Shown here piece by piece: positions 1-64,000 of a DNA stretch of 64,000 nt. Made by a program: the position numbers and the translations under genes. The stretch is from Erythrobacter sp. YJ-T3-07. GTDB taxonomy: Bacteria > Pseudomonadota > Alphaproteobacteria > Sphingomonadales > Sphingomonadaceae. Positions within the stretch are counted from its first letter, which is position 1; the number at the start of each line of letters is the position of its first letter. The stretch spans positions 2,941,001-3,005,000 of the forward strand of contig NZ_JAEAGP010000001.1 in assembly GCF_015999305.1 (NCBI RefSeq), written 5' to 3'. The notes under the pieces were generated by a model. That model ran no database searches. It worked only from the letters and a program-made list of their open reading frames with translations, and was not told where the DNA came from.

Positions 1-565
1 AGCCCCAGTTCAGCTTCTCGGTGGTCAGCGCCTTCAGATAGGCCGGACGCGCATTCTGGTGGTCGAGGTAGTAGGCGTGCTCCCACAGGTCGATCACGAG
101 CAGGGGGTTGACGCCATCCTTGTCGGCCAGCGTGTCGCCGTCATGGGTTTCCTCGATCGTCAGCTTGCCGCCCTTTTCGGCGAGCCAGACCCAGCCGCTA
201 GCGAAGTGACCGGCACCGCGTTCCTGCAGCTTTTCCTTGAGCGCATCGACCGAGCCGAAGGCGCTTTCGATCATGCTCTTGAGCTCGTCCGAGGCGGAGG
301 TTTCTTCGCCCGCCATCGAGTTCCAGTAGAACCCGTGGTTCCAGCTCTGCGCCGAATTGTTGAACAGGCCCTGGTCGCTGCCGCGCGCGGCGGCGATGAT
401 TTCCTCAAGCGACTTGTCCGCGTGATCGGTACCTTCGATCGCCGCGTTGGTCTTGTCGATATAGGCCTTATGATGCTTGCCGTGGTGGTAGCTGAGCGTC
501 TCGGCGGAGACCGCCGGGGCCAGCACGGTGTCCGGATAGGGCAGCGGGGTAACTTCGAAAGCCAT
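1..565 (-). CDS. sodB: Superoxide dismutase, Fe type (C-terminal end cut by window)
   Basis: Cytoplasmic enzyme that converts superoxide to oxygen and hydrogen peroxide. About 188 residues are visible, starting MAFEVTPLPYPD; only the last few are cut off by the window edge. The four metal ligands are present at His27 (LSYHHGKHH), His77 (SWNHGFYW), Asp159 and His163 (DLWEHAYYLDYQ). The Gln in SAQSWNHGFYW is the arrangement seen in iron enzymes, so Fe is inferred rather than Mn. The ATG follows a GGGAGA ribosome site. The symporter gene ends 32 nt upstream on the same strand, so co-transcription is possible. Confidence 0.97.
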   Translation of the reverse strand, partial: MAFEVTPLPYPDTVLAPAVSAETLSYHHGKHHKAYIDKTNAAIEGTDHADKSLEEIIAAARGSDQGLFNNSAQSWNHGFYWNSMAGEETSASDELKSMIESAFGSVDALKEKLQERGAGHFASGWVWLAEKGGKLTIEETHDGDTLADKDGVNPLLVIDLWEHAYYLDHQNARPAYLKALTTEKLNWG

Positions 566-597
566 GTGTGTTGTCTCCCATTCTTTGGGTTTGTGGT

Positions 598-1917
598 TCA
601 GCTGTCGGTAAGTGAACGCGCGGGCGCGGCATCCGTTGCAAGATTTTCGCCGCTTTCGTTCAGGAATTCGCTTGCGCCCTCTCGATCGGTCGCACTGGCG
701 AGCGCGACGTCGGCGGTCACGTTGGCCAGCGTGCGCATGATGTCGGGGATCATCTCCACCGCGACCAGCAGCGCAAGCGGCTCGACCGGCACGCCCATCG
801 CCAGCGCGATCGGCCCGATCGAGACGACGAAGCTGATCGTGCCGGGCAAGCTGACCGACCCGATCGAAATCACGAAGGCCACCGCCAGCCCGGCGAGCAT
901 GGCGGTGAGGCCCAGCTGGATCCCGAACAGATGCGCGACGTAGATCGCCACCGCGAGGTTCATCGCCGGGCTGGTCGCGCGGAAGATCGCGACCGACAGC
1001 GGCAGGACGAAATCCGCGACATTCTCGCTTATGTCGAGCCGCCGCGCGCTTGCCAGCATCGCGGGCAGGCTCGCGAGCGAGCTCTGGGTGGAGATGGCAA
1101 CCGCCTGCGCGGGCAGCATCGCGCGAGCGAAGCGCAGCGGTCCATGCCGCACCGCGCCGACCACGAAGGCCGCGACCAGCACGATCCCGCCCATCGCCGC
1201 TACGGTCGCGATATAGTGGATCAGCGTCAGGAACGCCGCGTCTCCGCCTGCGCGCACCGCGACCCCCAGCGCCAGCGCGAAGACCCCGACCGGCGCAACC
1301 CACAGCACCCAGCCGATCACCATCAGCATCGCATTAGCGACCGCTTCGAAAAAGCTGCGCAGGATCGCGGACTGCTCGGGCGCCAGGCGGGTGATCGCGA
1401 CCGCGAACAGCGCGAAGAAAATCGTCAGCGGCAGCATCGCGGTTTCGGCCGCGGCGGCGATGATGTTGGGCGCGATCAGCGACAGGATGAATTCGCTTAA
1501 GCCCGGCACCTCCTGCGGCTCGACATTCGCGGCCAGCAGGCTTCGTGCGCCCGCAGGCGGCGGCACCGCGTCGAGCAGCAGTGGCATCGCGATCAGCGTC
1601 ACGACCCCGCTGAACACGAGCCCGCCTGCGACCAGCAGCAGCATCCGCCGCGCGGTCGCCCCGGCGCGCGCGGCACTGGCAAGCTGGGTGATGCCCAGCA
1701 CCAGCAGTGCGGCGACCAGCGGAATGATCGTCATTTGCAAGGCGCGCAGCCACAGCGCGCCCGCCGGTGCGGTGACCGGCAGAATGCTGTCCGCGACTGG
1801 TCGCCCGGCGATCAGCGATCCGGCGATCAGCCCGGCGACGAGCCCGCCGAAGGTCCACCAGACCGGCAGACGCAACGTCACCAGCCGTGCGGGACGGGTT
1901 GTCTCAGGTGCCGACAA
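598..1917 (-). CDS. Dicarboxylate/amino acid:cation symporter (DAACS/SDF family)
   Basis: Inner-membrane symporter of the glutamate/C4-dicarboxylate family that couples solute uptake to Na+ or H+. There are many hydrophobic segments from [15 protein letters not shown] onward. The serine-rich re-entrant loop is recognisable as [13 protein letters not shown], and a late segment reads [16 protein letters not shown]. The reading frame is open to 1995 (also TTG), but the extra N-terminus is only Arg-rich filler. I chose the TTG at 1917 (LSAPETTRP) because an AAGGGGG site lies 9 nt upstream and about 439 residues suits the family. A GTG at 1881 is another option. The substrate cannot be read from sequence. 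Confidence 0.85.
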
Positions 1918-2018
1918 GCGCGATTGCCCCCTTCCATCGCCGTGCGCACGCGTCCACAAGCGCGCCCCACGGGATCGCCTCGGTACAGACGACAAGCAAG
2001 GGTGTGAAGACCTCGATC

Positions 2019-3356
2019 ATGGCACGCAAATACTTCGGCACCGACGGAATTCGCGGAGAGACCAACAAGGGCGCGATGACCGCCGCCATGGCGATGCGCG
2101 TCGCACAGGCCGCGGGCGCGCATTTCCGCCGGGGCGACCATCGCCACCGGGTGGTGATCGGCAAGGACACGCGCCTGTCGGGCTATATGGTCGAGAACGC
2201 GCTGGTCGCGGGCTTTACCAGCATGGGCGTGAACGTGATTCAGACCGGCCCGCTGCCCACCCCCGCGATCGCGATGCTGACGCGTGAGATGCGCGCGGAT
2301 CTGGGGGTCATGATCTCGGCCAGCCACAATCCGTATCAGGACAACGGCATCAAGCTGTTCGGCCCCGACGGTTTCAAACTGTCCGACGAGGACGAGGCGG
2401 CGATCGAGGCGCTGATCGATCAGGAGCCCGAACTGGTCCCCGCCAGCGAAATCGGCCGCGCGCGCCGGATCGAGGATTCGCGCGGGCGCTATATCCACGC
2501 AGTCAAGCAGTCGGTCAGCGACAAGACCCGGTTCGACGATCTGAAGGTCGTCGTCGATTGCGCCAATGGCGCGGCCTATCAGGTCGCCCCCAGCGCGATC
2601 TGGGAACTGGGCGCGGAGGTTATCACGCTGGGCGTCGATCCGGACGGGACCAATATCAACGACGGGGTCGGCTCGACCTCGCTCGACGCGGTCAAGGCCA
2701 AGGTGATCGAGACCGGTGCCGATATCGGCATCGCGCTGGATGGCGATGCGGACCGCCTGATCGTGATCGACGAGAAGGGCGAGGCGGTCGACGGTGACCA
2801 GATCATGGCCTCGATCGCGACCCGCATGGCCGAAAAGGGGCAGCTGCGCGGTGGCGGCGTGGTCGCCACGGTGATGAGCAACCTCGGCCTTGAACGCTAT
2901 CTGGAAGGCAAGGGTCTGACGCTGGAGCGGACCAAGGTCGGCGATCGCTATGTCCTGGGGCGGATGCGCAGCGGCGGGTTCAATGTCGGCGGCGAACAGT
3001 CGGGCCACATGATCCTGCTCGATCATGCGACCACCGGCGATGGCACGGTCGCGGCGATGCGCGTGCTCGCGAGCCTGGTCCGCTCGAAGCGGCCTGCCTC
3101 GGAAGAGCTGCGCATGTTCGAGCCCGTGCCCCAGCTGCTCAAGAACGTGCGCTACGACGGGGCGAGCCCGCTCGACGCGGAAACGGTCAAGGCCGCGATC
3201 AGGGATGCGGAGCGGGCGCTGGCGGGCAAGGGCCGGCTGGTGATCCGCGCTTCGGGCACCGAACCGCTGATCCGCGTGATGGCGGAGGGCGACGATGCGG
3301 GCGAGGTCGAACAGGTGGTCGACACGGTGTGCGACGCCGTCAGGGCGGCCTCCTGA
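2019..3356 (+). CDS. glmM: Phosphoglucosamine mutase
   Basis: Interconverts glucosamine-6-phosphate and glucosamine-1-phosphate on the route to UDP-GlcNAc for peptidoglycan and lipopolysaccharide. The protein has 445 residues, the normal length. It starts [14 protein letters not shown], carries the phosphoserine loop [14 protein letters not shown] with catalytic Ser102, the Mg-binding DGDADR, the sugar-binding GGEQSGH and the C-terminal phosphate-binding [12 protein letters not shown]. The frame is open upstream, but [10 protein letters not shown] is the conserved start. It is transcribed divergently from the symporter and its stop overlaps the next start as TGATG. Confidence 0.98.
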
Positions 3357-3580
3357 TGCTCGACATGCGGCCCGATTGCGAACGCTGCGGTGCGGATCTG
3401 CCCGCGCCCCGGCCGGGCGCCTTCATCTGTAGCTTCGAATGCACCTACTGCGCACAGTGCGCGGAGGCGCTGGACGATCTGTGCCCCAATTGCGGGGGCG
3501 AGCTGATGGACCGCCCGACACGAACGGGCGACCTGCTCGAGAAATACCCCGCCAGCACCGAGCGTAAGTTCAAGGGATGA
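3356..3580 (+). CDS. DUF1272 small zinc-ribbon-like protein
   Basis: A 74-residue protein with eight cysteines (8, 11, 25, 29, 32, 35, 43 and 46) in CxxC-type pairs, including CERCGADLP, CTYCAQC and CPNCGGEL. This is the DUF1272 pattern and suggests structural zinc. The family has no established function. The ATG overlaps the glmM stop (TGATG) and the stop overlaps the thiD start (ATGA), so it is translationally coupled between glmM and thiD. Confidence 0.9.
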   Translation: MLDMRPDCERCGADLPAPRPGAFICSFECTYCAQCAEALDDLCPNCGGELMDRPTRTGDLLEKYPASTERKFKG

Positions 3581-4392
3581 GCGACAAGCCCCCTCCCCGC
3601 ATCCTGTCCATCGCCGGATCCGATTCGGGCGGCGGTGCCGGCATCCAGGCCGACATCAAGACGATCACGATGCTCGGCGGCTATGCGATGACCGCGATCA
3701 CCGCGATCACCGCGCAGAATTCGCGCGGCGTGCAGGGGATCACTCCACTGAGCGGCGATTTCGTGGTCGAGCAGATCGATTCCTGCCTGACCGATTTCGG
3801 CGCGGACGCGATCAAGATCGGGATGCTCCACGATGCCGGGATCATCGCCGAGGTCGCCAAGGGCCTCGCCACCCTCCCCGAGGCGCAGGGTGTGCCACTG
3901 ATCCTCGACCCGGTGATGGTCGCCACCTCGGGCGCGCGGCTGCTGCGCGAAGATGCGGTAGAGATCATGCGCGAGCAGCTGTTCCCGCTGGCGACTCTTC
4001 TCACGCCCAACCTGCCCGAACTCGAAATCCTCGCCGGACGCTCGCTGACCGATACCGGGCAGATCGTGGAGGCGTCGATCGCGCTGGCCGAGGCGAATGA
4101 CTGCCACGTGCTCGCCAAGGGCGGGCACACGGACGATGCGCGGGTGATCGACATCCTGTGTTCGCCCGAAGGTTTCCTGATGCAGTTCGACGATGCGAAG
4201 ATCGATTCGCGCAACACGCACGGCACGGGCTGCACTCTGTCCGCCGCGATCGCCACGCTGGTCGGCCACGGACAGCCGCTGCATCATGCGATTCGCCTCG
4301 CGCGCAAGTTCACCCGCGCGGCGATCGAAAACGCGCCGGGCTTCGGCGACGGCCACGGCCCGATGGGCCATCAGGCGGTGCGCAAGCTGTAG
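3577..4392 (+). CDS. thiD: Hydroxymethylpyrimidine/phosphomethylpyrimidine kinase
   Basis: Phosphorylates HMP and then HMP-phosphate to supply the pyrimidine half of thiamine. The protein has 271 residues of ribokinase-like fold. The N-terminal ILSIAGSDSGGGAGIQADIK motif is diagnostic, ILDPVMVATSGARLL follows, and the C-terminal anion-hole/base motif reads NTHGTGCTLSAAIA. It is coupled to the upstream DUF1272 gene by ATGA. No other thi genes and no TPP riboswitch are visible nearby. It is convergent with the LOG-family gene. Confidence 0.97.
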   Translation: MSDKPPPRILSIAGSDSGGGAGIQADIKTITMLGGYAMTAITAITAQNSRGVQGITPLSGDFVVEQIDSCLTDFGADAIKIGMLHDAGIIAEVAKGLATLPEAQGVPLILDPVMVATSGARLLREDAVEIMREQLFPLATLLTPNLPELEILAGRSLTDTGQIVEASIALAEANDCHVLAKGGHTDDARVIDILCSPEGFLMQFDDAKIDSRNTHGTGCTLSAAIATLVGHGQPLHHAIRLARKFTRAAIENAPGFGDGHGPMGHQAVRKL

Positions 4393-4436
4393 AGTTATAG
4401 GCCGGGCGTCCTCGCGACGAGAGCCGCCCGCGCCCG

Positions 4437-5324
4437 CTAAACCTTCAGGTCGTAGAACTTCGCGATCGCCGCCCACGCCTCATCGGCGGTCTCGCACCAG
4501 GTGATCAGGTCGAGATCGCGCGCGGAGATCGTGCCTTCCTCGGCCAGCGCCTCGAAATTGATCACCCGGCTCCAGAAATCCTCGCCGAACAGCAGGATCG
4601 GCATGGGCTTCATCTTGCCGGTCTGGATCAGCGTCAGCAGTTCGAAGAACTCGTCGAACGTGCCGAACCCACCGGGGAACACCGCAACCGCTTTCGCGCG
4701 CAGCAAGAAGTGCATCTTGCGCAGCGCGAAGTAGTGGAACTGGAAGCTGAGATAGGGCGTGACGTAGGTGTTGGGCGCCTGCTCGTGCGGCAGCACGATG
4801 TTGAGGCCGATGCTCTCGCCACCCGCGTCGCTTGCGCCGCGATTGCCCGCTTCCATGATCGACGGGCCACCACCGGTGGTGACGACGAACTGCCGCTCGC
4901 CATTCTCGATGATCGCCTTTTCGGTGACCATCCGGGCGAGGTTGTAGGCTTCCTGATAATACTTGGCCTTGCCGATCAGGCTCCGGGTGACCTTTGCTTC
5001 ATCCTCGGGCTCGCTTTCGGCGCGCTTTTCCATCGCCTCGACATCCTCGGTCGAGGGGATTCGCGCAGAGCCGTACATGACCAGCGTGCTGCCCACGCCC
5101 GCCTGATCCAGCAGCATTTCCGGCTTGAGCAGCTCAAGCTGGAAACGGACCGGGCGCAGCTCTGGCTTGAGGAGGAACTCCTCGTCGCTGAAAGCCAGCT
5201 TGTAGGCCGGGTGCCGCGTCTGCGGCGTATCGAAGCTGCTGGCGCCCTCGGCGAAACCCGCCTCTTCCTGCGCCCCGTAAAACCGGCGATCGTAGAGATC
5301 GCGCACACCACCATCTTTGCTCAT
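4437..5324 (-). CDS. LOG-family (TIGR00730-type) Rossmann-fold protein
   Basis: A protein of 295 residues with the two signatures of the LYSINE DECARBOXYLASE-like/LOG family: GGGPSIMEAGNRGA near residue 151 and PGGFGTFDEFFE at 217-228. Characterised members cleave cytokinin-type or other nucleotide monophosphates to release ribose-5-phosphate. The physiological substrate here is unknown. The N-terminal 70 residues, before the Rossmann domain, are a lineage-type extension. The start MSKDGGVRDLYD at 5324 is preferred; the frame is open to 5360. Confidence 0.9.
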   Translation of the reverse strand: MSKDGGVRDLYDRRFYGAQEEAGFAEGASSFDTPQTRHPAYKLAFSDEEFLLKPELRPVRFQLELLKPEMLLDQAGVGSTLVMYGSARIPSTEDVEAMEKRAESEPEDEAKVTRSLIGKAKYYQEAYNLARMVTEKAIIENGERQFVVTTGGGPSIMEAGNRGASDAGGESIGLNIVLPHEQAPNTYVTPYLSFQFHYFALRKMHFLLRAKAVAVFPGGFGTFDEFFELLTLIQTGKMKPMPILLFGEDFWSRVINFEALAEEGTISARDLDLITWCETADEAWAAIAKFYDLKV

Positions 5325-5428
5325 TGAAGCGGCGATAGGCGGCAATCGCGCGCCCGGCAAGGACCGAGCGCACCGACGCGCGCGTTGCAGGGTGACGCAG
5401 GCGGGATTGGAGCGTAAGGGCCCGCCCG

Positions 5429-5914
5429 ATGCCAGCGTTACAGCATATTCGGCGGTCTCCGCCCTGGAGGATGATATCCATCCTGCTGCTGGCCTTCGTC
5501 CTCAATGCGCTGGCCCCTTCAGGCTACATGATCGCGCGGACGCAGGGCGGCTTGCCCGCCGTCGTGGTCTGCCCCGAAACGCATCCGCTCGCCCGCGCTG
5601 TCGAAGCGTCGCGCGAGCGGAACGGGATGCACGATGGCATGGCGATGGACCATGCCGCGATGGGTCACACGGTCGTCGATCACGCCGCGATGGGCCACGC
5701 CAGCGACGATGGCACCGCCCCGACCGCGACCGACAAGGGGCACTGCGCGCTGGCGGGCGTAGCCAAGCTCGCGCTGCATTCTCCCGGTGAAGCCCTGCTG
5801 GCGGCAGAGATGGCCTATGCTGTCCTGCTCGGCCTCAAGGCGATCCGTCCGCTGGCGCTTCGTGCGCCGCCGCATCTGCGCCCACCATTGCGCGGCCCCC
5901 CTCCGGCGATCTGA
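5429..5914 (+). CDS. His/Met-rich DUF2946-like exported protein
   Basis: A 161-residue protein with an N-terminal hydrophobic segment (about 15-31) and two widely spaced cysteines (48 in VVVCPETHP, 106 in KGHCALAG), resembling DUF2946 proteins. The centre is rich in His and Met: DHAAMGH occurs twice, at 74-80 and 84-90, preceded by GMHDGMAM. Such clusters commonly bind Cu(I) or Ag(I). An AAGGG site precedes the ATG by 8 nt. It is the first gene before a TonB receptor and a PepSY membrane protein on the same strand, which supports a role in metal uptake. Family assignment is by resemblance only. Confidence 0.7.
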   Translation: MPALQHIRRSPPWRMISILLLAFVLNALAPSGYMIARTQGGLPAVVVCPETHPLARAVEASRERNGMHDGMAMDHAAMGHTVVDHAAMGHASDDGTAPTATDKGHCALAGVAKLALHSPGEALLAAEMAYAVLLGLKAIRPLALRAPPHLRPPLRGPPPAI

Positions 5915-5992
5915 CACCGATAATCCATTCAGATCACGCGCGCCGCGCTCCGGGAAGCCTTGCCCGGTCGCGCCGCGCATCGGAGAATTACC

Positions 5993-8035
5993 GTGAAGAT
6001 TTCCTATCTTGCGCTGGGCGCAGCCATGCTGGCTGCCGCCTCGCCTGCCTTTGCCAATACCGAAGCCGCCGACACCGAAGACACGATCGCCAACGAAGCG
6101 TCCGACAGCTCCGACGCCGACGGCGCGGAGCGCACCATCATCGTGACCGGCCAGCGTGCCGCAAGCGAGGCGGAGGAACGCGCTGCGAAGACGCCCGGCG
6201 GCACCGATGTCGTCACCTATGACGAGTATGCGGACAAGTCGCTCGTCTCGCTGCGCGATGCGCTTGCCCTGTCGCCAGGCGTCTACCTCCAGCCGCGTTA
6301 CGGGCAGGAGGTGCGCATCTCGATCCGCGGGTCGGGCCTGTCGCGCGGATACCACATGCGCGGCCTCACGCTGTTGCAGGACGGCGTCCCGATCAACCTG
6401 GCCGACGACAATGGCGACTTTCAGGAGCTGGAGCCGATCTTCTTCGAGTATCTCGAAGTCTATCGCGGCGCCAACGCGCTGCGCTTCGGGTCGGGCACGC
6501 TGGGCGGCGCGATCAATGGCGTGACGCCCACGGGCGCAACCGCCGGCGGCCTCTACCTGCGCGGCGATGCGGGCAGCTTCGAGACTTTTCGCGGCCTTGC
6601 CTCCTACGGCATCCAGAGCGGGCCGGGCGATGCGTGGGCGGCGATCAGCTACGATAGCTCCAACGGCGACCGCGAGCATGCAAAGCGCGAATCGCTACGC
6701 TTCCACGGCAATGTCGGCCTCCAGATCACCGACAATATCGAGAACCGCTTCTACGCCAGCGTCAACTCGATCGATCAGGAACTGCCGGGCGCGCTCGATC
6801 AGACCACGGCGCTGACCGCGCCCGAGACGGGCAATTTCGCAGGTGACCAGGGGCGCGACATCGATTCGATTCGCCTGCAGAACCGCACGCGGTTCTCGTT
6901 CGACGGTGGCCAGCTCGATGTCGGCGGGTTCGTCAACGCCAAGTCGCTCTACCACCCGATCTTCCAGGTGCTCGATTACAAATCGACCGATCGCGGCGTC
7001 TATGCGCGGTTCGACTATGCCACGGGTCCGTTCGAGCTGACGCTGGGCGGCGAGACGCGGCATGGCGATACCGATGCGAAGCGCTTCGTGAACGTCGGCG
7101 GTCAACGCGGCGCACCGACCTACAATGCGGAGCAGCGCGCTGCGACGTCCAACATCTATGGCGAAGTCCGCTTCCGTCCGGTCGAACCGCTGCAACTGAT
7201 CGCAGGCGCGATCTATGCCGATGGCTTCCGCGAGCAGCACCTGCTGTTCGACGGCTTTGCCGGGGGCGCGGTCGATGTCACCGGACGCGCCGATTTCGAC
7301 GGATTCTCGCCCAAATTCGGCGTGCTGTTCGAAGCGAACGAGAACATCCAGCTGTTCGCCAATTACAGCCGCTCAGTCGAATTTCCGGGCTTTGCCGAAG
7401 TGGCGCACGTGGCCAGCTTCGTGAACCTCGACCCGCAGCGGGCGTGGACGGCGGAGATCGGCACCCGCGGGCGCGCCGGCATCCTCGAATGGGATCTCGC
7501 CGCGTATCGCGCCGACGTCGAGGGTGAGCTGCTGCAGTTCAACGTGGGGCCGGACATCCCGGCCTCCACCTTCAATGCGGGCGACACCCTCCATCAGGGT
7601 ATCGAAGCGGCGCTGTCGATCGATCTCGCCCCGTGGGCACGCCTGCGGCAGGTCTACACCTACAGCGACTTCCGCTTCGAGGATGATGCGCAATATGGCG
7701 ACAACCGCCTGCCGGTCGTGCCCGAACACGTCTACCGGGCGGAGCTGCGGCTGGGCACGGACGCCTTGCACATCGCACCGAATGTCGAATGGGTGCCCGA
7801 CGGGCCCTTTGCCGATTACAGCAACAGCTTGCAGACCGACGGCTACGCGCTGGTCGGCATCACTGCCGGGGCGACGCTGACCGATGGCATCGACCTGTTC
7901 TTGGATGCCCGCAACCTCTTCGACGAGAAGGCGGTGGGCGACATCAGTGCCGCGATCACCGCAACGCCCGCCTCGGCGATCTTCTATCCGGTAGAGCGTC
8001 GCGCCGTCTTCGGCGGCGTGCGCGCACGGTTCTGA
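5993..8035 (+). CDS. TonB-dependent outer-membrane receptor (probable metal/siderophore uptake)
   Basis: A 680-residue outer-membrane transporter. It has a signal peptide ending SPAFA, a plug domain (SLRDALALSPGVYLQPR, ISIRGSGLSRGYHMRGL, LLQDGVPINLAD, YRGANALRFGSGTLGGAIN) and a beta-barrel ending in the usual aromatic residue (VRARF). GTG at 5993 is chosen because CGGAG lies 7 nt upstream and the signal peptide follows at once. It sits between the His/Met-rich protein and a PepSY reductase-like protein, a set linked in other bacteria to iron-siderophore or copper uptake. The ligand cannot be decided from sequence. Confidence 0.93.
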   Translation: MKISYLALGAAMLAAASPAFANTEAADTEDTIANEASDSSDADGAERTIIVTGQRAASEAEERAAKTPGGTDVVTYDEYADKSLVSLRDALALSPGVYLQPRYGQEVRISIRGSGLSRGYHMRGLTLLQDGVPINLADDNGDFQELEPIFFEYLEVYRGANALRFGSGTLGGAINGVTPTGATAGGLYLRGDAGSFETFRGLASYGIQSGPGDAWAAISYDSSNGDREHAKRESLRFHGNVGLQITDNIENRFYASVNSIDQELPGALDQTTALTAPETGNFAGDQGRDIDSIRLQNRTRFSFDGGQLDVGGFVNAKSLYHPIFQVLDYKSTDRGVYARFDYATGPFELTLGGETRHGDTDAKRFVNVGGQRGAPTYNAEQRAATSNIYGEVRFRPVEPLQLIAGAIYADGFREQHLLFDGFAGGAVDVTGRADFDGFSPKFGVLFEANENIQLFANYSRSVEFPGFAEVAHVASFVNLDPQRAWTAEIGTRGRAGILEWDLAAYRADVEGELLQFNVGPDIPASTFNAGDTLHQGIEAALSIDLAPWARLRQVYTYSDFRFEDDAQYGDNRLPVVPEHVYRAELRLGTDALHIAPNVEWVPDGPFADYSNSLQTDGYALVGITAGATLTDGIDLFLDARNLFDEKAVGDISAAITATPASAIFYPVERRAVFGGVRARF

Positions 8036-8048
8036 CGGAGGGATGACG

Positions 8049-9350
8049 ATGGCCGATACCGCGACCTATCGCACGATCTGGCGCTGGCATTTCTACGCCG
8101 GGCTGTTCGTGCTCCCCTTCGTACTGCTGCTGTCGGTCAGCGGCGCGATCTATCTGTTCAAGCCGCAGATCGACCGGTGGGAGGAACGCGATTATCGCGG
8201 CCTCTCGCCGGAGGGCGCGGTATCGGCCGACCGCCAGCTGGAGGCTGTGAAGACGGCCTTCCCGGATGGATCGTTCAACCATTACCGCCTGCCCGAACGC
8301 CCCGGCGATGCGGCGATGGTGCAGATGACCCTGCCCGATGGCGCGCCAGCCGAAATCTATGTCTCCCCGCAGGGGCAGGTTCTCGGCACGCTCGACCCGG
8401 CCCAGCGAATCTCGAATACCATATCCCGCTTCCACGGATCGCTGATGCTGGGCGACTGGGGCGACCGGCTGGTCGAACTCGCCGCAAGCTGGACCGTCGT
8501 GATGATCCTGAGCGGGCTCTACCTGTGGTGGCCAAGGCCGTTTCGCGCCGCCGGGACTCTCTGGCCGCGCCGGTCGCTCAAGGGGCGAGCGCTGATGAAG
8601 GACCTCCATCGGGTGATCGGTTTCTGGCTGGCCGGTTCCGTGCTGGTGATGCTGGCGAGCGGCCTGCCCTGGGCGGGCGCATGGGGCAGTGCGTTCAAAT
8701 GGGCGCGCGGCGAGCTGGGCCTGATCGAAGGGCCGCAGGACTGGAAAATCGGCGCGGAAAAGCCCGTGGCTCACGACCATGGGGCGATGGCGCACACCTC
8801 GCCTCCCCGACCGCAGGCACCCGCGGAGTCCCTGCGGCTGTCCGCTTTCGTCGCACGCGCCGAGGCGGAGCGCATGGCCTTCCCCGTGCTGGTCCTGCCA
8901 CCCCATGCACCGCAACGCTTCGGCCCGCCGACCGGCGAGGTCTGGACGGTGAAATCCGAAGCGCAGAACCGGCCGCTGATGCGCACGGTCACCTTCGATC
9001 CGCAAACCGGCGAGGAAGTCTCGCGCAGCACCTTTGCGGACAAGCATCCAATCGACCGGGCGATCAATGTCGGGATCGCATGGCACGAAGGGGCCCTGTT
9101 CGGTCTCGCCAACCAGATCATGGGTCTGATCATCGCGCTGGCACTGATCGCCTTGTCCGTGCTCGGTGTGCTCATGTGGCTGAAGCGCAGGCCGACGGGG
9201 AAGTTGGCAGCGCCGCCGCGCGGCGGTCGCCTGCCTCGCGAGTTGATCGCTGTAGTCGCCGTGCTCGCGATCCTCTTGCCGCTGTTCGGCGTTTCGCTGG
9301 TCGCAATCCTGCTGGCCGAAAAGGCCGGAGCGGTGCTCGCGCGCCGCTAG
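8049..9350 (+). CDS. PepSY-associated transmembrane protein (putative metal reductase)
   Basis: An inner-membrane protein with an N-terminal membrane anchor (IWRWHFYAGLFVLPFVLLL), a PepSY region, a second segment with WTVVMILSGLYLWWPRP, and two C-terminal membrane spans. Its periplasmic loop has a His/Met cluster AHDHGAMAH at 241-249, echoing the DHAAMGH repeats of the first gene of this operon. Family members often accompany TonB receptors and are thought to reduce imported metal complexes. ATG at 8049 is preferred to 8043 because GGAGG (8037-8041) is then spaced 7 nt. The start is 13 nt after the receptor stop. Confidence 0.9.
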   Translation: MADTATYRTIWRWHFYAGLFVLPFVLLLSVSGAIYLFKPQIDRWEERDYRGLSPEGAVSADRQLEAVKTAFPDGSFNHYRLPERPGDAAMVQMTLPDGAPAEIYVSPQGQVLGTLDPAQRISNTISRFHGSLMLGDWGDRLVELAASWTVVMILSGLYLWWPRPFRAAGTLWPRRSLKGRALMKDLHRVIGFWLAGSVLVMLASGLPWAGAWGSAFKWARGELGLIEGPQDWKIGAEKPVAHDHGAMAHTSPPRPQAPAESLRLSAFVARAEAERMAFPVLVLPPHAPQRFGPPTGEVWTVKSEAQNRPLMRTVTFDPQTGEEVSRSTFADKHPIDRAINVGIAWHEGALFGLANQIMGLIIALALIALSVLGVLMWLKRRPTGKLAAPPRGGRLPRELIAVVAVLAILLPLFGVSLVAILLAEKAGAVLARR

Positions 9351-9572
9351 CGCGGGCATCAGTCGCCGATAATCCGAAATCGGCTGCGGGAAACGTGGAA
9401 CCCCGGCGAGCCAGCCGGGCAGATGCGGCGCCCGCAGCCTCCCCCGACACTCCGACAGAGCCGATTCGCGCCGCGCGCATGCGGCATGAGGCGCCTTCGC
9501 CTGGCAGGGATGTGCGCAGGCCGGGCGTCGCTGCGGACGCGGCCGGGCCAGTGTGTGTTTTCGGTAAAAAGC

Positions 9573-9646
9573 TGGATGCCCCGTGAGGATTCGAACCTCA
9601 ATTGACGGAGTCAGAGTCCGTAGTCTTACCATTAGACGACGGGGCA
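9573..9646 (-). tRNA. tRNA-Gln (anticodon CTG)
   Basis: On the minus strand the 7-bp acceptor stem TGCCCCG (9646-9640) pairs with CGGGGCA (9583-9577). The anticodon arm ACGGA-CTCTGAC-TCCGT gives anticodon CTG, and the T arm contains GGTTCGAATCC. The discriminator base is T and CCA is encoded at 9575-9573. It lies alone between the PepSY gene and the phosphatase gene. Confidence 0.97.
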
Positions 9647-9887
9647 ATAGCATTGCGACGGGCCCGCAGAGCGGGCGGAACACGTTCGCGAAGCGGCGCA
9701 TCTAGAAAGCCGAGACCGCAGCGTCAAGCACTCATCCGCTCAGGCCAGCCTTGCTCAAATGCGCCCAGGCGTTTAGCGTCCGGGTCAGGTGCCCGCGGGA
9801 TCTCGCTGCGGGTGGATTGGAAAAGTACTTATGGCGGACTTCGCGCCGCCGGACGACAGCAAAGGGGCTTACCCGACGGAGGGCAAA

Positions 9888-11027
9888 ATGTCCGGCGAGG
9901 TAGCAGAGAAACGCTACCACCAACCTCCGAAGCCCACGAATTCTCCCAAACGCCACCGCAAGTCCGATGGCAGGCGACGCAATCCCGCTGCCAAGCGCAC
10001 GTCCGCACCGGGCCAAAAGGGCGCGCGCGGCGGACGGCAGGCCTATGCCGCGCTCGACCTTGGGACCAATAATTGCCGCCTGCTGATCGCGCGGCCATCG
10101 GGGCAGGATTTCACCGTGATCGACGCGTTCAGCCGCGTGGTACGCCTTGGCGAAGGGCTCGCCCTGTCCGGCCGCCTGTCCGACGAGGCGATGGACCGCG
10201 CGCTGGGTGCGCTGCATGTCTGCGCGGAAAAGCTGCGCCGCCGCAACGTCTTCCTCGCCCGATCGGTCGCCACCGAAGCCTGCCGCAGGGCGGTCAACGG
10301 CGCGCAATTCATCGATCGCGTGCGCGAGGAAACGGGCATCGTGCTCGACATCATCTCCGCCCAGGAAGAGGCGCGGCTGGCGGTGCTCGGGTGCCATGTC
10401 CTGCTCGAACAGGGGGACGGGCCGGCGCTGATTTTCGATATCGGCGGCGGCTCTACCGAGCTGATTCTGGTCGGCCCCGGCGAAGGCGCGATCCCGCGCA
10501 TTCTCGACTGGCAGAGCGTGCCATGGGGCGTCGTCTCGCTGACAGACACGGTGATGGGCGGCATGACGGCGGGACAGGCCGATGACGAACAGGGCCGGCT
10601 GGACCTCTACGCCGCGATGCGCCGGACGGTGGACGAAAGCTTCGCACCTTTTGCCGAGCGAATCGGCGATGCTCCGTCGGCCGAGGATATCCGCCTGCTG
10701 GGCACCAGCGGCACGGTGACCACGCTCGCCAGCCTGCATCTCCAACTGCCGCATTACGATCGCCGCGCGGTCGACGGGCTGATCGTGCCGTCGCGCTCGA
10801 TGCGCGAAATTTCCGCAAATCTCTCTCGCCTCAGCCTGGCGGACCGGGCCAAGGTGCCGTGCATCGGCACCGACCGGGCCGAACTGGTTGTGGCGGGATG
10901 CGCCATTCTCGAATCGATCCTCGACCTGTGGCCAGCCGAACGTCTGGGCGTTGCCGATCGCGGCATTCGCGAAGGCATTCTGCGCAGCCTCATGTCGGGC
11001 GACCTGGACCGTGGGACACGAACATAA
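9888..11027 (+). CDS. Ppx/GppA family exopolyphosphatase/guanosine pentaphosphatase
   Basis: Hydrolyses inorganic polyphosphate and/or pppGpp, linking phosphate storage and stringent signalling. It is an ASKHA-fold protein with phosphate-1 loop AALDLGTNNCRLLIA and phosphate-2 loop IFDIGGGSTELI. About 379 residues form the core domain only, without the longer C-terminal HD domain of E. coli Ppx. ATG at 9888 is chosen for the GGAGG site 5 nt upstream; ATG 9831 in the same frame is weaker. The N-terminal 50 residues are basic and low-complexity. Its stop overlaps the rlmE start (TAATG). Confidence 0.92.
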   Translation: MSGEVAEKRYHQPPKPTNSPKRHRKSDGRRRNPAAKRTSAPGQKGARGGRQAYAALDLGTNNCRLLIARPSGQDFTVIDAFSRVVRLGEGLALSGRLSDEAMDRALGALHVCAEKLRRRNVFLARSVATEACRRAVNGAQFIDRVREETGIVLDIISAQEEARLAVLGCHVLLEQGDGPALIFDIGGGSTELILVGPGEGAIPRILDWQSVPWGVVSLTDTVMGGMTAGQADDEQGRLDLYAAMRRTVDESFAPFAERIGDAPSAEDIRLLGTSGTVTTLASLHLQLPHYDRRAVDGLIVPSRSMREISANLSRLSLADRAKVPCIGTDRAELVVAGCAILESILDLWPAERLGVADRGIREGILRSLMSGDLDRGTRT

Positions 11028-11692
11028 TGAGCCGTAGCCGGGGCGACCCGCAAAAGCGCGTGAAGACCGCCCGCGGGCGCACCGCATCCTCCAACCGCTG
11101 GCTGGAGCGTCAGCTGAACGACCCCTACGTGCGAGAGGCGAAGGCGGCGGGCTATCGCAGCCGCGCCGCGTTCAAGCTGATCGAGCTGGACGAGAAGTTC
11201 GGTATCCTGCGCGGGGCGGAGCGGATCGTCGATCTCGGCATCGCGCCGGGCGGCTGGTCGCAGATCGCGCAGAAGAAGCGCCCGCAGGCGACGATCGTGG
11301 GGATCGACCTGCTACCGACCGAGCCGCTGGACGGGGTGACGATCCTGGAAATGGATTTCATGGCGGACGAGGCGCCCGAGACGATCATGGGCCACCTGGG
11401 CGGGCCGCCCGATCTGGTGATGTCGGACATGGCGGCCAACACGGTGGGCCACAAGCAGACCGATCACCTGCGCACGATGGGGCTAGTCGAAACCGCGGCG
11501 GACTTCGCGATCCAGACACTGGCGCCCGGCGGGCAATTCCTCGCCAAGGTGCTCGCAGGCGGCACCGACGTGGAACTGCTCACGCTGCTCAAGAAGAATT
11601 TCAAGACGGTCAAGCACGCCAAGCCACCCGCGAGCCGCAAGGGCTCGTCGGAGTGGTATGTCGTCGCTCAGGGATTTAAGGGCCGCGACTAG
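11027..11692 (+). CDS. rlmE: 23S rRNA (uridine-2'-O)-methyltransferase, FtsJ/RrmJ
   Basis: Uses SAM to methylate the 2'-O of a conserved uridine in the 23S A-loop. The protein has 221 residues. The motif WLERQLNDPYVREAKAAGYR and RSRAAFKLIELDEKF are typical, the SAM loop is DLGIAPGGWSQIA, and the catalytic aspartate lies in LVMSDMAANTVGH. The ATG overlaps the phosphatase stop by one base, so the two genes are coupled. The stop codon lies inside a hairpin that probably ends the transcript. Confidence 0.97.
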   Translation: MSRSRGDPQKRVKTARGRTASSNRWLERQLNDPYVREAKAAGYRSRAAFKLIELDEKFGILRGAERIVDLGIAPGGWSQIAQKKRPQATIVGIDLLPTEPLDGVTILEMDFMADEAPETIMGHLGGPPDLVMSDMAANTVGHKQTDHLRTMGLVETAADFAIQTLAPGGQFLAKVLAGGTDVELLTLLKKNFKTVKHAKPPASRKGSSEWYVVAQGFKGRD

Positions 11693-11700
11693 CGGCCCTT
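11678..11700. terminator. Hairpin spanning the rlmE stop codon
   Basis: Perfect 9-bp stem AAGGGCCGC/GCGGCCCTT with a 5-nt loop. It contains the rlmE TAG and lies between two convergent genes (rlmE and the cytochrome gene), so it may act in both directions. There is no long T tract. Confidence 0.55.
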
Positions 11701-11746
11701 GTCCGAGGGATTGCTCCGGGGCGACCGAGCGCCGCCCCGTCAGCCC

Positions 11747-12442
11747 TCAGCCTTCGGGATTGGTTGCAGCGGCGTCTTCCGCCACCGGCTGGTCGGCACC
11801 CATCGCGCTCGCCGCCTCGGCTTCGCCGGTTTCCGCGCCTTCGACCGCACCGGGGCCTTCGCCCGGCGAATCGGCGTCTTCTTCACCCTCGGCAGCGTCT
11901 TCGGCAACCGGTGCGGGCAGCGGCGGGCCGCCCCCGTTTTCCAGCAGATAGAGGATCACGTTGGCGCGATCTTCCGCCTTGGAAAGCCCGGCGAAGCTCA
12001 TCTTGGTGCCGTTGGCGAAGGCCTTCGGGCTGGTCAGCCAGGAGTCCATGTTCTCGTAAGTCCAGTCCCCGCCATGACCCGACAGAGCCGAGCTGTAGGC
12101 GAAACCGGCGGCGTGCTTGCCGATCGGCTTGCCCAGAACGCCCCACAGATTCGGACCGATACCGTTCGCGCCGCCCTGGGCGATCGTGTGGCATGCGGTG
12201 CACTTGGCGAAGATCGCTTCGCCCGCAGACGCGCTGCCCGCAGCCAGCAGGTTGGCGAACGGCGGGCCCGCATCGGCGGCGCCTTCTTCCTCGTCCGCCT
12301 GGATGAAGAAGCCCGGCTCCGCCCCTTCGGGCAGCTCGCTATCGTCGGCATGGAAGTACATCGAGCTGATGCTCGACGCGCCAAGCGCGATGACGCCGGA
12401 AAACAGGATCCACCCGAATGCGGTGTTGCGATTGTCTTTCAT
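11747..12442 (-). CDS. Membrane-anchored c-type cytochrome
   Basis: A 231-residue electron carrier resembling CycM-type cytochromes. An uncleaved N-terminal membrane anchor (about 9-29) is followed by one haem domain with CTACH at 81-85 and the axial Met148 in NGTKMSFAGL. The C-terminal 55 residues are an acidic, Ala/Glu-rich tail not needed for haem binding. It probably passes electrons from the bc1 complex to a terminal oxidase on the periplasmic face; this role is inferred from family. It is transcribed away from the MoxR operon. Confidence 0.93.
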   Translation of the reverse strand: MKDNRNTAFGWILFSGVIALGASSISSMYFHADDSELPEGAEPGFFIQADEEEGAADAGPPFANLLAAGSASAGEAIFAKCTACHTIAQGGANGIGPNLWGVLGKPIGKHAAGFAYSSALSGHGGDWTYENMDSWLTSPKAFANGTKMSFAGLSKAEDRANVILYLLENGGGPPLPAPVAEDAAEGEEDADSPGEGPGAVEGAETGEAEAASAMGADQPVAEDAAATNPEG

Positions 12443-12607
12443 CGAAATGTGCCTGGCCGTTGCTGGAATGGGAGACTGCAGGAAGGGTGCGCGCGCGATC
12501 TAGCCAGAGCGCCCGATATGCGCAAGTGCCACGCTGGCGTTGCGAAACGAACCATTCGCGAACGCGACGGCTTGCGGCCCCGTGTAGGCCATGCCAAGCC
12601 CGCCCGC

Positions 12608-13240
12608 GTGACGACAGGGGCAGCGACCAGTGAGGGGGCAGTGGACGCCTGGCGCGCGGTGCGCAGCGATTCGGACATCCAGTTCGCGCCCATCGCCCAG
12701 CCCGATCCGCCCCAGACGCCCGAATGGCTACGCGCGCTCGGCGAATTCCTGGTGGATCTGCTGGGGCCGGTAGCGCGACTGTTCGTTGCCGCATGGCCGG
12801 TGCTGATGTGGGTGCTGATCGCGATCGGCGTCGCCCTGCTGGTGCTGCTGATCCTCCGGATTTTCGACATTCCGGTGCTCAAACGGCGCAGCAAGGCATC
12901 CGACCAGGCCGAGGATACTCTGCCCGATCGCGCCGAGGCCGAGGCGCTGCTGAGCGATGCCGACGCGCTCGCCGCGCAGGGCCGCTATGGCGAGGCGGTG
13001 CGCCTGCTGCTCGCGCGCAGCATCGGGCAGATCGCCAATCGCCGCCCCGATCTGGTCCACCCGTCCAGCACCGCGCGCGAATTGTCCCGCCTCGAAGCCC
13101 TGCCCGACGCCGGTCGGCGCGCCTTCGCCGCAATTGCGCGCAGCGTGGAACGCGCGCTGTTTGCGCTGGAAGACCTGACCGAGCGCGACTGGACCGAGGC
13201 GCGCGCCGCCTATGCCGACTTCGCGCTGGAGCGTGGCTGA
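12608..13240 (+). CDS. DUF4129 domain protein, first gene of MoxR operon
   Basis: About 210 residues with one transmembrane span (LFVAAWPVLMWVLIAIGVALLVLLIL) and a cytoplasmic DUF4129-like helical domain containing RYGEAVRLLLARSIGQI and HPSSTARELSRL. There is no ATG near the conserved part. GTG at 12608 is used here; GTG at 12641, after GAGGGGG, is the alternative. It opens a run of six closely packed genes on the plus strand. Function is unknown; in such operons DUF4129 proteins occur with MoxR ATPases and DUF58 proteins. Confidence 0.8.
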   Translation: MTTGAATSEGAVDAWRAVRSDSDIQFAPIAQPDPPQTPEWLRALGEFLVDLLGPVARLFVAAWPVLMWVLIAIGVALLVLLILRIFDIPVLKRRSKASDQAEDTLPDRAEAEALLSDADALAAQGRYGEAVRLLLARSIGQIANRRPDLVHPSSTARELSRLEALPDAGRRAFAAIARSVERALFALEDLTERDWTEARAAYADFALERG

Positions 13241-13241
13241 G

Positions 13242-14552
13242 ATGGCCGGCGCACAGGCACCCGGCACCTTCGGCAAGCGCGGCACCTTCGCGCTGGTGCT
13301 GTTCGCGGTGCTCGCCTTCATCGCCTTCCTGTTCCTGATCGGACGAGGCGGGCTGGAAGGCAGCGGCAATAATGGCCAGGCCCACGCGGCGGGCACCGGG
13401 CTCGCCGGGTTTGCCGGGCTCACCCGCCTGCTGGAAGAGGACGGCGTGTGGGTCGAGCGTTCACGCGATCGCGGTGCGCTGAACGATCCCGGCCTGCTGG
13501 TCCTCACCCCCCCGGCGAATATCGACGAGCAGGAATTCGCCGAGATCATCGAACGCCGCCGGACCATCGGCCCGACAATGATCATCGCGCCCAAGTGGTT
13601 CGCGATGCCCGCGCAGGGGGACAGGAACAGCAAGCCCGGCTGGGTCCATCTGCTGGGCGCGGGCGAAGACTGGGCGATGACGATCGAAGGCCGCACGCTC
13701 TCCTTCCCCCATATCGACCTGAAGGACCGCACCGCGCGCTGGCGCGGCCTCGGCCTGAGCGGAACCCTGCCGAGCAAGGATGCTCTGGCGGCGGTCGACA
13801 TCGAAGCGGATGACGCCGAGAGCAACGCGGCCGGCGACAACATGGGCAGCGAGAGCGGTTTCCTCGCCCCGCTGGTGGAGGACGGCGATGGGCGCATGCT
13901 CGCCGCCTACCTCGCCGACGATGGCAGCTATCTCGACGGCGACCTCTATCTCGATCCCGAACGCGGCGACAGCGCGCCGGTCTATGGCGTGATGCTGGTC
14001 GCCGAACCCGATCTCATGAACAACTGGGGCATGGCCGAGGAAGAGCGCGCGCTGCTGGCGCTCGATCTGATCGCCATCGCCCGGCAGGGGACCGACGGGC
14101 CGGTCCGCTTCGACCTGACGCTGAACGGCATGGGCGGATCGCGCAATCTGCTGACGCTCGCGTTTGAGCCGCCCTTCCTCGCCGCCACGCTGACGCTGCT
14201 GCTGGCGCTGGCGATCGCGATGTGGCGCGCCTTCACCCGCTTCGGCCCGGCGCTGCGGCCCGCCCCCGCAATTGCCCCGGGCAAGAGCCAGCTGGTCGCC
14301 AATGGCGCGCAGGTGATCGCCCGCAGCGGCCGCATGCGCCTGCTGCGCGATCCTTACGCATCGCTGATGCGCGCGCGGATTGCCCATCGGCTCGGCCTGC
14401 AACCGGGCGATGACGAGGGGATCGAGCGCGCACTCGCCGCGCGCGGCGCACCCCCGCTCGACCCTGCGCTGGAGGCGCTCGCCTCGGCCAGCAACCGCAA
14501 AGACCTGCTGCGCGCCGCCCGCGCGCTCCGCGATCTCGAAAGGACCCTATGA
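13242..14552 (+). CDS. DUF4350 domain membrane protein
   Basis: About 436 residues with an N-terminal membrane span (FALVLFAVLAFIAFLFLIG), a periplasmic DUF4350 region that begins GLAGFAGLTRLLEEDGVWVE, and a second span near the C-terminus (FLAATLTLLLALAIAMWRAF). It starts one base after the DUF4129 stop, using ATG 13242 after GGAGCG; the frame is open to 13212 but that would overlap. The stop overlaps the moxR start as ATGA. Role unknown. The position in the operon suggests work with the MoxR ATPase. Confidence 0.85.
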   Translation: MAGAQAPGTFGKRGTFALVLFAVLAFIAFLFLIGRGGLEGSGNNGQAHAAGTGLAGFAGLTRLLEEDGVWVERSRDRGALNDPGLLVLTPPANIDEQEFAEIIERRRTIGPTMIIAPKWFAMPAQGDRNSKPGWVHLLGAGEDWAMTIEGRTLSFPHIDLKDRTARWRGLGLSGTLPSKDALAAVDIEADDAESNAAGDNMGSESGFLAPLVEDGDGRMLAAYLADDGSYLDGDLYLDPERGDSAPVYGVMLVAEPDLMNNWGMAEEERALLALDLIAIARQGTDGPVRFDLTLNGMGGSRNLLTLAFEPPFLAATLTLLLALAIAMWRAFTRFGPALRPAPAIAPGKSQLVANGAQVIARSGRMRLLRDPYASLMRARIAHRLGLQPGDDEGIERALAARGAPPLDPALEALASASNRKDLLRAARALRDLERTL

Positions 14553-15511
14553 CCCAGGAACTCGAACCGCTCCGCACGCTGGCCGCCGATGTGAAGGCAG
14601 AGGTCGGCAAGGCGATCATCGGGCAGGAGGCGATGGTCGATCACCTGCTGATCGCCCTGATCGCGCAGGGCCACGTGCTGATGGAAGGGCCGCCGGGGAC
14701 CGCGAAGACCTTCCTCGCGCAGTGCTTCGCGCGCGCCACGGGCCTCGATTACGGGCGCATCCAGTTCACGCCCGACCTGCTGCCGGGCGATATCCTGGGC
14801 TCCAACCTGTTCAACTTCCAGACCAGCCAGTTCACCCTGACACGCGGCGCGATCTTCACCGAGCTGCTGCTGGCGGACGAGATCAACCGTACCCCGCCCA
14901 AGACGCAGGCCGCGCTGCTGGAGGCGATGCAGGAACGGCGCGTGACGCTGGATGGGGAGACCCACCTGCTGCCCGACCGGTTCATGGTCGTCGCGACGCA
15001 GAACCCGATCGAGAGCCAGGGCGTCTACCCGCTGCCCGAGGCGCAGCTCGATCGCTTCCTGTTCAAGCTGCTCGCGGAATATCCCAGCGAGGAGGAAGAG
15101 GCGCGGATCGTCGCGCGATTCGGCACAGAACAGGGCCCGCCCCGGCCCGAGGCCTTCGGGATCGAGCCGGTGACGGGGCGCGACGCGCTGCAGCAGGCGA
15201 TCGCCGCGGTAAAGGCGGTCACGCTCGCGCCGGAGAATGTCGACTACGTGGTCCGGCTGGTCCGCGCGACGCGCAGCCATGCCGACCTTGCGACCGGAGC
15301 AAGCCCGCGTGCCGCCGTGCTGCTGGGCAATGCCGCGCGCGTGCGCGCCGCGCTCGACGGGCGCGATTATGTGGTGCCCGACGATATCAAGGCGCTCGCC
15401 ACCGCCGTGCTGCGCCACCGCCTGATCCTCTCCGCCGCCGCCGAGATCGAGGGGCGCGAGGTCGAGGGAATCGTCGACGACCTGATCGAAAGCACCGAGG
15501 CGCCACGGTGA
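14549..15511 (+). CDS. MoxR-family AAA+ ATPase
   Basis: A 320-residue AAA+ chaperone. The Walker A motif GPPGTAKT is at 47-54, the Walker B end LLLADEINR has Asp110-Glu111, the sensor 1 region is VVATQNPIESQGVYPLPEAQ, and the C-terminal lid carries ASPRAAVLLGNAARVRAAL. MoxR proteins help mature or remodel partner proteins, typically VWA- or DUF58-type products encoded next to them, as here. It is coupled to DUF4350 by ATGA. It is separated from the DUF58 gene by a 172-bp spacer holding a structured repeat, unlike the other junctions of the operon. Confidence 0.97.
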   Translation: MTQELEPLRTLAADVKAEVGKAIIGQEAMVDHLLIALIAQGHVLMEGPPGTAKTFLAQCFARATGLDYGRIQFTPDLLPGDILGSNLFNFQTSQFTLTRGAIFTELLLADEINRTPPKTQAALLEAMQERRVTLDGETHLLPDRFMVVATQNPIESQGVYPLPEAQLDRFLFKLLAEYPSEEEEARIVARFGTEQGPPRPEAFGIEPVTGRDALQQAIAAVKAVTLAPENVDYVVRLVRATRSHADLATGASPRAAVLLGNAARVRAALDGRDYVVPDDIKALATAVLRHRLILSAAAEIEGREVEGIVDDLIESTEAPR

Positions 15512-15524
15512 ACCTTCACCGCGA

Positions 15525-15675
15525 GATCCTCCCCGCCTTGCCGCAGGCCAAGCGGGGAGGGGGACCGCGACACCGCAGGTGTCGTCGTGGAGGGGCCGTG
15601 CGCGCAGCTCCCCCTCCGTCAGACGCCTCCGGCGTCTTCCACCTCGCCATTTGCATTTCACGAAAACGGGGAGGA
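15525..15675 (+). repeat. Structured intergenic repeat, copy A (inside MoxR operon)
   Basis: About 150 bp made of successive inverted repeats: CCTCCCCGC/GCGGGGAGG, CGACACC/GGTGTCG, GGAGGGG/CCCCCTCC, GACGCC/GGCGTC, and a last CCTC.CC/GGGGAGG arm. The same order of arms occurs at 19952-20120 (copy B), with ACCTC.CCATTTG and AAACGGGGAGGA shared near the 3' end. The final GGGGAGG lies just before the DUF58 start codon and so probably serves as its ribosome site. Confidence 0.85.
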
Positions 15676-15683
15676 ATGTCGGC

Positions 15684-17003
15684 GTGACCTCCCTGCTCCC
15701 CACCATCCGCACCGCGCGGATCGTCGCGCTGGCCGCGCCGCTGGCGCTGGCGGTCGCGCTGCTCGCGCCGCAGGCGTGGCTCGCGGTGCCGGTCGCGGCG
15801 GGGGTGCTGCTGGTGCTGGTGCTGATCGACGCCGCGCGTGCAGGCACGCTCGGCGAATGGACAATGGCGCATGACGGCGATGTCGAGATCGGCCAGCCTG
15901 CCCCGCTCAGCGTGTCGGCAGACATCCGCGGCACTCCGGGAGCGGTGCGCGCCGCCGTGTCGCTCGACCCGCGACTCGCGCCGGGCGGGCGCGCCGATCT
16001 GATGCTCGAACGCGGTCAGGGCGTGTGGACCGCGCAGACGCAGCTGGTGCCGCAGCGCCGCGGGACCGCGCCGGTCGACACGCTGTGGCTCGCCTGGGAC
16101 GGCCCCTGGGGCCTCGGCAGCCGCCAGCAGCGGATCGAACTGGAGCGCGAGATTCGCATCTGGCCCGACCTCTCGCCGATCCGCTCGCGCCCCTTGCAGG
16201 CCCTGCTGCGCGATGCGGAACTGGGCCTGATCGCCCGGCGGCGGCGCGGCGAAGGCACCCAGTTCGAAGCGCTGACCGAATACGAGGCGGGGATGGACAA
16301 GCGCCGGATCGACTGGAACGCGAGCGCCCGCCACGCCGCGCTCTATGCGCGCGAGAACGAGACCGAGCGCAACAACCAGATCGTGTTCGCCTTCGATTGC
16401 GGGCAGGCGATGTGCGAACCGATCGACGGCGTGCCCCGGCTCGACCGCGCGATCAGCGCGGGGCTGACCGCCGCCTATGTCGCGCTCAAGGGCGGCGATC
16501 GCGCGATGCTGTTCGGCTTTGCCCGGCGGCCCGTGCTCGCCAGCCCCTTCGTCGGCGAGACGCGCGCCTTCGCGCGGTTGCAGCAGGCGGCGGCGGGGCT
16601 CGACTACCGCCAGGGGGAGGAGGCGAACTACACCCTCGCGCTCGCCACCCTGTCCGCCCGGCTCAAGCGCCGGTCGCTGGTGGTGCTGTTCTCCGACTTC
16701 AGCGATACGACCGCGGCCGAGCTGATGATCGAGAGCCTCGGGCGGTTGAGCCAGCGCCACGCGGTGGTGTTCGTCACGCTGGAGGATCGCGAGCTGGCGC
16801 AATTCACCAATGCCGCGCCCGACAGCGTCGACGATGTCGCCCGCGCGGTCACCGCCGACGCGCTTTCGCGCCAGCGCCAGCTGGTGCTCACCCGGCTGCG
16901 GCGGATGGGCGTGGACGTGATCGAGGCACCTTACGACAAGCTCGGCTTCGCGGTGATCGACCGCTATCTGTCGCTGCGCACGCAGGAGGCGATCGCCGGA
17001 TGA
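15684..17003 (+). CDS. DUF58 domain protein
   Basis: About 439 residues. Two N-terminal membrane spans (IVALAAPLALAVALLAPQ and the following AWLAVPVAAGVLLVLVLI) precede a DUF58 region with the signature YEAGMDKRRIDWNASAR. A von Willebrand A-like fold follows (QIVFAFDCGQAMCE, LVVLFSDFSDTTA). It is the likely client of the adjacent MoxR ATPase. GTG at 15684 is chosen because the membrane spans follow directly; its upstream GAGGAA is the edge of repeat copy A. The stop overlaps the next start (ATGA). Confidence 0.92.
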   Translation: MTSLLPTIRTARIVALAAPLALAVALLAPQAWLAVPVAAGVLLVLVLIDAARAGTLGEWTMAHDGDVEIGQPAPLSVSADIRGTPGAVRAAVSLDPRLAPGGRADLMLERGQGVWTAQTQLVPQRRGTAPVDTLWLAWDGPWGLGSRQQRIELEREIRIWPDLSPIRSRPLQALLRDAELGLIARRRRGEGTQFEALTEYEAGMDKRRIDWNASARHAALYARENETERNNQIVFAFDCGQAMCEPIDGVPRLDRAISAGLTAAYVALKGGDRAMLFGFARRPVLASPFVGETRAFARLQQAAAGLDYRQGEEANYTLALATLSARLKRRSLVVLFSDFSDTTAAELMIESLGRLSQRHAVVFVTLEDRELAQFTNAAPDSVDDVARAVTADALSRQRQLVLTRLRRMGVDVIEAPYDKLGFAVIDRYLSLRTQEAIAG

Positions 17004-18064
17004 AGGCCCCCACCATCCGCAACCCCTTTGCGGCCCAGCCTTTGCCAGAACAACCCGATATCGAGGCGGCAGCGCTTCGGTCCGACCGTTTCCGGCTGGA
17101 GCGGGAGGGCGACTGGCGGCGGCTCGAACAGATCGTCCGGCGGCTCGAACGCGGCTTCGCCTTCCGCCTGTCGGACGAGGATATCATGGACCTGCCCGTG
17201 CTCTACCGGCAGGCCGCATCGAGCTTGGCGGTCGCGCGCGAGACATCGCTCGACGCGGCGACGCTGCGGTTCCTTGAGGATCTGGTCCAGCGCGCCTGGT
17301 ATCAGGTCTATGGCCCGCGCAGCGGCCTGCTGCGCTGGCTCGGCGGGTTCTTGCGGGGCGGGTGGAGCCGCGCGGTGCGGGCGATCTGGCTCGACATCCT
17401 GCTCGCCTTCGCGGCGATGGCCGCCGGGGTTGCGGCGGGCTGGCTGCTGGTCGCGCGCAATGTCGAATGGTATTTCGCGCTGGTCCCCGGCTCGATGGCG
17501 GACGCCCGCGTTCCCGGTGCCAGCCGCGCGCAGCTGGCCGAAACGCTGGCGATTGCCGATGGCGCGGGCGGCCTCTCCGCCTTCGCCGCGCAGCTGTTCT
17601 ACAACAATGCGAGCGTGTGCATCCTCGCCTTCGCGCTGGGCTTCGCCTTCGGCGTGCCCACGCTGCTGCTGCTGATCTACAACATGGCGCTGCTGGGCGC
17701 GATGGCGTGGCTGTACAACTCGGTCGGCCTGTTGCCCGACTTTCTTGCCTGGCTGAGCGTGCATGGCACCACCGAGCTGACCGCGATCCTGCTGGCGGGC
17801 GCGGCAGGCGTGCATGTCGGGCGGCGGATGGCCTTCCCCGGCGATGCCAGCATCCTGTCCGCGACGGCAGAGGCAGGCCGCCGCGCCGCGCTGGTGATGC
17901 TGGGCTGCGTGTTCATGCTGATCTTCGCCGCGATCCTCGAAGCCTTCCCGCGCCAGCTCGCCGGGCCCGAGGCGCGCGCGATCATCGGCGCGTTCATGGC
18001 GATCGCGTGGGCAGCGCTGTTCGTGCTGGTGGGGCGTGAGCGCAAGGGAGCGAGCGCGCCATGA
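17000..18064 (+). CDS. SpoIIM-like (DUF95) integral membrane protein
   Basis: A 354-residue protein with a soluble N-terminal helical part and then five or six membrane spans, beginning IWLDILLAFAAMAAGVAAG. The stretch FYNNASVCILAFALGFAFG and HGTTELTAILLAGAAGVHVG are the conserved stage II sporulation protein M-type motifs. In non-sporulating bacteria this family is found in MoxR/RDD operons; its function is not established. It is coupled at both ends by ATGA overlaps to DUF58 and RDD genes. Confidence 0.9.
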   Translation: MKAPTIRNPFAAQPLPEQPDIEAAALRSDRFRLEREGDWRRLEQIVRRLERGFAFRLSDEDIMDLPVLYRQAASSLAVARETSLDAATLRFLEDLVQRAWYQVYGPRSGLLRWLGGFLRGGWSRAVRAIWLDILLAFAAMAAGVAAGWLLVARNVEWYFALVPGSMADARVPGASRAQLAETLAIADGAGGLSAFAAQLFYNNASVCILAFALGFAFGVPTLLLLIYNMALLGAMAWLYNSVGLLPDFLAWLSVHGTTELTAILLAGAAGVHVGRRMAFPGDASILSATAEAGRRAALVMLGCVFMLIFAAILEAFPRQLAGPEARAIIGAFMAIAWAALFVLVGRERKGASAP

Positions 18065-18990
18065 GCACTGCGAGCAAATCCCTCGAAGCCAAGCGGCAGC
18101 GGCAGATCGTCACGCCCGAAGGCGTGCCGCTGGGCGTGACACTCGCCACGCGCGGCTCGCGCCTGATCGCGCTGATCCTCGACTATGTGATCATGTTCGT
18201 CGGCCTGTTCCTGATCGCGCTCGCGCTGCTGCTGGTCGGGATCAATCTCGGCCAGCTCGACGCGCTGGGCACGGGCGCGGGCGAGTTCCTGGTGGTCGTG
18301 TTCTTCATCGTGCTGTTCCTGGCGTTCAACGGCTATTTCATCTTCTTCGAGATGGGCCCGCGCGGCGCCACGCTGGGCAAGCGGGCGGTGGGCATCAGGG
18401 TCGCCGCAAGGCCGCAGGGCCAGTCGGGCGAGCGGCTGACCGCCGAAGCGATCATCGCGCGCAACCTGCTGCGCCAGATCGAGATCTTTTTGCCGCTGAC
18501 CTTCTTCAGCACCGCGGGCGAGGCAGGCTCCGGCCCCGCATGGCTGGTCGGATCGCTGTGGTTCGCGGTGTTCATGCTGTTCCCCTTCTTCAACCGCGAC
18601 GCTCTGCGCGCGGGCGACGTGGTCGCAGGCACCTGGGTGGTCGAGGCACCGCGCCGCAAGCTGGCCGAGGCGCTGTCGCTGCGGCAGGAGAGCGAGCCTG
18701 CGGCCGAGGCGGCCTATCGCTTCGGCCCGGAAGAGCTGGAGGTCTACGGCGAGTACGAGCTGCAATCGCTCGAACGCGTGCTGCGCGATGGCGACGACGA
18801 GACGCTGGCCGCAGTCCATGCCGCGATCGTCCGCAAGATCGGCTGGCAGGCCGGATCGGGGGACGAGCGTGCCTTCCTCGAATCCTTCTACACCGCGCTG
18901 CGGGCCAAGCTGGAAGGCGACATGCGCTTCGGCAAGCGCAAGGCGGACAAGCACGCCGAGGTCGATCGGGGCGGGCCACCCCTGCGCTGA
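18061..18990 (+). CDS. RDD family membrane protein
   Basis: A 309-residue protein. The RDD domain begins at GVTLATRGSRLIALILDYVI (the R..D pair is RGSRLIALILD) and has three or four membrane spans, with the conserved GPRGATLGKRAVGIRV. The C-terminal 90 residues are soluble and charged. It is the last gene of the MoxR operon, coupled to the SpoIIM-like gene by ATGA. Family function is uncertain, with transport and membrane-scaffold roles both proposed. Confidence 0.9.
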   Translation: MSTASKSLEAKRQRQIVTPEGVPLGVTLATRGSRLIALILDYVIMFVGLFLIALALLLVGINLGQLDALGTGAGEFLVVVFFIVLFLAFNGYFIFFEMGPRGATLGKRAVGIRVAARPQGQSGERLTAEAIIARNLLRQIEIFLPLTFFSTAGEAGSGPAWLVGSLWFAVFMLFPFFNRDALRAGDVVAGTWVVEAPRRKLAEALSLRQESEPAAEAAYRFGPEELEVYGEYELQSLERVLRDGDDETLAAVHAAIVRKIGWQAGSGDERAFLESFYTALRAKLEGDMRFGKRKADKHAEVDRGGPPLR

Positions 18991-19037
18991 TTGCCCGACT
19001 CGCGCCGATCCGGTATTGTCTGTGATCGGAGAGACTT

Positions 19038-19931
19038 ATGCGACACGCCCCCGCGATCAACGATTACATCACCCGCGATGAAGTCGCCGCGCTCAGCGCC
19101 AAATCGGATGCGCGCGCGGCGGCGATCGTGCTGTTTCAGGCGGGCCTCGCCGTGGCCGCCTTCGCGCTCGCGATCCTCTGGCCCAACCCGCTGACGATCC
19201 TCGCCGCGATCATCATTCTGGGTGGCCGGATTCAGGCCTTCGGGATCATCACCCACGACTGCGCGCACGGCGCATTCTTCCGCACGCCCAAGCTGAATGT
19301 CCTGGTCGGCAAGTGGGTCAGCGGAGCGGCGGCGCACGTCCCGCTCGATCTCTATCGCCGTTACCACCTCGACCATCACAAGTTCGCCGGCACGCCCGAC
19401 GATCCGGACAAGTGGATGGTCAAGGCCTATCCGGTCACCCGCGCCTCGCTGAAGCGCAAGCTGATCCGCGACATCACCGGCCAGACCGGGTTTCGCGACC
19501 TTCTTGGCGAGATCAAAAACTTCAAGTGGAGCCAGACCGGTCCGTCGGTGCTGTTCCACACGCTGCTGTTCGTGGCGCTGCTCGCGGTGGGGGCGCCGTG
19601 GGCCTATCTAATGTGGTGGGCGGCGCGGATCTTCGTCTATCCGCTGACCATGCGGCTGCGCCAGATTTCCGAGCATGGCGTTGCGAAGGACCGCGATGCG
19701 ATGGACGCGCGGATCAACACGGGGACCACGATCCCGCGTTGGTGGGAGGCGCTGCTGCTCTCCCCGTGCAACGTGAACTACCATCTGGAGCATCACATCT
19801 TCGCAGGCGTGCCGCCCTATCGCCTCGCGCGGCTGCACCACCTGCTCAAAGAGCGCGGCTATTACCGCGACCACGACTGCATCGCCTACGGCTTCGGCGA
19901 CGTGTTGCGCCGCGCGACGCGGGCGGGCTGA
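19038..19931 (+). CDS. Fatty acid desaturase family protein
   Basis: A membrane di-iron oxygenase of 297 residues. The three histidine boxes are HDCAH (within FGIITHDCAHGAFF), HLDHHKFAGT and NYHLEHHIF. Membrane spans flank them (AAIVLFQAGLAVAAFALAIL and the region near LFHTLLFVALLAVG). It may desaturate or hydroxylate acyl chains or carotenoid-like substrates; the substrate is not determinable. It begins 47 nt after the MoxR operon, after GGAGAGACTT, and could be read through from it. Confidence 0.92.
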   Translation: MRHAPAINDYITRDEVAALSAKSDARAAAIVLFQAGLAVAAFALAILWPNPLTILAAIIILGGRIQAFGIITHDCAHGAFFRTPKLNVLVGKWVSGAAAHVPLDLYRRYHLDHHKFAGTPDDPDKWMVKAYPVTRASLKRKLIRDITGQTGFRDLLGEIKNFKWSQTGPSVLFHTLLFVALLAVGAPWAYLMWWAARIFVYPLTMRLRQISEHGVAKDRDAMDARINTGTTIPRWWEALLLSPCNVNYHLEHHIFAGVPPYRLARLHHLLKERGYYRDHDCIAYGFGDVLRRATRAG

Positions 19932-19951
19932 ACTCTTTCCCCGACAACGCA

Positions 19952-20120
19952 GATCCTCCCCGTTTTTCCCTGAGGGTCAAGTGGGGAGGGGGACCGCCGG
20001 ACCGTCAGGCCCGGGGGTGGAGGGGATCTTGAGACGTCGCGCCGTGCCCCCGCCCCTCCGTCAGATGCCTGGCGGCATCTGTCACCTCCCCATTTGGCGC
20101 TCCGCGCAAAACGGGGAGGA
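19952..20120 (+). repeat. Structured intergenic repeat, copy B
   Basis: About 170 bp with the same succession of arms as copy A at 15525-15675: CCTCCCC/GGGGAGG, GGAGGGG/CCCCTCC, AGATGCC/GGCATCT, then ACCTCCCC/GGGGAGGA. Arms differ in base sequence yet keep pairing, which suggests selection for structure or recurrent insertion of a structured element. It fills most of the 379-bp gene-free stretch 19932-20310 between two convergent genes. Confidence 0.85.
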
Positions 20121-20253
20121 AGCTGACGGTCGCTCTGCTGTCCTACACGCACCGCTCGCGCTAGCGTGCCGACGGCTCTTTCCCATCGTCGTCCCCTCGC
20201 TCACCCGCGCGGCCCAGAATCCGCAAAGCGTCACCCGGAGCACCCCAAGCTCT

Positions 20254-20292
20254 TGAGAGATATGAAATTTCTCAGGGTGACACGTGTCACCC
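20254..20292. repeat. Hairpin plus perfect 18-bp palindrome
   Basis: TGAGA/TCTCA arms at 20254-20274 are followed directly by the perfect palindrome GGGTGACACGTGTCACCC at 20275-20292. The CAGGGTGAC part matches the edge of the hairpin at 38391-38421. It lies beyond the 3' end of the asparaginase gene in the gene-free stretch 19932-20310, so a terminator role is possible. The remaining 130 bp of that stretch show nothing recognisable. Confidence 0.55.
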
Positions 20293-20310
20293 ATCGTCGC
20301 GCGCCTGCGA

Positions 20311-21408
20311 TCACTCGCCCTCGCCGAAGATCGCGACTTCCTTCACGCCCTTGCTGGTTTCGCGGGCGCGATACATGCCCGGCGTGTTGAAGCTGAACAC
20401 GGCAGGGCCGAAGGGCGAGACCACGATCACGCCGCCATCGCCGCCCAGTTCCTTGACCTCGGCCAGCACCTCGTCCGCCACCGCGCGCACCGTCGCTTCG
20501 TCGAGCCACAACTCGCTCGCGTGGACGACATATTCGGGAAAGCCGAGTTCGTCGCGCGGCACGCTCGCTTCCGCCTCCTCCAGCAGATCGTCCCACGCGA
20601 CCCGCAGCCGGGTGCAGATCTCCTGCGCTACGCCGACGCGCATGAAGTACTCGCCCGCGCCGGTGGCGGAGACCGCGCAGCTGCGGTTGTCGGCATAGGT
20701 ACCCGCGCCGATCACCGGGGCATCGCCGATCCGGCCCCAGCGCTTGCCGGTCAGCCCGCCGGTGCTGGTGCCCGCAGCCATGTTGCCATCAAGGTCCAGC
20801 GCGACCGCGCCGACCGTGCCGTATTTGTGGTCCACATCGATCGCGGAAAGCTGCTCCGCCTTCAGCATTTCGAGCGACCGCAGCCGGCTCTCGGTACGGA
20901 ACCATTCGTTGGGCACGCGCTCCAGGTCGGTGCCGTCGGCGAAGGTCTCCGCCCCCGCGCCGCTAAGGAACACATGCCGCCCGTCGCGCATCACTTCCTT
21001 CGCCAGCAGGATCGGGTGGCGCACCGTGCCGATGCCGGTGACCGCGCCCGCCGCGCGGGTTCGCCCGTCCATCAGCGCGGCGTCGTGCTCGATCGTGCCG
21101 TCCCAGGTGAACACCGCACCGCGCCCCGCGTTGAACTTGGGGTCGTCTTCCATGAGGATGATCGCTGCGGTCACCGCGTCCATCGCGCTGCCGCCATCGC
21201 GCAGGATCGCCGAACCTGCTTCGAGCGCGGCATCCAGCGCGGCGCGATACTCCGCCTCCTGCTCGGGCGTCATGTTCGCGCGCTCGATCGTGCCCGCGCC
21301 GCCGTGGATCGCGAAGGACCAGCGCGGCTCGCCCGGCTCGTAGTCCTCCTGCGCCAGCGCCGGAGCGGTCAGAAAGCTTGCGAGTGCGAGTGCGATGATG
21401 GCGCGCAT
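20311..21408 (-). CDS. Isoaspartyl peptidase/L-asparaginase (Ntn hydrolase), exported
   Basis: A plant-type asparaginase of 365 residues that self-cleaves to expose the catalytic threonine. The nucleophile is Thr198 in KYGTVGAVALD, followed by NMAAGTSTGGLTGKRWGRIGD. The N-terminal half has FAIHGGAGTIERANM and KFNAGRGAVFTWDG. A cleavable signal peptide ends TAPALAQ, so it works in the periplasm or outside. ATG 21408 follows GGAGAG. It degrades isoaspartyl dipeptides or asparagine. Confidence 0.95.
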   Translation of the reverse strand: MRAIIALALASFLTAPALAQEDYEPGEPRWSFAIHGGAGTIERANMTPEQEAEYRAALDAALEAGSAILRDGGSAMDAVTAAIILMEDDPKFNAGRGAVFTWDGTIEHDAALMDGRTRAAGAVTGIGTVRHPILLAKEVMRDGRHVFLSGAGAETFADGTDLERVPNEWFRTESRLRSLEMLKAEQLSAIDVDHKYGTVGAVALDLDGNMAAGTSTGGLTGKRWGRIGDAPVIGAGTYADNRSCAVSATGAGEYFMRVGVAQEICTRLRVAWDDLLEEAEASVPRDELGFPEYVVHASELWLDEATVRAVADEVLAEVKELGGDGGVIVVSPFGPAVFSFNTPGMYRARETSKGVKEVAIFGEGE

Positions 21409-21499
21409 GAAAATCTCTCCTGATGCGGGCGAGACAATGCCGCGCTTGCCCCGCCCGGTCCAGCTTCCCCTGCGTGGTGGTGCGCGCTAGGTCGGTGCC

Positions 21500-22012
21500 A
21501 TGATCCTGCGCCCTGCCACACCCGAAGATGCACCCGCACTCGCTACGCTGGGGCGGGAGAGTTTCTGCGCGGCGTTCGAGCATCTCTACAATCCCGAAGA
21601 TCTCGCCGCCTTCCTCGAACAGGCCTATGCGGAAAACGCCGTCGCCGCCGAAATCGCGGACGATGTCCACATCCACCGCCTCGCCGATGATGGCGAACGG
21701 CTGCTGGGTTACGTCAAGCTGCGCGCGCCCAGCGGATATGCCGGGTATTCGGACGCGGCGAACCCGATCGCGCTCGGCCAGCTCTACACCCAGCCGGACC
21801 TGACCGGGCAGGGCATCGGCGCCGCGCTGATGGACTGGGCGATGGCCGAGGCGCGGGAGCGCGGCCACGATGCGGTGCAGCTATCGGTGTGGAGCGAGAA
21901 TTTCGGCGCCCAGCGGTTCTACCAGCGGTACGGCTTCGCCAAGATTGCAGACATAGACTTCTGGGTCGGCAATCACCGCGATGATGAATTTCTCTACGAA
22001 CTCAGGCTTTAG
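21500..22012 (+). CDS. GNAT family N-acetyltransferase
   Basis: A 170-residue acetyl-CoA-dependent transferase. The start MILRPATPEDAPALATLGRE is typical, and the acetyl-CoA motif A region is IALGQLYTQPDLTGQGIGAA, followed by LSVWSENFGAQRFYQRYGF. The substrate cannot be predicted. It is transcribed divergently from the asparaginase gene, with a 91-bp spacer, and is followed after 111 bp by the DUF885 gene. Confidence 0.92.
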   Translation: MILRPATPEDAPALATLGRESFCAAFEHLYNPEDLAAFLEQAYAENAVAAEIADDVHIHRLADDGERLLGYVKLRAPSGYAGYSDAANPIALGQLYTQPDLTGQGIGAALMDWAMAEARERGHDAVQLSVWSENFGAQRFYQRYGFAKIADIDFWVGNHRDDEFLYELRL

Positions 22013-22123
22013 CGGCCCGTTCGGCTGTCCGCCCCGGCCTGTCGTTCGTCGAGCGCACCCTTGCCAATCCCGGCCCGCAGGCGCACGCCTCGCCCGCAGA
22101 ATATCCAGGGGGAATACCTGACC

Positions 22124-23905
22124 ATGAAGACCTTCGCCGCCGCCATCGCCCTCGTCGCGCTGCTGCCCGCCGCGCCCGCTTTCGCCCAGGCCGAAACCAC
22201 GCAGAGCATGCCCGCCCAGCCCGACTGGGTCGAGACCAGCAATGCCTATACGCAGAAGCTGATCGACTTCGAAGCGCAGTTCTACCCCGAGGGTGCCTCG
22301 TCTTCCGGCTACGACCAGTACGACGGGCTGACCTTCGACTATTCGCTCGACGCGGACGAGCGCTATGTCGCCGGGGCGAAGGCGTTGAAAGCGGAATTCA
22401 CCGCCGCGATGGCGCGGGAGAGCAATCCCTTCGTGAAGCAGGACCTCGCGATCCTGATCGACAGTCTCGACCGCAGCATCGAGTCGAGCGAGCTGAGCGA
22501 CAAGTATATGCTCGAATGGAACGAGCTGCCGCAGAGCATCTTCTATTCGATCGGCGCGATCCTGTCCGACCAGACGGCGGAAAACCGCCGCGCCTCCGCG
22601 GTCGATCTGCTGCGCAAATATACCGGCGTCGAAGACGGCTACGAACCTTATACCGAGCAGGCCAAGGCTCATTTCGAAGCCAGCCGGGGCGACGGTAAGA
22701 TCGGGCCGTACCGGGTCGAGGTCGAGGAATCGATCGGCAAGATCCCGACCTTCGTCGCCGGGATTCGCGAGCTGTTCGACAAGTACGAGATCGACGGGGC
22801 TGAGGAAGCGCTCGACGCGATGGAAACGCAGTTCACCGATTACGGCGAGTGGACCCGCGAAACCGTGCTGCCCGAGGCCCGCGATACCGCGCGGCTGCCC
22901 GAAGAACTCTACGCGCTCAGCCTGCGCAATGTCGGCATCGACATGGACCCGCGTGAAGCGATGAGCCAGGCGCGCCGCGGCTTCTACGAGATCCGCGCGC
23001 AGATGGAGGCGCTCGCGCCGCAGATCGCGGAGAAGAACGGCTGGCCCGAGACCGACATGGCCGGGGTGATGAAGCGCCTGAAGGCGCAGACCATTCCCAA
23101 CGACCAGATCGAGGCCTTCTACCGCGACATCAACCGGCAGCTCGAAGAGAAGGTGCGCGAGAACGACATCGTCAGCGTGCCGGATACCGAACTTCAGATG
23201 CGCGTCGCGAGCGAGGCGGAAAGCGCCGCCCAGCCCGCCCCGCACATGCGCCCGCCCCGGCTGATCGGCAACACCGGCGAACAGGGCACCTTCGTGCTCA
23301 CCGTCGGCAATCCCACCGCCAGCGCGGACGACGCATACGACGATTTCAACCACCCCGCCGCCGCCTGGACGCTCAGCGCCCACGAAGCGCGGCCGGGCCA
23401 CGAAATGCAGTTCGCCGCGCTGGTGGAGCAGGGCGTTTCGCTCGCCCGGATGCTCTACGCCTTCAACAGCGTGAACGTGGAAGGCTGGGCGCTCTACGCC
23501 GAGGCGGAGATGATGCCGCACGAGCCGATCGAAGGCCAGTTCATCGCCCAGCAGTTCCGCCTGCTGCGCGCGGCGCGCGCCTTCCTCGACCCCGCGCTCA
23601 ACCTCGGCCTGATGACCCGCGACGAAGCCGAATACGTGCTGCGCGACGAAGCGCTGTTCTCGCCCGGCATGACCAAGCAGGAACTCGATCGCTACCAGTT
23701 CCGCATGCCCGGGCAGGCGGGCGCCTACTACTACGGCTACCGCAAGCTGATCGACCTGCGGGTGGAGACCGAGCTGGCGCTGGGCAAGGATTTCGACGAG
23801 AAGGAATTCAACGACTTCCTGCTCGCCCAGGGAATCATCCCGCTGGAACTGATCGCCAAGGCGGTCCGCGAGGAATTCATCCCTGCGCACAAGCAGGCGT
23901 CCTAG
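22124..23905 (+). CDS. DUF885 family protein, exported (putative metallo-hydrolase)
   Basis: A protein of 593 residues with a signal peptide ending APAFAQA. It has the DUF885 signature HEARPGHEMQ near residue 420, an HExxPGH-like element that suggests metal binding, and later RFRMPGQAGAYYYGY (within YQFRMPGQAG). Most DUF885 members have no defined activity; peptidase-like roles are inferred from the His-Glu motif. Start MKTFAAAIALVALLPA at 22124 after AGGGGGAA; the open frame to 22061 would put residues before the signal peptide. It is convergent with the transporter gene. Confidence 0.92.
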   Translation: MKTFAAAIALVALLPAAPAFAQAETTQSMPAQPDWVETSNAYTQKLIDFEAQFYPEGASSSGYDQYDGLTFDYSLDADERYVAGAKALKAEFTAAMARESNPFVKQDLAILIDSLDRSIESSELSDKYMLEWNELPQSIFYSIGAILSDQTAENRRASAVDLLRKYTGVEDGYEPYTEQAKAHFEASRGDGKIGPYRVEVEESIGKIPTFVAGIRELFDKYEIDGAEEALDAMETQFTDYGEWTRETVLPEARDTARLPEELYALSLRNVGIDMDPREAMSQARRGFYEIRAQMEALAPQIAEKNGWPETDMAGVMKRLKAQTIPNDQIEAFYRDINRQLEEKVRENDIVSVPDTELQMRVASEAESAAQPAPHMRPPRLIGNTGEQGTFVLTVGNPTASADDAYDDFNHPAAAWTLSAHEARPGHEMQFAALVEQGVSLARMLYAFNSVNVEGWALYAEAEMMPHEPIEGQFIAQQFRLLRAARAFLDPALNLGLMTRDEAEYVLRDEALFSPGMTKQELDRYQFRMPGQAGAYYYGYRKLIDLRVETELALGKDFDEKEFNDFLLAQGIIPLELIAKAVREEFIPAHKQAS

Positions 23906-23921
23906 GGCTGGAGGGCGATCT

Positions 23922-24935
23922 TCACAGCCACTTCAACCGCTTGAAGATCGCCATCAGCACCGCGATGATCGCCAGGCAGATGCCGGTCACCCACCAGAAG
24001 GCGTGGCCGTCGTTCACGCCGGGCATCCCGCCGACATTGATGCCGAGCAGCCCGGTCAGGAAGCCGAGCGGCAGGAAGATGCCCGCCACGATGGTGAGCA
24101 TGTAGGTCGCGCGTTCATTGCTGGCGAGCGCGCGGGCTCGCAGCTCGTCCATCAGCACCACCGCGCTTTCCTTGCTCACGTCGATATCGTCGAGATAGCG
24201 GCGCAGCCGGTCGATCGTCTCGGCGATCTCGCGCCGGTCGTGTTCCTCGAACCATTCGGGCGCATCGCGGCTGATCGCCTCCAGCGCGACGTGCTGCGGG
24301 CCCATGTGCCGTTTAAGACCCAGGCAATTGCGGCGGATGGTCGCGATCTTGGTCAGCATGTCCTCCGGATCGTCGTCCATGTTCATGTCTTCGAGCAGGT
24401 CGATATGCTCGTTCATGTCGACGATCGACTGGCTCATCCGGGTGACCATCGACTCGGTCAGCGCGGTGACGATCGCGCCGACATCGCCGGGGCCCGACCC
24501 GCGATCGATCTGCGCGAGAATTTCGCGGGGAGTCTGCAAGGGATGGCGGCGCAGCGTGATCAGCCGGACCCCGTCGCTCCACACCTGCATGGAGATCATG
24601 TCCTCGGGCTCTGCCCCGGGATTGAAGTTGATGCCCCGCAGCGTGGCGACCAGCGTGTTCCCTTCGCGAAAAGCGCGTGGCCGGGTGTCATCGCTGGTAA
24701 GCAGTTCGGCGGTCGGCTCGGGAATGCCGATCCGCTCCTGCAACCACTCGTACACGCCCGGCGTGTTGCGGCACAGGTGCATCCACAGCACCTGATCGCC
24801 CGGCCCCGCCCCCGCCGGTGCAGGCTCCCACTCCTGGATGCCCGCCCAGTCGATCGCGCGGCCGCCGCCCGTACCGTCCAGCACGCGGGCAAAAAGCAAG
24901 GGCGTGCCGGGTTCGGTGTCTGTCGCTTCACTCAT
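23922..24935 (-). CDS. zntB: CorA-family transporter, ZntB type
   Basis: A 337-residue inner-membrane divalent cation channel or carrier. It has a long cytoplasmic helical funnel (RRYLDDIDVSKESAVVLMDE) and two C-terminal membrane spans with the pore signature GINVGGMPG between them. The GxN motif appears as GIN with the ZntB-like continuation VGGMPGV rather than the YGMNFxxMPE of CorA. Zinc is therefore the more likely ion, by family. It ends 17 nt from the DUF885 gene and is divergent from fadL. Confidence 0.88.
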   Translation of the reverse strand: MSEATDTEPGTPLLFARVLDGTGGGRAIDWAGIQEWEPAPAGAGPGDQVLWMHLCRNTPGVYEWLQERIGIPEPTAELLTSDDTRPRAFREGNTLVATLRGINFNPGAEPEDMISMQVWSDGVRLITLRRHPLQTPREILAQIDRGSGPGDVGAIVTALTESMVTRMSQSIVDMNEHIDLLEDMNMDDDPEDMLTKIATIRRNCLGLKRHMGPQHVALEAISRDAPEWFEEHDRREIAETIDRLRRYLDDIDVSKESAVVLMDELRARALASNERATYMLTIVAGIFLPLGFLTGLLGINVGGMPGVNDGHAFWWVTGICLAIIAVLMAIFKRLKWL

Positions 24936-25077
24936 GCTGCATAATGTGCCCCAGATCCGACCCGATTCCTACGCCCGGCAGGATCGCCCGGCTCACCCCA
25001 ATGCCAAATCGTTCAATTTTATCGATAACTGCGCCAATTCCCTTGATCCGCATTCCAAACGGGGCAACAGGCGCGGC

Positions 25078-26388
25078 ATGACAAAACCCCTCACTTACGG
25101 CCTTCGCGCCCTCCCCGCCCTCGCCATCCTGTGCTCCGCCAATCCGGCATTCGCAGGCGCATTTCTCATTCAGGAACAATCCGCCAAGGAAACCGGCCGC
25201 GCGCTGTCCGGCGCAGCCGTGGCAGCCGACGGCCCTGCCTCGATCTATTTCAACCCCGCATCGATGACCAAGCTGGACGGCGTGCAGGTCGAAGCAGCCT
25301 CGCAGTTCCTGTTCCTCACCGCCTCGCAGGAAGATCAGGGCAGCACGCGCGGCGTGCCGGGCCTGCCCGTCTCGGTCCCCACCGGCGGCAGCAATGGCGG
25401 CAACCCCTTCCCCCAGCCGCTCCTCGTCCCCTCGGGCGCGATCAGCGCGCAGCTGAGCGACAACGTGTGGGCCGGCCTTGCGGTCAACGCGCCGTTCGGC
25501 CTGATCGCGCAGTACGACGACGACTTCTTCGGCCGCTACGACACGCTGCGCGCCGACGTCTTCACGCTGAACGTGCAGCCCAGCCTGGCGGTGAAGATCG
25601 GCGATAATGTCTCCGTCGGCGCGGGCGTCGACGTGCAGTATATCGACGTCGAGCTGACCAATGCCGTGCCCAATCTTTCCCCCACCGCGCCCGACGGTTT
25701 CGCCCGGGTGAAGGGTGACGACATCTCGATCGGCTGGAACGCGGGCATCATGGTCGATTTCGCCCCCATCCGGATCGGTGCGCACTATCGCTCGCAGGTG
25801 AAACAGAACCTGGAAGGCACGTTCGAACTGTCCGGCCTGCTCGGCCCGCTCGCAGGCAATAACGCAACGGTCGACGCGACCGCGCCGCTGACCCTGCCCG
25901 ATATCGCAACCCTCAGCATCCAGCTCGGCACGGATACGCCGTGGCGCGTCTTCGGCACCTGGCGCTATTACAACTGGAGCGATTTCAAGGAGATCGCGAT
26001 CTATCCGGAAGGCGGGGTGCCGCCGCAGATCTCCGAACAGAACTACAAGGACAGCTGGTCGATGTCGCTCGGCGGCGAATATGACGTCTCCGACAAGCTG
26101 ACGCTGCGCGCCGGGACGGCCTTCGACGAATCGCCGATCACCGATGCGTACCGTTCCGCCCGTGTGCCCGATGCCGACCGTGTGTGGGCTTCGGTGGGCC
26201 TGACCTATGACATGAGCGACCGGTTCTCCGCCAACCTTGGCTATTCGCACGTGTTCGTGAACGACGCGCCGCTCGACCGGACGGACGCCTTTTTCGAAGG
26301 CACTCCCGCGGAAGTCCCGACCACGATCCGCTCCGACAGCTCGGGCAACGCGGATATCCTCGCAGTCTCGCTCGGCGCGCGTTTCTGA
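25078..26388 (+). CDS. fadL: OmpP1/FadL/TodX family outer-membrane transporter
   Basis: A 436-residue beta-barrel that takes up long-chain fatty acids or other hydrophobic compounds. A signal peptide ends NPAFAG and is followed directly by AFLIQEQSAKETGRALSG. The NPA-type motif is IYFNPASMTKLDG. The C-terminus is SLGARF, with the terminal Phe of outer-membrane proteins. ATG 25078 is chosen because the frame upstream lacks a signal peptide. There is no fad operon beside it. Confidence 0.95.
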   Translation: MTKPLTYGLRALPALAILCSANPAFAGAFLIQEQSAKETGRALSGAAVAADGPASIYFNPASMTKLDGVQVEAASQFLFLTASQEDQGSTRGVPGLPVSVPTGGSNGGNPFPQPLLVPSGAISAQLSDNVWAGLAVNAPFGLIAQYDDDFFGRYDTLRADVFTLNVQPSLAVKIGDNVSVGAGVDVQYIDVELTNAVPNLSPTAPDGFARVKGDDISIGWNAGIMVDFAPIRIGAHYRSQVKQNLEGTFELSGLLGPLAGNNATVDATAPLTLPDIATLSIQLGTDTPWRVFGTWRYYNWSDFKEIAIYPEGGVPPQISEQNYKDSWSMSLGGEYDVSDKLTLRAGTAFDESPITDAYRSARVPDADRVWASVGLTYDMSDRFSANLGYSHVFVNDAPLDRTDAFFEGTPAEVPTTIRSDSSGNADILAVSLGARF

Positions 26389-26453
26389 CGCGCTGACGCA
26401 TCAAAGGGGCCATTCGGCTTTTCCCGGCGGACATGAGTGCCTATACAGGCCTC

Positions 26454-27602
26454 ATGTCCGTTCGCCCCTGGAGAGATATCGAACGCCGCCAGTCGCGGCA
26501 GATCATGGTCGGCAATGTGCCGGTTGGCGGCGATGCGCCGATCAGCGTGCAGACCATGACCAACACGCCGACCGAAGATGTCGGCGCGACGCTCGACCAG
26601 ATTCGCCGGTGCGAGGATGCGGGCGCGGATATTATCCGCGTGTCCTGCCCCACCGAAGACGCGACGCGGCATTTCGATAAGATCACGCGCGCGGCCAATG
26701 TCCCGATCGTCGCGGACATCCACTTCCACTACAAGCGCGCACTTGAAGCCGCCGACAAGGGTGCGGCCTGCCTGCGGATCAACCCGGGCAATATCGGATC
26801 GAGCGAGCGGATGGCCGAAGTCGTCCGTGCGGCAAAGGCCAATGGCTGCGCGATCCGCATCGGCGTGAACGCCGGCAGCCTCGAGAAGGACCTGCTGGAG
26901 AAATACGGCGAGCCCTGCCCCGAAGCGCTGATCGAAAGCGCGCTCGACCATATCAAGCTGCTTCAGGACCACGATTTCCACGAATACAAGGTGGCGGTGA
27001 AGGCTTCCGACGTGTTCCTCGCCGTCGCGGCCTATCACGGGCTCGCCGAAGCGGTCGACTGCCCGCTGCACCTCGGCATCACCGAGGCGGGCGGGCTGAT
27101 CGGCGGGACGGTGAAATCCTCAATCGGCATGGGCAGCCTGCTCTGGGCCGGCATCGGCGACACGATCCGCGTGAGCCTCTCGGCCGAGCCCGAACAGGAA
27201 GTGCGCGTCGGCTACGAGATGCTGAAAGCACTCGGCCTGCGCACCCGCGGTGTGCGGGTCGTCTCCTGCCCCAGCTGCTCGCGGCAGGGCTTCGACGTGA
27301 TCCGCACGGTCGAGGCGCTGGAGAAGCGGCTCGAGCACATCAAGACGCCGATGAGCCTCTCGGTGCTCGGCTGCGTGGTCAACGGCCCGGGCGAAGCGCG
27401 CGAGACCGACATCGGCATCACCGGCGGCGGCAAGGGCAAGCACATGGTGTACCTGAGCGGCGTGACCGACCACCATGTGGAAGACGAGAGCATGCTCGAC
27501 CACATCGTGCGGCTGGTCGAAGAGAAAGCCGCCCGGATCGAGGCGGGCGAGGATGTCGCCTTCGACCCGCATGCCGCCCCGGCGGTAGAAGCCGCGGAGT
27601 AG
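26454..27602 (+). CDS. ispG: 4-hydroxy-3-methylbut-2-enyl-diphosphate synthase
   Basis: The penultimate step of the MEP isoprenoid pathway: converts MEcPP to HMBPP with a [4Fe-4S] cluster. There are 382 residues from [12 protein letters not shown], or 389 from ATG 26433; the later start matches the usual N-terminus. The substrate region [15 protein letters not shown] is present. The cluster cysteines lie in [10 protein letters not shown] and CVVNGPGEA. There is a Cys-independent Glu in the latter motif, as in the family. It is followed after one base by the deacetylase gene. Confidence 0.97.
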
Positions 27603-27603
27603 C

Positions 27604-28518
27604 TTGCTCCACGTCGTCCATCACGTCGACTACATGGCGCCTGCGCCGACGCGCGGCAGCTTCCGGTTCGACAAGTATCAGCTGGTAATGGTCGCGCTGC
27701 GCGAAAGCGGCCATCCGATTACCGAACACGCGCCCGAGCCTTGCCCGCGCGAATGGCTCGAGGCGGTCCACTGCCCCGACTATGTCGAGCAGGTGTTCAC
27801 CGCGCAGGTTCCGTACGAGAAGGAACGGCGGATCGGCTTTCCGGTCACGCCGCATATCGCGCAGCGGGTGGCGCATACCAATGGCGGCACCTGGCTCGCC
27901 GCACAGCTCGCGATGCGGCATGGCTACGCCGCCAACAGCGCGGCGGGGAGCCACCACGCGCTCTACGATACCGGTGCGGGTTTCTGCGTGTTCAACGATC
28001 TGGCGGTGTGCGCCAATCGCCTGATCGCGCAAGGCGACGCGCGCCGTGTGCTGATCGTCGATTGCGATGTCCATCAGGGCGACGGCACCGCCGCGCTGAC
28101 CGCTGGGCGCGAGGATGTGTTCACCCTCTCGCTCCATGCGGAGAAGAACTTCCCGGTTCGCAAGGCACGTTCCAGCCTCGATATCGCACTGCTCGATGGA
28201 ACGAGCGATGCCGACTATCTCGATGTTCTGCGGGCGCACCTGCCGCGCGTGGTGGATGAATTCGCGCCCGATATCGTGCTCTACCAGGCAGGGGTCGACC
28301 CGCACGAGAACGACAAGCTGGGCAGGCTCGCGCTGACCGACGAGGGGCTTGAGCGCCGCGATCGCTACGTGGTGGAAACCGTGCGCGGGCGCGGCCTGCC
28401 GATCGCGAGCGCGCTGGGCGGTGGCTACGGCACGGATCCGCGGGTGGTGGCAGAGCGGCACGCGCGATCAATGATCGCAATGGCGCGGGAAAACGCAGCG
28501 TTCACGCGCTCTTCCTGA
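27604..28518 (+). CDS. Histone deacetylase superfamily protein
   Basis: A 304-residue arginase-fold amidohydrolase that removes acetyl groups from amines such as polyamines or acetoin-pathway and lysine substrates. Motifs include [17 protein letters not shown], the zinc-binding [13 protein letters not shown] and [14 protein letters not shown], and the C-terminal ASALGGGYG. The start is TTG at 27604 with CGGAG upstream, one base after the ispG stop; ATG 27634 would remove the conserved HVVHHVDY strand. The substrate is unknown. The frame stays open for 49 codons past its TGA. Confidence 0.92.
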
Positions 28519-28668
28519 CGGCTGACCAAGCGCGAGCGTTCCGGCAATGGCAGCGCCGACCGAGTTCGAAGAGTGCGTGGCGAATTCATCGGATATGCGG
28601 ACGGCGACCAGATGGTCCTGACCCAGTGCATCAACTATTGCATGCGCACCTATAGCTGCCGGTACTGA
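28519..28668 (+). other. Possible small ORF or gene remnant after the deacetylase
   Basis: Past the deacetylase TGA (28516-28518) the same frame runs 49 codons to a second TGA at 28666-28668. Its second half is protein-like and has three cysteines (GYADGDQMVLTQCINYCMRT, then YSCRY). The only internal start is a GTG at 28573, giving 31 residues without a clear ribosome site. It may be the 3' end of a decayed gene or a tiny peptide. I do not recognise it. Confidence 0.3.
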
Positions 28669-28713
28669 CGTTCTGAGGGAGTGGCCGGCCTCACACACTC
28701 ACACCGCCGCACT

Positions 28714-29196
28714 TCAGAAATAGATATCGACATAGTCGGTCAGGCGATCGCACCATTCGAATTCGCGCAGGCGATAATAGCGGCGGTTTTGCGTGATCGC
28801 GAAATGCCAGGTCTTGTCCGCGCGGCATTCGCGCCCGGTATCGGGAGCGTCGGTGATCGCGATCGTTCCGCGCAAGGTGAAGTAGCCCTCGCCGATCTCG
28901 AGGATGGTGCCATCGACCTCCAGTTCGCCGCCGTCACTACCAGTCTGGTGGCCCGAGACGTGCCACACCCCGCGCTCGTCCGGGGCAATGGAAACCGGCC
29001 CGCGATCGTCCCAGCCGATCCATTGCAGCGTGATCCCACCCGGCGAAAGCAGGCGATCTGCATCGCGCTGGCTCAGGATTTCGGTCGGATCCTCCAAGAA
29101 CGCCGGGTCCGATACGCTCGATTGCGCCTCCAATCCCGCAGGCATCGCCGCCCAGATTGCCGCAGCAATCGTTCCCCACAGCGCGACTTGTCGCAT
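28714..29196 (-). CDS. Exported protein of unknown function
   Basis: A 160-residue protein with a signal peptide ending GLEAQ and a soluble beta-rich remainder (VSGHQTGSDGGELEVDGTIL, GYFTLRGTIAITDAP). Two cysteines, in TGRECRADKTW and EFEWCDRLTD, could form a disulfide in the periplasm. I do not recognise the family. It is monocistronic and divergent from the L,D-transpeptidase-like gene that follows, with a 76-bp shared promoter region. Confidence 0.7.
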   Translation of the reverse strand: MRQVALWGTIAAAIWAAMPAGLEAQSSVSDPAFLEDPTEILSQRDADRLLSPGGITLQWIGWDDRGPVSIAPDERGVWHVSGHQTGSDGGELEVDGTILEIGEGYFTLRGTIAITDAPDTGRECRADKTWHFAITQNRRYYRLREFEWCDRLTDYVDIYF

Positions 29197-29272
29197 CCTG
29201 GCACCTCCTCAAGGGCGAAACCGCGAAACGGCTTCAAGCAAGCATTAAGCTCGGTTATAGCACATAGCCGAT

Positions 29273-30013
29273 ATGCAACGTCGCGATCTGATCAAGACCG
29301 GGCTGGGTGCCGGCATCGCGCTGGGCACGGGCGTGACCCTGCCGAGCCGTGTGTTCGCCCAACCAATGGCCGGAAATGCGCGCGACCGCCAGCTTTTCGA
29401 AATCGCCAAGCGCGAGCTCGACAAGGCAGGCGACGTGATCTGGCGCAAGGATATCGTCGGGATCGCCGATTTCGGGCTCCATTCGGCCCATCGCCGCTTC
29501 CACTTCGTCAATCTGGACCGGCAGGAAGTGAAGAGCTTCCATGTCAGCCACGGTACCGGCTCCGACCCGGAACATGACGGCTGGCTCAACACCTTCTCCA
29601 ATGTCGAGGGCTCCAACGCGACCAGCCGCGGGGCCTATGTCACGTGGGAATGGTACACCGGCAAGTTCGGCACTTCGGTGCGGCTGGGCGGGCTCGACAC
29701 GACAAACAACCACGCGCTGCAGCGCTATATCGTGATGCACCGGGCCAGCTATGCGGAGCCCGAGCATGTCGAGCGCTGGGGGCGGCTGGGCCGCTCCAAC
29801 GGCTGCTTCGCTCTAGGCGAGGAGCAGTTCAAGATCGCCCTGCTCAACCTGTCCGGCGGGCGGCTGCTCTATGCCGAGGCGCTGGGTCTGCAGGAAGACG
29901 GCACCCAGGCCTATCCGCCGCAGGCTATCGTGGGCGAGCCCGAAAACGGCTATCACATCCTGCGCCAGCCGAGGCAGGAGACGTTCGAGCAGACCAACCC
30001 GGGCGTTTACTAG
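29273..30013 (+). CDS. Murein L,D-transpeptidase catalytic domain family protein, Tat signal
   Basis: A 246-residue exported protein with catalytic cysteine motif RSNGCFALGEEQF, as in the L,D-transpeptidase-like family PF13645 (YkuD-related). The preceding HRASYAEPEHVERWG region supplies the catalytic histidine context. The N-terminus MQRRDLIKTGLGAGIALGTG has a twin-arginine and hydrophobic region, suggesting export by Tat rather than Sec. Expected role: 3-3 crosslinking or trimming of peptidoglycan stem peptides. It is convergent with a second, YcbB-like L,D-transpeptidase. Confidence 0.85.
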   Translation: MQRRDLIKTGLGAGIALGTGVTLPSRVFAQPMAGNARDRQLFEIAKRELDKAGDVIWRKDIVGIADFGLHSAHRRFHFVNLDRQEVKSFHVSHGTGSDPEHDGWLNTFSNVEGSNATSRGAYVTWEWYTGKFGTSVRLGGLDTTNNHALQRYIVMHRASYAEPEHVERWGRLGRSNGCFALGEEQFKIALLNLSGGRLLYAEALGLQEDGTQAYPPQAIVGEPENGYHILRQPRQETFEQTNPGVY

Positions 30014-30040
30014 CGGCTAGCCCGCTCGCCGGTTCGAAGG

Positions 30041-30070
30041 TGAAGAGGGGCGGCGGACCGCCCCTCTTCA
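30041..30070. terminator. Bidirectional terminator between two L,D-transpeptidase genes
   Basis: Perfect 13-bp stem TGAAGAGGGGCGG/CCGCCCCTCTTCA with a CGGA tetraloop, placed exactly between two convergent stop codons. The plus-strand side lacks a long T run, but the position is decisive. Confidence 0.8.
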
Positions 30071-30071
30071 A

Positions 30072-31478
30072 TCACGCAATGTCGCGCGGATCGTTGACGA
30101 TCTCGATGATTTCCTCGTCGGTCACGCGGCTGCGGTTCGCCTTGCGCGGAGCCTCGAACGCGGCGAGCACCGGCGCGTCGCGGTCGTAGATATCCTTGAA
30201 GGTCGCCATCTCGCCGTCGATCGTCGTGCCCATCGTGAAATAGGTGATGTAGGCGGGCATCTTGCTGTTGAATTCGACCCGGGTGTACTCGCCCGAGGCG
30301 AGCTTCTCGACACCCTCGTCCGCGGTCAGGCCCGCCTGCAGGATCGCCAGCGTCAGTGCCAGCTCGGTCGCGCGTTCGGTCCGAATGCAGCCGTGGCTGA
30401 GCGCACGGTCGGCCTGGCTGAACAGCCCGCGCGAAGGCGTATCGTGGAAGAAGATCGCGTGCCGGTTGGGCATGTCGAGCTTCATCCGGCCCAGCGCATT
30501 GCCCGGCCCGGGGCCCTGCACCACGCTGATATAGCCGTTTGCACCGCGCGTCGCCTTGTAGCCTTTCAAGGCGGCCCAGGAGGGATTGCCGAGCACACGC
30601 TCACCCAGCCCTTCACCCTTCACGATCGACTGCGGCACGGTCCAGTTCGGGTTGAGGATCACGCCTTCGACGCTCTCCGCCAGCTGCGGGGTCGCGGTGC
30701 GCCCCGGCTTGCCCACGATCGTGCGGTAGGTGCGCATGATCTTGTCGTTCACCGTCAGGCGCAGCTGATATTCGGGCACGTTGGTGATCAGGTACTGATG
30801 GCCCAGATCGCGCGGCAGCCAGCGCCAGCGATCCATGTTGGCCTGCACCAGCTTGTAGCGCTTGCTGCCGGGCTTGGCCTTGGCCAGCTCGCTGCGGAGG
30901 GCTTCGTAGTCGGGATGCAGCGGAGCCACACCCTCGATCGCGCCCATGATATCGCCGGACTGAAGCGCCTGCTTGAGCACCGCGCCGCTGCGATAGCGGT
31001 CCGCATCCGGGTCCATGACGAACCACTGGGTGCGGTGGTCCATCGGCGTGCGCCCGTCGCGCATGTCTTCCACCAGCCACACGAACCGGCGGCTGGCCTC
31101 TTCATCCAGCATCGCGCCTTGGCCGGCGGCGATCGCCGCACGCAGGCCGGGAAGATCGTAATCCGCCGGGATCAGGCCGTGCGTGCCGATCCCCTCGATC
31201 GCGGCGACAAGCGCCTCTGCCTGCGCCACGTTCCACTGCTGCACCACCGGGTCGAACTTCTGGACCACCGGCTCGCTCGCCATCTCGACCGGACCGGATG
31301 CGGTTGAAGGAGCCACGGGGCTGGAGGTCACCGCGTCATCGGCATCCCCGTCAGCCCTGTCATCCTCGTCCTGCGAACCCGGCAGCAGGTTGGTCGGCGC
31401 GTTTTGCGCGGCCAGCGCGGTCGGCCCGGCGAGCGTGGCGGTGGCAAGGACAAAAAGCGAAGTGGCAAGCGTTTTCAT
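30072..31478 (-). CDS. L,D-transpeptidase, YcbB/LdtD-like
   Basis: A 468-residue periplasmic peptidoglycan crosslinking enzyme. It has a signal peptide (MKTLATSLFVLATATLAGP), an Asp/Ser-rich linker, a substrate-recognition region, and a YkuD catalytic domain with the sequence SHGCIRTERATELA and the upstream IFFHDTPSRGLFSQADRALS. The long N-terminal part before the YkuD domain and the LNPNWTVPQSIVK motif are YcbB-like. It makes 3-3 crosslinks and may confer beta-lactam tolerance. It is convergent with the Tat-exported family member. Confidence 0.93.
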   Translation of the reverse strand: MKTLATSLFVLATATLAGPTALAAQNAPTNLLPGSQDEDDRADGDADDAVTSSPVAPSTASGPVEMASEPVVQKFDPVVQQWNVAQAEALVAAIEGIGTHGLIPADYDLPGLRAAIAAGQGAMLDEEASRRFVWLVEDMRDGRTPMDHRTQWFVMDPDADRYRSGAVLKQALQSGDIMGAIEGVAPLHPDYEALRSELAKAKPGSKRYKLVQANMDRWRWLPRDLGHQYLITNVPEYQLRLTVNDKIMRTYRTIVGKPGRTATPQLAESVEGVILNPNWTVPQSIVKGEGLGERVLGNPSWAALKGYKATRGANGYISVVQGPGPGNALGRMKLDMPNRHAIFFHDTPSRGLFSQADRALSHGCIRTERATELALTLAILQAGLTADEGVEKLASGEYTRVEFNSKMPAYITYFTMGTTIDGEMATFKDIYDRDAPVLAAFEAPRKANRSRVTDEEIIEIVNDPRDIA

Positions 31479-31657
31479 GTCGTAGGATAGACCCTGTTAT
31501 CGAGCGCGTCGCCTTATATAGCGACGGATCTTGGCGGGCAGAAGCCTCGCGAATTTATGTGCAATCATCAAGCTGCAAGCATTTATCCAACCTGAATTTA
31601 CGCACGATCTGCGGCACATCGGTGACGGTCGGCAGAGGTTGGGATAGGGCGAAGCCA

Positions 31658-32566
31658 ATGTCCCGGTCCGCCACCCTTGCCCCATTCGCGGTCGCGCTCG
31701 CAGGCGTAGCGATGCTTTCGCTGATGGATGCCTTCATGAAGGACGCATCGCTGGCGATCGGGGCCTATTCGGCCGCACTGATACGCGCCAGCCTGTCCAC
31801 CGCCATCGCGATGCCGTTATGGCTGGCCCGACGCACCCGCTGGCCGGACGCAGGGACCGTGCGCCTGCATGTGCTGCGCGGGGTGTGCTCGGCCTTCATG
31901 GGGCTGAGCTTCTTCTTCGCGCTGACCAGGCTGCCGATCGCCGAGACGATCGCGATTTCCTTCATCGCCCCGCTGATCGCGCTGTACCTTGCGGCAATTC
32001 TGCTGGGCGAGACGGTCACCCGCCGTGCGGTGCTCGCCTCGCTGATCAGTTTTGCCGGTGCGCTGGTGATCGTGGGCGGGCAGTTCGGGCGCGGAAGACT
32101 GGATGATGAGGCGCTGGTCGGCCTTGGCGCGATCCTGATCTCGACGGTGCTCTACGCGCTCAACTTCATCATCATCCGCCAGCAGTCGCAGCGCGCCGGG
32201 CCGCTGGAGGTCGCCGCGTTTCATGGGGGCGTATCGACGCTGGTGCTGGGTCTTGCCGCCCCTTGGCTGCTGGTTGCCCCGCCTGTCGCCATCCAGCCGA
32301 GCCTGCTGGCCGCAGGGCTGCTCACCGTGGGTGGCGCGATGACGATCGCCTGGGCCTACGCCCGGGCAGAGGCGCAGGCCCTGTTGCCGGTCGAATATTC
32401 CGGCTTCTGCTGGGCGGCGCTGTTCGGCTGGCTGTTTTTTGGCGAAAGAGTGAGCGCAGGCACGCTGGCGGGCGTGGCGATGATCGTGATGGGCACCTAT
32501 ATCGCGGTCACCACGGGCCGCGCGCCTGCCCGTCCGTCGGGCGGAGCGGAGACTGCGGCACCCTGA
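31658..32566 (+). CDS. DMT/EamA-family membrane transporter
   Basis: About 302 residues with ten predicted spans in two EamA repeats, for example LAGVAMLSLMDAFMKD at the start of repeat one and LGAILISTVLYALNFIII at the start of repeat two. The motif SFIAPLIALYLAAILLGE precedes the end of the first repeat. Such proteins export amino acids, nucleosides or drugs; the substrate is unknown. ATG 31658 is preferred, the longer frame upstream overlapping the L,D-transpeptidase promoter region and lacking family similarity. Confidence 0.9.
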   Translation: MSRSATLAPFAVALAGVAMLSLMDAFMKDASLAIGAYSAALIRASLSTAIAMPLWLARRTRWPDAGTVRLHVLRGVCSAFMGLSFFFALTRLPIAETIAISFIAPLIALYLAAILLGETVTRRAVLASLISFAGALVIVGGQFGRGRLDDEALVGLGAILISTVLYALNFIIIRQQSQRAGPLEVAAFHGGVSTLVLGLAAPWLLVAPPVAIQPSLLAAGLLTVGGAMTIAWAYARAEAQALLPVEYSGFCWAALFGWLFFGERVSAGTLAGVAMIVMGTYIAVTTGRAPARPSGGAETAAP

Positions 32567-32714
32567 ACCGGCCGCCCTCTTTCGCGGGAGCGCTTGATTT
32601 TCGCACCCGCTCGGGCCAAGCGCGCGGCACATATTCCCGGCACATACCGGCGCCCCGCCCGTTGGTCGCACGACAGGCCGCCACAAGAAGCAATATGAAA
32701 GGACCGCCCACGCT

Positions 32715-35390
<2,676 letters not shown>

Positions 35391-35411
35391 GCATCAGGCT
35401 CAACGGCAAAC

Positions 35412-35443
35412 GAAAGGCCCGGCCAATTTGGTCGGGCCTTTTC
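35412..35443 (+). terminator. Rho-independent terminator after acnA
   Basis: Stem AAAGGCCCG/CGGGCCTTT around a short loop, followed by TTC. It lies 22 nt after the acnA stop and also faces the end of the convergent surface-protein gene 117 nt further on. Confidence 0.85.
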
Positions 35444-35559
35444 GTATGCGCTGCGCAAATCAAAGGGCGGAGGCTGCTCCTGGCAAGCCGCCCCCGCCCA
35501 GGTCACGGCGCAAGAATGCGCCGCCCCGTTCGCTTGTCGACACGGCGCCGGAGCGCGGT

Positions 35560-36747
35560 TCAGTCGTTGTTCTTGGAAGCCCACTTGCGGCGGGTGATGA
35601 CCGCCAGGGCGGCCGCACCGAACAGCAGGCCGACCGGCGGCGCCGGAACCGGATGCCCGCTGCTGCCCGATCCGCCGGTGCTGCTCCAGCCGGAGGAGCT
35701 GGGCGGGTGGCCCGAGGTCGAGACATCGCCCGAAGACGAACTGGAAACGTCGCCCGAGGACGAGCTCGAGACGTCGCCCGACGAAGAGCTCGACACGTCG
35801 CCCGAAGATGAGCTGGATACGTCGCCCGAGGACGAACTCGAGACGTCGCCCGACGAGGAGCTCGACACGTCGCCGGAGCTGCTGCTGGACACATCGCCCG
35901 ACGACGAGCTGGAAACGTCGCCCGAGGACGAGGTGGACGAACTGCTCGAGACGTCCCCCGAAGACGAGGTCGACGAACTGCTCGAGACATCGCCCGAGGT
36001 CGAGCTGCTGCTGGAGACGTCGCCCGAGCTCGTGGTGGTCGAGGTGAGCCCGCCCGTCGAGGTCGAGGTCGATCCCCCCGAGGTCGAGGTGGAGGTCGAT
36101 CCGCCCGAAGTCGAGGTAGAGGTCGATGCGCCCACATCGATGTCGATGTCGATACCCCCGGTCGTGCCCGATGACCCGACTCCGCCGGTCGTGGTGCTGA
36201 TCGAGATGTTGCCGCCGCTGCCGCCGCCACCGAAGAAGCCGCCGAAGAAGCCGCCACCGAAACCGCCGCCGCCGCCGCCGCCACCGGCGACCGCCACACC
36301 GCCGCCCTGGCCACCGCCGCCGCCGACGAAACCGCCGCCGACCGGCAGCGCCGCAGGCGCAACCGCAACCACCGTGCGCGAGGCACCATCGCCGTATTGG
36401 GCGCAGGCGTCCGCCGCAGCGGCAAGATCCCGGTCGTCATAGGAATAGCTGCCGCGCGCATCATAGACGATCTTCTCGCCCGCCCCGACGCCCGACCCGC
36501 CTGCCAGGCTTTCCGGCACGCATTCGACCGTGCGCCGCACGACGCGCCGCTTGCGAAGCGTGGTGCGCGGCACCTCGCGTTCGACCACGCGGTCTTCCTT
36601 GACGTAGCGAAGCGCCGGAGTGTCCTTGACCGACTTGTAATCGGTGGTGCCGACCTGTTCCTCGGCCACATGGAGCGCGCCGCCGGCAATGACGGCGGTG
36701 CCCGCAGCGGCTGCGGAGAGTTTTGCGAGGGCGATCTTTATAGACAT
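35560..36747 (-). CDS. Repeat-rich exported surface protein with PEP-CTERM-like tail
   Basis: About 395 residues. There is a signal-like N-terminus (KIALAKLSAAAAGTAVIAGG), a charged region with VEREVPRTTLRKRRVVRR, a Gly-rich stretch (near FGGGFFGGFFGGGGSGG), Thr/Ser repeats (STSTSTSGG) and then a long array of SSGDVSSSS units. The C-terminus is VPAPPVGLLFGAAALAV followed by basic residues, which resembles PEP-CTERM sorting tails: a short motif, a membrane helix and a basic end. The start at 36747 is chosen because the signal region follows; 36834 is also open. The function is unknown; a cell-surface or matrix role is inferred. Confidence 0.75.
   Translation of the reverse strand: MSIKIALAKLSAAAAGTAVIAGGALHVAEEQVGTTDYKSVKDTPALRYVKEDRVVEREVPRTTLRKRRVVRRTVECVPESLAGGSGVGAGEKIVYDARGSYSYDDRDLAAAADACAQYGDGASRTVVAVAPAALPVGGGFVGGGGGQGGGVAVAGGGGGGGGFGGGFFGGFFGGGGSGGNISISTTTGGVGSSGTTGGIDIDIDVGASTSTSTSGGSTSTSTSGGSTSTSTGGLTSTTTSSGDVSSSSSTSGDVSSSSSTSSSGDVSSSSSTSSSGDVSSSSSGDVSSSSSGDVSSSSSGDVSSSSSGDVSSSSSGDVSSSSSGDVSSSSSGDVSSSSSGDVSTSGHPPSSSGWSSTGGSGSSGHPVPAPPVGLLFGAAALAVITRRKWASKNND
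35717..36060 (-). repeat. Tandem low-complexity repeat encoding SSGDVSSS units
   Basis: A run of imperfect units of 21-33 bp, each reading (S)nGDVSSS on the minus strand and built on GACGTxTCGAGCTCGTC-type steps. The unit number is likely to vary by slippage or recombination between strains. On the plus strand the same run encodes the misleading frame DTSPEDELET repeated. Confidence 0.85.
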
Positions 36748-36975
36748 AATGCCAGGCTCTTTAAGTTGGAGCGCTTTATAAACTGTTGCCGTCGGCGGTT
36801 CCGACGGGCGGAGTGAAAGTGCGCCTGTATGCATTAGGCGCTGCTGGTCGCAGCGATCGCAATGCAGTTAACCACGAAAATGCGGTTTTACCGGTCCAAT
36901 ATCAAAGACATTGCCGATCGGCGTGCCCACCTGTCCCATGCTGGCACCGCGGTATGGAGAGTGGTTACGCGCGAC

Positions 36976-38004
<1,029 letters not shown>

Positions 38005-38017
38005 GAAGGCTCCATAA

Positions 38018-38048
38018 CGTCATGCTGAACTTGTTTCAGCATCCAGCC
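38018..38048 (+). repeat. REP-like hairpin, left copy
   Basis: TGCTGAA/TTCAGCA (38023-38029 and 38035-38041) around the 5-nt loop CTTGT, flanked by CGTCA and TCCAGCC. Inverted relative to the copy at 38391-38421. The ATG inside it (38022) opens a frame into the GIY-YIG gene. Confidence 0.9.
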
Positions 38049-38066
38049 AACGGCAGTCTCCACCTC

Positions 38067-38402
38067 ATGCTGATCGAGAAGCAGCCCTGCGTCTACATCC
38101 TCGCGAGCAAGCCCTTCGGCACGCTCTACATCGGCGTAACCTCCGATCTGCTCGCCCGCCTGTGGCAGCATCGCGAGGGTGCGGTCGAGGGGTTCACCAA
38201 AAGCTACGCCGTGCATCGGCTGGCCCACTTCGAATTGTTCGACACGATGGAATCGGCGATCAAGCGCGAGAAGCAGCTCAAGAACTGGCACCGCGACTGG
38301 AAGCTCAATCTCATTACTCGCGAAAATCCAGACTGGCGCGATCTTGCGGTCGGTTTGGGCTTAGAGCCGATGTCTCCGGACGGGCGGCAGGCTGGACCCT
38401 GA
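38067..38402 (+). CDS. GIY-YIG domain nuclease
   Basis: A single-domain GIY-YIG endonuclease of 111 residues (126 if read from ATG 38022 inside the hairpin). VYIL (9-12) and LYIGVT (20-25) form the GIY and YIG strands, Arg31 follows in LLARLWQHREG, and Glu69 in KREKQLKNW is the expected metal-binding glutamate. Domains this size occur as stand-alone enzymes related to UvrC and homing endonucleases. The gene lies between two inverted hairpins, and the last residues and stop come from the right hairpin. It interrupts the ruvA-ruvB region on the opposite strand. The biological target is unknown. Confidence 0.88.
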   Translation: MLIEKQPCVYILASKPFGTLYIGVTSDLLARLWQHREGAVEGFTKSYAVHRLAHFELFDTMESAIKREKQLKNWHRDWKLNLITRENPDWRDLAVGLGLEPMSPDGRQAGP

Positions 38403-38421
38403 AACAAGTTCAGGGTGACGG
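38391..38421 (-). repeat. REP-like hairpin, right copy (inverted)
   Basis: CCCTGAA/TTCAGGG (38397-38403 and 38409-38415) around the loop ACAAG, the exact complement of the left loop. Read on the minus strand it matches the left copy in CGTCA, the core TGAACTTGTTTCA and TCCAGCC; only the three outer pairs of the stem differ, TGC/GCA against CCC/GGG. It contains the TGA stop of the GIY-YIG gene (38400-38402). Confidence 0.9.
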
Positions 38422-38587
38422 GGAGACCAAGGAAGGTACGCGGTCTAATCAACACAGAACGCCATCCTTGCTGATCCACCCACCCTCACTCCGTCGCACT
38501 CCGACATCTCCGCGACAAGGAGAAGCAAACCAACCACAAGCACGCCGAGGGCCAGGATTGCGCGCCACCAAACTCTCAAGAACCCCC

Positions 38588-39124
38588 TCAAAACGGGTTC
38601 ACCGTATAGCCCTGCTGCTGGAGCAGCGCGTGGGCTGTCATGGCGGAGAGGGCCAGTACCACGCCGGGGATGAGCTCGGACTTCGCCACGCCCTGCCCCG
38701 CAGCGCTCTGGCCGCAGACGATGAAGCGCACGCCCTGGTCGATCATCTCGCGTACCGCGGCGCCCGAGGGGTTAGTCTCGCCGCGATCGCGGGCGGACCA
38801 GGCAGCGTCGGTCAGCAGGTCGAAGACCGCAGGCCCGTGGACGACCACCGCCGCGCGGTTCTCCATCGGCGCAACCCCTGCGCGCGCGTGCATGTTGATG
38901 AGCCGCGCCGCGCTCTCGAAGCCGCGGTTGAGCTTGCCCTCCTCGGCAGCGCGCGACACGTCGAACGCGACGTGGAAGCTCGCGTCTTCGGGAATGGCGA
39001 AGTCGGCATCGGGCACGTCGGCAACGGGGCCGAACTCGGTGAACACCGGCCCGTAGGAAACCTCCTGCGCCGCCGCAGGTGCGCCGATCGCCAGCGCTAC
39101 AGCCGCCATCAGTATCACTCGCAT
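38588..39124 (-). CDS. Exported DsrE/DsrF-like protein
   Basis: About 178 residues. There is a signal peptide (VILMAAVALAIGAPAAAQ) and a DsrE-like fold with HVAFDVSRAAEEG, RAAVVVHGPAVFDLL and FIVCGQSAAGQG. The Cys in the last motif is at the position DsrE-like sulfur carriers use, but the periplasmic location is unlike sulfur-relay DsrE. ATG 39124 is chosen because GGGAG lies 6 nt upstream. It begins 11 nt after the ruvA stop on the same strand and so is probably in its operon. The function is unknown. Confidence 0.82.
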   Translation of the reverse strand: MRVILMAAVALAIGAPAAAQEVSYGPVFTEFGPVADVPDADFAIPEDASFHVAFDVSRAAEEGKLNRGFESAARLINMHARAGVAPMENRAAVVVHGPAVFDLLTDAAWSARDRGETNPSGAAVREMIDQGVRFIVCGQSAAGQGVAKSELIPGVVLALSAMTAHALLQQQGYTVNPF

Positions 39125-39135
39125 AGCCATCTCCC

Positions 39136-39735
39136 TCACCCCGCAGCCTTCTTCAGCGCCACGCGGATCAGCTCGCCCTCGCTTGCGCCTTCGCCCAGTT
39201 CGCCCATCGCCTCGGCCACAGCCTTGGCCGCGATCGCGGGCTTGAAGCCGAGGTTCTCCAGCGCGGAGACCGCATCAGCGCTCGCCCCGCCCTTCGGAGC
39301 GGCGATCGCCACCCCGCCCGGCGCCACGGGCAGCGCGCCCGCCTTGTCCTGCAACTCGTTGACGATCCGGCCCGCCAGCTTGGGCCCCACGCCGTTCGCC
39401 CGCGCGACCATCGCCGCGTCGCCATTCGCACACGCCGCCTGCACCTCGCCCGCCGACAGGACCGAGAGGATCGCCAGCGCGACCTTGCTGCCCACGCCCT
39501 GCACCGATGTGAGCAGGCGGAACCAGTCGCGCTCTGCCGCTTCGGCGAACCCGAGCAGCCGCATGTCGTTCTCGCTCACCTGAAGATCGGTGAACAGCCG
39601 CGCCTTGCCGCCCTCGCTGCCCAGCGCGTCGAGCGTGCGGGTGGAGCAGTGGACAAGGTAGCCCACCCCGCCCACGTCGATCACCGCCCAGTCGGGGCCG
39701 GTCGCGTCGAGCGTTCCTGTGAGCTTTGCAATCAT
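39136..39735 (-). CDS. ruvA: Holliday junction DNA helicase subunit
   Basis: Tetrameric protein that binds the four-way junction and loads RuvB. The protein has 199 residues: N-terminal OB fold ([21 protein letters not shown]), two helix-hairpin-helix motifs ([16 protein letters not shown] and [16 protein letters not shown]), and the flexible C-terminal RuvB-binding domain ending [10 protein letters not shown]. The start at 39735 is the conserved M-I-A. No ruvC lies immediately upstream in the window; aroC is the divergent neighbour. Confidence 0.97.
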
Positions 39736-40028
39736 GGTTTGTTCCTGCCCTACTCCGACCCGCATTGCCAGCGCTGCGAGCGGATTTGCCACATCGGCGC
39801 AGCGGGCCTGATACACCTGACACACTGTCCAGAGGCGCAAACCGCATCGATCAACGGGGCACCACTAATCGAGCGAAGCGATTACGCGAGCAGGCGACGC
39901 TTCCCGACGATGGCAAAGAGCAGCGCGCACTTTACCGCAGGCCGCGCGAGTAGGAAAATTCACGCGGTGTGACACTCACCATGACAGGGCGTGGACAGGC
40001 ACCGCCGGTTGCGGCAACGCTTGCCGTC

Positions 40029-41102
40029 ATGAGCTGGAACACATTCGGGCGGGTCTTCCGCTTTACCACCTGGGGGGAAAGCCACGGGCCTGCGATCGGC
40101 GCGGTTGTCGACGGGTGCCCGCCGGGCATCGCCTTGAGCGAGGACGACATCCAGCGGTGGCTCGACAAGCGCAAGCCCGGGCAGAGCAAGTTCACCACCC
40201 AGCGGCGCGAGCCCGATGCGGTGCGGATTCTCTCGGGCGTATTCGAAGGCAAGACCACCGGCACGCCGATTTCGCTGATGATCGAGAATGTCGATCAGCG
40301 ATCGAAAGACTATTCCAACGTCGCGCAGGCCTATCGCCCGGGCCACGCCGACTACACCTATGACGCAAAGTACGGCTTCCGCGACTATCGCGGCGGCGGG
40401 CGCTCGTCGGCACGCGAAACCGCGATGCGCGTCGCGGCGGGCGCTGTCGCGCGGCTGGTCGTGCCGCAGGTGAGCATTCTCGCCTATGTGGCCGAGATCG
40501 GCGGCGACCGGATCGACCCGGCGAAGTTCGATGCCGGTCAGATCGGACAAAACCCTTTCTGGTGCCCCGACGCCGACGCCGCGGCGCGCTGGGAAACACT
40601 GGTCGACGACGCGCGCAAGGCAGGCTCCTCGCTCGGCGCGGTGGTCGAGTGTGTGGCGAGCGGAGTGCCCGCAGGCTGGGGCGCACCGCTCTACGCCAAG
40701 CTCGACAGCGAGCTGGCGGCGGCGATGATGAGCATCAATGCGGTCAAGGGCGTGGAGATCGGCGACGGCTTCGACGCCGCGCGCCTCTCGGGCGAACAGA
40801 ACGCCGACCCGATGCGGCCTTCGGCAGGTGGCGACGCGCCCGAGTTCACCGCCAACCACGCGGGCGGCGTCGCAGGCGGCATTGCCACCGGCCAGCCGGT
40901 CACCTGCCGCGTGGCGTTCAAGCCGACCAGTTCGATCCTCACCCCGGTCGATACGATCACGCGGGAGGGCGAAGCGACCCAGATCAGCACCAAGGGCCGC
41001 CACGACCCCTGCGTCGGCATCCGCGGCGTGCCCGTGGTCGAGGCGATGATGGCCTGCGTGCTGGCGGACCAGTTCCTGCTGCACCGGGCGCAGTGCGGGT
41101 AG
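40029..41102 (+). CDS. aroC: Chorismate synthase
   Basis: Makes chorismate from EPSP in the shikimate pathway, using reduced FMN. The protein has 357 residues, starting [20 protein letters not shown]. The signatures [18 protein letters not shown] (first) and [20 protein letters not shown] and a C-terminal [17 protein letters not shown] are present. The frame is open to 39969, but MSWNTFG is the conserved start. It is followed after 10 nt by a GNAT gene. Confidence 0.98.
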
Positions 41103-41112
41103 GGATCGTTCG

Positions 41113-41637
41113 GTGAGCGGCGGCGATGGGGCGCAGGTGCAGATCGCGCCGATGGAGCCCGGCGACATTGCCGAAGCGCTCGCGATCCAGGCGCAGGCCT
41201 ATCCCGCGTCCCTTCAGGAAGATGCCGCGGTGTTTGCCGCGCGGCTGGCTCTCTCGCCGTCCTTTTGCTTCACCGCCCGCCGGGCGGGCGCGATGGCCGG
41301 GTATCTGATCGCACATGGGTGGGAGCGGGCGAACCCGCCCGCGATCGGCACTCTGACGGGCCCCGCCGGGGCGAGCGAGGTGCTCTATATCCACGATCTC
41401 GCCATCGCGCCGGGTGCGCGCGGTCTTCGGCTGGGTGAGCGACTGGTCGCGCGCGCTTTCGACGCCGCCCGGGCCAGCGGGCTTTGCGAGGCGGAGCTGG
41501 TTGCCGTGGAAGGCGCACACAGCTTCTGGCACCGGCTCGGCTTTCGCGAGGGCCACTCGCCCGCCATCGCAGCGAAGATCGTATCCTATGGTGTGGGGGC
41601 CCGATGGATGCAGCTGGAGGAAATCAGCCCGGCATAG
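41113..41637 (+). CDS. GNAT family N-acetyltransferase
   Basis: A 174-residue acetyltransferase: VQIAPMEPGDIAEALAIQAQ near the start, acetyl-CoA motif IHDLAIAPGARGLRLGERLV and the later ELVAVEGAHSFWHRLGF. The start is GTG at 41113, with AGGGA upstream, 10 nt after aroC. The substrate is unknown. It probably shares the aroC transcript. Confidence 0.88.
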   Translation: MSGGDGAQVQIAPMEPGDIAEALAIQAQAYPASLQEDAAVFAARLALSPSFCFTARRAGAMAGYLIAHGWERANPPAIGTLTGPAGASEVLYIHDLAIAPGARGLRLGERLVARAFDAARASGLCEAELVAVEGAHSFWHRLGFREGHSPAIAAKIVSYGVGARWMQLEEISPA

Positions 41638-41698
41638 GGTGCTGTGCGGACAGCTTCAGAGCTCACCTCGGCATCTTACGAAAAGTTCCACAAATTTG

Positions 41699-41724
41699 AT
41701 CGATAATTCCGATTGCGACCATCG
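41699..41724 (+). promoter_or_regulatory. Candidate peroxide-response operator upstream of ahpC
   Basis: ATCGAT-N7-AT followed by ATCG, about 90 nt before ahpC. A similar order of bases occurs upstream of katG at 45037-45063. The spacing resembles the phased half-sites of LysR-type regulators such as OxyR, but it is not a textbook OxyR site. Confidence 0.3.
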
Positions 41725-41796
41725 CCACAAATCGCTTTTGTGCGTTGCAGCAGTCCCTATCTAGGCGTCGAGTTTCAACCCCTAGAGGAGACATTC

Positions 41797-42363
41797 ATGG
41801 GTATCATCGGAAGCCAGATCAAACCGTTCAAAGCCACCGCATTCCAGGCCGGCAAGGACTTCTTCGAAGTCACCGACGAGGACGTGAAGGGCAAGTGGGC
41901 GATCTTCTTCTTCTACCCGGCGGACTTCACCTTCGTGTGCCCGACCGAGCTGGAAAACCTCGGCGAGCAGTACGACATGCTCCAGAAGATGGGCGTGGAA
42001 GTCTATGCCGTCAGCACCGACACGCATTTCAGCCACAAGGCATGGCACGACACTTCCGAGAAGATCGGCAAGCTGAAGTTCCCGTTCCTCGGCGACCAGC
42101 TGCACACGCTGTCGAAGAACTTCGACGTGCTGCGTGAGGAAATGGGCCTCGCCGACCGTGCGACCTTCGTGGTGGATCCCGACGGCGTGATCCAGATCAT
42201 GGAACAGACCTGCGAAGGCGTGGGCCGCAATGCCAACGAACTCGCCCGCAAGATCAAGGCGGCGCAGTACGTCCGCGAAAACCCCGGCCAGGTCTGCCCG
42301 GCCGCGTGGGAAGAAGGCAGCGAAACGCTGGCCCCCTCGCTTGACCTCGTCGGCAAGATCTAA
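41797..42363 (+). CDS. ahpC: Alkyl hydroperoxide reductase subunit C (2-Cys peroxiredoxin)
   Basis: Reduces hydrogen peroxide and organic hydroperoxides. The protein has 188 residues; the peroxidatic Cys48 is in FTFVCPTEL and the resolving Cys167 is in VCPAAW near the C-terminus. It is a typical 2-Cys enzyme recycled by AhpF, encoded next. The ATG follows GAGGAG; the longer frame to 41713 has no support. The spacer to ahpF (192 bp) holds several hairpins. Confidence 0.98.
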
Positions 42364-42374
42364 GCAATATTAAC

Positions 42375-42400
42375 GGAGGCCCGGTGCACGCCGGGCCTCC
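42375..42400 (+). terminator. Hairpin after ahpC
   Basis: Stem GGAGGCCCGG/CCGGGCCTCC, 11 nt after the ahpC stop, without a T tract. It may reduce read-through into ahpF or protect the ahpC 3' end, rather than end transcription fully. Confidence 0.6.
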
Positions 42401-42419
42401 GCTCCCCCCCACCCTCCAG

Positions 42420-42527
42420 CCCTCGCCATCGCGAGGGTGATGACGGAAAAGCGATCCATGTTCGAACCGGTCCGCGAATGGACCCGTTCGATGATGGATT
42501 GCCACGCCGCTTCCAGCGGCTCGCAAT
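42420..42527 (+). repeat. Two further hairpins in the ahpC-ahpF spacer
   Basis: CCCTCGC/GCGAGGG with loop CATC (42420-42437), and a second hairpin with arms ATTGC/GCAAT and GCCGCT/AGCGGC (42498-42527) flanked by ATGGATTG and CAATGACG. The second resembles the widespread ATTGCGAG-type dispersed repeats of proteobacteria. Confidence 0.7.
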
Positions 42528-42555
42528 GACGAATTTTTCGATGGAGTCCTTTCCC

Positions 42556-44145
42556 ATGCTCGACGCACAGATGACCGATCAGCTGAAGCAGTACCTGCAA
42601 AACCTGCGCGAGCCGGTGGAGCTCGTCGCATCGCTGGGCGACGACGAGACGTCGGCCAAGACGCGCGAACTGCTCGAAGAGATCGCCGCGCTGCACGATC
42701 TGGTCAGCGTGGACTTGGGCGGCGACTTTGAACGCAAGCCCAGCTTCATCATCCGCCGCGGCAACGATGCCGAAAAGTGGGTCCGCTTTGCCGGGCTGCC
42801 GATGGGCCACGAGTTCACCTCGCTGGTGCTCGCGCTGCTGTGGGCGGGCGGCCATCCGCCCAAGGTCGATGCCGATGTGCTCGAGGATATCCGCCGGATC
42901 GAGACCGATCTGGAGTTCGAGATGTTCTTCTCGCTCTCGTGCCACAACTGCCCCGACGTGGTGCAGGCGCTCACGCTGATGGCGCTGGAGAACAGCCGCA
43001 TCACCGCCACGCTGATCGAAGGCGGCGCGTACAAGGACGAAGTCGAGGCGCGCGACATCATGGCCGTGCCCGCGACCTTCCTCAACGGTGAGAGCTTCTA
43101 CAACGGCAAGATCGAACTGCCGCAGATCCTCGAACGGCTCGACACCGGCGCGGGCGCAAAGGCTGCGGCCAAGCTCAACGAGCGCGAGCCGTACGAAGTG
43201 CTGGTGATCGGCGGCGGGCCTGCCGGGGTCGCGACCTCTGTCTACACCGCGCGCAAGGGCTTCCGCACCGGCATCGCGGCCGAGCGCTTCGGCGGGCAGT
43301 TGCAGGATACGCTCGGGATCGAGAACCTGCCCGGCACCGCCTACACCGAAGGGCCCAGGCTTTCCGCCGACCTCGACGAGCAGGTCCGGGAAAACGAGAT
43401 CGACAAGATCGATCTCGTCCAGGCCGAAGAGCTGATCCCGGCCAAGCAGGAGGGCGGCATGCACAAGGTCCGCTTCGCCAATGGCGGCGAGCTGTCCGCG
43501 CGCGCGATCATCCTCGCGACCGGTGCCCGCTGGCGCAATCTCGGCGTCCCGGGCGAGCAGGAATATCGCAACAAGGGCGTGGCCTACTGCCCGCACTGCG
43601 ATGGCCCGCTGTTCAAGGGCAAGCGGATCGCGGTGATCGGCGGAGGCAACTCGGGCGTCGAAGCGGCGATCGACCTCGCCAAGATCGTCGACCACGTCAC
43701 CCTGATCGAATTCGACACGCAGCTGCGCGCCGATGCGGTGCTGGTGAGCAAGCTCAAGAGCCTCGACAATGTCGAGATCGTCACCAACGGCCAGACGACC
43801 GAGATCACCGGCGACGGTGCCCGCGTGAACGGCCTGATCGTGAAGGACCGCGACAGCAGCGAAGAGCGCACGATCGAGCTGGCGGGCGTGTTCGTGCAGA
43901 TCGGCCTCGTCCCCAACACCGAATGGTTGAAGGACTCCGGGCTCGAACTGTCGAAGCACGGCGAGATCGTCACCGACGAGCGCGGCGCGACCAACCTGCC
44001 CGGCATCTTCGGCGCGGGCGATGCGACGACCGTGCCCTACAAGCAGATCGTGGTCGCCATGGGCCAGGGCGCGAAGGCGGGCCTGACCGCGTTCGACTAC
44101 CTGATCCGCACCGAACCGGCGGACGAGATCGCGCAAGCCGCGTAA
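42556..44145 (+). CDS. ahpF: Alkyl hydroperoxide reductase subunit F
   Basis: Flavoprotein that passes electrons from NAD(P)H to AhpC. The protein has 529 residues. The N-terminal thioredoxin-like domain has SCHNCPDVV (Cys129-Cys132). The reductase has FAD-binding VIGGGPAGVATS, active CPHCDGPLF (Cys345-Cys348), a second dinucleotide fold IAVIGGGNSGVEAAIDLA and a C-terminal FGAGDATTVPYKQ. The start MLDAQMTDQLK has GGAGT upstream; the frame upstream of it is an open extension without conservation. Confidence 0.97.
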   Translation: MLDAQMTDQLKQYLQNLREPVELVASLGDDETSAKTRELLEEIAALHDLVSVDLGGDFERKPSFIIRRGNDAEKWVRFAGLPMGHEFTSLVLALLWAGGHPPKVDADVLEDIRRIETDLEFEMFFSLSCHNCPDVVQALTLMALENSRITATLIEGGAYKDEVEARDIMAVPATFLNGESFYNGKIELPQILERLDTGAGAKAAAKLNEREPYEVLVIGGGPAGVATSVYTARKGFRTGIAAERFGGQLQDTLGIENLPGTAYTEGPRLSADLDEQVRENEIDKIDLVQAEELIPAKQEGGMHKVRFANGGELSARAIILATGARWRNLGVPGEQEYRNKGVAYCPHCDGPLFKGKRIAVIGGGNSGVEAAIDLAKIVDHVTLIEFDTQLRADAVLVSKLKSLDNVEIVTNGQTTEITGDGARVNGLIVKDRDSSEERTIELAGVFVQIGLVPNTEWLKDSGLELSKHGEIVTDERGATNLPGIFGAGDATTVPYKQIVVAMGQGAKAGLTAFDYLIRTEPADEIAQAA

Positions 44146-44200
44146 GTCCCTCCCCTGCAACGCATTTTGCTTGTCGGATTTTCCGGGCAGATGTATTTTC

Positions 44201-44231
44201 GATCCCGTCCGGCTTCGGCGCGGACGGGATC
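44201..44231 (+). terminator. Hairpin after ahpF
   Basis: Stem GATCCCGTCCG/CGGACGGGATC (11 bp, perfect) 55 nt past the ahpF stop and ahead of the next gene. The T-rich tail is short (TTC). Confidence 0.65.
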
Positions 44232-44252
44232 GTTCAGGGGGAAAATCCGAAT

Positions 44253-44921
44253 ATGAAGTTCAGTCAGTGCGCGCTCGCGGGCGCGCTGGTGGCGTTGGCC
44301 GTGCCCGCCTCGGCTCACGCCGAAGGCAAATCGCTGCAACTCGCCAAGGTCGTGCTCGACACCGAGACCGCACCGATCGAAGCGCGCGTGAAGGGCGGCA
44401 CGCTGTGCGTCTTTCCGAGCAATATCGAGCTGCCCAAGGAAAAGAAGACCCAGGATTTCGAGCGTTACGACCGGCTGGTTTCGGACGCGCTGGGCACCGG
44501 CGAAGTCGCGGTAGTCTCCGACTCGGACGATCTGTTTGCCGCAGAATCGGACGACAAGGGCGACATCCTGCTGGGCGCGGTGATGTCGCCAACAGCGATC
44601 AACATCTGCTCCTCGGTCAACGGCTTCAAGGGCACGATCGACATCAAGGTCGAATGGCAGTTCTACGATCGCGGGAGCGCGAAGGTGGTCGAAACGCTGA
44701 CGACCGAGGGCTCGGGCACGCTGGCGAAATTCTCGAACAGCGGGTTCGAGGAGATGTGGGATGCCGCCTTCGTCGATGCGCTCCGCAAAGTGCAGCAGGC
44801 GGGCGTGATCGACCGGGTGCTGGCAACTGGCGCGACGGTGGGCTCGGTCGAACCGGCGGCAGGCGATCCCGCGCAGGCAGAGGTGCTCGACGAGCCGCAG
44901 GACGTGGCACCCGCGACCTGA
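44253..44921 (+). CDS. Exported protein of unknown function between ahpF and katG
   Basis: A 222-residue protein with a signal peptide ending ASAHAEG and two cysteines in the mature part (GGTLCVFPSN and INICSSVNG) that may form a disulfide. The stretch IDIKVEWQFYDRGSAKVVET suggests a beta-sandwich. The acidic C-terminal tail (EVLDEPQDVAPAT) is low-complexity. I recognise no family. The ATG at 44253 has AGGGGGAAAA upstream. Whether it serves the peroxide genes around it is unknown. Confidence 0.75.
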   Translation: MKFSQCALAGALVALAVPASAHAEGKSLQLAKVVLDTETAPIEARVKGGTLCVFPSNIELPKEKKTQDFERYDRLVSDALGTGEVAVVSDSDDLFAAESDDKGDILLGAVMSPTAINICSSVNGFKGTIDIKVEWQFYDRGSAKVVETLTTEGSGTLAKFSNSGFEEMWDAAFVDALRKVQQAGVIDRVLATGATVGSVEPAAGDPAQAEVLDEPQDVAPAT

Positions 44922-45036
44922 GACCCGCCCACGCCAAACGCATGAGCGCCGCCATTCGCAAGCCGGATGGCGGTGCTTTGCATTTGGGCTTGCACGAGTC
45001 GCACCATCGCTCAGGGTGATTAGTCAAAGCCAATTA

Positions 45037-45063
45037 ATCGATTGGACCAATCACAGGATCGAG
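45037..45063 (+). promoter_or_regulatory. Candidate operator upstream of katG
   Basis: Perfect dyad GATTGG-A-CCAATC at 45040-45052 overlapping ATCGAT-N7-ATC...ATCG. It lies about 60-80 nt before katG, where an activator or repressor would act. Its bases partly match the region upstream of ahpC at 41699. Confidence 0.35.
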
Positions 45064-45115
45064 CGCACTCTCTCCTTATCGGCGACGCGAGTCGCCCCGA
45101 GAGAAGGAGTGGATG

Positions 45116-47332
45116 ATGGACGCGAAGACTGGTTCGATGGGCGGCGGATGCCCGTTTCATGGCGATGGCGGCGTGCGCGCGCTGCTGGGGCGTACCAACA
45201 AGGACTGGTGGCCCGACGCGCTCGATCTGCACATCCTGACACAAGGCGGGCAGTCGCCCGATCCGATGGGCGAGGATTTCGATTACTGCGAAGCCTTCAA
45301 CGCGCTCGATTACGCAGCGCTCAAGGCAGACCTGCACGCGCTGATGACCGACAGCCAGCCCTGGTGGCCAGCGGACTATGGCCATTACGGCCCGTTCTTC
45401 ATCCGCATGGCATGGCACGCGGCGGGTACCTACCGCACGGGCGACGGGCGCGGCGGCGCGTCCTCTGGCCAGCAGCGGTTTGCGCCTCTCAATTCGTGGC
45501 CCGATAACGGCAATCTCGACAAGGCGCGCCGCCTCCTGTGGCCGATCAAGCAGAAATACGGGAAGCACATCAGCTGGGCGGACCTGTTCATCCTGACCGG
45601 CAACGTCGCGATCGAGAGCATGGGCGGGCCGGTGTTCGGCTTCGGCGGCGGCCGCAAGGACGTGTACGAGCCGGAGAACGACATCTACTGGGGCTCAGAA
45701 GAAGAGTGGGTCGATCAGGGCGTCGAAACGCGGATCATTCCAGATGAGGGCAAGGCGCTCGAAAACCCGCTCGCCGCGATCCAGATGGGCCTGATCTACG
45801 TCAATCCCGAAGGGCCCGGCGGCAATCCCGATCCGCTCCAGTCGGCGCGCGACATGCGCGAGACCTTCAGCCGGATGGCGATGAACGACGAAGAGACCGT
45901 AGCGCTGACCGCCGGCGGCCACGCCTTCGGCAAGTGCCACGGCGCGGTGCCCGCCGACCAGCTGAGCGGATCGCCCGAAAGCGAGGCGCTGCAGCTGATG
46001 GGCTTCGGCTGGGCCACCGATGCCGAGCAGATCGAGAAGGGCCACATCACCACCTCGGGCCTCGAAGGGGCATGGACGCCCAATCCGACGCAGTGGGGCG
46101 GCGACTATTTCCGCCTGCTGTTCAAGTATGAGTATGAGCTGGTGAAGAGCCCCGCAGGCGCGCAGCAGTGGCAGCCGGTCGACCCCGATCCCGAAGACAT
46201 GGCGCCGGATGCGCGCGATCCTTCGAAGAAGGTGCCGACCATGATGACCACCGCCGACATGGCGCTGAAGATGGACCCGGATTATCGCAAGATATCTGAA
46301 CGCTTCCGCGACGATCAGGCCGCGCTCGACGATGCCTTCGCCCGCGCATGGTTCAAACTGTGCCACCGCGATATGGGCCCCAAGGTCCGTTATCTCGGCC
46401 CGGATGTGCCGTCGGAAGACCTGATCTGGCAGGACCCGGTGCCTGCGGGGCGCGAAGTCTCCGACACCGCCGTCACCCTGTTCAAGGACAAGGTGCTTCG
46501 TAGCGGGCTAAGCGTGCGCGAACTCGTCAAGGCGGCGTGGGCTTCCGCAAGCACCTATCGCAAGAGCGACCATCGCGGCGGCGCCAACGGCGCGCATGTC
46601 CGGATGGAGCCGATGCGCAGCTGGGCGGTCAACGATCCGGAGGAACTGGGCAAGGTTTTGTCCAAGCTCGACGAACTGCGCGATGACATCTCGATGGCCG
46701 ATGCGATCGTGATTGCCGGTTCGGCGGCGGTCGAGAAGGCGGCGAAGGATGCCGGGTTCGACATCAAGGTTCCCGTCACCACCGGGCGCGGCGATGCCAG
46801 CGAGGAGCAGACCGATGCGGAAAGCTTCGAGCCGATGGAGCCCTTCGCCGACGGTTTCCGCAACTACCTGAAGACCAAGGCGAGCGTGAAGACCGAGGAC
46901 CTGCTGATCGACCGGGCCAGCCTGCTCGGCCTGTCGATCCCCGAGATGACCGTGCTGATCGGCGGGATGCGCGCGCTGGGTGCGGTGAGCAAGCATGCCA
47001 AGCACGGCAACAGGATCGGCGTGCTGACCGACCGGCCGGGCCAGCTGACCAACGACTTCTTCGTCAACCTGCTCGACATGGGCACGAAGTGGGCAACGGT
47101 CGACGAAAGCGGCGACGAGGAATTCGTCGGCACCGACCGCGCCTCGGGCGAGGAAAAGTGGCACGCGACGCGCACCGATCTCGTCTTCGGCTCCAACTCT
47201 CAGCTGCGCTCGGTCGCCGAAGTCTATGCCGAGAACGGCAACGAGGAGAAGTTCGTGAAGGACTTCGTCGCCGCGTGGACCAAGGTGATGGACGCCGACC
47301 GGTTCGATCTGACCTACGCCAAATATCACTGA
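45116..47332 (+). CDS. katG: Catalase-peroxidase
   Basis: Haem enzyme with catalase and broad peroxidase activity. The protein has 738 residues of duplicated peroxidase fold. The distal site is [18 protein letters not shown], whose Trp belongs to the Met-Tyr-Trp adduct; [11 protein letters not shown] supplies the Tyr, and the proximal haem His is in [16 protein letters not shown] 45116 is preferred to 45113 because AAGGAG is then 6 nt away. It is followed by a strong terminator. Confidence 0.98.
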
Positions 47333-47358
47333 TCGGCGCGGCATAGCGCCGCAGACAA

Positions 47359-47393
47359 GGAAGGCCCCCGGCAGCAATGTCGGGGGCCTTTTG
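47359..47393 (+). terminator. Rho-independent terminator after katG
   Basis: Stem AAGGCCCCCG/CGGGGGCCTT with a 10-nt loop followed by TTTTGC, starting 27 nt after the katG stop. It separates katG from katA. Confidence 0.9.
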
Positions 47394-47445
47394 CTTCTGC
47401 GGGAAAAGCGAAGACAGTGAACGGTTTTCACGGCTGCGCGATCGC

Positions 47446-47471
47446 GGAACAGGACTGCGCGCCACGCGCTA
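47446..47471 (+). promoter_or_regulatory. Possible EcfG-type (general stress) promoter of katA
   Basis: GGAAC at 47446-47450, 16 nt of spacer, then CGCTA at 47467-47471. The alphaproteobacterial EcfG consensus is GGAAC-N16-17-CGTT, so the -10 has one mismatch. The ATG is 35 nt further on. This is by eye only. Confidence 0.3.
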
Positions 47472-47505
47472 TCCACCTGTAACCTTTTAGAGAAAGCTGC
47501 GCGCC

Positions 47506-49035
47506 ATGGCCAAGACCGTTCCCCCCACCACCACCGATGCCGGTATCCGCGTCCAGAGCGACGAGCATTCGCTGACCATCAGCCCCGATGGCCCCATCGT
47601 GCTCAACGATCACTACCTGATCGAGCAGATGGCCAACTTCAATCGCGAGCGAATTCCCGAACGCCAGCCCCATGCCAAGGGCTCGGGCGCGTTCGGCACG
47701 TGGAAGACCACTGCGGATGTCTCGAAATACACCAAGGCCAAGATCTTCCAGCCGGGCGCCGAGTGCGAGACCGCGATGCGTTTCTCCACCGTGGCGGGGG
47801 AGCGAGGCAGCCCCGATACCTGGCGCGATCCGCGCGGGTTCTCGGTCAAGTTCTACACCGAGGATGGCAATTTCGACATGGTCGGCAACAACACGCCGAT
47901 CTTCTTCATCCGCGATCCGCTGAAGTTCCAGCACTTCATCCGCAGCCAGAAGCGCCGCGCCGACAATGGCCTGCGCGATCACGACATGATGTGGGATTTC
48001 TGGACGCTGAGCCCCGAAAGCGCGCACCAGGTGACCTACCTGATGGGCGACCGCGGCGTGCCGAGGAACTGGCGCGAAATGAACGGCTATTCCAGCCACA
48101 CCTACATGCTGATCAACGAGGACGGCGAGAAGTTCTGGGTCAAGTTCCACTTCCACACCAATGTCGGTGACGAGAGCGGCAACGCCCACCTGACGCAGGA
48201 CGAGGCGGTGAAGAAGGCGGGCGAGGATAGCGATTACCACCGCCGCGACCTGTTCGACGCGATTGCCGAGGGCAATTTCCCGAGCTGGACGCTCAAGTGG
48301 CAGATCATGCCGTTCGAGGATGCCAAGACCTACCGGATTAATCCTTTCGACCTGACCAAGACCTGGCCGCACGAGGATTACCCGCTGATCGAGGTCGGTA
48401 CACTGACGCTCAACGAAAATCCGGTCGACTGGGATACGCAGATCGAGCAGCTCGCGTTCGAGCCGAACAACATGGTCCCCGGCATCGGCCTGTCGCCCGA
48501 CAAGATGCTGCTGGCGCGCGGTTTCTCCTACTCCGATGCGCACCGCGCGCGCCTCGGCGTCAATTACAAGCAGATCCCGGTCAACGCGGCGAAGAATGCG
48601 GAGGTGAACTCCTACAGCCGCGCCGGGCACATGCGCACGCAGAACGCGGTCGATCCGGTCTATGCGCCCAATTCCTACGGCGGGCCTGCCGCCCAGCCCG
48701 AAGTGGGCGGCGAGGCGACTTGGTATTCCGACGGCGACATGGTGCGGCAGGCCTACACCTTGCGCGAGGATGACGACGACTGGTCGCAAGCCCGTGCGCT
48801 GGTGAATGAGGTGATGGACGACGCGCAACGCGACCGCTTCGTCTCCAATGTCTCCGGCCACCTCGCCGATGGCGTGAGCGAGAAGGTGCTCGTGCGTGCG
48901 TTCGAATATTGGAAGAACGTCGACAAGACGATCGGCCAGCGGATCGAGGACACGGTCCGCGAAATGATCGGAGGCAAGTCCACCGCTCCGGGCATGGCGA
49001 GCGCGGAGTCTATCAAACAGCGGCAGGGTGCATAA
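47506..49035 (+). CDS. katA: Catalase, monofunctional haem type
   Basis: Dismutates hydrogen peroxide. The protein has 509 residues, the small-subunit length. The distal His lies in [14 protein letters not shown] context ([14 protein letters not shown]), followed by [20 protein letters not shown], and the proximal haem tyrosine region is [14 protein letters not shown]. It has its own promoter region after the katG terminator. It gives the organism two catalases in series besides AhpCF. Confidence 0.97.
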
Positions 49036-49049
49036 TAGGCCGTGACCTT

Positions 49050-49089
49050 CCATGTCGGTGGGCGAGCGCAAAATCGCCCATCGACATGG
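49050..49089 (+). terminator. Hairpin after katA
   Basis: Arms CCATGTCG-TGGGCGA and TCGCCCA-CGACATGG with one mismatched position pair and an A-rich loop, 14 nt past the katA stop. Confidence 0.8.
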
Positions 49090-49136
49090 CTGCCAAGCCT
49101 GTTAATGCGAGCCCTTCGCAAAAAGGAAGGCATATC

Positions 49137-49655
49137 ATGCGCACACTGAAGTTCCTCGTCCCCGTCGCCGCATCCGCACTGGCGCTCGCCGCGTGTTCGG
49201 AAGCTCCCGAAGCGACCACCGATGAAACCGCCGCGACCGACACCGCGACCCCCGATGCCGATGCGGTCGAGTCGCCCGATGCCGCCTCCACCGTGCTCAA
49301 CGCCAACGACGCGACCGAGAGCGAACTCGCCGCCGTCGACGGCGTCTCGCCCGAACTCGCCGCCGCGATCGTCGCCGGCCAGCCCTATGCCAGCGTCACT
49401 GATCTCGACGCCAAGCTGAAGGAAACGCTGAGCGAGGACGAAGCCAAGGCCGTGCTGGTCAACGTGTTCGTCCCGATCAACCTCAACTCCGCCAGCGAAG
49501 AAGAAATCCGCCTCGTCCCCGGCATGACCGACAAGATGGTCCACGAGTTCGAGGAATACCGCCCCTACGCCGACATGGGCGTGTTCGATCGCGAGATCGG
49601 CAAGTATGTCGACGAAGCGGAAGTCGCGCGCTTCCGCCAGTACGTCACGCTTTGA
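49137..49655 (+). CDS. Helix-hairpin-helix lipoprotein (ComEA-like)
   Basis: A 172-residue protein. The N-terminus has a lipoprotein signal (ALALAACSEAPEAT, lipobox LAAC), then an acidic Thr/Ala linker, and two helix-hairpin-helix-like modules: LNANDATESELAAVDGVSP and INLNSASEEEIRLVPGMTDK. The second is the ComEA-type motif that binds DNA in competence proteins. An anchored, outward-facing DNA-binding role is inferred. AAGGAAGG precedes the ATG. The last 11 nt overlap the convergent gene. Confidence 0.8.
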   Translation: MRTLKFLVPVAASALALAACSEAPEATTDETAATDTATPDADAVESPDAASTVLNANDATESELAAVDGVSPELAAAIVAGQPYASVTDLDAKLKETLSEDEAKAVLVNVFVPINLNSASEEEIRLVPGMTDKMVHEFEEYRPYADMGVFDREIGKYVDEAEVARFRQYVTL

Positions 49656-50247
49656 CGATGGCGCTGGCTGAGCGTTTCTGACGCCATTGCAGCCAGACCC
49701 TGACGATCTCGATCGCCGCCAGTATCGCGATGTTGATATAGGCGGTGGTCGGATCGAAGGCGGACAGCGCCCAGTGCACGAACACCAGCACCGCGGCGGG
49801 ATAGACCAGCCGGTGCAGCGTCTTCCATGAGCGCTTGAGCATCCGCATCGACACATCGTTCGACGTGATCGCCAGCGGTATGAACAACGCCAGCGCGACC
49901 CATCCGGCGAGGACGTAAGGCGTCGAGGCCTCGTCCCAGATGATCGCGGGATCGGCCTTGCGCCACAGATAGATGATCGTGTGCCCGGCGGCATAGGCGA
50001 AGCTCGCGACGCCGAGATCGCGCCGCTTGCGCATCAAATACTGGACGAACCGGTTGCGGCGCAGTGCCAGCCGCAAGGGCGTCACCGCGAGGGTGACCAT
50101 CAGCAGCCACGCCGCCCAGTCCCCGCTATCGCCGATGATGTGTCCGTAGCCATAGGCATCGGGTGTGAACCACCAGCGCCCAAGCATCCACACGCCGGGC
50201 AGAGCGAGGATCAGCCATAGGAACGGGCGCGAGCGTAGCAGCGCCAT
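49645..50247 (-). CDS. Ferric reductase-like membrane protein (YedZ/MsrQ type)
   Basis: A 200-residue inner-membrane protein with six spans and the haem-ligating histidines of the ferric-reductase-like domain (AYAAGHTIIYLW, WKTLHRLVYPAAVLVFVHW). Relatives include MsrQ, which passes electrons to periplasmic MsrP, but no msrP is next to it. The ATG overlaps the smr stop (TGATG), so it is the third gene of an mltA-smr operon. Confidence 0.85.
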   Translation of the reverse strand: MALLRSRPFLWLILALPGVWMLGRWWFTPDAYGYGHIIGDSGDWAAWLLMVTLAVTPLRLALRRNRFVQYLMRKRRDLGVASFAYAAGHTIIYLWRKADPAIIWDEASTPYVLAGWVALALFIPLAITSNDVSMRMLKRSWKTLHRLVYPAAVLVFVHWALSAFDPTTAYINIAILAAIEIVRVWLQWRQKRSASAIVKA

Positions 50248-50861
50248 CAGCGACCTCTCCTCAGAACGATATACAGCGCGCCCTCACCCCCGTGACGGCG
50301 GTGTGCGGAGCGCACGGCGGCGATCGAGCCGCCATGTTCGCTCGCGGCAAGCCAGTCGAGGATCTTGGCGCGGATCGCGCCGCGCCGCTCGCCCCGGTCG
50401 GCGGCGTCCCCGCCGCGCGGCTTGCCGGTCACCACCAGCACGGTGCGCGCGTCCATGCTGCGCGCCTGCGCCATCCCGTCCATCAGCCGGTCATAGGCCC
50501 GCTCCAGCCCGTGGCCGTGAAGGTCCAGGCTGACATCGGGCGCGATCTCGCCCGCCTTCAGGCGGCGGTCCCAGTGCGAATCCAATCCAGACTGGGTGGC
50601 AGGGCGGGAAAGCCCTCCCCCGCGCGGGGGAGGGTTGGGAGGGGGCGTTCTGCGGGTTGGGGGCGCCCCCCCCCCACCCCCGGCCCCTCCCCCACGGGGA
50701 GGGGAGGAGTTCGGCGGCACGTGCGTTGGAGGCGCTTCGACTTCGGGCTTCGAGCGCTTTGCGTTCGATGTCACTCCAGCATGCAAGGGCTTCACACTCG
50801 CCGCCAGCGCCGCCCAGGCAGCCGCCTCTTCGGCAGACAATCCGCGCGGCGCGTGTCTCAT
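50247..50861 (-). CDS. Smr-domain protein with repeat-encoded linker
   Basis: A 204-residue protein. An N-terminal part (MRHAPRGLSAEEAAAWAAL) is followed by a Pro/Gly-rich linker (about 52-84), which is coded by a palindromic repeat, and a C-terminal Smr domain with DLHGHGLERAYDRLM and TVLVVTGKPRGG. Smr domains nick DNA or RNA. The role of this one is unknown. Its start overlaps the mltA stop (ATGA) and it is coupled to the next gene by TGATG. Confidence 0.88.
   Translation of the reverse strand: MRHAPRGLSAEEAAAWAALAASVKPLHAGVTSNAKRSKPEVEAPPTHVPPNSSPPRGGGAGGGGGAPPTRRTPPPNPPPRGGGLSRPATQSGLDSHWDRRLKAGEIAPDVSLDLHGHGLERAYDRLMDGMAQARSMDARTVLVVTGKPRGGDAADRGERRGAIRAKILDWLAASEHGGSIAAVRSAHRRHGGEGALYIVLRRGR
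50612..50707 (-). repeat. Palindromic repeat inside the smr coding region
   Basis: Two inverted modules, CCCTCCCCCG/CGGGGGAGGG (50613-50634) and CCCCTCCCC/GGGGAGGGG near 50684-50704, flank a G/C-rich centre. Translated on the minus strand they give SPPRGGGAGGGGGAPPT and TPPPNPPPRGGGL. The frame is kept through the whole element, so it is an in-frame insertion in a gene. Confidence 0.85.
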
Positions 50862-52045
50862 CGCCCGGTCAGGCGTGCGACGGTCCCCTTGGGCAGGAGC
50901 ACCAGCGCGGTGCCGCGTGCGCTCATCCCGCCGGCGATCTCGCGTGCGTCGCCGCCATTGCCCCAGAAGGTGTCGAACCGGTTGGGTCCCTTGATCGCGC
51001 CGCCGGTATCCTGCGCCACCCACATGCCCGAGGCGACCGGGCGGTCCATCTCCAGCACCACGGGCGCGCCATAGGGTACGAAACGCGGATCGACCGCGAC
51101 GCTGTTCTGCCGCGTAACCGGCACGTTCAGCGAGCCGAGCGGGCCGGAGGTGTCGAGCTCACGGAAGAAGATCCAGCTCTCGTTCTCGCGCATCAGCGCG
51201 CGGCCTTCCTCCGGGTTGTCGCGGATATACTGGACGATGCCCTGCATCGACCCGGGGTACTGGCCCGGCCCGTCGCCCAGCAGCCCGCGCTCGCGCATCA
51301 AGCCGCCGATCCCGGTATAGCCGCGCCCGTTCTGCCCCGCATAGCCGATCCGCATCCGGCTGCCGTCGGGCAGGCGCAGCAGGCCCGAACCCTGGATCTG
51401 GAGGAAGAACATCTCGACCGGATCGGCCGCCCACGCGATTTCGAGGCCGCGCCCGGCAAGCGCGCCATCCTCTATCTCTGCGCGGGTGTAGTAGGGGACG
51501 AAAGCGCCAGTATCGTCATAGCGGCCAAGCGGCGGGCGCCCCTCGCGCTCGCTTTCGGGCATATCGGCGGGCCATGCGCGCACGAGGTCTTCGGGCAGGC
51601 GGTAGACGGGCACATCGTAGCCTGCGCGGCGTGTGCGGCTGCCGAGGATCTCGGGCTCGAAATAGCCGGTCGCAAAGGCCGCGCCGTCGCCGATCCGGGC
51701 GGTTTCGAAATAGGTTTCGAAGAAGGTCAGAGCGTCGCCATCCCACCGCAGCGCGGCAGTGCAGACCGGCAGCCAGTCCTCGGGCCGTGTCAGGCCGCTC
51801 GCGTCGGCCTTCTCGGACGGCCAGTTGCAGCTGGAGCGGAATGCGGTGAGCGCGGCGGAGGCATCGGCTACGTCGAGGCGGAGCGAGCGGAATGCAGGCC
51901 CCGGCGCGACTCCGGCAGCCACCGCGCTCTCGAAAGCGGGCGGCGCGGGCTTGTCGATCGGCGGGAAAGGCGGTTTGTCGGCACCCGGGCCGACACAGCT
52001 CGAGAGAGCGACCAGCGCCGCGAGCGGCCATATCCACTTGAACAT
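50858..52045 (-). CDS. mltA: Membrane-bound lytic murein transglycosylase A
   Basis: Cleaves peptidoglycan strands to 1,6-anhydro-muropeptides. The protein has 395 residues: a lipoprotein-like signal (ALVALSSCVGPGA), the MltA domain (YYTRAEIEDGALAGRGLEIA, FFLQIQGSGLLRLPDG) and a C-terminal 3D domain whose three aspartates include AQDTGGAIKGPNRFD. The catalytic Asp is expected in that last region. It is the first gene of a run with smr and the ferric-reductase-like gene, and follows the Tim44-like gene by 74 nt. Confidence 0.95.
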   Translation of the reverse strand: MFKWIWPLAALVALSSCVGPGADKPPFPPIDKPAPPAFESAVAAGVAPGPAFRSLRLDVADASAALTAFRSSCNWPSEKADASGLTRPEDWLPVCTAALRWDGDALTFFETYFETARIGDGAAFATGYFEPEILGSRTRRAGYDVPVYRLPEDLVRAWPADMPESEREGRPPLGRYDDTGAFVPYYTRAEIEDGALAGRGLEIAWAADPVEMFFLQIQGSGLLRLPDGSRMRIGYAGQNGRGYTGIGGLMRERGLLGDGPGQYPGSMQGIVQYIRDNPEEGRALMRENESWIFFRELDTSGPLGSLNVPVTRQNSVAVDPRFVPYGAPVVLEMDRPVASGMWVAQDTGGAIKGPNRFDTFWGNGGDAREIAGGMSARGTALVLLPKGTVARLTGR

Positions 52046-52119
52046 CGCGCTCTCCCCCGGCGTTATGGATAGGCTCGGCCCGCGCGTGCGGCCCGGGACC
52101 CGAAGTCTCAGCCTTAGCC

Positions 52120-52782
52120 TCAGCCTTCGTCGGTTTCGACCAGCTGCCAGTCCGGCGTGCGCGAGTCGACGCGGCGGGCAAACGTCCAGATGTCGCGGCT
52201 CTCGATCGCATCGTCGAGCGATCCGGCAACCATGTTGCCATCACGGTCGTGGGTGACGGCTGCGATATCGGCGACGAAGCGCACGGTGATGCGTGCTTCC
52301 TTGCGCTCCAGCTCGGCATCGCGGATGGTCGCGTCCTCGATCCGGATCAGGCGATTTTCCATCGTCTCGCCCGCTTCCTCGCGCGCGTCGATCGCCTGGG
52401 CGAAGCCCTGATAGACCGACTCGTCGCACAGATCGCGCAGGGTTTCCTTGTCGCCCTTCCAGTAGGCTTCCAGGATCATGCCATAGGCACCCTTGGCCCC
52501 TTCGAGGAAGCTGGTGATGTCGAACCCGCGATCCGCCGCGATGATCGACTGCACGCCGCGTTCCACCACCGGCAGCACATCGGGCTTGGCTTCCTGTTCG
52601 GTAACCACGCGCGGCGGAGCCTGCGTGGTCTGCGGTGCGGCTGCCAGTCCCGCCTTGTCCTTCGCATCGAAGCGATGGGGCACGGGCTCTTCCTCATGCT
52701 CGGCCCGGCGACCGAGAACCGAATAGAGCCGCAGCCCCAGAAAGACTGCGATCATGGCGAGAATGACGATTTCGTAGATCAC
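52120..52782 (-). CDS. Tim44/TimA family membrane-associated protein
   Basis: A 220-residue protein with an N-terminal membrane anchor (YEIVILAMIAVFLGLRLYS), a Pro/Gln linker and a Tim44-like domain (FLEGAKGAYGMILEAYWKGD, LCDESVYQGFAQAI, RDIWTFARRV). Tim44 is the mitochondrial import adaptor; alphaproteobacterial relatives lie beside secB and mltA as here, and an envelope adaptor role is inferred. It is divergent from secB with a 257-bp intergenic region that shows no other gene. Confidence 0.9.
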   Translation of the reverse strand: MIYEIVILAMIAVFLGLRLYSVLGRRAEHEEEPVPHRFDAKDKAGLAAAPQTTQAPPRVVTEQEAKPDVLPVVERGVQSIIAADRGFDITSFLEGAKGAYGMILEAYWKGDKETLRDLCDESVYQGFAQAIDAREEAGETMENRLIRIEDATIRDAELERKEARITVRFVADIAAVTHDRDGNMVAGSLDDAIESRDIWTFARRVDSRTPDWQLVETDEG

Positions 52783-53039
52783 TGAATGGGGTACCTGATC
52801 CTGCGGACATTTGGGGCCGCCCGTAAAGCCGAACGAGCCCTGTATTCGTGTAATGGGGCTTCAATCCCACACATAGGGCGCGATATCAAATGCACAACGG
52901 CTGCCTAAGTATCCCGCTGCGGCGGTTCGTGCCCGTTGCGGGGCGGGAATGCGGCTGCTAGGCGGCGTGTCACCGACCACGCGGGCGCAAGCTCAAGCTG
53001 CCGCCCGGGTATCCCAACCTTTCGAAAGAGTGCTCTTCC

Positions 53040-53567
53040 ATGGCCGACGAAGGCGACGTTCTGACCGATTTCAACACCCCGTCCAGCGGCAATGGTGCGG
53101 ACAACCGCCCGACCGCGGGCTTCATCACGCAGTACATCAAGGATCTCTCGGTCGAGAATCCGAACTCTCCGGCCAGCTTCCAGTGGCAGGACGCGCCGCA
53201 GATCGACCTGCAGTTCAACATCGGCGCGAACCCGGTGAACGACGAGATCAGCGAAGTCGAACTGAAGATCAACGCGACCGCCAATTGCGAAAACGGGCAG
53301 CTCTACGTGATCGAGCTGGTCTATGCCGGCCTCGTCGGCGTGCGCAACATGCCCGAAGACCAGATGCACATGTTCCTGTTCGCAGAAGCGCCGCGCATCC
53401 TGTTTCCCTTCGCCCGCCGTGTGGTTGCCGATGCGACCCGCGATCTGGGCTTCCAGCCGCTGATGGTCGATCCGATCGACTTCAACGGGCTGTACCTGCA
53501 GCGCCTTCAGGAACGGCAGGCGGAAGACGCCGCTGCGGGCGGCGCGGCACCGGGCGGCAACGCCTGA
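53040..53567 (+). CDS. secB: Protein-export chaperone
   Basis: Tetrameric cytoplasmic chaperone that keeps preproteins unfolded and hands them to SecA. The protein has 175 residues. FITQYIKDLSVENPNSPASF and YAGLVGVRNM and FPFARRVVADATRDLGFQPL are the family signatures. The C-terminal tail is Ala/Gly-rich and lacks an obvious zinc-binding role. The ATG follows CGAAAGAGTGC. It is followed by murJ after 38 nt. Confidence 0.97.
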   Translation: MADEGDVLTDFNTPSSGNGADNRPTAGFITQYIKDLSVENPNSPASFQWQDAPQIDLQFNIGANPVNDEISEVELKINATANCENGQLYVIELVYAGLVGVRNMPEDQMHMFLFAEAPRILFPFARRVVADATRDLGFQPLMVDPIDFNGLYLQRLQERQAEDAAAGGAAPGGNA

Positions 53568-53605
53568 CCACCGCCCGGCAGGGAGGTCAGTAGGGAGGCG
53601 GGCGG

Positions 53606-55225
53606 ATGAGCCTGCTCAGGAATGTCGGCACGATCGGCGGGCTAACGCTGGTCAGCCGCTTTGCCGGGCTCGCGCGGGAGATGATCTTCTCCCGCGTGCT
53701 CGGCGCCAATGCCGTTACCGATGCCTGGTTTCAGGCGTTCATCATCCCCAACGTCTTCCGCCGCATGTTTGCGGAAGGGGCGTTTTCGGCCGCCTTCGTG
53801 CCGATGTTCTCCAAGCGATTGCATGGAGAGGGCGGGATCGAGGAAGCGCGCAGCTTCTCCAATGATGTGCTGAGCGTGTTCCTGCCGGTGCTGATCGCGG
53901 TCTGCGCGGTCATGATGCTGGCGATGCCGCTGGTCATTCGCCTGCTCGGCGATGGCGATTCCTCTCCCGCAGACTTCGCGATGGAAGTCGACTTCGCGCG
54001 GATCATGTTCCCCTATATCGCGCTGGTCAGCATGGTGACGCTGTTCACCGGGATGCTCAATTCGGTCAGCCGTTTTGCGCCCGGGGCAAGCTTTCCGATC
54101 ATCCTCAACCTGGTGCTGATCGCCAACCTGCTGATCGGCGATCATGCCATCTCGCAATGGGGCTGGACCACGCGCCAGGTCGGCTACACCCAGGCCTGGG
54201 CGGTGACGGTGGGCGGTGCGATCCAGCTCGCGTGGCTCTATTACTGGACCCGAGTGGAAGGGTTTCGGCCCAGGCTGCTGTGGCCGCGCATCACGCCCGA
54301 GGTGAAGCGGCTGTCGATCATCGCGTTTCCCGCAGCGATCGGCGGCGGTGCGTACCAGATCAACACGCTGGTCCAGCTCTACTTCCTCAACCAGCTCGAC
54401 AGCGGCTCGATCAGCTACATGAATTACGCCGACCGGCTGAACCAGCTGCCGCTGGGGATCATCGGCATCGCCCTTTCGACCGCGATCCTCCCAACGCTTT
54501 CGAAGTTCGTCGGCGCGAAGAACCGGGCGGGGACCGATCGCATCCAGTCCGATGCGATCGAGCTCGCCATGCTGCTGACGATCCCCGCAGCCGTCGCCCT
54601 CGCCATCTGTGCCGAACCCTTCGTCACGATGATCTTCCAGGGCGGCCGCTTCAGCCTCGAACAGGCGGCGCTGACGGGCAATGTGCTCGCCGCACTGGTC
54701 CTCGGCCTGCCCGCCTATGTGCTGGTGAAGGTGCTGGTGCCCAACTTCTACGCCCGGTCGGACACGCGCACACCGGTCTATGCCGCGTTCATCTCGCTGG
54801 TCGTGTTCGCGACGATCAACGTCGCGACGATCGGACGGTTCGGCGTGGTCGGAGTCGCCTTTGCGAGCGTGGTCGGCGCATGGATCAATGTCGGCTACCT
54901 CTATGCCGTGCTGGTCCGGCGCGACTATTACCGCATCCCTTTGAAGCTGGTCGGACGGATCGCGCGCCAGCTGGTTGCCGCCGCGGCGATGGGCGCTGCC
55001 CTGTGGTTTGCGCGCGACCTGCTGACCGGGTGGTACGATGCGGGCCTGTTCGCGCGGGCGGGCGCGCTCGCCGCGCTCGTTATCTGCGCGGGCGCTGTCT
55101 ATTTCGGGATCGCCTTTGCGATCGGCGCGATCGACCGCCAGCGCATCACCGCGCTGACCCGCAAGACCCCGGTGCCCGAGAGCGACGAGTCCGCGACCGC
55201 CGAACCGCGCGATCTTGCCCCCTAG
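53606..55225 (+). CDS. murJ: Lipid II flippase
   Basis: Fourteen-span MOP-family exporter that moves lipid II across the inner membrane for peptidoglycan synthesis. The protein has 539 residues, starting MSLLRNVGTIGGLTLVSRFA. Typical regions are REMIFSRVLGANAVTDAWFQ and PNVFRRMFAEGAFSAAFVP. GGAGG lies 7 nt before the ATG. The C-terminus is hydrophilic and extended. Confidence 0.97.
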   Translation: MSLLRNVGTIGGLTLVSRFAGLAREMIFSRVLGANAVTDAWFQAFIIPNVFRRMFAEGAFSAAFVPMFSKRLHGEGGIEEARSFSNDVLSVFLPVLIAVCAVMMLAMPLVIRLLGDGDSSPADFAMEVDFARIMFPYIALVSMVTLFTGMLNSVSRFAPGASFPIILNLVLIANLLIGDHAISQWGWTTRQVGYTQAWAVTVGGAIQLAWLYYWTRVEGFRPRLLWPRITPEVKRLSIIAFPAAIGGGAYQINTLVQLYFLNQLDSGSISYMNYADRLNQLPLGIIGIALSTAILPTLSKFVGAKNRAGTDRIQSDAIELAMLLTIPAAVALAICAEPFVTMIFQGGRFSLEQAALTGNVLAALVLGLPAYVLVKVLVPNFYARSDTRTPVYAAFISLVVFATINVATIGRFGVVGVAFASVVGAWINVGYLYAVLVRRDYYRIPLKLVGRIARQLVAAAAMGAALWFARDLLTGWYDAGLFARAGALAALVICAGAVYFGIAFAIGAIDRQRITALTRKTPVPESDESATAEPRDLAP

Positions 55226-55250
55226 CGGGCCTGTGCTATGCCCCGCCGCG

Positions 55251-55340
55251 ATGACTGAGACGCCACTCTTCACCCGTTCGGCCCCGGCGCGCTTCGTGCT
55301 GCGCGGGCGGGCGGCCTGGCGATGGCTCGGACACGCCTGA
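55251..55340 (+). other. Possible Trp-containing leader peptide before trpS
   Basis: ATG at 55251 opens 29 codons to TGA at 55338-55340, including two Trp codons close together near the end (RAAWRWLGHA). Just after it comes the hairpin GCCAGC/GCTGGC with loop CCTCGGC (about 55361-55380), ahead of trpS. This resembles an attenuator leader, but the ORF has no clear ribosome site and trpS is rarely regulated so. Confidence 0.25.
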
Positions 55341-55407
55341 CCCCGGCAACCCGATATCCGCCAGCCCTCGGCGCTGGCCCAAATCAGTCTTCTAGGGAGT
55401 ACCCCCA

Positions 55408-56424
55408 ATGCGCGTAGTTTCGGGCATCCAGCCCACCGGCAATCTTCACCTCGGCAATTACCTCGGCGCGATCCGCAACTGGGTGCGGATGCAGGACGAG
55501 ATGGACGCGGACAGCGAATGCCTGTTCTTCCTCGCGGATCTGCATGCGATCTCCATGGCACACGAGCCGGCGGAACTGCGCCGCGCCACGCTGGAAATGG
55601 CCGCCGCGCTGGTCGCCTGCGGGATCGATCCCGATCGCTCGATCCTGTTCAACCAGGCGCAGGTGCCCCAGCACGCAGAGCTGCAATGGCTGCTCAACGG
55701 CACCGCCCGGATGGGCTGGCTGAACCGGATGACGCAGTGGAAGGACAAGGCGGGCAAGAACCGCGAAGGCGCGAGCGTGGCGCTGTTCACCTATCCGGTG
55801 CTGCAGGCCGCCGACGTGCTGGTCCACCAGGCGACGCACGTACCCGTCGGCGACGACCAGAAGCAGCACCTGGAGCTGGCACGCGACATCGCGCAGAAGT
55901 TCAACAACGACTTCTGCACCGAAGACGCCCCGCTGTTCACCCTGCCCGAACCGATCACGCCGCCCGACGCGGCGCGGATCATGAGCCTGCGCGACGGCAG
56001 CAAGAAGATGTCCAAGTCGGACCCTTCGGACATGAGCCGGATCAACCTGTCCGACGATCCGGACGAGGTGATGAAGAAGGTCAAGAAGGCCAAGACCGAT
56101 CCCGAGCCGCTGCCTTCCGAGCGCGACGGGCTGGAGGGGCGCGCCGAAGCGCTCAACCTCGTGACCATCTACGCCGCGCTGACCGACCGGAGCGTGGATG
56201 ACGTGCTGGCCGAACATGGCGGGCAGGGCTTCGGCGCGTTCAAGCCGGCGCTGGGCGAGGCGCTGATCGAAACGCTGCGGCCGATCTCGGCACGGTTCAA
56301 CCAGCTGCTCGAAGATCGCGAGGCGCTCGATGCGATCCTCGCACGCGGCGCAGCGAGGGCACGCGACCGCGCCGCTCCTACGCTGGCTGCGACCTACGAG
56401 GCGCTCGGACTCGTCCGGGGCTGA
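55408..56424 (+). CDS. trpS: Tryptophanyl-tRNA synthetase
   Basis: Class I synthetase that charges tRNA-Trp. The protein has 338 residues. The nucleotide motif is GIQPTGNLHLGNYLGA (HIGH-like) and the second class I motif is GSKKMSKSDPSDM. The ATG is preceded by AGGGAGTACC. It follows murJ by 182 nt, and its own promoter is probably in that spacer. Confidence 0.98.
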   Translation: MRVVSGIQPTGNLHLGNYLGAIRNWVRMQDEMDADSECLFFLADLHAISMAHEPAELRRATLEMAAALVACGIDPDRSILFNQAQVPQHAELQWLLNGTARMGWLNRMTQWKDKAGKNREGASVALFTYPVLQAADVLVHQATHVPVGDDQKQHLELARDIAQKFNNDFCTEDAPLFTLPEPITPPDAARIMSLRDGSKKMSKSDPSDMSRINLSDDPDEVMKKVKKAKTDPEPLPSERDGLEGRAEALNLVTIYAALTDRSVDDVLAEHGGQGFGAFKPALGEALIETLRPISARFNQLLEDREALDAILARGAARARDRAAPTLAATYEALGLVRG

Positions 56425-56485
56425 TCGCAAATCGCGCTAAGCCGAGGAAAGTAAAGGACTTCAAGAAGTTAAAGCACCGTTCAGG

Positions 56486-56510
56486 GGAACCTGTCTATCA
56501 GGTGAAGCGT
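56486..56510 (+). promoter_or_regulatory. Possible EcfG-type promoter of the DUF4136 gene
   Basis: GGAAC at 56486-56490, a 17-nt spacer, then CGTAT from 56508. It agrees with the GGAAC-N17-CGTT type apart from the last -10 base. It lies 57 nt before the ATG. Confidence 0.3.
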
Positions 56511-56566
56511 ATTGTCATGCGGGGGGCATCCCCACGGAGCGCCTCCCCTCACCAGGGGCACTAGCC

Positions 56567-57211
56567 ATGATCAAACCACGTTTTCTCGCTGCCGTCGGCG
56601 CGCTGGGCATTCTCGGCGCCGGGCTGACCGCCTGTGCGACCGGCTTCCAGGCCGACGTCTCCCGCTTTCAGGCGCAGCTGCCTGCGCCGCAGGGCCAGAC
56701 CTTCGCCGTGGTCGCGGACGATCCCGCGCTCGCCGGCGGGATCGAATTCGGCCAGTATGCCCAGCTGGTGAGCGGTGAGATGGCCCGGCTGGGCTATGTC
56801 CCCGGCACCCCCGCCAATGCCGACCTGATCGTGCGGTTCGACTATGACGTCGATAATGGCCGCGAACGGGTCCGCTCGACCGGGGGTGCTTTCCGCGATC
56901 CCTTCTACAATCCCTGGTACCGCTATCGCCCGGGTGCCTTCGTCCCGCGCGGCTACTGGGGTTACGGCTACTACGACCCGTGGCTCTCGAGCAGCCGGAT
57001 CGACAGCTACACCGTCTATACCAGCGAGATCGACCTCGATATCGACGACCGTCGGACCGGCCAGCGTCTGTTCGAAGGCACAGCCAAGGCCGTTTCGCCC
57101 AGCGACAACCTGCAATATCTGGTGCCTAACCTGGTCGACGCGATGTTCACCGGCTTCCCCGGGAATTCGGGCGAAACCGTGCGCATCTCGATCAAGCCGG
57201 AAGAGCGGTAA
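56567..57211 (+). CDS. DUF4136 domain lipoprotein
   Basis: A 214-residue envelope protein with lipobox GLTACATG, so it is lipid-modified at that Cys. The mature protein has the DUF4136 pattern (TFAVVADDPALAGGIEFGQY, ADLIVRFDYDVDNGRER) and a Tyr/Trp-rich centre (FYNPWYRYRPGAFVPRGYWG). Its function is unknown; some relatives are stress-induced. It may be transcribed with the small secreted protein that follows 17 nt later. Confidence 0.88.
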   Translation: MIKPRFLAAVGALGILGAGLTACATGFQADVSRFQAQLPAPQGQTFAVVADDPALAGGIEFGQYAQLVSGEMARLGYVPGTPANADLIVRFDYDVDNGRERVRSTGGAFRDPFYNPWYRYRPGAFVPRGYWGYGYYDPWLSSSRIDSYTVYTSEIDLDIDDRRTGQRLFEGTAKAVSPSDNLQYLVPNLVDAMFTGFPGNSGETVRISIKPEER

Positions 57212-57228
57212 GGCAACGGTCGGGAGGC

Positions 57229-57657
57229 GTGGTACGGCTATGGAGCTTCGTGGCGATCGCCACTCTCCTCGGCCTTGGCCTGTCGGTCGACGCGCACGCG
57301 TGTCGGATGAACCTGCCGCCCGAGCAGGAACTCGCTCGTGGGTATGAAGCCGGCGCGATCAAGGCCATCGCACTCGTTCGCGTCGAGACCGCGCACTACG
57401 CCAGTGCGGCAAGTCGAGACGCGCACCAGTGGGGTGCACATGGGCGGGTCGTAAGGTCCCTTCTGGGAACGGATTTGCCCGCCGAAATCGAGTTCGGACC
57501 CGGGCTGTGCGTCGGGCGCCGTGCGCCAGAGCCCAAGCCGGGCGATGCGTGGGTGGTTTATTTGTGGATCGATCATACTGGCCAGTATGTATCCTGGCTC
57601 GCCTTGACGCTGGACGAAGCGCGCGAGTTCGATCCCGTTCTAAACGGTCGCCTCTAG
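57229..57657 (+). CDS. Small exported protein of unknown function
   Basis: A 142-residue protein. The signal peptide (LWSFVAIATLLGLGLSVDAHA) is followed by CRMNLPPEQELARGYEAG and a later Cys in GPGLCVGRRAPEP, probably a disulfide pair. YLWIDHTGQYVSWLALTLDEA lies near the C-terminus. GTG 57229 is the start used, one base after GGGAGG; that is closer than usual, and a later GTG at 57250 is possible. The family is not recognised. It is convergent with dut. Confidence 0.65.
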   Translation: MVRLWSFVAIATLLGLGLSVDAHACRMNLPPEQELARGYEAGAIKAIALVRVETAHYASAASRDAHQWGAHGRVVRSLLGTDLPAEIEFGPGLCVGRRAPEPKPGDAWVVYLWIDHTGQYVSWLALTLDEAREFDPVLNGRL

Positions 57658-57679
57658 CGTCCTGTCACAGCGCACGTTT

Positions 57680-58138
57680 CTACAGCTTGGCGTGCCCACC
57701 GGTCGAGCCGAAGCCGCCTGCCCCGCGCTGCGTCTCATCCAGATCGTCGACCTCGGTAAAGGCCGCACGGGTGACGGGGGCGAGCACCAGCTGCGCCACG
57801 CGGTCGCCGCGCCGGATCGCAAAGCTCTCGTCGCCGTGGTTGATCAGCAGCACCTTGAGCTCGCCGCGATAGTCCGAATCGATCGTGCCCGGCGCATTGG
57901 GCACGGAGATGCCGTGCTTGAATGCGAGGCCGGAACGCGGACGCACCTGAATCTCGTACCCCTTCGGAATCGCCACCGCGAAGCCCGTAGCGACGGCATG
58001 GCGCGCACCGGGAGCGAGATCGACATCCTCCGCCGCGCACACATCCATCCCCGCCGCGCCATCGGTGGCGTAGACGGGCAGCGGCAGGCCTTCGCCATGC
58101 GCGAGGCGTTTGATCGCCACGCCGACCGTATCAGTCAT
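57680..58138 (-). CDS. dut: dUTP diphosphatase
   Basis: Hydrolyses dUTP to dUMP and pyrophosphate, keeping uracil out of DNA and supplying dTMP synthesis. About 152 residues in a trimeric beta-fold. The motifs are [52 protein letters not shown] and a C-terminal [10 protein letters not shown] that closes over the active site. Of three consecutive ATGs, the third (58138) sits 6 nt from GGAGA. The start overlaps the end of coaBC. Confidence 0.96.
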
Positions 58139-59528
58139 CATCATTCTCCAGCGCCAGCGCGATCCGTTCGACCAGCCGCATGGCGACCTCTTCCTTGGGC
58201 ATTTGCGGCCAGTCCTCGACGCCGTCTCCGGTGACGAGGTGGATGGTGTTGTGCGCCCCGCCCATCACGCTCTGGCCCACGCCGCCGGACACATCGTTGG
58301 CGATAATCCAGTCGGCCTTCTTGCGCGCACGCTTGGCCTGCGCGTTCTCGACCACATCGTCGGTCTCCGCAGCGAAGCCGATCAGCAGGCCGGGGCGGGC
58401 GTCCGAAGCGCCCAGCGTGGCGAGGATATCGGGATTCTCCGCCAGCTCCAGCGCGGGCGGAGCGTCGCCCCGCTTCTTCATCTTGCTCTCGGCGACATCG
58501 CGCGTGCGCCAGTCGGCGACGGCAGCGGCCATGATCGCGATGTCTGCGGGCAGGCTTTCGCGTACCGCAGCGGCCATGTCGCGCGCGGTCTGCACGTCGA
58601 CGCGGGTGACACCGGGGGGCGTCGTCAGCTCCACCGGCCCCGCGACCAGCGTCACCCGCGCACCTGCCGCAGCGGCAGCGGCAGCAATGGCGAAGCCCTG
58701 CTTCCCGCTGGAACGGTTGGCGATGTAGCGGACCGGATCGATCGGCTCATGAGTCGGCCCGGCGGTCACCAGCACATGACGGCCCGCCAGCGGTGCCCCG
58801 TCGAAATGGTAGAGAGCGCCGCGATCCTCTTCTGCCGCAGCCCCAGCCGCGCCGCCCTTCTCTGCCAGCAGCGTGTCCGGCTGCGGCGACGCCTTGCGCC
58901 CCCCGCGCGGAATCAGCGATGCGATCAGTCCGCCGAGGCCGCCCTGCGATTCGCGCTCGCGCGTCTCGGTGCCGGTATCCTGCCCCGCCCAGCTGGCGAT
59001 CGCATTCCAGATCGCGGGCGGTTCGGGCAGACGCCCTGCGCCGTATTCGCCGCAGGCCATCGGCCCCTCGTCGGGATCGAGCACGATCACGCCCGCCTCT
59101 CGCAGCCGCGCGACATTGGCCTGCACCGCGGCGTGGCTCCACATGCGCACGTTCATCGCGGGCACCGCCATCACCGGCTTGTCCGTCGCCAGCAGCAGGG
59201 TGGTTGCCAGATCGTCCGCAATACCCGCCGCCATCTTGGCCAGCATGTTGGCGGTCGCGGGGCAGACCACCACCAGATCCGCCTCGCGGCTGAGCTGGAT
59301 ATGGCCCATCTCGACTTCGTTCTTCAGGTCCCACAAAGTGGTGTGGACGGGATTTTCGCTGAGCGCGGCCAGCGTCATCGGGGTGACGAAATGCGCACCG
59401 CCCTCGGTCAGCACGCAGGTGACGCTGCCGCCGTTCTTGCGGATCAGGCGGATCAGCTCGCACGACTTGTAGGCCGCGATCCCGCCGCCGATCACCAGCA
59501 GCACCTTGATGCCGCTCGGGCTCGCCAT
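58131..59528 (-). CDS. coaBC: Bifunctional phosphopantothenoylcysteine decarboxylase/phosphopantothenate-cysteine ligase
   Basis: Makes 4'-phosphopantetheine for coenzyme A: CoaB adds cysteine to phosphopantothenate and CoaC decarboxylates the product with FMN. The protein has 465 residues. CoaC motifs: [19 protein letters not shown] and [19 protein letters not shown]. CoaB motifs: [20 protein letters not shown] and [13 protein letters not shown] Gly/Ser/Glu-rich stretch of about 50 residues separates the halves ([20 protein letters not shown] within it), longer than usual. The ATG overlaps the ubiB stop (TGATG). Confidence 0.97.
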
Positions 59529-61087
59529 CAGCCGATCACTCCCAGAGCGAACAGGCCCGCCATCAGGCCCGCGCCGCCCAGCACCAGCGCCGCCTGGCCG
59601 AACCAGCCGGGGCCGCTTTCACGCACGCGCCGGTCCCACATCAGCTCGATCTCGGGCAGCGGAGCAGGCTCGGGCGCGCCGCCCTTGGGCGGGTATTTCT
59701 CCTCGAGCCGGCGAACCAGCCCCGGGATGCGCTGCAGCGTGTCGAAATCCTCGCGCAGGCGCTGGGCAATCGCGGCCTCGGGACCCAGCTCGTCGCGAAT
59801 CCAGCTGCGCACGAAGGGCGCGGAGACATCCCACATGTTGATCTTGGGATTGAGCTGAGTCGCGATCCCCTCGACCATCACCATCGTCTTTTGCAGCAGC
59901 AACAGGTGCGGCTGGGTCTGCATGTCGAAATCACGGGTGATGGCGAACAGCCCGTCGAGCATCTGGCCGACCGACAGCTCGCTCACCGGCTTGCCGCGCA
60001 TCGGCTCGCCCACCGCGCGCAGCGCCGTGGCGAATTCGCCGACCGAGTGGTGGCTGGGCACATATTGCGCCTCGAAATGGATTTCCGCGACGCGCCGGTA
60101 ATTGCCCGTGGTCAGGCCGTAGAGGATTTCCGCCAGCCACTGCCGCGCGCGCCGGTCGATCCGGCCCATGATCCCGAAATCGATCGCCGCGATCGTGCCG
60201 TCGGGCTCCACGAACAGGTTCCCCTGATGCATGTCGGCATGGAAATAGCCGTAGCTGATCGCCTGGGTGAGGAAGGCGAGCACCAGTGTTTCGGCCAGCT
60301 GCTCCAGATTATGCCCGGCAGCGACCAGCCCATCGCGGTCGCTCATCTTGATGCCGTCGATCCACTCGATCGTCATCACGCGGCCATTGGTCCGGTCCCA
60401 GTCGACCGCGGGGATGCGATAGCCGGCAAAGCCCTTCATCGCCTCGGCCAGCTCGCTCGCGGCAGCAGCCTCGCGCCGCAGGTCGAGCTCGGTATTGGTC
60501 CAGCGCTTGAAGTTGGCGATGGTCAGCGCAGGGCGCAGGCGCGCGGCCTCGCCGCCCATCGCCTCGAAATGCGCGGCGGCCCATTCGTAGGTCGCGATAT
60601 CGCGCGCGAACTGCTCGCGGATGCCGGGGCGCAGCATCTTGACCGCAACCTGCCGCCCATCGGTGGTGATCGCGCGGTGGACCTGCGCGATCGACGCCGC
60701 GCCAACCGGCTTGGGGTCGATCTCGCGAAACAGCGCGTCGACCGGCTGGGCAAAGGTCGATTCGATCACCGGGCGCAGCGTGTCGAACGACACCGGCGGC
60801 AGGTTGTCCTGCAAGGACAGCAGATTGAGCGCCGCCTCGTCCCCGACCAGATCGGGCCGTGTGGCGAGCGACTGGCCCAGCTTGATCGCCGCCGGGCCGA
60901 TCGCGCGGAATGCGCCCGCATAATCGGGAGTCGCAGGCTGGCGGGTGCCGAACCGGGCGAGCCTGACCAGCCGCTTGACCGGGGCGGGCGTGTTGGGATC
61001 GCTCTCGATCCCGCGCAGCGCGCCGTGACGCGCGGCAGTCCGCCCCCATTTCAGCAGGCGCCAGATATGGCGAGACGGGCGTGTCAC
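59528..61087 (-). CDS. ubiB: UbiB-family protein kinase-like, ubiquinone biosynthesis
   Basis: Atypical kinase/ATPase needed for ubiquinone synthesis. The protein has 519 residues. The KxGQ motif is AIKLGQSLATRPDLVG, the Ala-rich nucleotide loop is VGAASIAQVHRA, and the catalytic/Mg region is HADMHQGNLFVEPDG and AIDFGIMGRI. Two C-terminal membrane helices (near LVLGGAGLMAGLFALG) anchor it. The start is GTG at 61087, four bases after ubiE, so they are translationally close in the ubiE-ubiB-coaBC-dut operon. Confidence 0.97.
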   Translation of the reverse strand: MTRPSRHIWRLLKWGRTAARHGALRGIESDPNTPAPVKRLVRLARFGTRQPATPDYAGAFRAIGPAAIKLGQSLATRPDLVGDEAALNLLSLQDNLPPVSFDTLRPVIESTFAQPVDALFREIDPKPVGAASIAQVHRAITTDGRQVAVKMLRPGIREQFARDIATYEWAAAHFEAMGGEAARLRPALTIANFKRWTNTELDLRREAAAASELAEAMKGFAGYRIPAVDWDRTNGRVMTIEWIDGIKMSDRDGLVAAGHNLEQLAETLVLAFLTQAISYGYFHADMHQGNLFVEPDGTIAAIDFGIMGRIDRRARQWLAEILYGLTTGNYRRVAEIHFEAQYVPSHHSVGEFATALRAVGEPMRGKPVSELSVGQMLDGLFAITRDFDMQTQPHLLLLQKTMVMVEGIATQLNPKINMWDVSAPFVRSWIRDELGPEAAIAQRLREDFDTLQRIPGLVRRLEEKYPPKGGAPEPAPLPEIELMWDRRVRESGPGWFGQAALVLGGAGLMAGLFALGVIG

Positions 61088-61091
61088 GCGA

Positions 61092-61823
61092 TCAGATTTT
61101 CCAGCCGGAATGAATGTTCACGGCCCCGCCGAGGATCGTCTCGACGCGAGTCTGCGTAAAGCCCGCCGCCTTGATCATCGCCTCGAACTCGGGCGGGCGC
61201 GGGAAGCGGCGGATCGATTCGGCGAGGTAGCGATAGCTTTCCTCGTCATTGGCGATCAGCTTGCCCATCAGCGGCATCAGCCGGTGCGAGTAGAGGTCGT
61301 AAACCTCCTTGAAGCCGGGCCAGTCGGTGCTGGAGAACTCCATGCAATAGAACCGCCCGCCATGCTTGAGCACCCGATGCGCCTCGGCCAGCGCCTTGTC
61401 GATGTGGGTCACGTTACGAATGCCGAACACGATCGTGTAGGCGTCGAACTGGCGGTCGGAGAAGGTCAGTTCCTCGGCGTTCTGGCACGACCAGACGAGG
61501 CCATCGATCCCGCGTTCCATCGCCCGTTCCACGCCCACGTCGAGCATGTCCTGGTTGATGTCCGACACGATCACGTCCGCGCCGCAATCGGCCATGCGGA
61601 AGGCGATGTCGCCGGTGCCGCCCGCCATGTCGAGAATCGCCTCTCCCGGCTTCGGCTTCACCCGGCGCACGAAGCGGTCCTTCCACAATCGGTGCATCCC
61701 GCCCGACATCGCATCGTTCATCACGTCGTACTTGGCGGCGACGCTGGAAAAGACGCCGCCAACGCGCGCGGTCTTCTCATCGGGGCTGACATCTTCGTAG
61801 CCGAAGGAAACGGTATCGCTCAT
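61092..61823 (-). CDS. ubiE: Bifunctional demethylmenaquinone/ubiquinone methyltransferase
   Basis: SAM-dependent C-methylation in ubiquinone (and menaquinone) synthesis. The protein has 243 residues. FSSVAAKYDVMNDAMSGGMH, the SAM loop ILDMAGGTGDIAFRMA and NVTHIDKALAEAHRVLKHGG are typical, with YSHRLMPLMGKLIANDEESY near the end. The start MSDTVSFGYEDV at 61823 is the conserved one; the open frame to 62042 crosses a palindromic repeat. It is the first gene of the operon and divergent from mutM. Confidence 0.98.
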   Translation of the reverse strand: MSDTVSFGYEDVSPDEKTARVGGVFSSVAAKYDVMNDAMSGGMHRLWKDRFVRRVKPKPGEAILDMAGGTGDIAFRMADCGADVIVSDINQDMLDVGVERAMERGIDGLVWSCQNAEELTFSDRQFDAYTIVFGIRNVTHIDKALAEAHRVLKHGGRFYCMEFSSTDWPGFKEVYDLYSHRLMPLMGKLIANDEESYRYLAESIRRFPRPPEFEAMIKAAGFTQTRVETILGGAVNIHSGWKI

Positions 61824-61886
61824 GGAGTTGGGCCTTAGGGGGAAAGGTTTGTGGCGTCTATTCGCTAGCTTGGTTTGATCGGCACC

Positions 61887-61952
61887 AGTCCTCTCGCCCT
61901 CCCAACCACCCATGGCATCATCCTGTCGGGTGGTTGCGAGGGGGAGAGGACT
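61887..61952. repeat. Long imperfect palindrome between ubiE and mutM
   Basis: Arms AGTCCTCTC/GAGAGGACT, CCCTC/GAGGG and AACCACCC/GGGTGGTT nest around the centre ATGGCATCATCCTGTC. Nearly the whole 66 bp can form one hairpin. It occupies the divergent promoter region of two genes. Confidence 0.85.
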
Positions 61953-62013
61953 GGCACCGCCTCCGGCGAACCGCCATATCCACCACGACACGTTCCCAAT
62001 CGCCGGAAAACCA

Positions 62014-62829
62014 ATGCCCGAACTTCCCGAGGTCGAGACCACCGTGCGCGGGCTCGCCCTTCATCTGGAAAACCGCACCATCATCGCCGCGCGCACCGCG
62101 CGGCCCGACATGCGCAGGCCCTTTCCCGACGGGCTGGGACAGGCGCTGGTCGGCGCGCGAGTCACCTCACTGGGGCGGCGCGCCAAGTTCGGCCTGATCC
62201 ATACCGACCGGGACCAGACGCTGATCTTCCATCTGGGGATGAGCGGGCGCTGGCGGATCGATCCCGACCAGCCAGACCGGCACGATCACCTGCTGATCGA
62301 AACCGAATCGAATCGATTCGCGCTCAACGATCCACGGCGATTCGGCTGGGTCGATCTGGTCGACACTGCTGCGCTCGACGCGTGGCCCAGCTTCGTCACC
62401 ATGGGGCCCGAACCGCTCGGCCCAGACCTTACCGCCGCCCATCTGCGCGCCGCACTGGCCGGGCGCAGGCAGGCGATCAAGCTGCTGCTGCTCGACCAGC
62501 GAATCGTCGCCGGCCTCGGCAATATCTACGTGTGCGAGGCGCTGTGGCGCGCGCGGATCAGCCCGAAGCGGGCAGGCGGCCGCGTCTCGCTGGCGGCGCT
62601 GGAACGGCTGGTTACGGCGATTCGCGAGGTGCTGGAGCAATCGATTCGCGACGGCGGATCGACCTTGCGCGATTATGCCCGGCCCGATGGCGAACTGGGC
62701 TATTTCTCCACCCGGTTCGACGTCTATGGACGCACCAGCGAATCGTGCCGACGCGAGGACGGCGGCCATATCGCCCGGATCGAACAGGGCGGTCGCAGCA
62801 CCTGGTATTGCCCGGTCTGCCAGAGGTAG
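62014..62829 (+). CDS. mutM: Formamidopyrimidine-DNA glycosylase (Fpg)
   Basis: Removes 8-oxoguanine and formamidopyrimidines from DNA and nicks the strand. The protein has 271 residues. The catalytic N-terminus is MPELPEVETTVRGL (Pro2 nucleophile, Glu3), the helix-two-turn-helix region includes GLGNIYVCEALWRA, and the zinc-finger C-terminus ends GRSTWYCPVCQR. The first half of the finger reads SESCRREDGGH, so one of the usual four cysteines is missing (see findings). The start is fixed by MPELPEVE. It is divergent from ubiE. Confidence 0.97.
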   Translation: MPELPEVETTVRGLALHLENRTIIAARTARPDMRRPFPDGLGQALVGARVTSLGRRAKFGLIHTDRDQTLIFHLGMSGRWRIDPDQPDRHDHLLIETESNRFALNDPRRFGWVDLVDTAALDAWPSFVTMGPEPLGPDLTAAHLRAALAGRRQAIKLLLLDQRIVAGLGNIYVCEALWRARISPKRAGGRVSLAALERLVTAIREVLEQSIRDGGSTLRDYARPDGELGYFSTRFDVYGRTSESCRREDGGHIARIEQGGRSTWYCPVCQR

Positions 62830-62964
62830 GCTTTCGGCCAATTTCCTTGACGAGCCGGACACCGCGCCCTATGTGCGCGCCCTTCCGGCGAGCAATCGCC
62901 GCTTCCAGGCATTGATTTTAAAAGCAGTTGGCTGCGCGCTTCGCGGCCAGAGACAAGGACGACC

Positions 62965-63225
62965 ATGGCCAATACGCCGCAAGCCCGCAAACGCATCCGT
63001 CGCAACGAGCGTCGCGCCGAAATCAACGGTGCGCGTATGAGCCGCATCCGCACCTTCCTGAAGAAGGTGGAGAGCGCGATCGAAGGCGGCGACAAGGAAA
63101 CCGCACAGACCGCCCTTCGCGCTGCTCAGCCCGAGCTGGCGCGCGGCGTTGCCCGCGGCGTTCTCCACAAGAACACCGCTTCGCGCAAGATGAGCCGGCT
63201 TTCCAAGCGGGTTGCCGCTCTCTAA
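62965..63225 (+). CDS. rpsT: 30S ribosomal protein S20
   Basis: Binds 16S rRNA early in 30S assembly. The protein has 86 residues, starting [18 protein letters not shown] with the basic RNA-binding helix, then [20 protein letters not shown] near the end and [17 protein letters not shown]. The ATG follows GACAAGGACGACC. The rpsT-dnaA order is common in alphaproteobacteria. Confidence 0.98.
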
Positions 63226-63258
63226 GCTGCTTTCAGATTACAATCTGACCGCGTTTTC

Positions 63259-63289
63259 GGGGTCGTCGCCGTGTGCGACGGCCCCTTTT
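63259..63289 (+). terminator. Terminator after rpsT
   Basis: Stem GGGGTCGTCGC/GCGACGGCCCC (one G-T pair) with loop CGTGT, then TTTTGG. It lies 33 nt after the rpsT stop. Confidence 0.88.
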
Positions 63290-63667
63290 GGTTTTGTCTT
63301 AAAACCGACGCACAGGCTTCGCGATTCGGCCTAGGAATCCCGCCGATTCGAGGGGCTATCCGGGGCGAAAAAACAGCGTTTACAGTGCCTTAAACGGACG
63401 GCTGCGGCTCACACCACTGTCAATTTCTTTATTTCAAATTCGCTACCATTTCGCGCTTGCCCATCGGCCCCCAGACCTGTCTATTGATCGTCACCGCCGG
63501 GGAGGGACACCGCGGCAGGGACTAAATCGAAGATGGCCGGTGGGGGGCCTCAACACTGCTCGCGATGACACGCGATTCCGGTGAAGGGGGCGCTGTATCC
63601 ATCGAATGTAAACAGGGAACCCCGGAGGCGGCACGCGCTTCCGGAAGCGGAGGTCTATTAGCAAGTC
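63290..63667 (+). promoter_or_regulatory. Gene-free leader and promoter region of dnaA
   Basis: A stretch of 378 bp between the rpsT terminator and dnaA with no supported gene. The AT-rich part 63416-63450 and the long leader downstream are the likely site of dnaA promoters. I saw no DnaA box close to TTATCCACA and no AT-rich 13-mers, so it does not look like oriC. GGAGG at about 63649-63653 is 14 nt from the ATG, further than usual. Confidence 0.5.
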
Positions 63668-64000
63668 ATGGCACGTATTCCCGATACGAACGGTGCCGCG
63701 CGCAAGCGGGCCAAAGGCGAAGGCGAAGACATGGAGCGCGTGGCGCTGGCCGCGGACTGGGACGATATCAGCACCGGCCTGCGCAAGGATCTTGGCCATC
63801 AGCTGCACAGCCAGTGGATTAAGCCGATCCAGCTGGGCGAGTTCGACTCCGAAACCGGCACGCTGGCACTGTACCTGCCGTCGGAATTCGCCGCCGAGTG
63901 GGTCCGCAAGCATTTCGCCGACCGTCTCTCGCTCGCGTGGAAGATCATGCGCTCCGAGATCAAGACCGTCGCGATCGAGGTGCACCCCAGCCGTAAGCGG
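63668..64000 (+). CDS. dnaA: Chromosomal replication initiator, N-terminal part (cut by window end)
   Basis: AAA+ initiator that opens the origin. The first 111 residues are visible: a basic lineage-type start (MARIPDTNGAARKRAKGEG) and then the DnaA domain I (LRKDLGHQLHSQWIKPIQLG, LALYLPSEFAAEWVRKHFAD), which binds DnaB and other partners. An in-frame TAG three codons upstream of the ATG supports this start. The ATPase and DNA-binding domains lie beyond the window. Confidence 0.96.
   Translation, partial: MARIPDTNGAARKRAKGEGEDMERVALAADWDDISTGLRKDLGHQLHSQWIKPIQLGEFDSETGTLALYLPSEFAAEWVRKHFADRLSLAWKIMRSEIKTVAIEVHPSRKR

Follow-up and report, generated by a model that had tools for sequence, protein, structure and literature searches.

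Why is a small nuclease gene enclosed by two inverted hairpins within the ruv region of Erythrobacter sp. YJ-T3-07, and do gene and hairpins belong together? The window, i.e. the whole 64,000-nucleotide stretch of DNA analysed here, carries at 38067 to 38402 of the forward strand a small GIY-YIG gene of 111 amino acids, which is of the Ssn type by homology and context. A sequence-only reading had described this gene as framed by two inverted hairpins, and the description is borne out: the left hairpin (38018 to 38046, forward strand, TGC type) and the inverted right one (38392 to 38420, reverse strand, CCC type) are 29 nt each and equal at 25 of 29 positions. The unit also separates ruvA from ruvB as that reading had stated. 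On the reverse strand, ruvB (36976 to 38004) is the neighbour on one side and ruvA (39136 to 39840) on the other, and both the GIY-YIG gene and a DsrE-like ORF (38588 to 39139, reverse strand, between the unit and ruvA) lie in between. A long low-complexity ORF without a Pfam match occupies 35560 to 36834 of the reverse strand; inspection by eye shows GDVSSSSS-like repeat units and, towards the C terminus, a hydrophobic stretch.

The hairpins reach into the gene at both ends. The ATG at 38022, supplied by the left hairpin, is in frame and would extend the protein to 126 amino acids, but as a conserved start it does not hold, being found in only 17 of the 50 TGAAC-bracketed relatives in which the upstream core was found (a set with a few near-duplicates). 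Translation more probably begins at the ATG at 38067, which lies ahead of the conserved part. The proposal that the downstream hairpin provides the stop codon (38400 to 38402) fares better, since the same arrangement recurs in 31 of the 44 relatives with a downstream core found, again including a few near-duplicates.

The protein between the hairpins matches the GIY-YIG domain (PF01541, E 1e-14). Across 12 homologues, the invariant positions include Y21, R31 and E68, which we take to be the catalytic residues. No named NCBIfam family could be assigned, as there was no match above the cut-off; an anti-phage defence gene was rejected, the single PADLOC match being weak (E 0.006), and an intron GIY-YIG homing endonuclease was set aside on anatomy alone. 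Four small GIY-YIG genes were found in this genome, each bracketed by a different type of inverted palindrome. A small GIY-YIG gene elsewhere in the genome (L012, C1:804519-804740) contains an in-frame TAG and looks broken, with both palindromes kept.

Both hairpins fold with an unpaired 4-nt CGTC tag, an 8-bp stem, a 5-nt loop and a CCA tail, and they occur in multiple copies, mainly as head-to-head dimers and mainly as heterodimers. They thereby fit the published CGTC-tagged REPs, in particular the CGTC-2 make-up, for which head-to-head dimers and heterodimers were likewise described (Di Nocera et al. 2013, PMC3733652). The resemblance extends to truB and tRNA synthetase genes as insertion sites, reported there for genomes including Erythrobacter litoralis and S. 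alaskensis and seen here as well. In the same survey, the Neisseria dRS3 repeat is identical with CGTC-1, and the CGTC-2 repeats of N. aromaticivorans form homodimers only (PMC3733652). The CGTC REPs are presented in that paper without a dedicated transposase, and the term 'GIY-YIG' is absent from its main text, whereas we propose a GIY-YIG partner here. An Rfam RNA element was rejected for the hairpins, as one tRNA was the only hit in the window at the gathering threshold.

The repeat is dispersed. The 13-nt hairpin core has nine exact matches in the genome (reversed control, 0), and the 29-mer has 21 if up to three mismatches are allowed (control, 0); at two mismatches or fewer, 20 hairpin copies were counted in this genome and 126 in 10 genus genomes, with none in the control. 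The genus copies form 54 pairs, every one convergent, and 18 copies are unpaired by this pattern. Spacing is mostly about 62 bp: 46 pairs lie 60 to 65 bp apart and two others 75 and 115 bp, respectively, while the six GIY-YIG units at ruvB all have a spacing of exactly 374 bp. The other 48 pairs lie away from a GIY-YIG gene. REP pairs also sit in frame within truB and within cysS (cysteinyl-tRNA synthetase). Two of the paralogues likewise have dispersed palindrome types, each with three additional copies in a 464-kb sample of this genome; the L013 type was not found at all in that sample. By eye, insertions of tens of bases are seen inside a REP hairpin downstream of 1513 at L005 and in the cysS of G001 (L304).

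The left and right hairpins had been said to differ in three stem pairs with both halves changed together. The compensation is confirmed for every differing pair, but these number two, T-A to C-G and G-C to C-G from left to right. This difference is the standing two-type make-up of REP pairs and not a local event. All 47 close genus pairs (80 bp or less) combine two different stem types, as do 24 of 25 close pairs from other genera among the matches listed, whereas wider pairs are heterotypic in 6 of 7 cases in the genus and in 2 of 7 in other genera among the matches listed. Among those listed matches, the dependence of heterotypy on spacing outside the genus gives a Fisher p of 6e-4, for pairs drawn from seven family genomes as convergent neighbours only, with most unpaired matches left out. 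Within the genus alone, heterotypy has no clear dependence on spacing; many genus REP pairs are probably shared by descent.

Folding energies suggest what the two types may achieve. In eight pairs of this genome, a forced arm-to-arm hairpin reaches -6 to -20 kcal/mol with the natural arms and -33 to -38 kcal/mol with arms of the same type, and the two local hairpins together give -12 to -16 kcal/mol, although with natural arms the minimum-energy fold of five of these eight still contains arm-to-arm pairs. A combination of two stem types in a close pair would thus weaken the arm-to-arm hairpin and keep the local hairpins competitive, and the near-universal heterotypy of close pairs fits the avoidance of one long hairpin. 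The 2013 survey had already described heterodimers, suggested that they may be protective, and reported families that form homodimers only (PMC3733652). What the present work adds to that account is that heterotypy depends on spacing, as judged on few long pairs. A REP pair in another genome (G131:C2:545672-545760) has mismatches in each stem (ATGC/GGAT and ATCC/GCAT), a pattern that inversion of the spacer by recombination inside the hairpin cores would produce.

Is the nuclease gene associated with the palindromes more often than chance allows? The sequence-only reading had asked this of the whole genome, and hairpins do occur genome-wide, yet small GIY-YIG genes are enclosed by inverted copies far more often than control positions are. 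From 48 GIY-YIG matches in the genus, 10 UvrC-like ones were left out; 36 of the 38 loci examined lie between inverted palindromes at a score of at least 14, and 32 of 38 at a score of at least 18. The corresponding control, random positions from 400 kb of this one genome and not other short ORFs, gave 19 of 3,775 and 0 of 3,775, respectively. The four UvrC loci examined all score 9. Across the order, with listed frames of at least 506 amino acids (UvrC-like) left out, 54 of 92 loci in 60 genomes reach 14 among the matches listed. The remaining 38 of these listed loci fall below 14; 25 of them belong to three tree groups of unbracketed genes, and the others are interspersed on the tree.

Palindrome type follows the nuclease clade. 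On a tree of 186 nuclease domains, 137 of them with a hairpin label, the label changes 25 times, compared with 77 on average and never fewer than 70 in 200 shuffles. The TGAAC type alone changes six times (shuffled mean, 41), and the bracketed or unbracketed state 23 times (shuffled mean, 44). This is a fast tree from 99 columns with 85 of 182 inner branches open, and the labels come from our own regular expressions, by which 10 of the 137 labelled domains are 'other' and 49 of the 186 are unlabelled. At 60% protein identity or more, the TGAAC core occurs on both flanks in 37 of 55 loci, on one flank in 6 and on neither in 12 (a few are single-genome duplicates), and by the core regular expression on both flanks in 2 of 19 loci at 55-60% and in 9 of 80 below 55%. 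Two loci at or above 60% (L233, L237) carry another palindrome in place of the TGAAC core, and in three more (L296, L299, L301) a palindrome was looked for and none was found.

Repeat and nuclease also co-occur across the family. All 30 genomes with a homologue of at least 60% identity hold the repeat (median, 16 copies), versus 29 of 89 without a close homologue (Fisher p 5e-12), and 10 of those 29 have a homologue of intermediate similarity. At three or more copies, the numbers are 27 of 30 versus 21 of 89; in this sample of 119 family genomes, copies at the gene itself were counted. Both the tree and the co-occurrence tests are inflated because the gene is inherited vertically together with its flanks; genomes are not independent. 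One family genome (G128) holds 245 TGAAC hairpin copies, against the median of 16 in genomes with a close nuclease homologue.

The nuclease-palindrome association is retained over phyla. Eighteen loci not named as Sphingomonadales (L074-L091; KSB1, Ignavibacteria, Bacteroidota, Parcubacteria and others) were retrieved by peptide patterns and not by hairpins. TGAAC-type arms lie on both sides in 11 of the 18, at 41-59% protein identity, and at least three of these 11 (L077, L084, L091) have a varied second arm. L074 and L079 carry other palindromes, and L078, L081, L082 and L090 score below 14.

A further connection leads to Neisseria, whose dRS3 repeat has the pattern ATTCCC(N8)GGGAAT (PMC3898611). 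Among the matches listed, six order loci have palindromes of the dRS3 pattern on both sides. Within a dRS3 array of Neisseria gonorrhoeae, inverted copies of CCGTCATTCCCGCGCAGGCGGGAATC flank a homologue that matches 79% of the query at 64% identity; the record containing it is classed as a plasmid, yet is 2.17 Mb long. Four of the five other plasmid-collection loci (Azospirillum, Aeromonas, Sinorhizobium and Novosphingobium) reach a score of 14, and the fifth, from Photobacterium, scores 8 with dRS3-pattern palindromes on one side. Ssn nucleases and NTS repeats of Neisseria meningitidis are reportedly the subject of a study by Chenal et al. (Nat Commun 2025), and the Neisseria Ssn nuclease is said to cut its own repeat in single-stranded DNA and to affect transformation. 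We infer that the gonococcal gene is the Ssn gene and that NTS and dRS3 are the same repeat.

Taken together, the locus is very probably an Ssn-type site-specific single-stranded DNA GIY-YIG nuclease paired with its cognate REPs. The protein has the GIY-YIG domain and is homologous to the Neisseria protein, and its gene is flanked by its own dispersed repeat. By analogy with the Neisseria enzyme, the nuclease would recognise the hairpin repeat that brackets its own gene and is scattered over the genome, and would bind and nick it when it becomes single-stranded during uptake, replication or repair; the bracketing hairpins themselves are thus putative cleavage sites. Such nicking would steer how DNA bounded by REPs recombines and, in the long run, how the REPs spread and are kept up. 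Like the gonococcal gene among its dispersed palindromic repeats of the dRS3 pattern, the gene described here encodes a small homologous GIY-YIG protein; it differs in the hairpin core (TGAACTTGTTTCA), in having mostly single REP pairs with no large arrays seen, in the presence of four nuclease-palindrome pairs in one genome, and in the position of the unit between ruvB and ruvA.

The original suggestion of a mobile or self-maintaining unit resembling RAYT/REP systems stands for the pairing of a nuclease with its cognate palindrome; mobility is a possibility that the locus comparisons only suggest. In REPtrons (TnpA-REP), too, the enzyme gene is bracketed by a palindrome thought to be its substrate, the pairs are type-specific, and orphan repeats lie elsewhere. 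The enzyme there is a tyrosine HUH transposase acting with GTAG-tagged repeats, in contrast to the GIY-YIG nuclease and CGTC tag found here.

An autonomous element, a GIY-YIG 'REPtron' whose nuclease excises or copies the DNA between inverted REPs and whose short pairs are non-autonomous offspring, is the strongest alternative, although we consider it rather unlikely. Its appeal lies in the patchy occupation of sites. Twelve of 38 ruvB loci of the family carry the nuclease gene, and all 12 have the flanking hairpins; when the loci without the gene were compared, as the sequence-only reading had suggested, 23 of 26 had no core (up to two mismatches) in the 600-bp upstream flank of ruvB. The other three (L122, L123, L170) retain a core though the gene is absent from the fetched flank, and in the L123 genome the gene lies 1.6 kb away, outside that flank. 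Where a family genome has a close homologue and its ruvB position is known, which applies to 14 genomes, the gene is beside ruvB in seven, within 2 kb in one and elsewhere in six, four of these on another contig. The gene is thus at ruvB, absent, or elsewhere depending on the genome, and therefore the unit looks inherited at ruvB in some lineages only. Similarly, the cysS REP pair is present in three and absent from six of nine aligned genus genomes (the tenth, G004, was missed by the anchor), and hairpin numbers within the genus are 7-20 in genomes that have the gene versus 3-10 in those without it (one-sided p 0.02, six versus four genomes).

What speaks against such an element is that neither a target-site duplication nor an excision product nor a recent copy was seen. 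Sites without the gene were found, but at both ruvB and cysS the flanks are too diverged to define boundaries, and a target-site duplication from the cysS alignment was rejected for the same divergence. The spacers of eight short pairs have a mean similarity of 0.478, hardly above the 0.446 of shuffled spacers, and therefore are not recent copies of one unit; being mutually unrelated, they also led us to reject the idea that short pairs arose from the gene unit by internal deletion, with gene-end similarity judged by eye. Matches were absent from 50,697 phage records and present in 33 of 72,556 plasmid records, some of them chromosome-sized.

It is improbable that REPs simply gather near dispensable genes and that GIY-YIG genes merely tolerate them. 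The 48 of 54 genus pairs away from these genes and the copies within cysS and truB are in keeping with such hitch-hiking, but control positions, random and from one genome, rarely fall between inverted palindromes, and palindrome type tracks the nuclease tree and is often kept in other phyla. Least probable of all is that the hairpins simply terminate transcription of the nuclease gene or affect the stability of its mRNA, which would suit a possible action in RNA and the 31 of 44 relatives with a stop codon inside the downstream hairpin, but leaves unexplained the matching upstream copy, the genome dispersal, the insertions within the cysS and truB reading frames and the nuclease-specific types.

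If the Ssn-type pairing is extended beyond this locus, GIY-YIG nucleases could be the missing enzymes of the whole CGTC-REP superfamily, with each clade recognising, maintaining and spreading its own REP type. The CGTC REPs would then be a second REP system alongside RAYT/GTAG, one that has no transposase and whose structural signature is the stem heterodimer in close pairs; we put this forward tentatively, at somewhat less than even confidence. The 2013 REP survey left the enzyme for the CGTC class open (PMC3733652). The pairing described here names a testable candidate enzyme for each REP type, connects the repeats of Sphingomonadales with the dRS3 repeats of Neisseria, and offers many natural nuclease-hairpin pairs for the study of site recognition by small GIY-YIG proteins.
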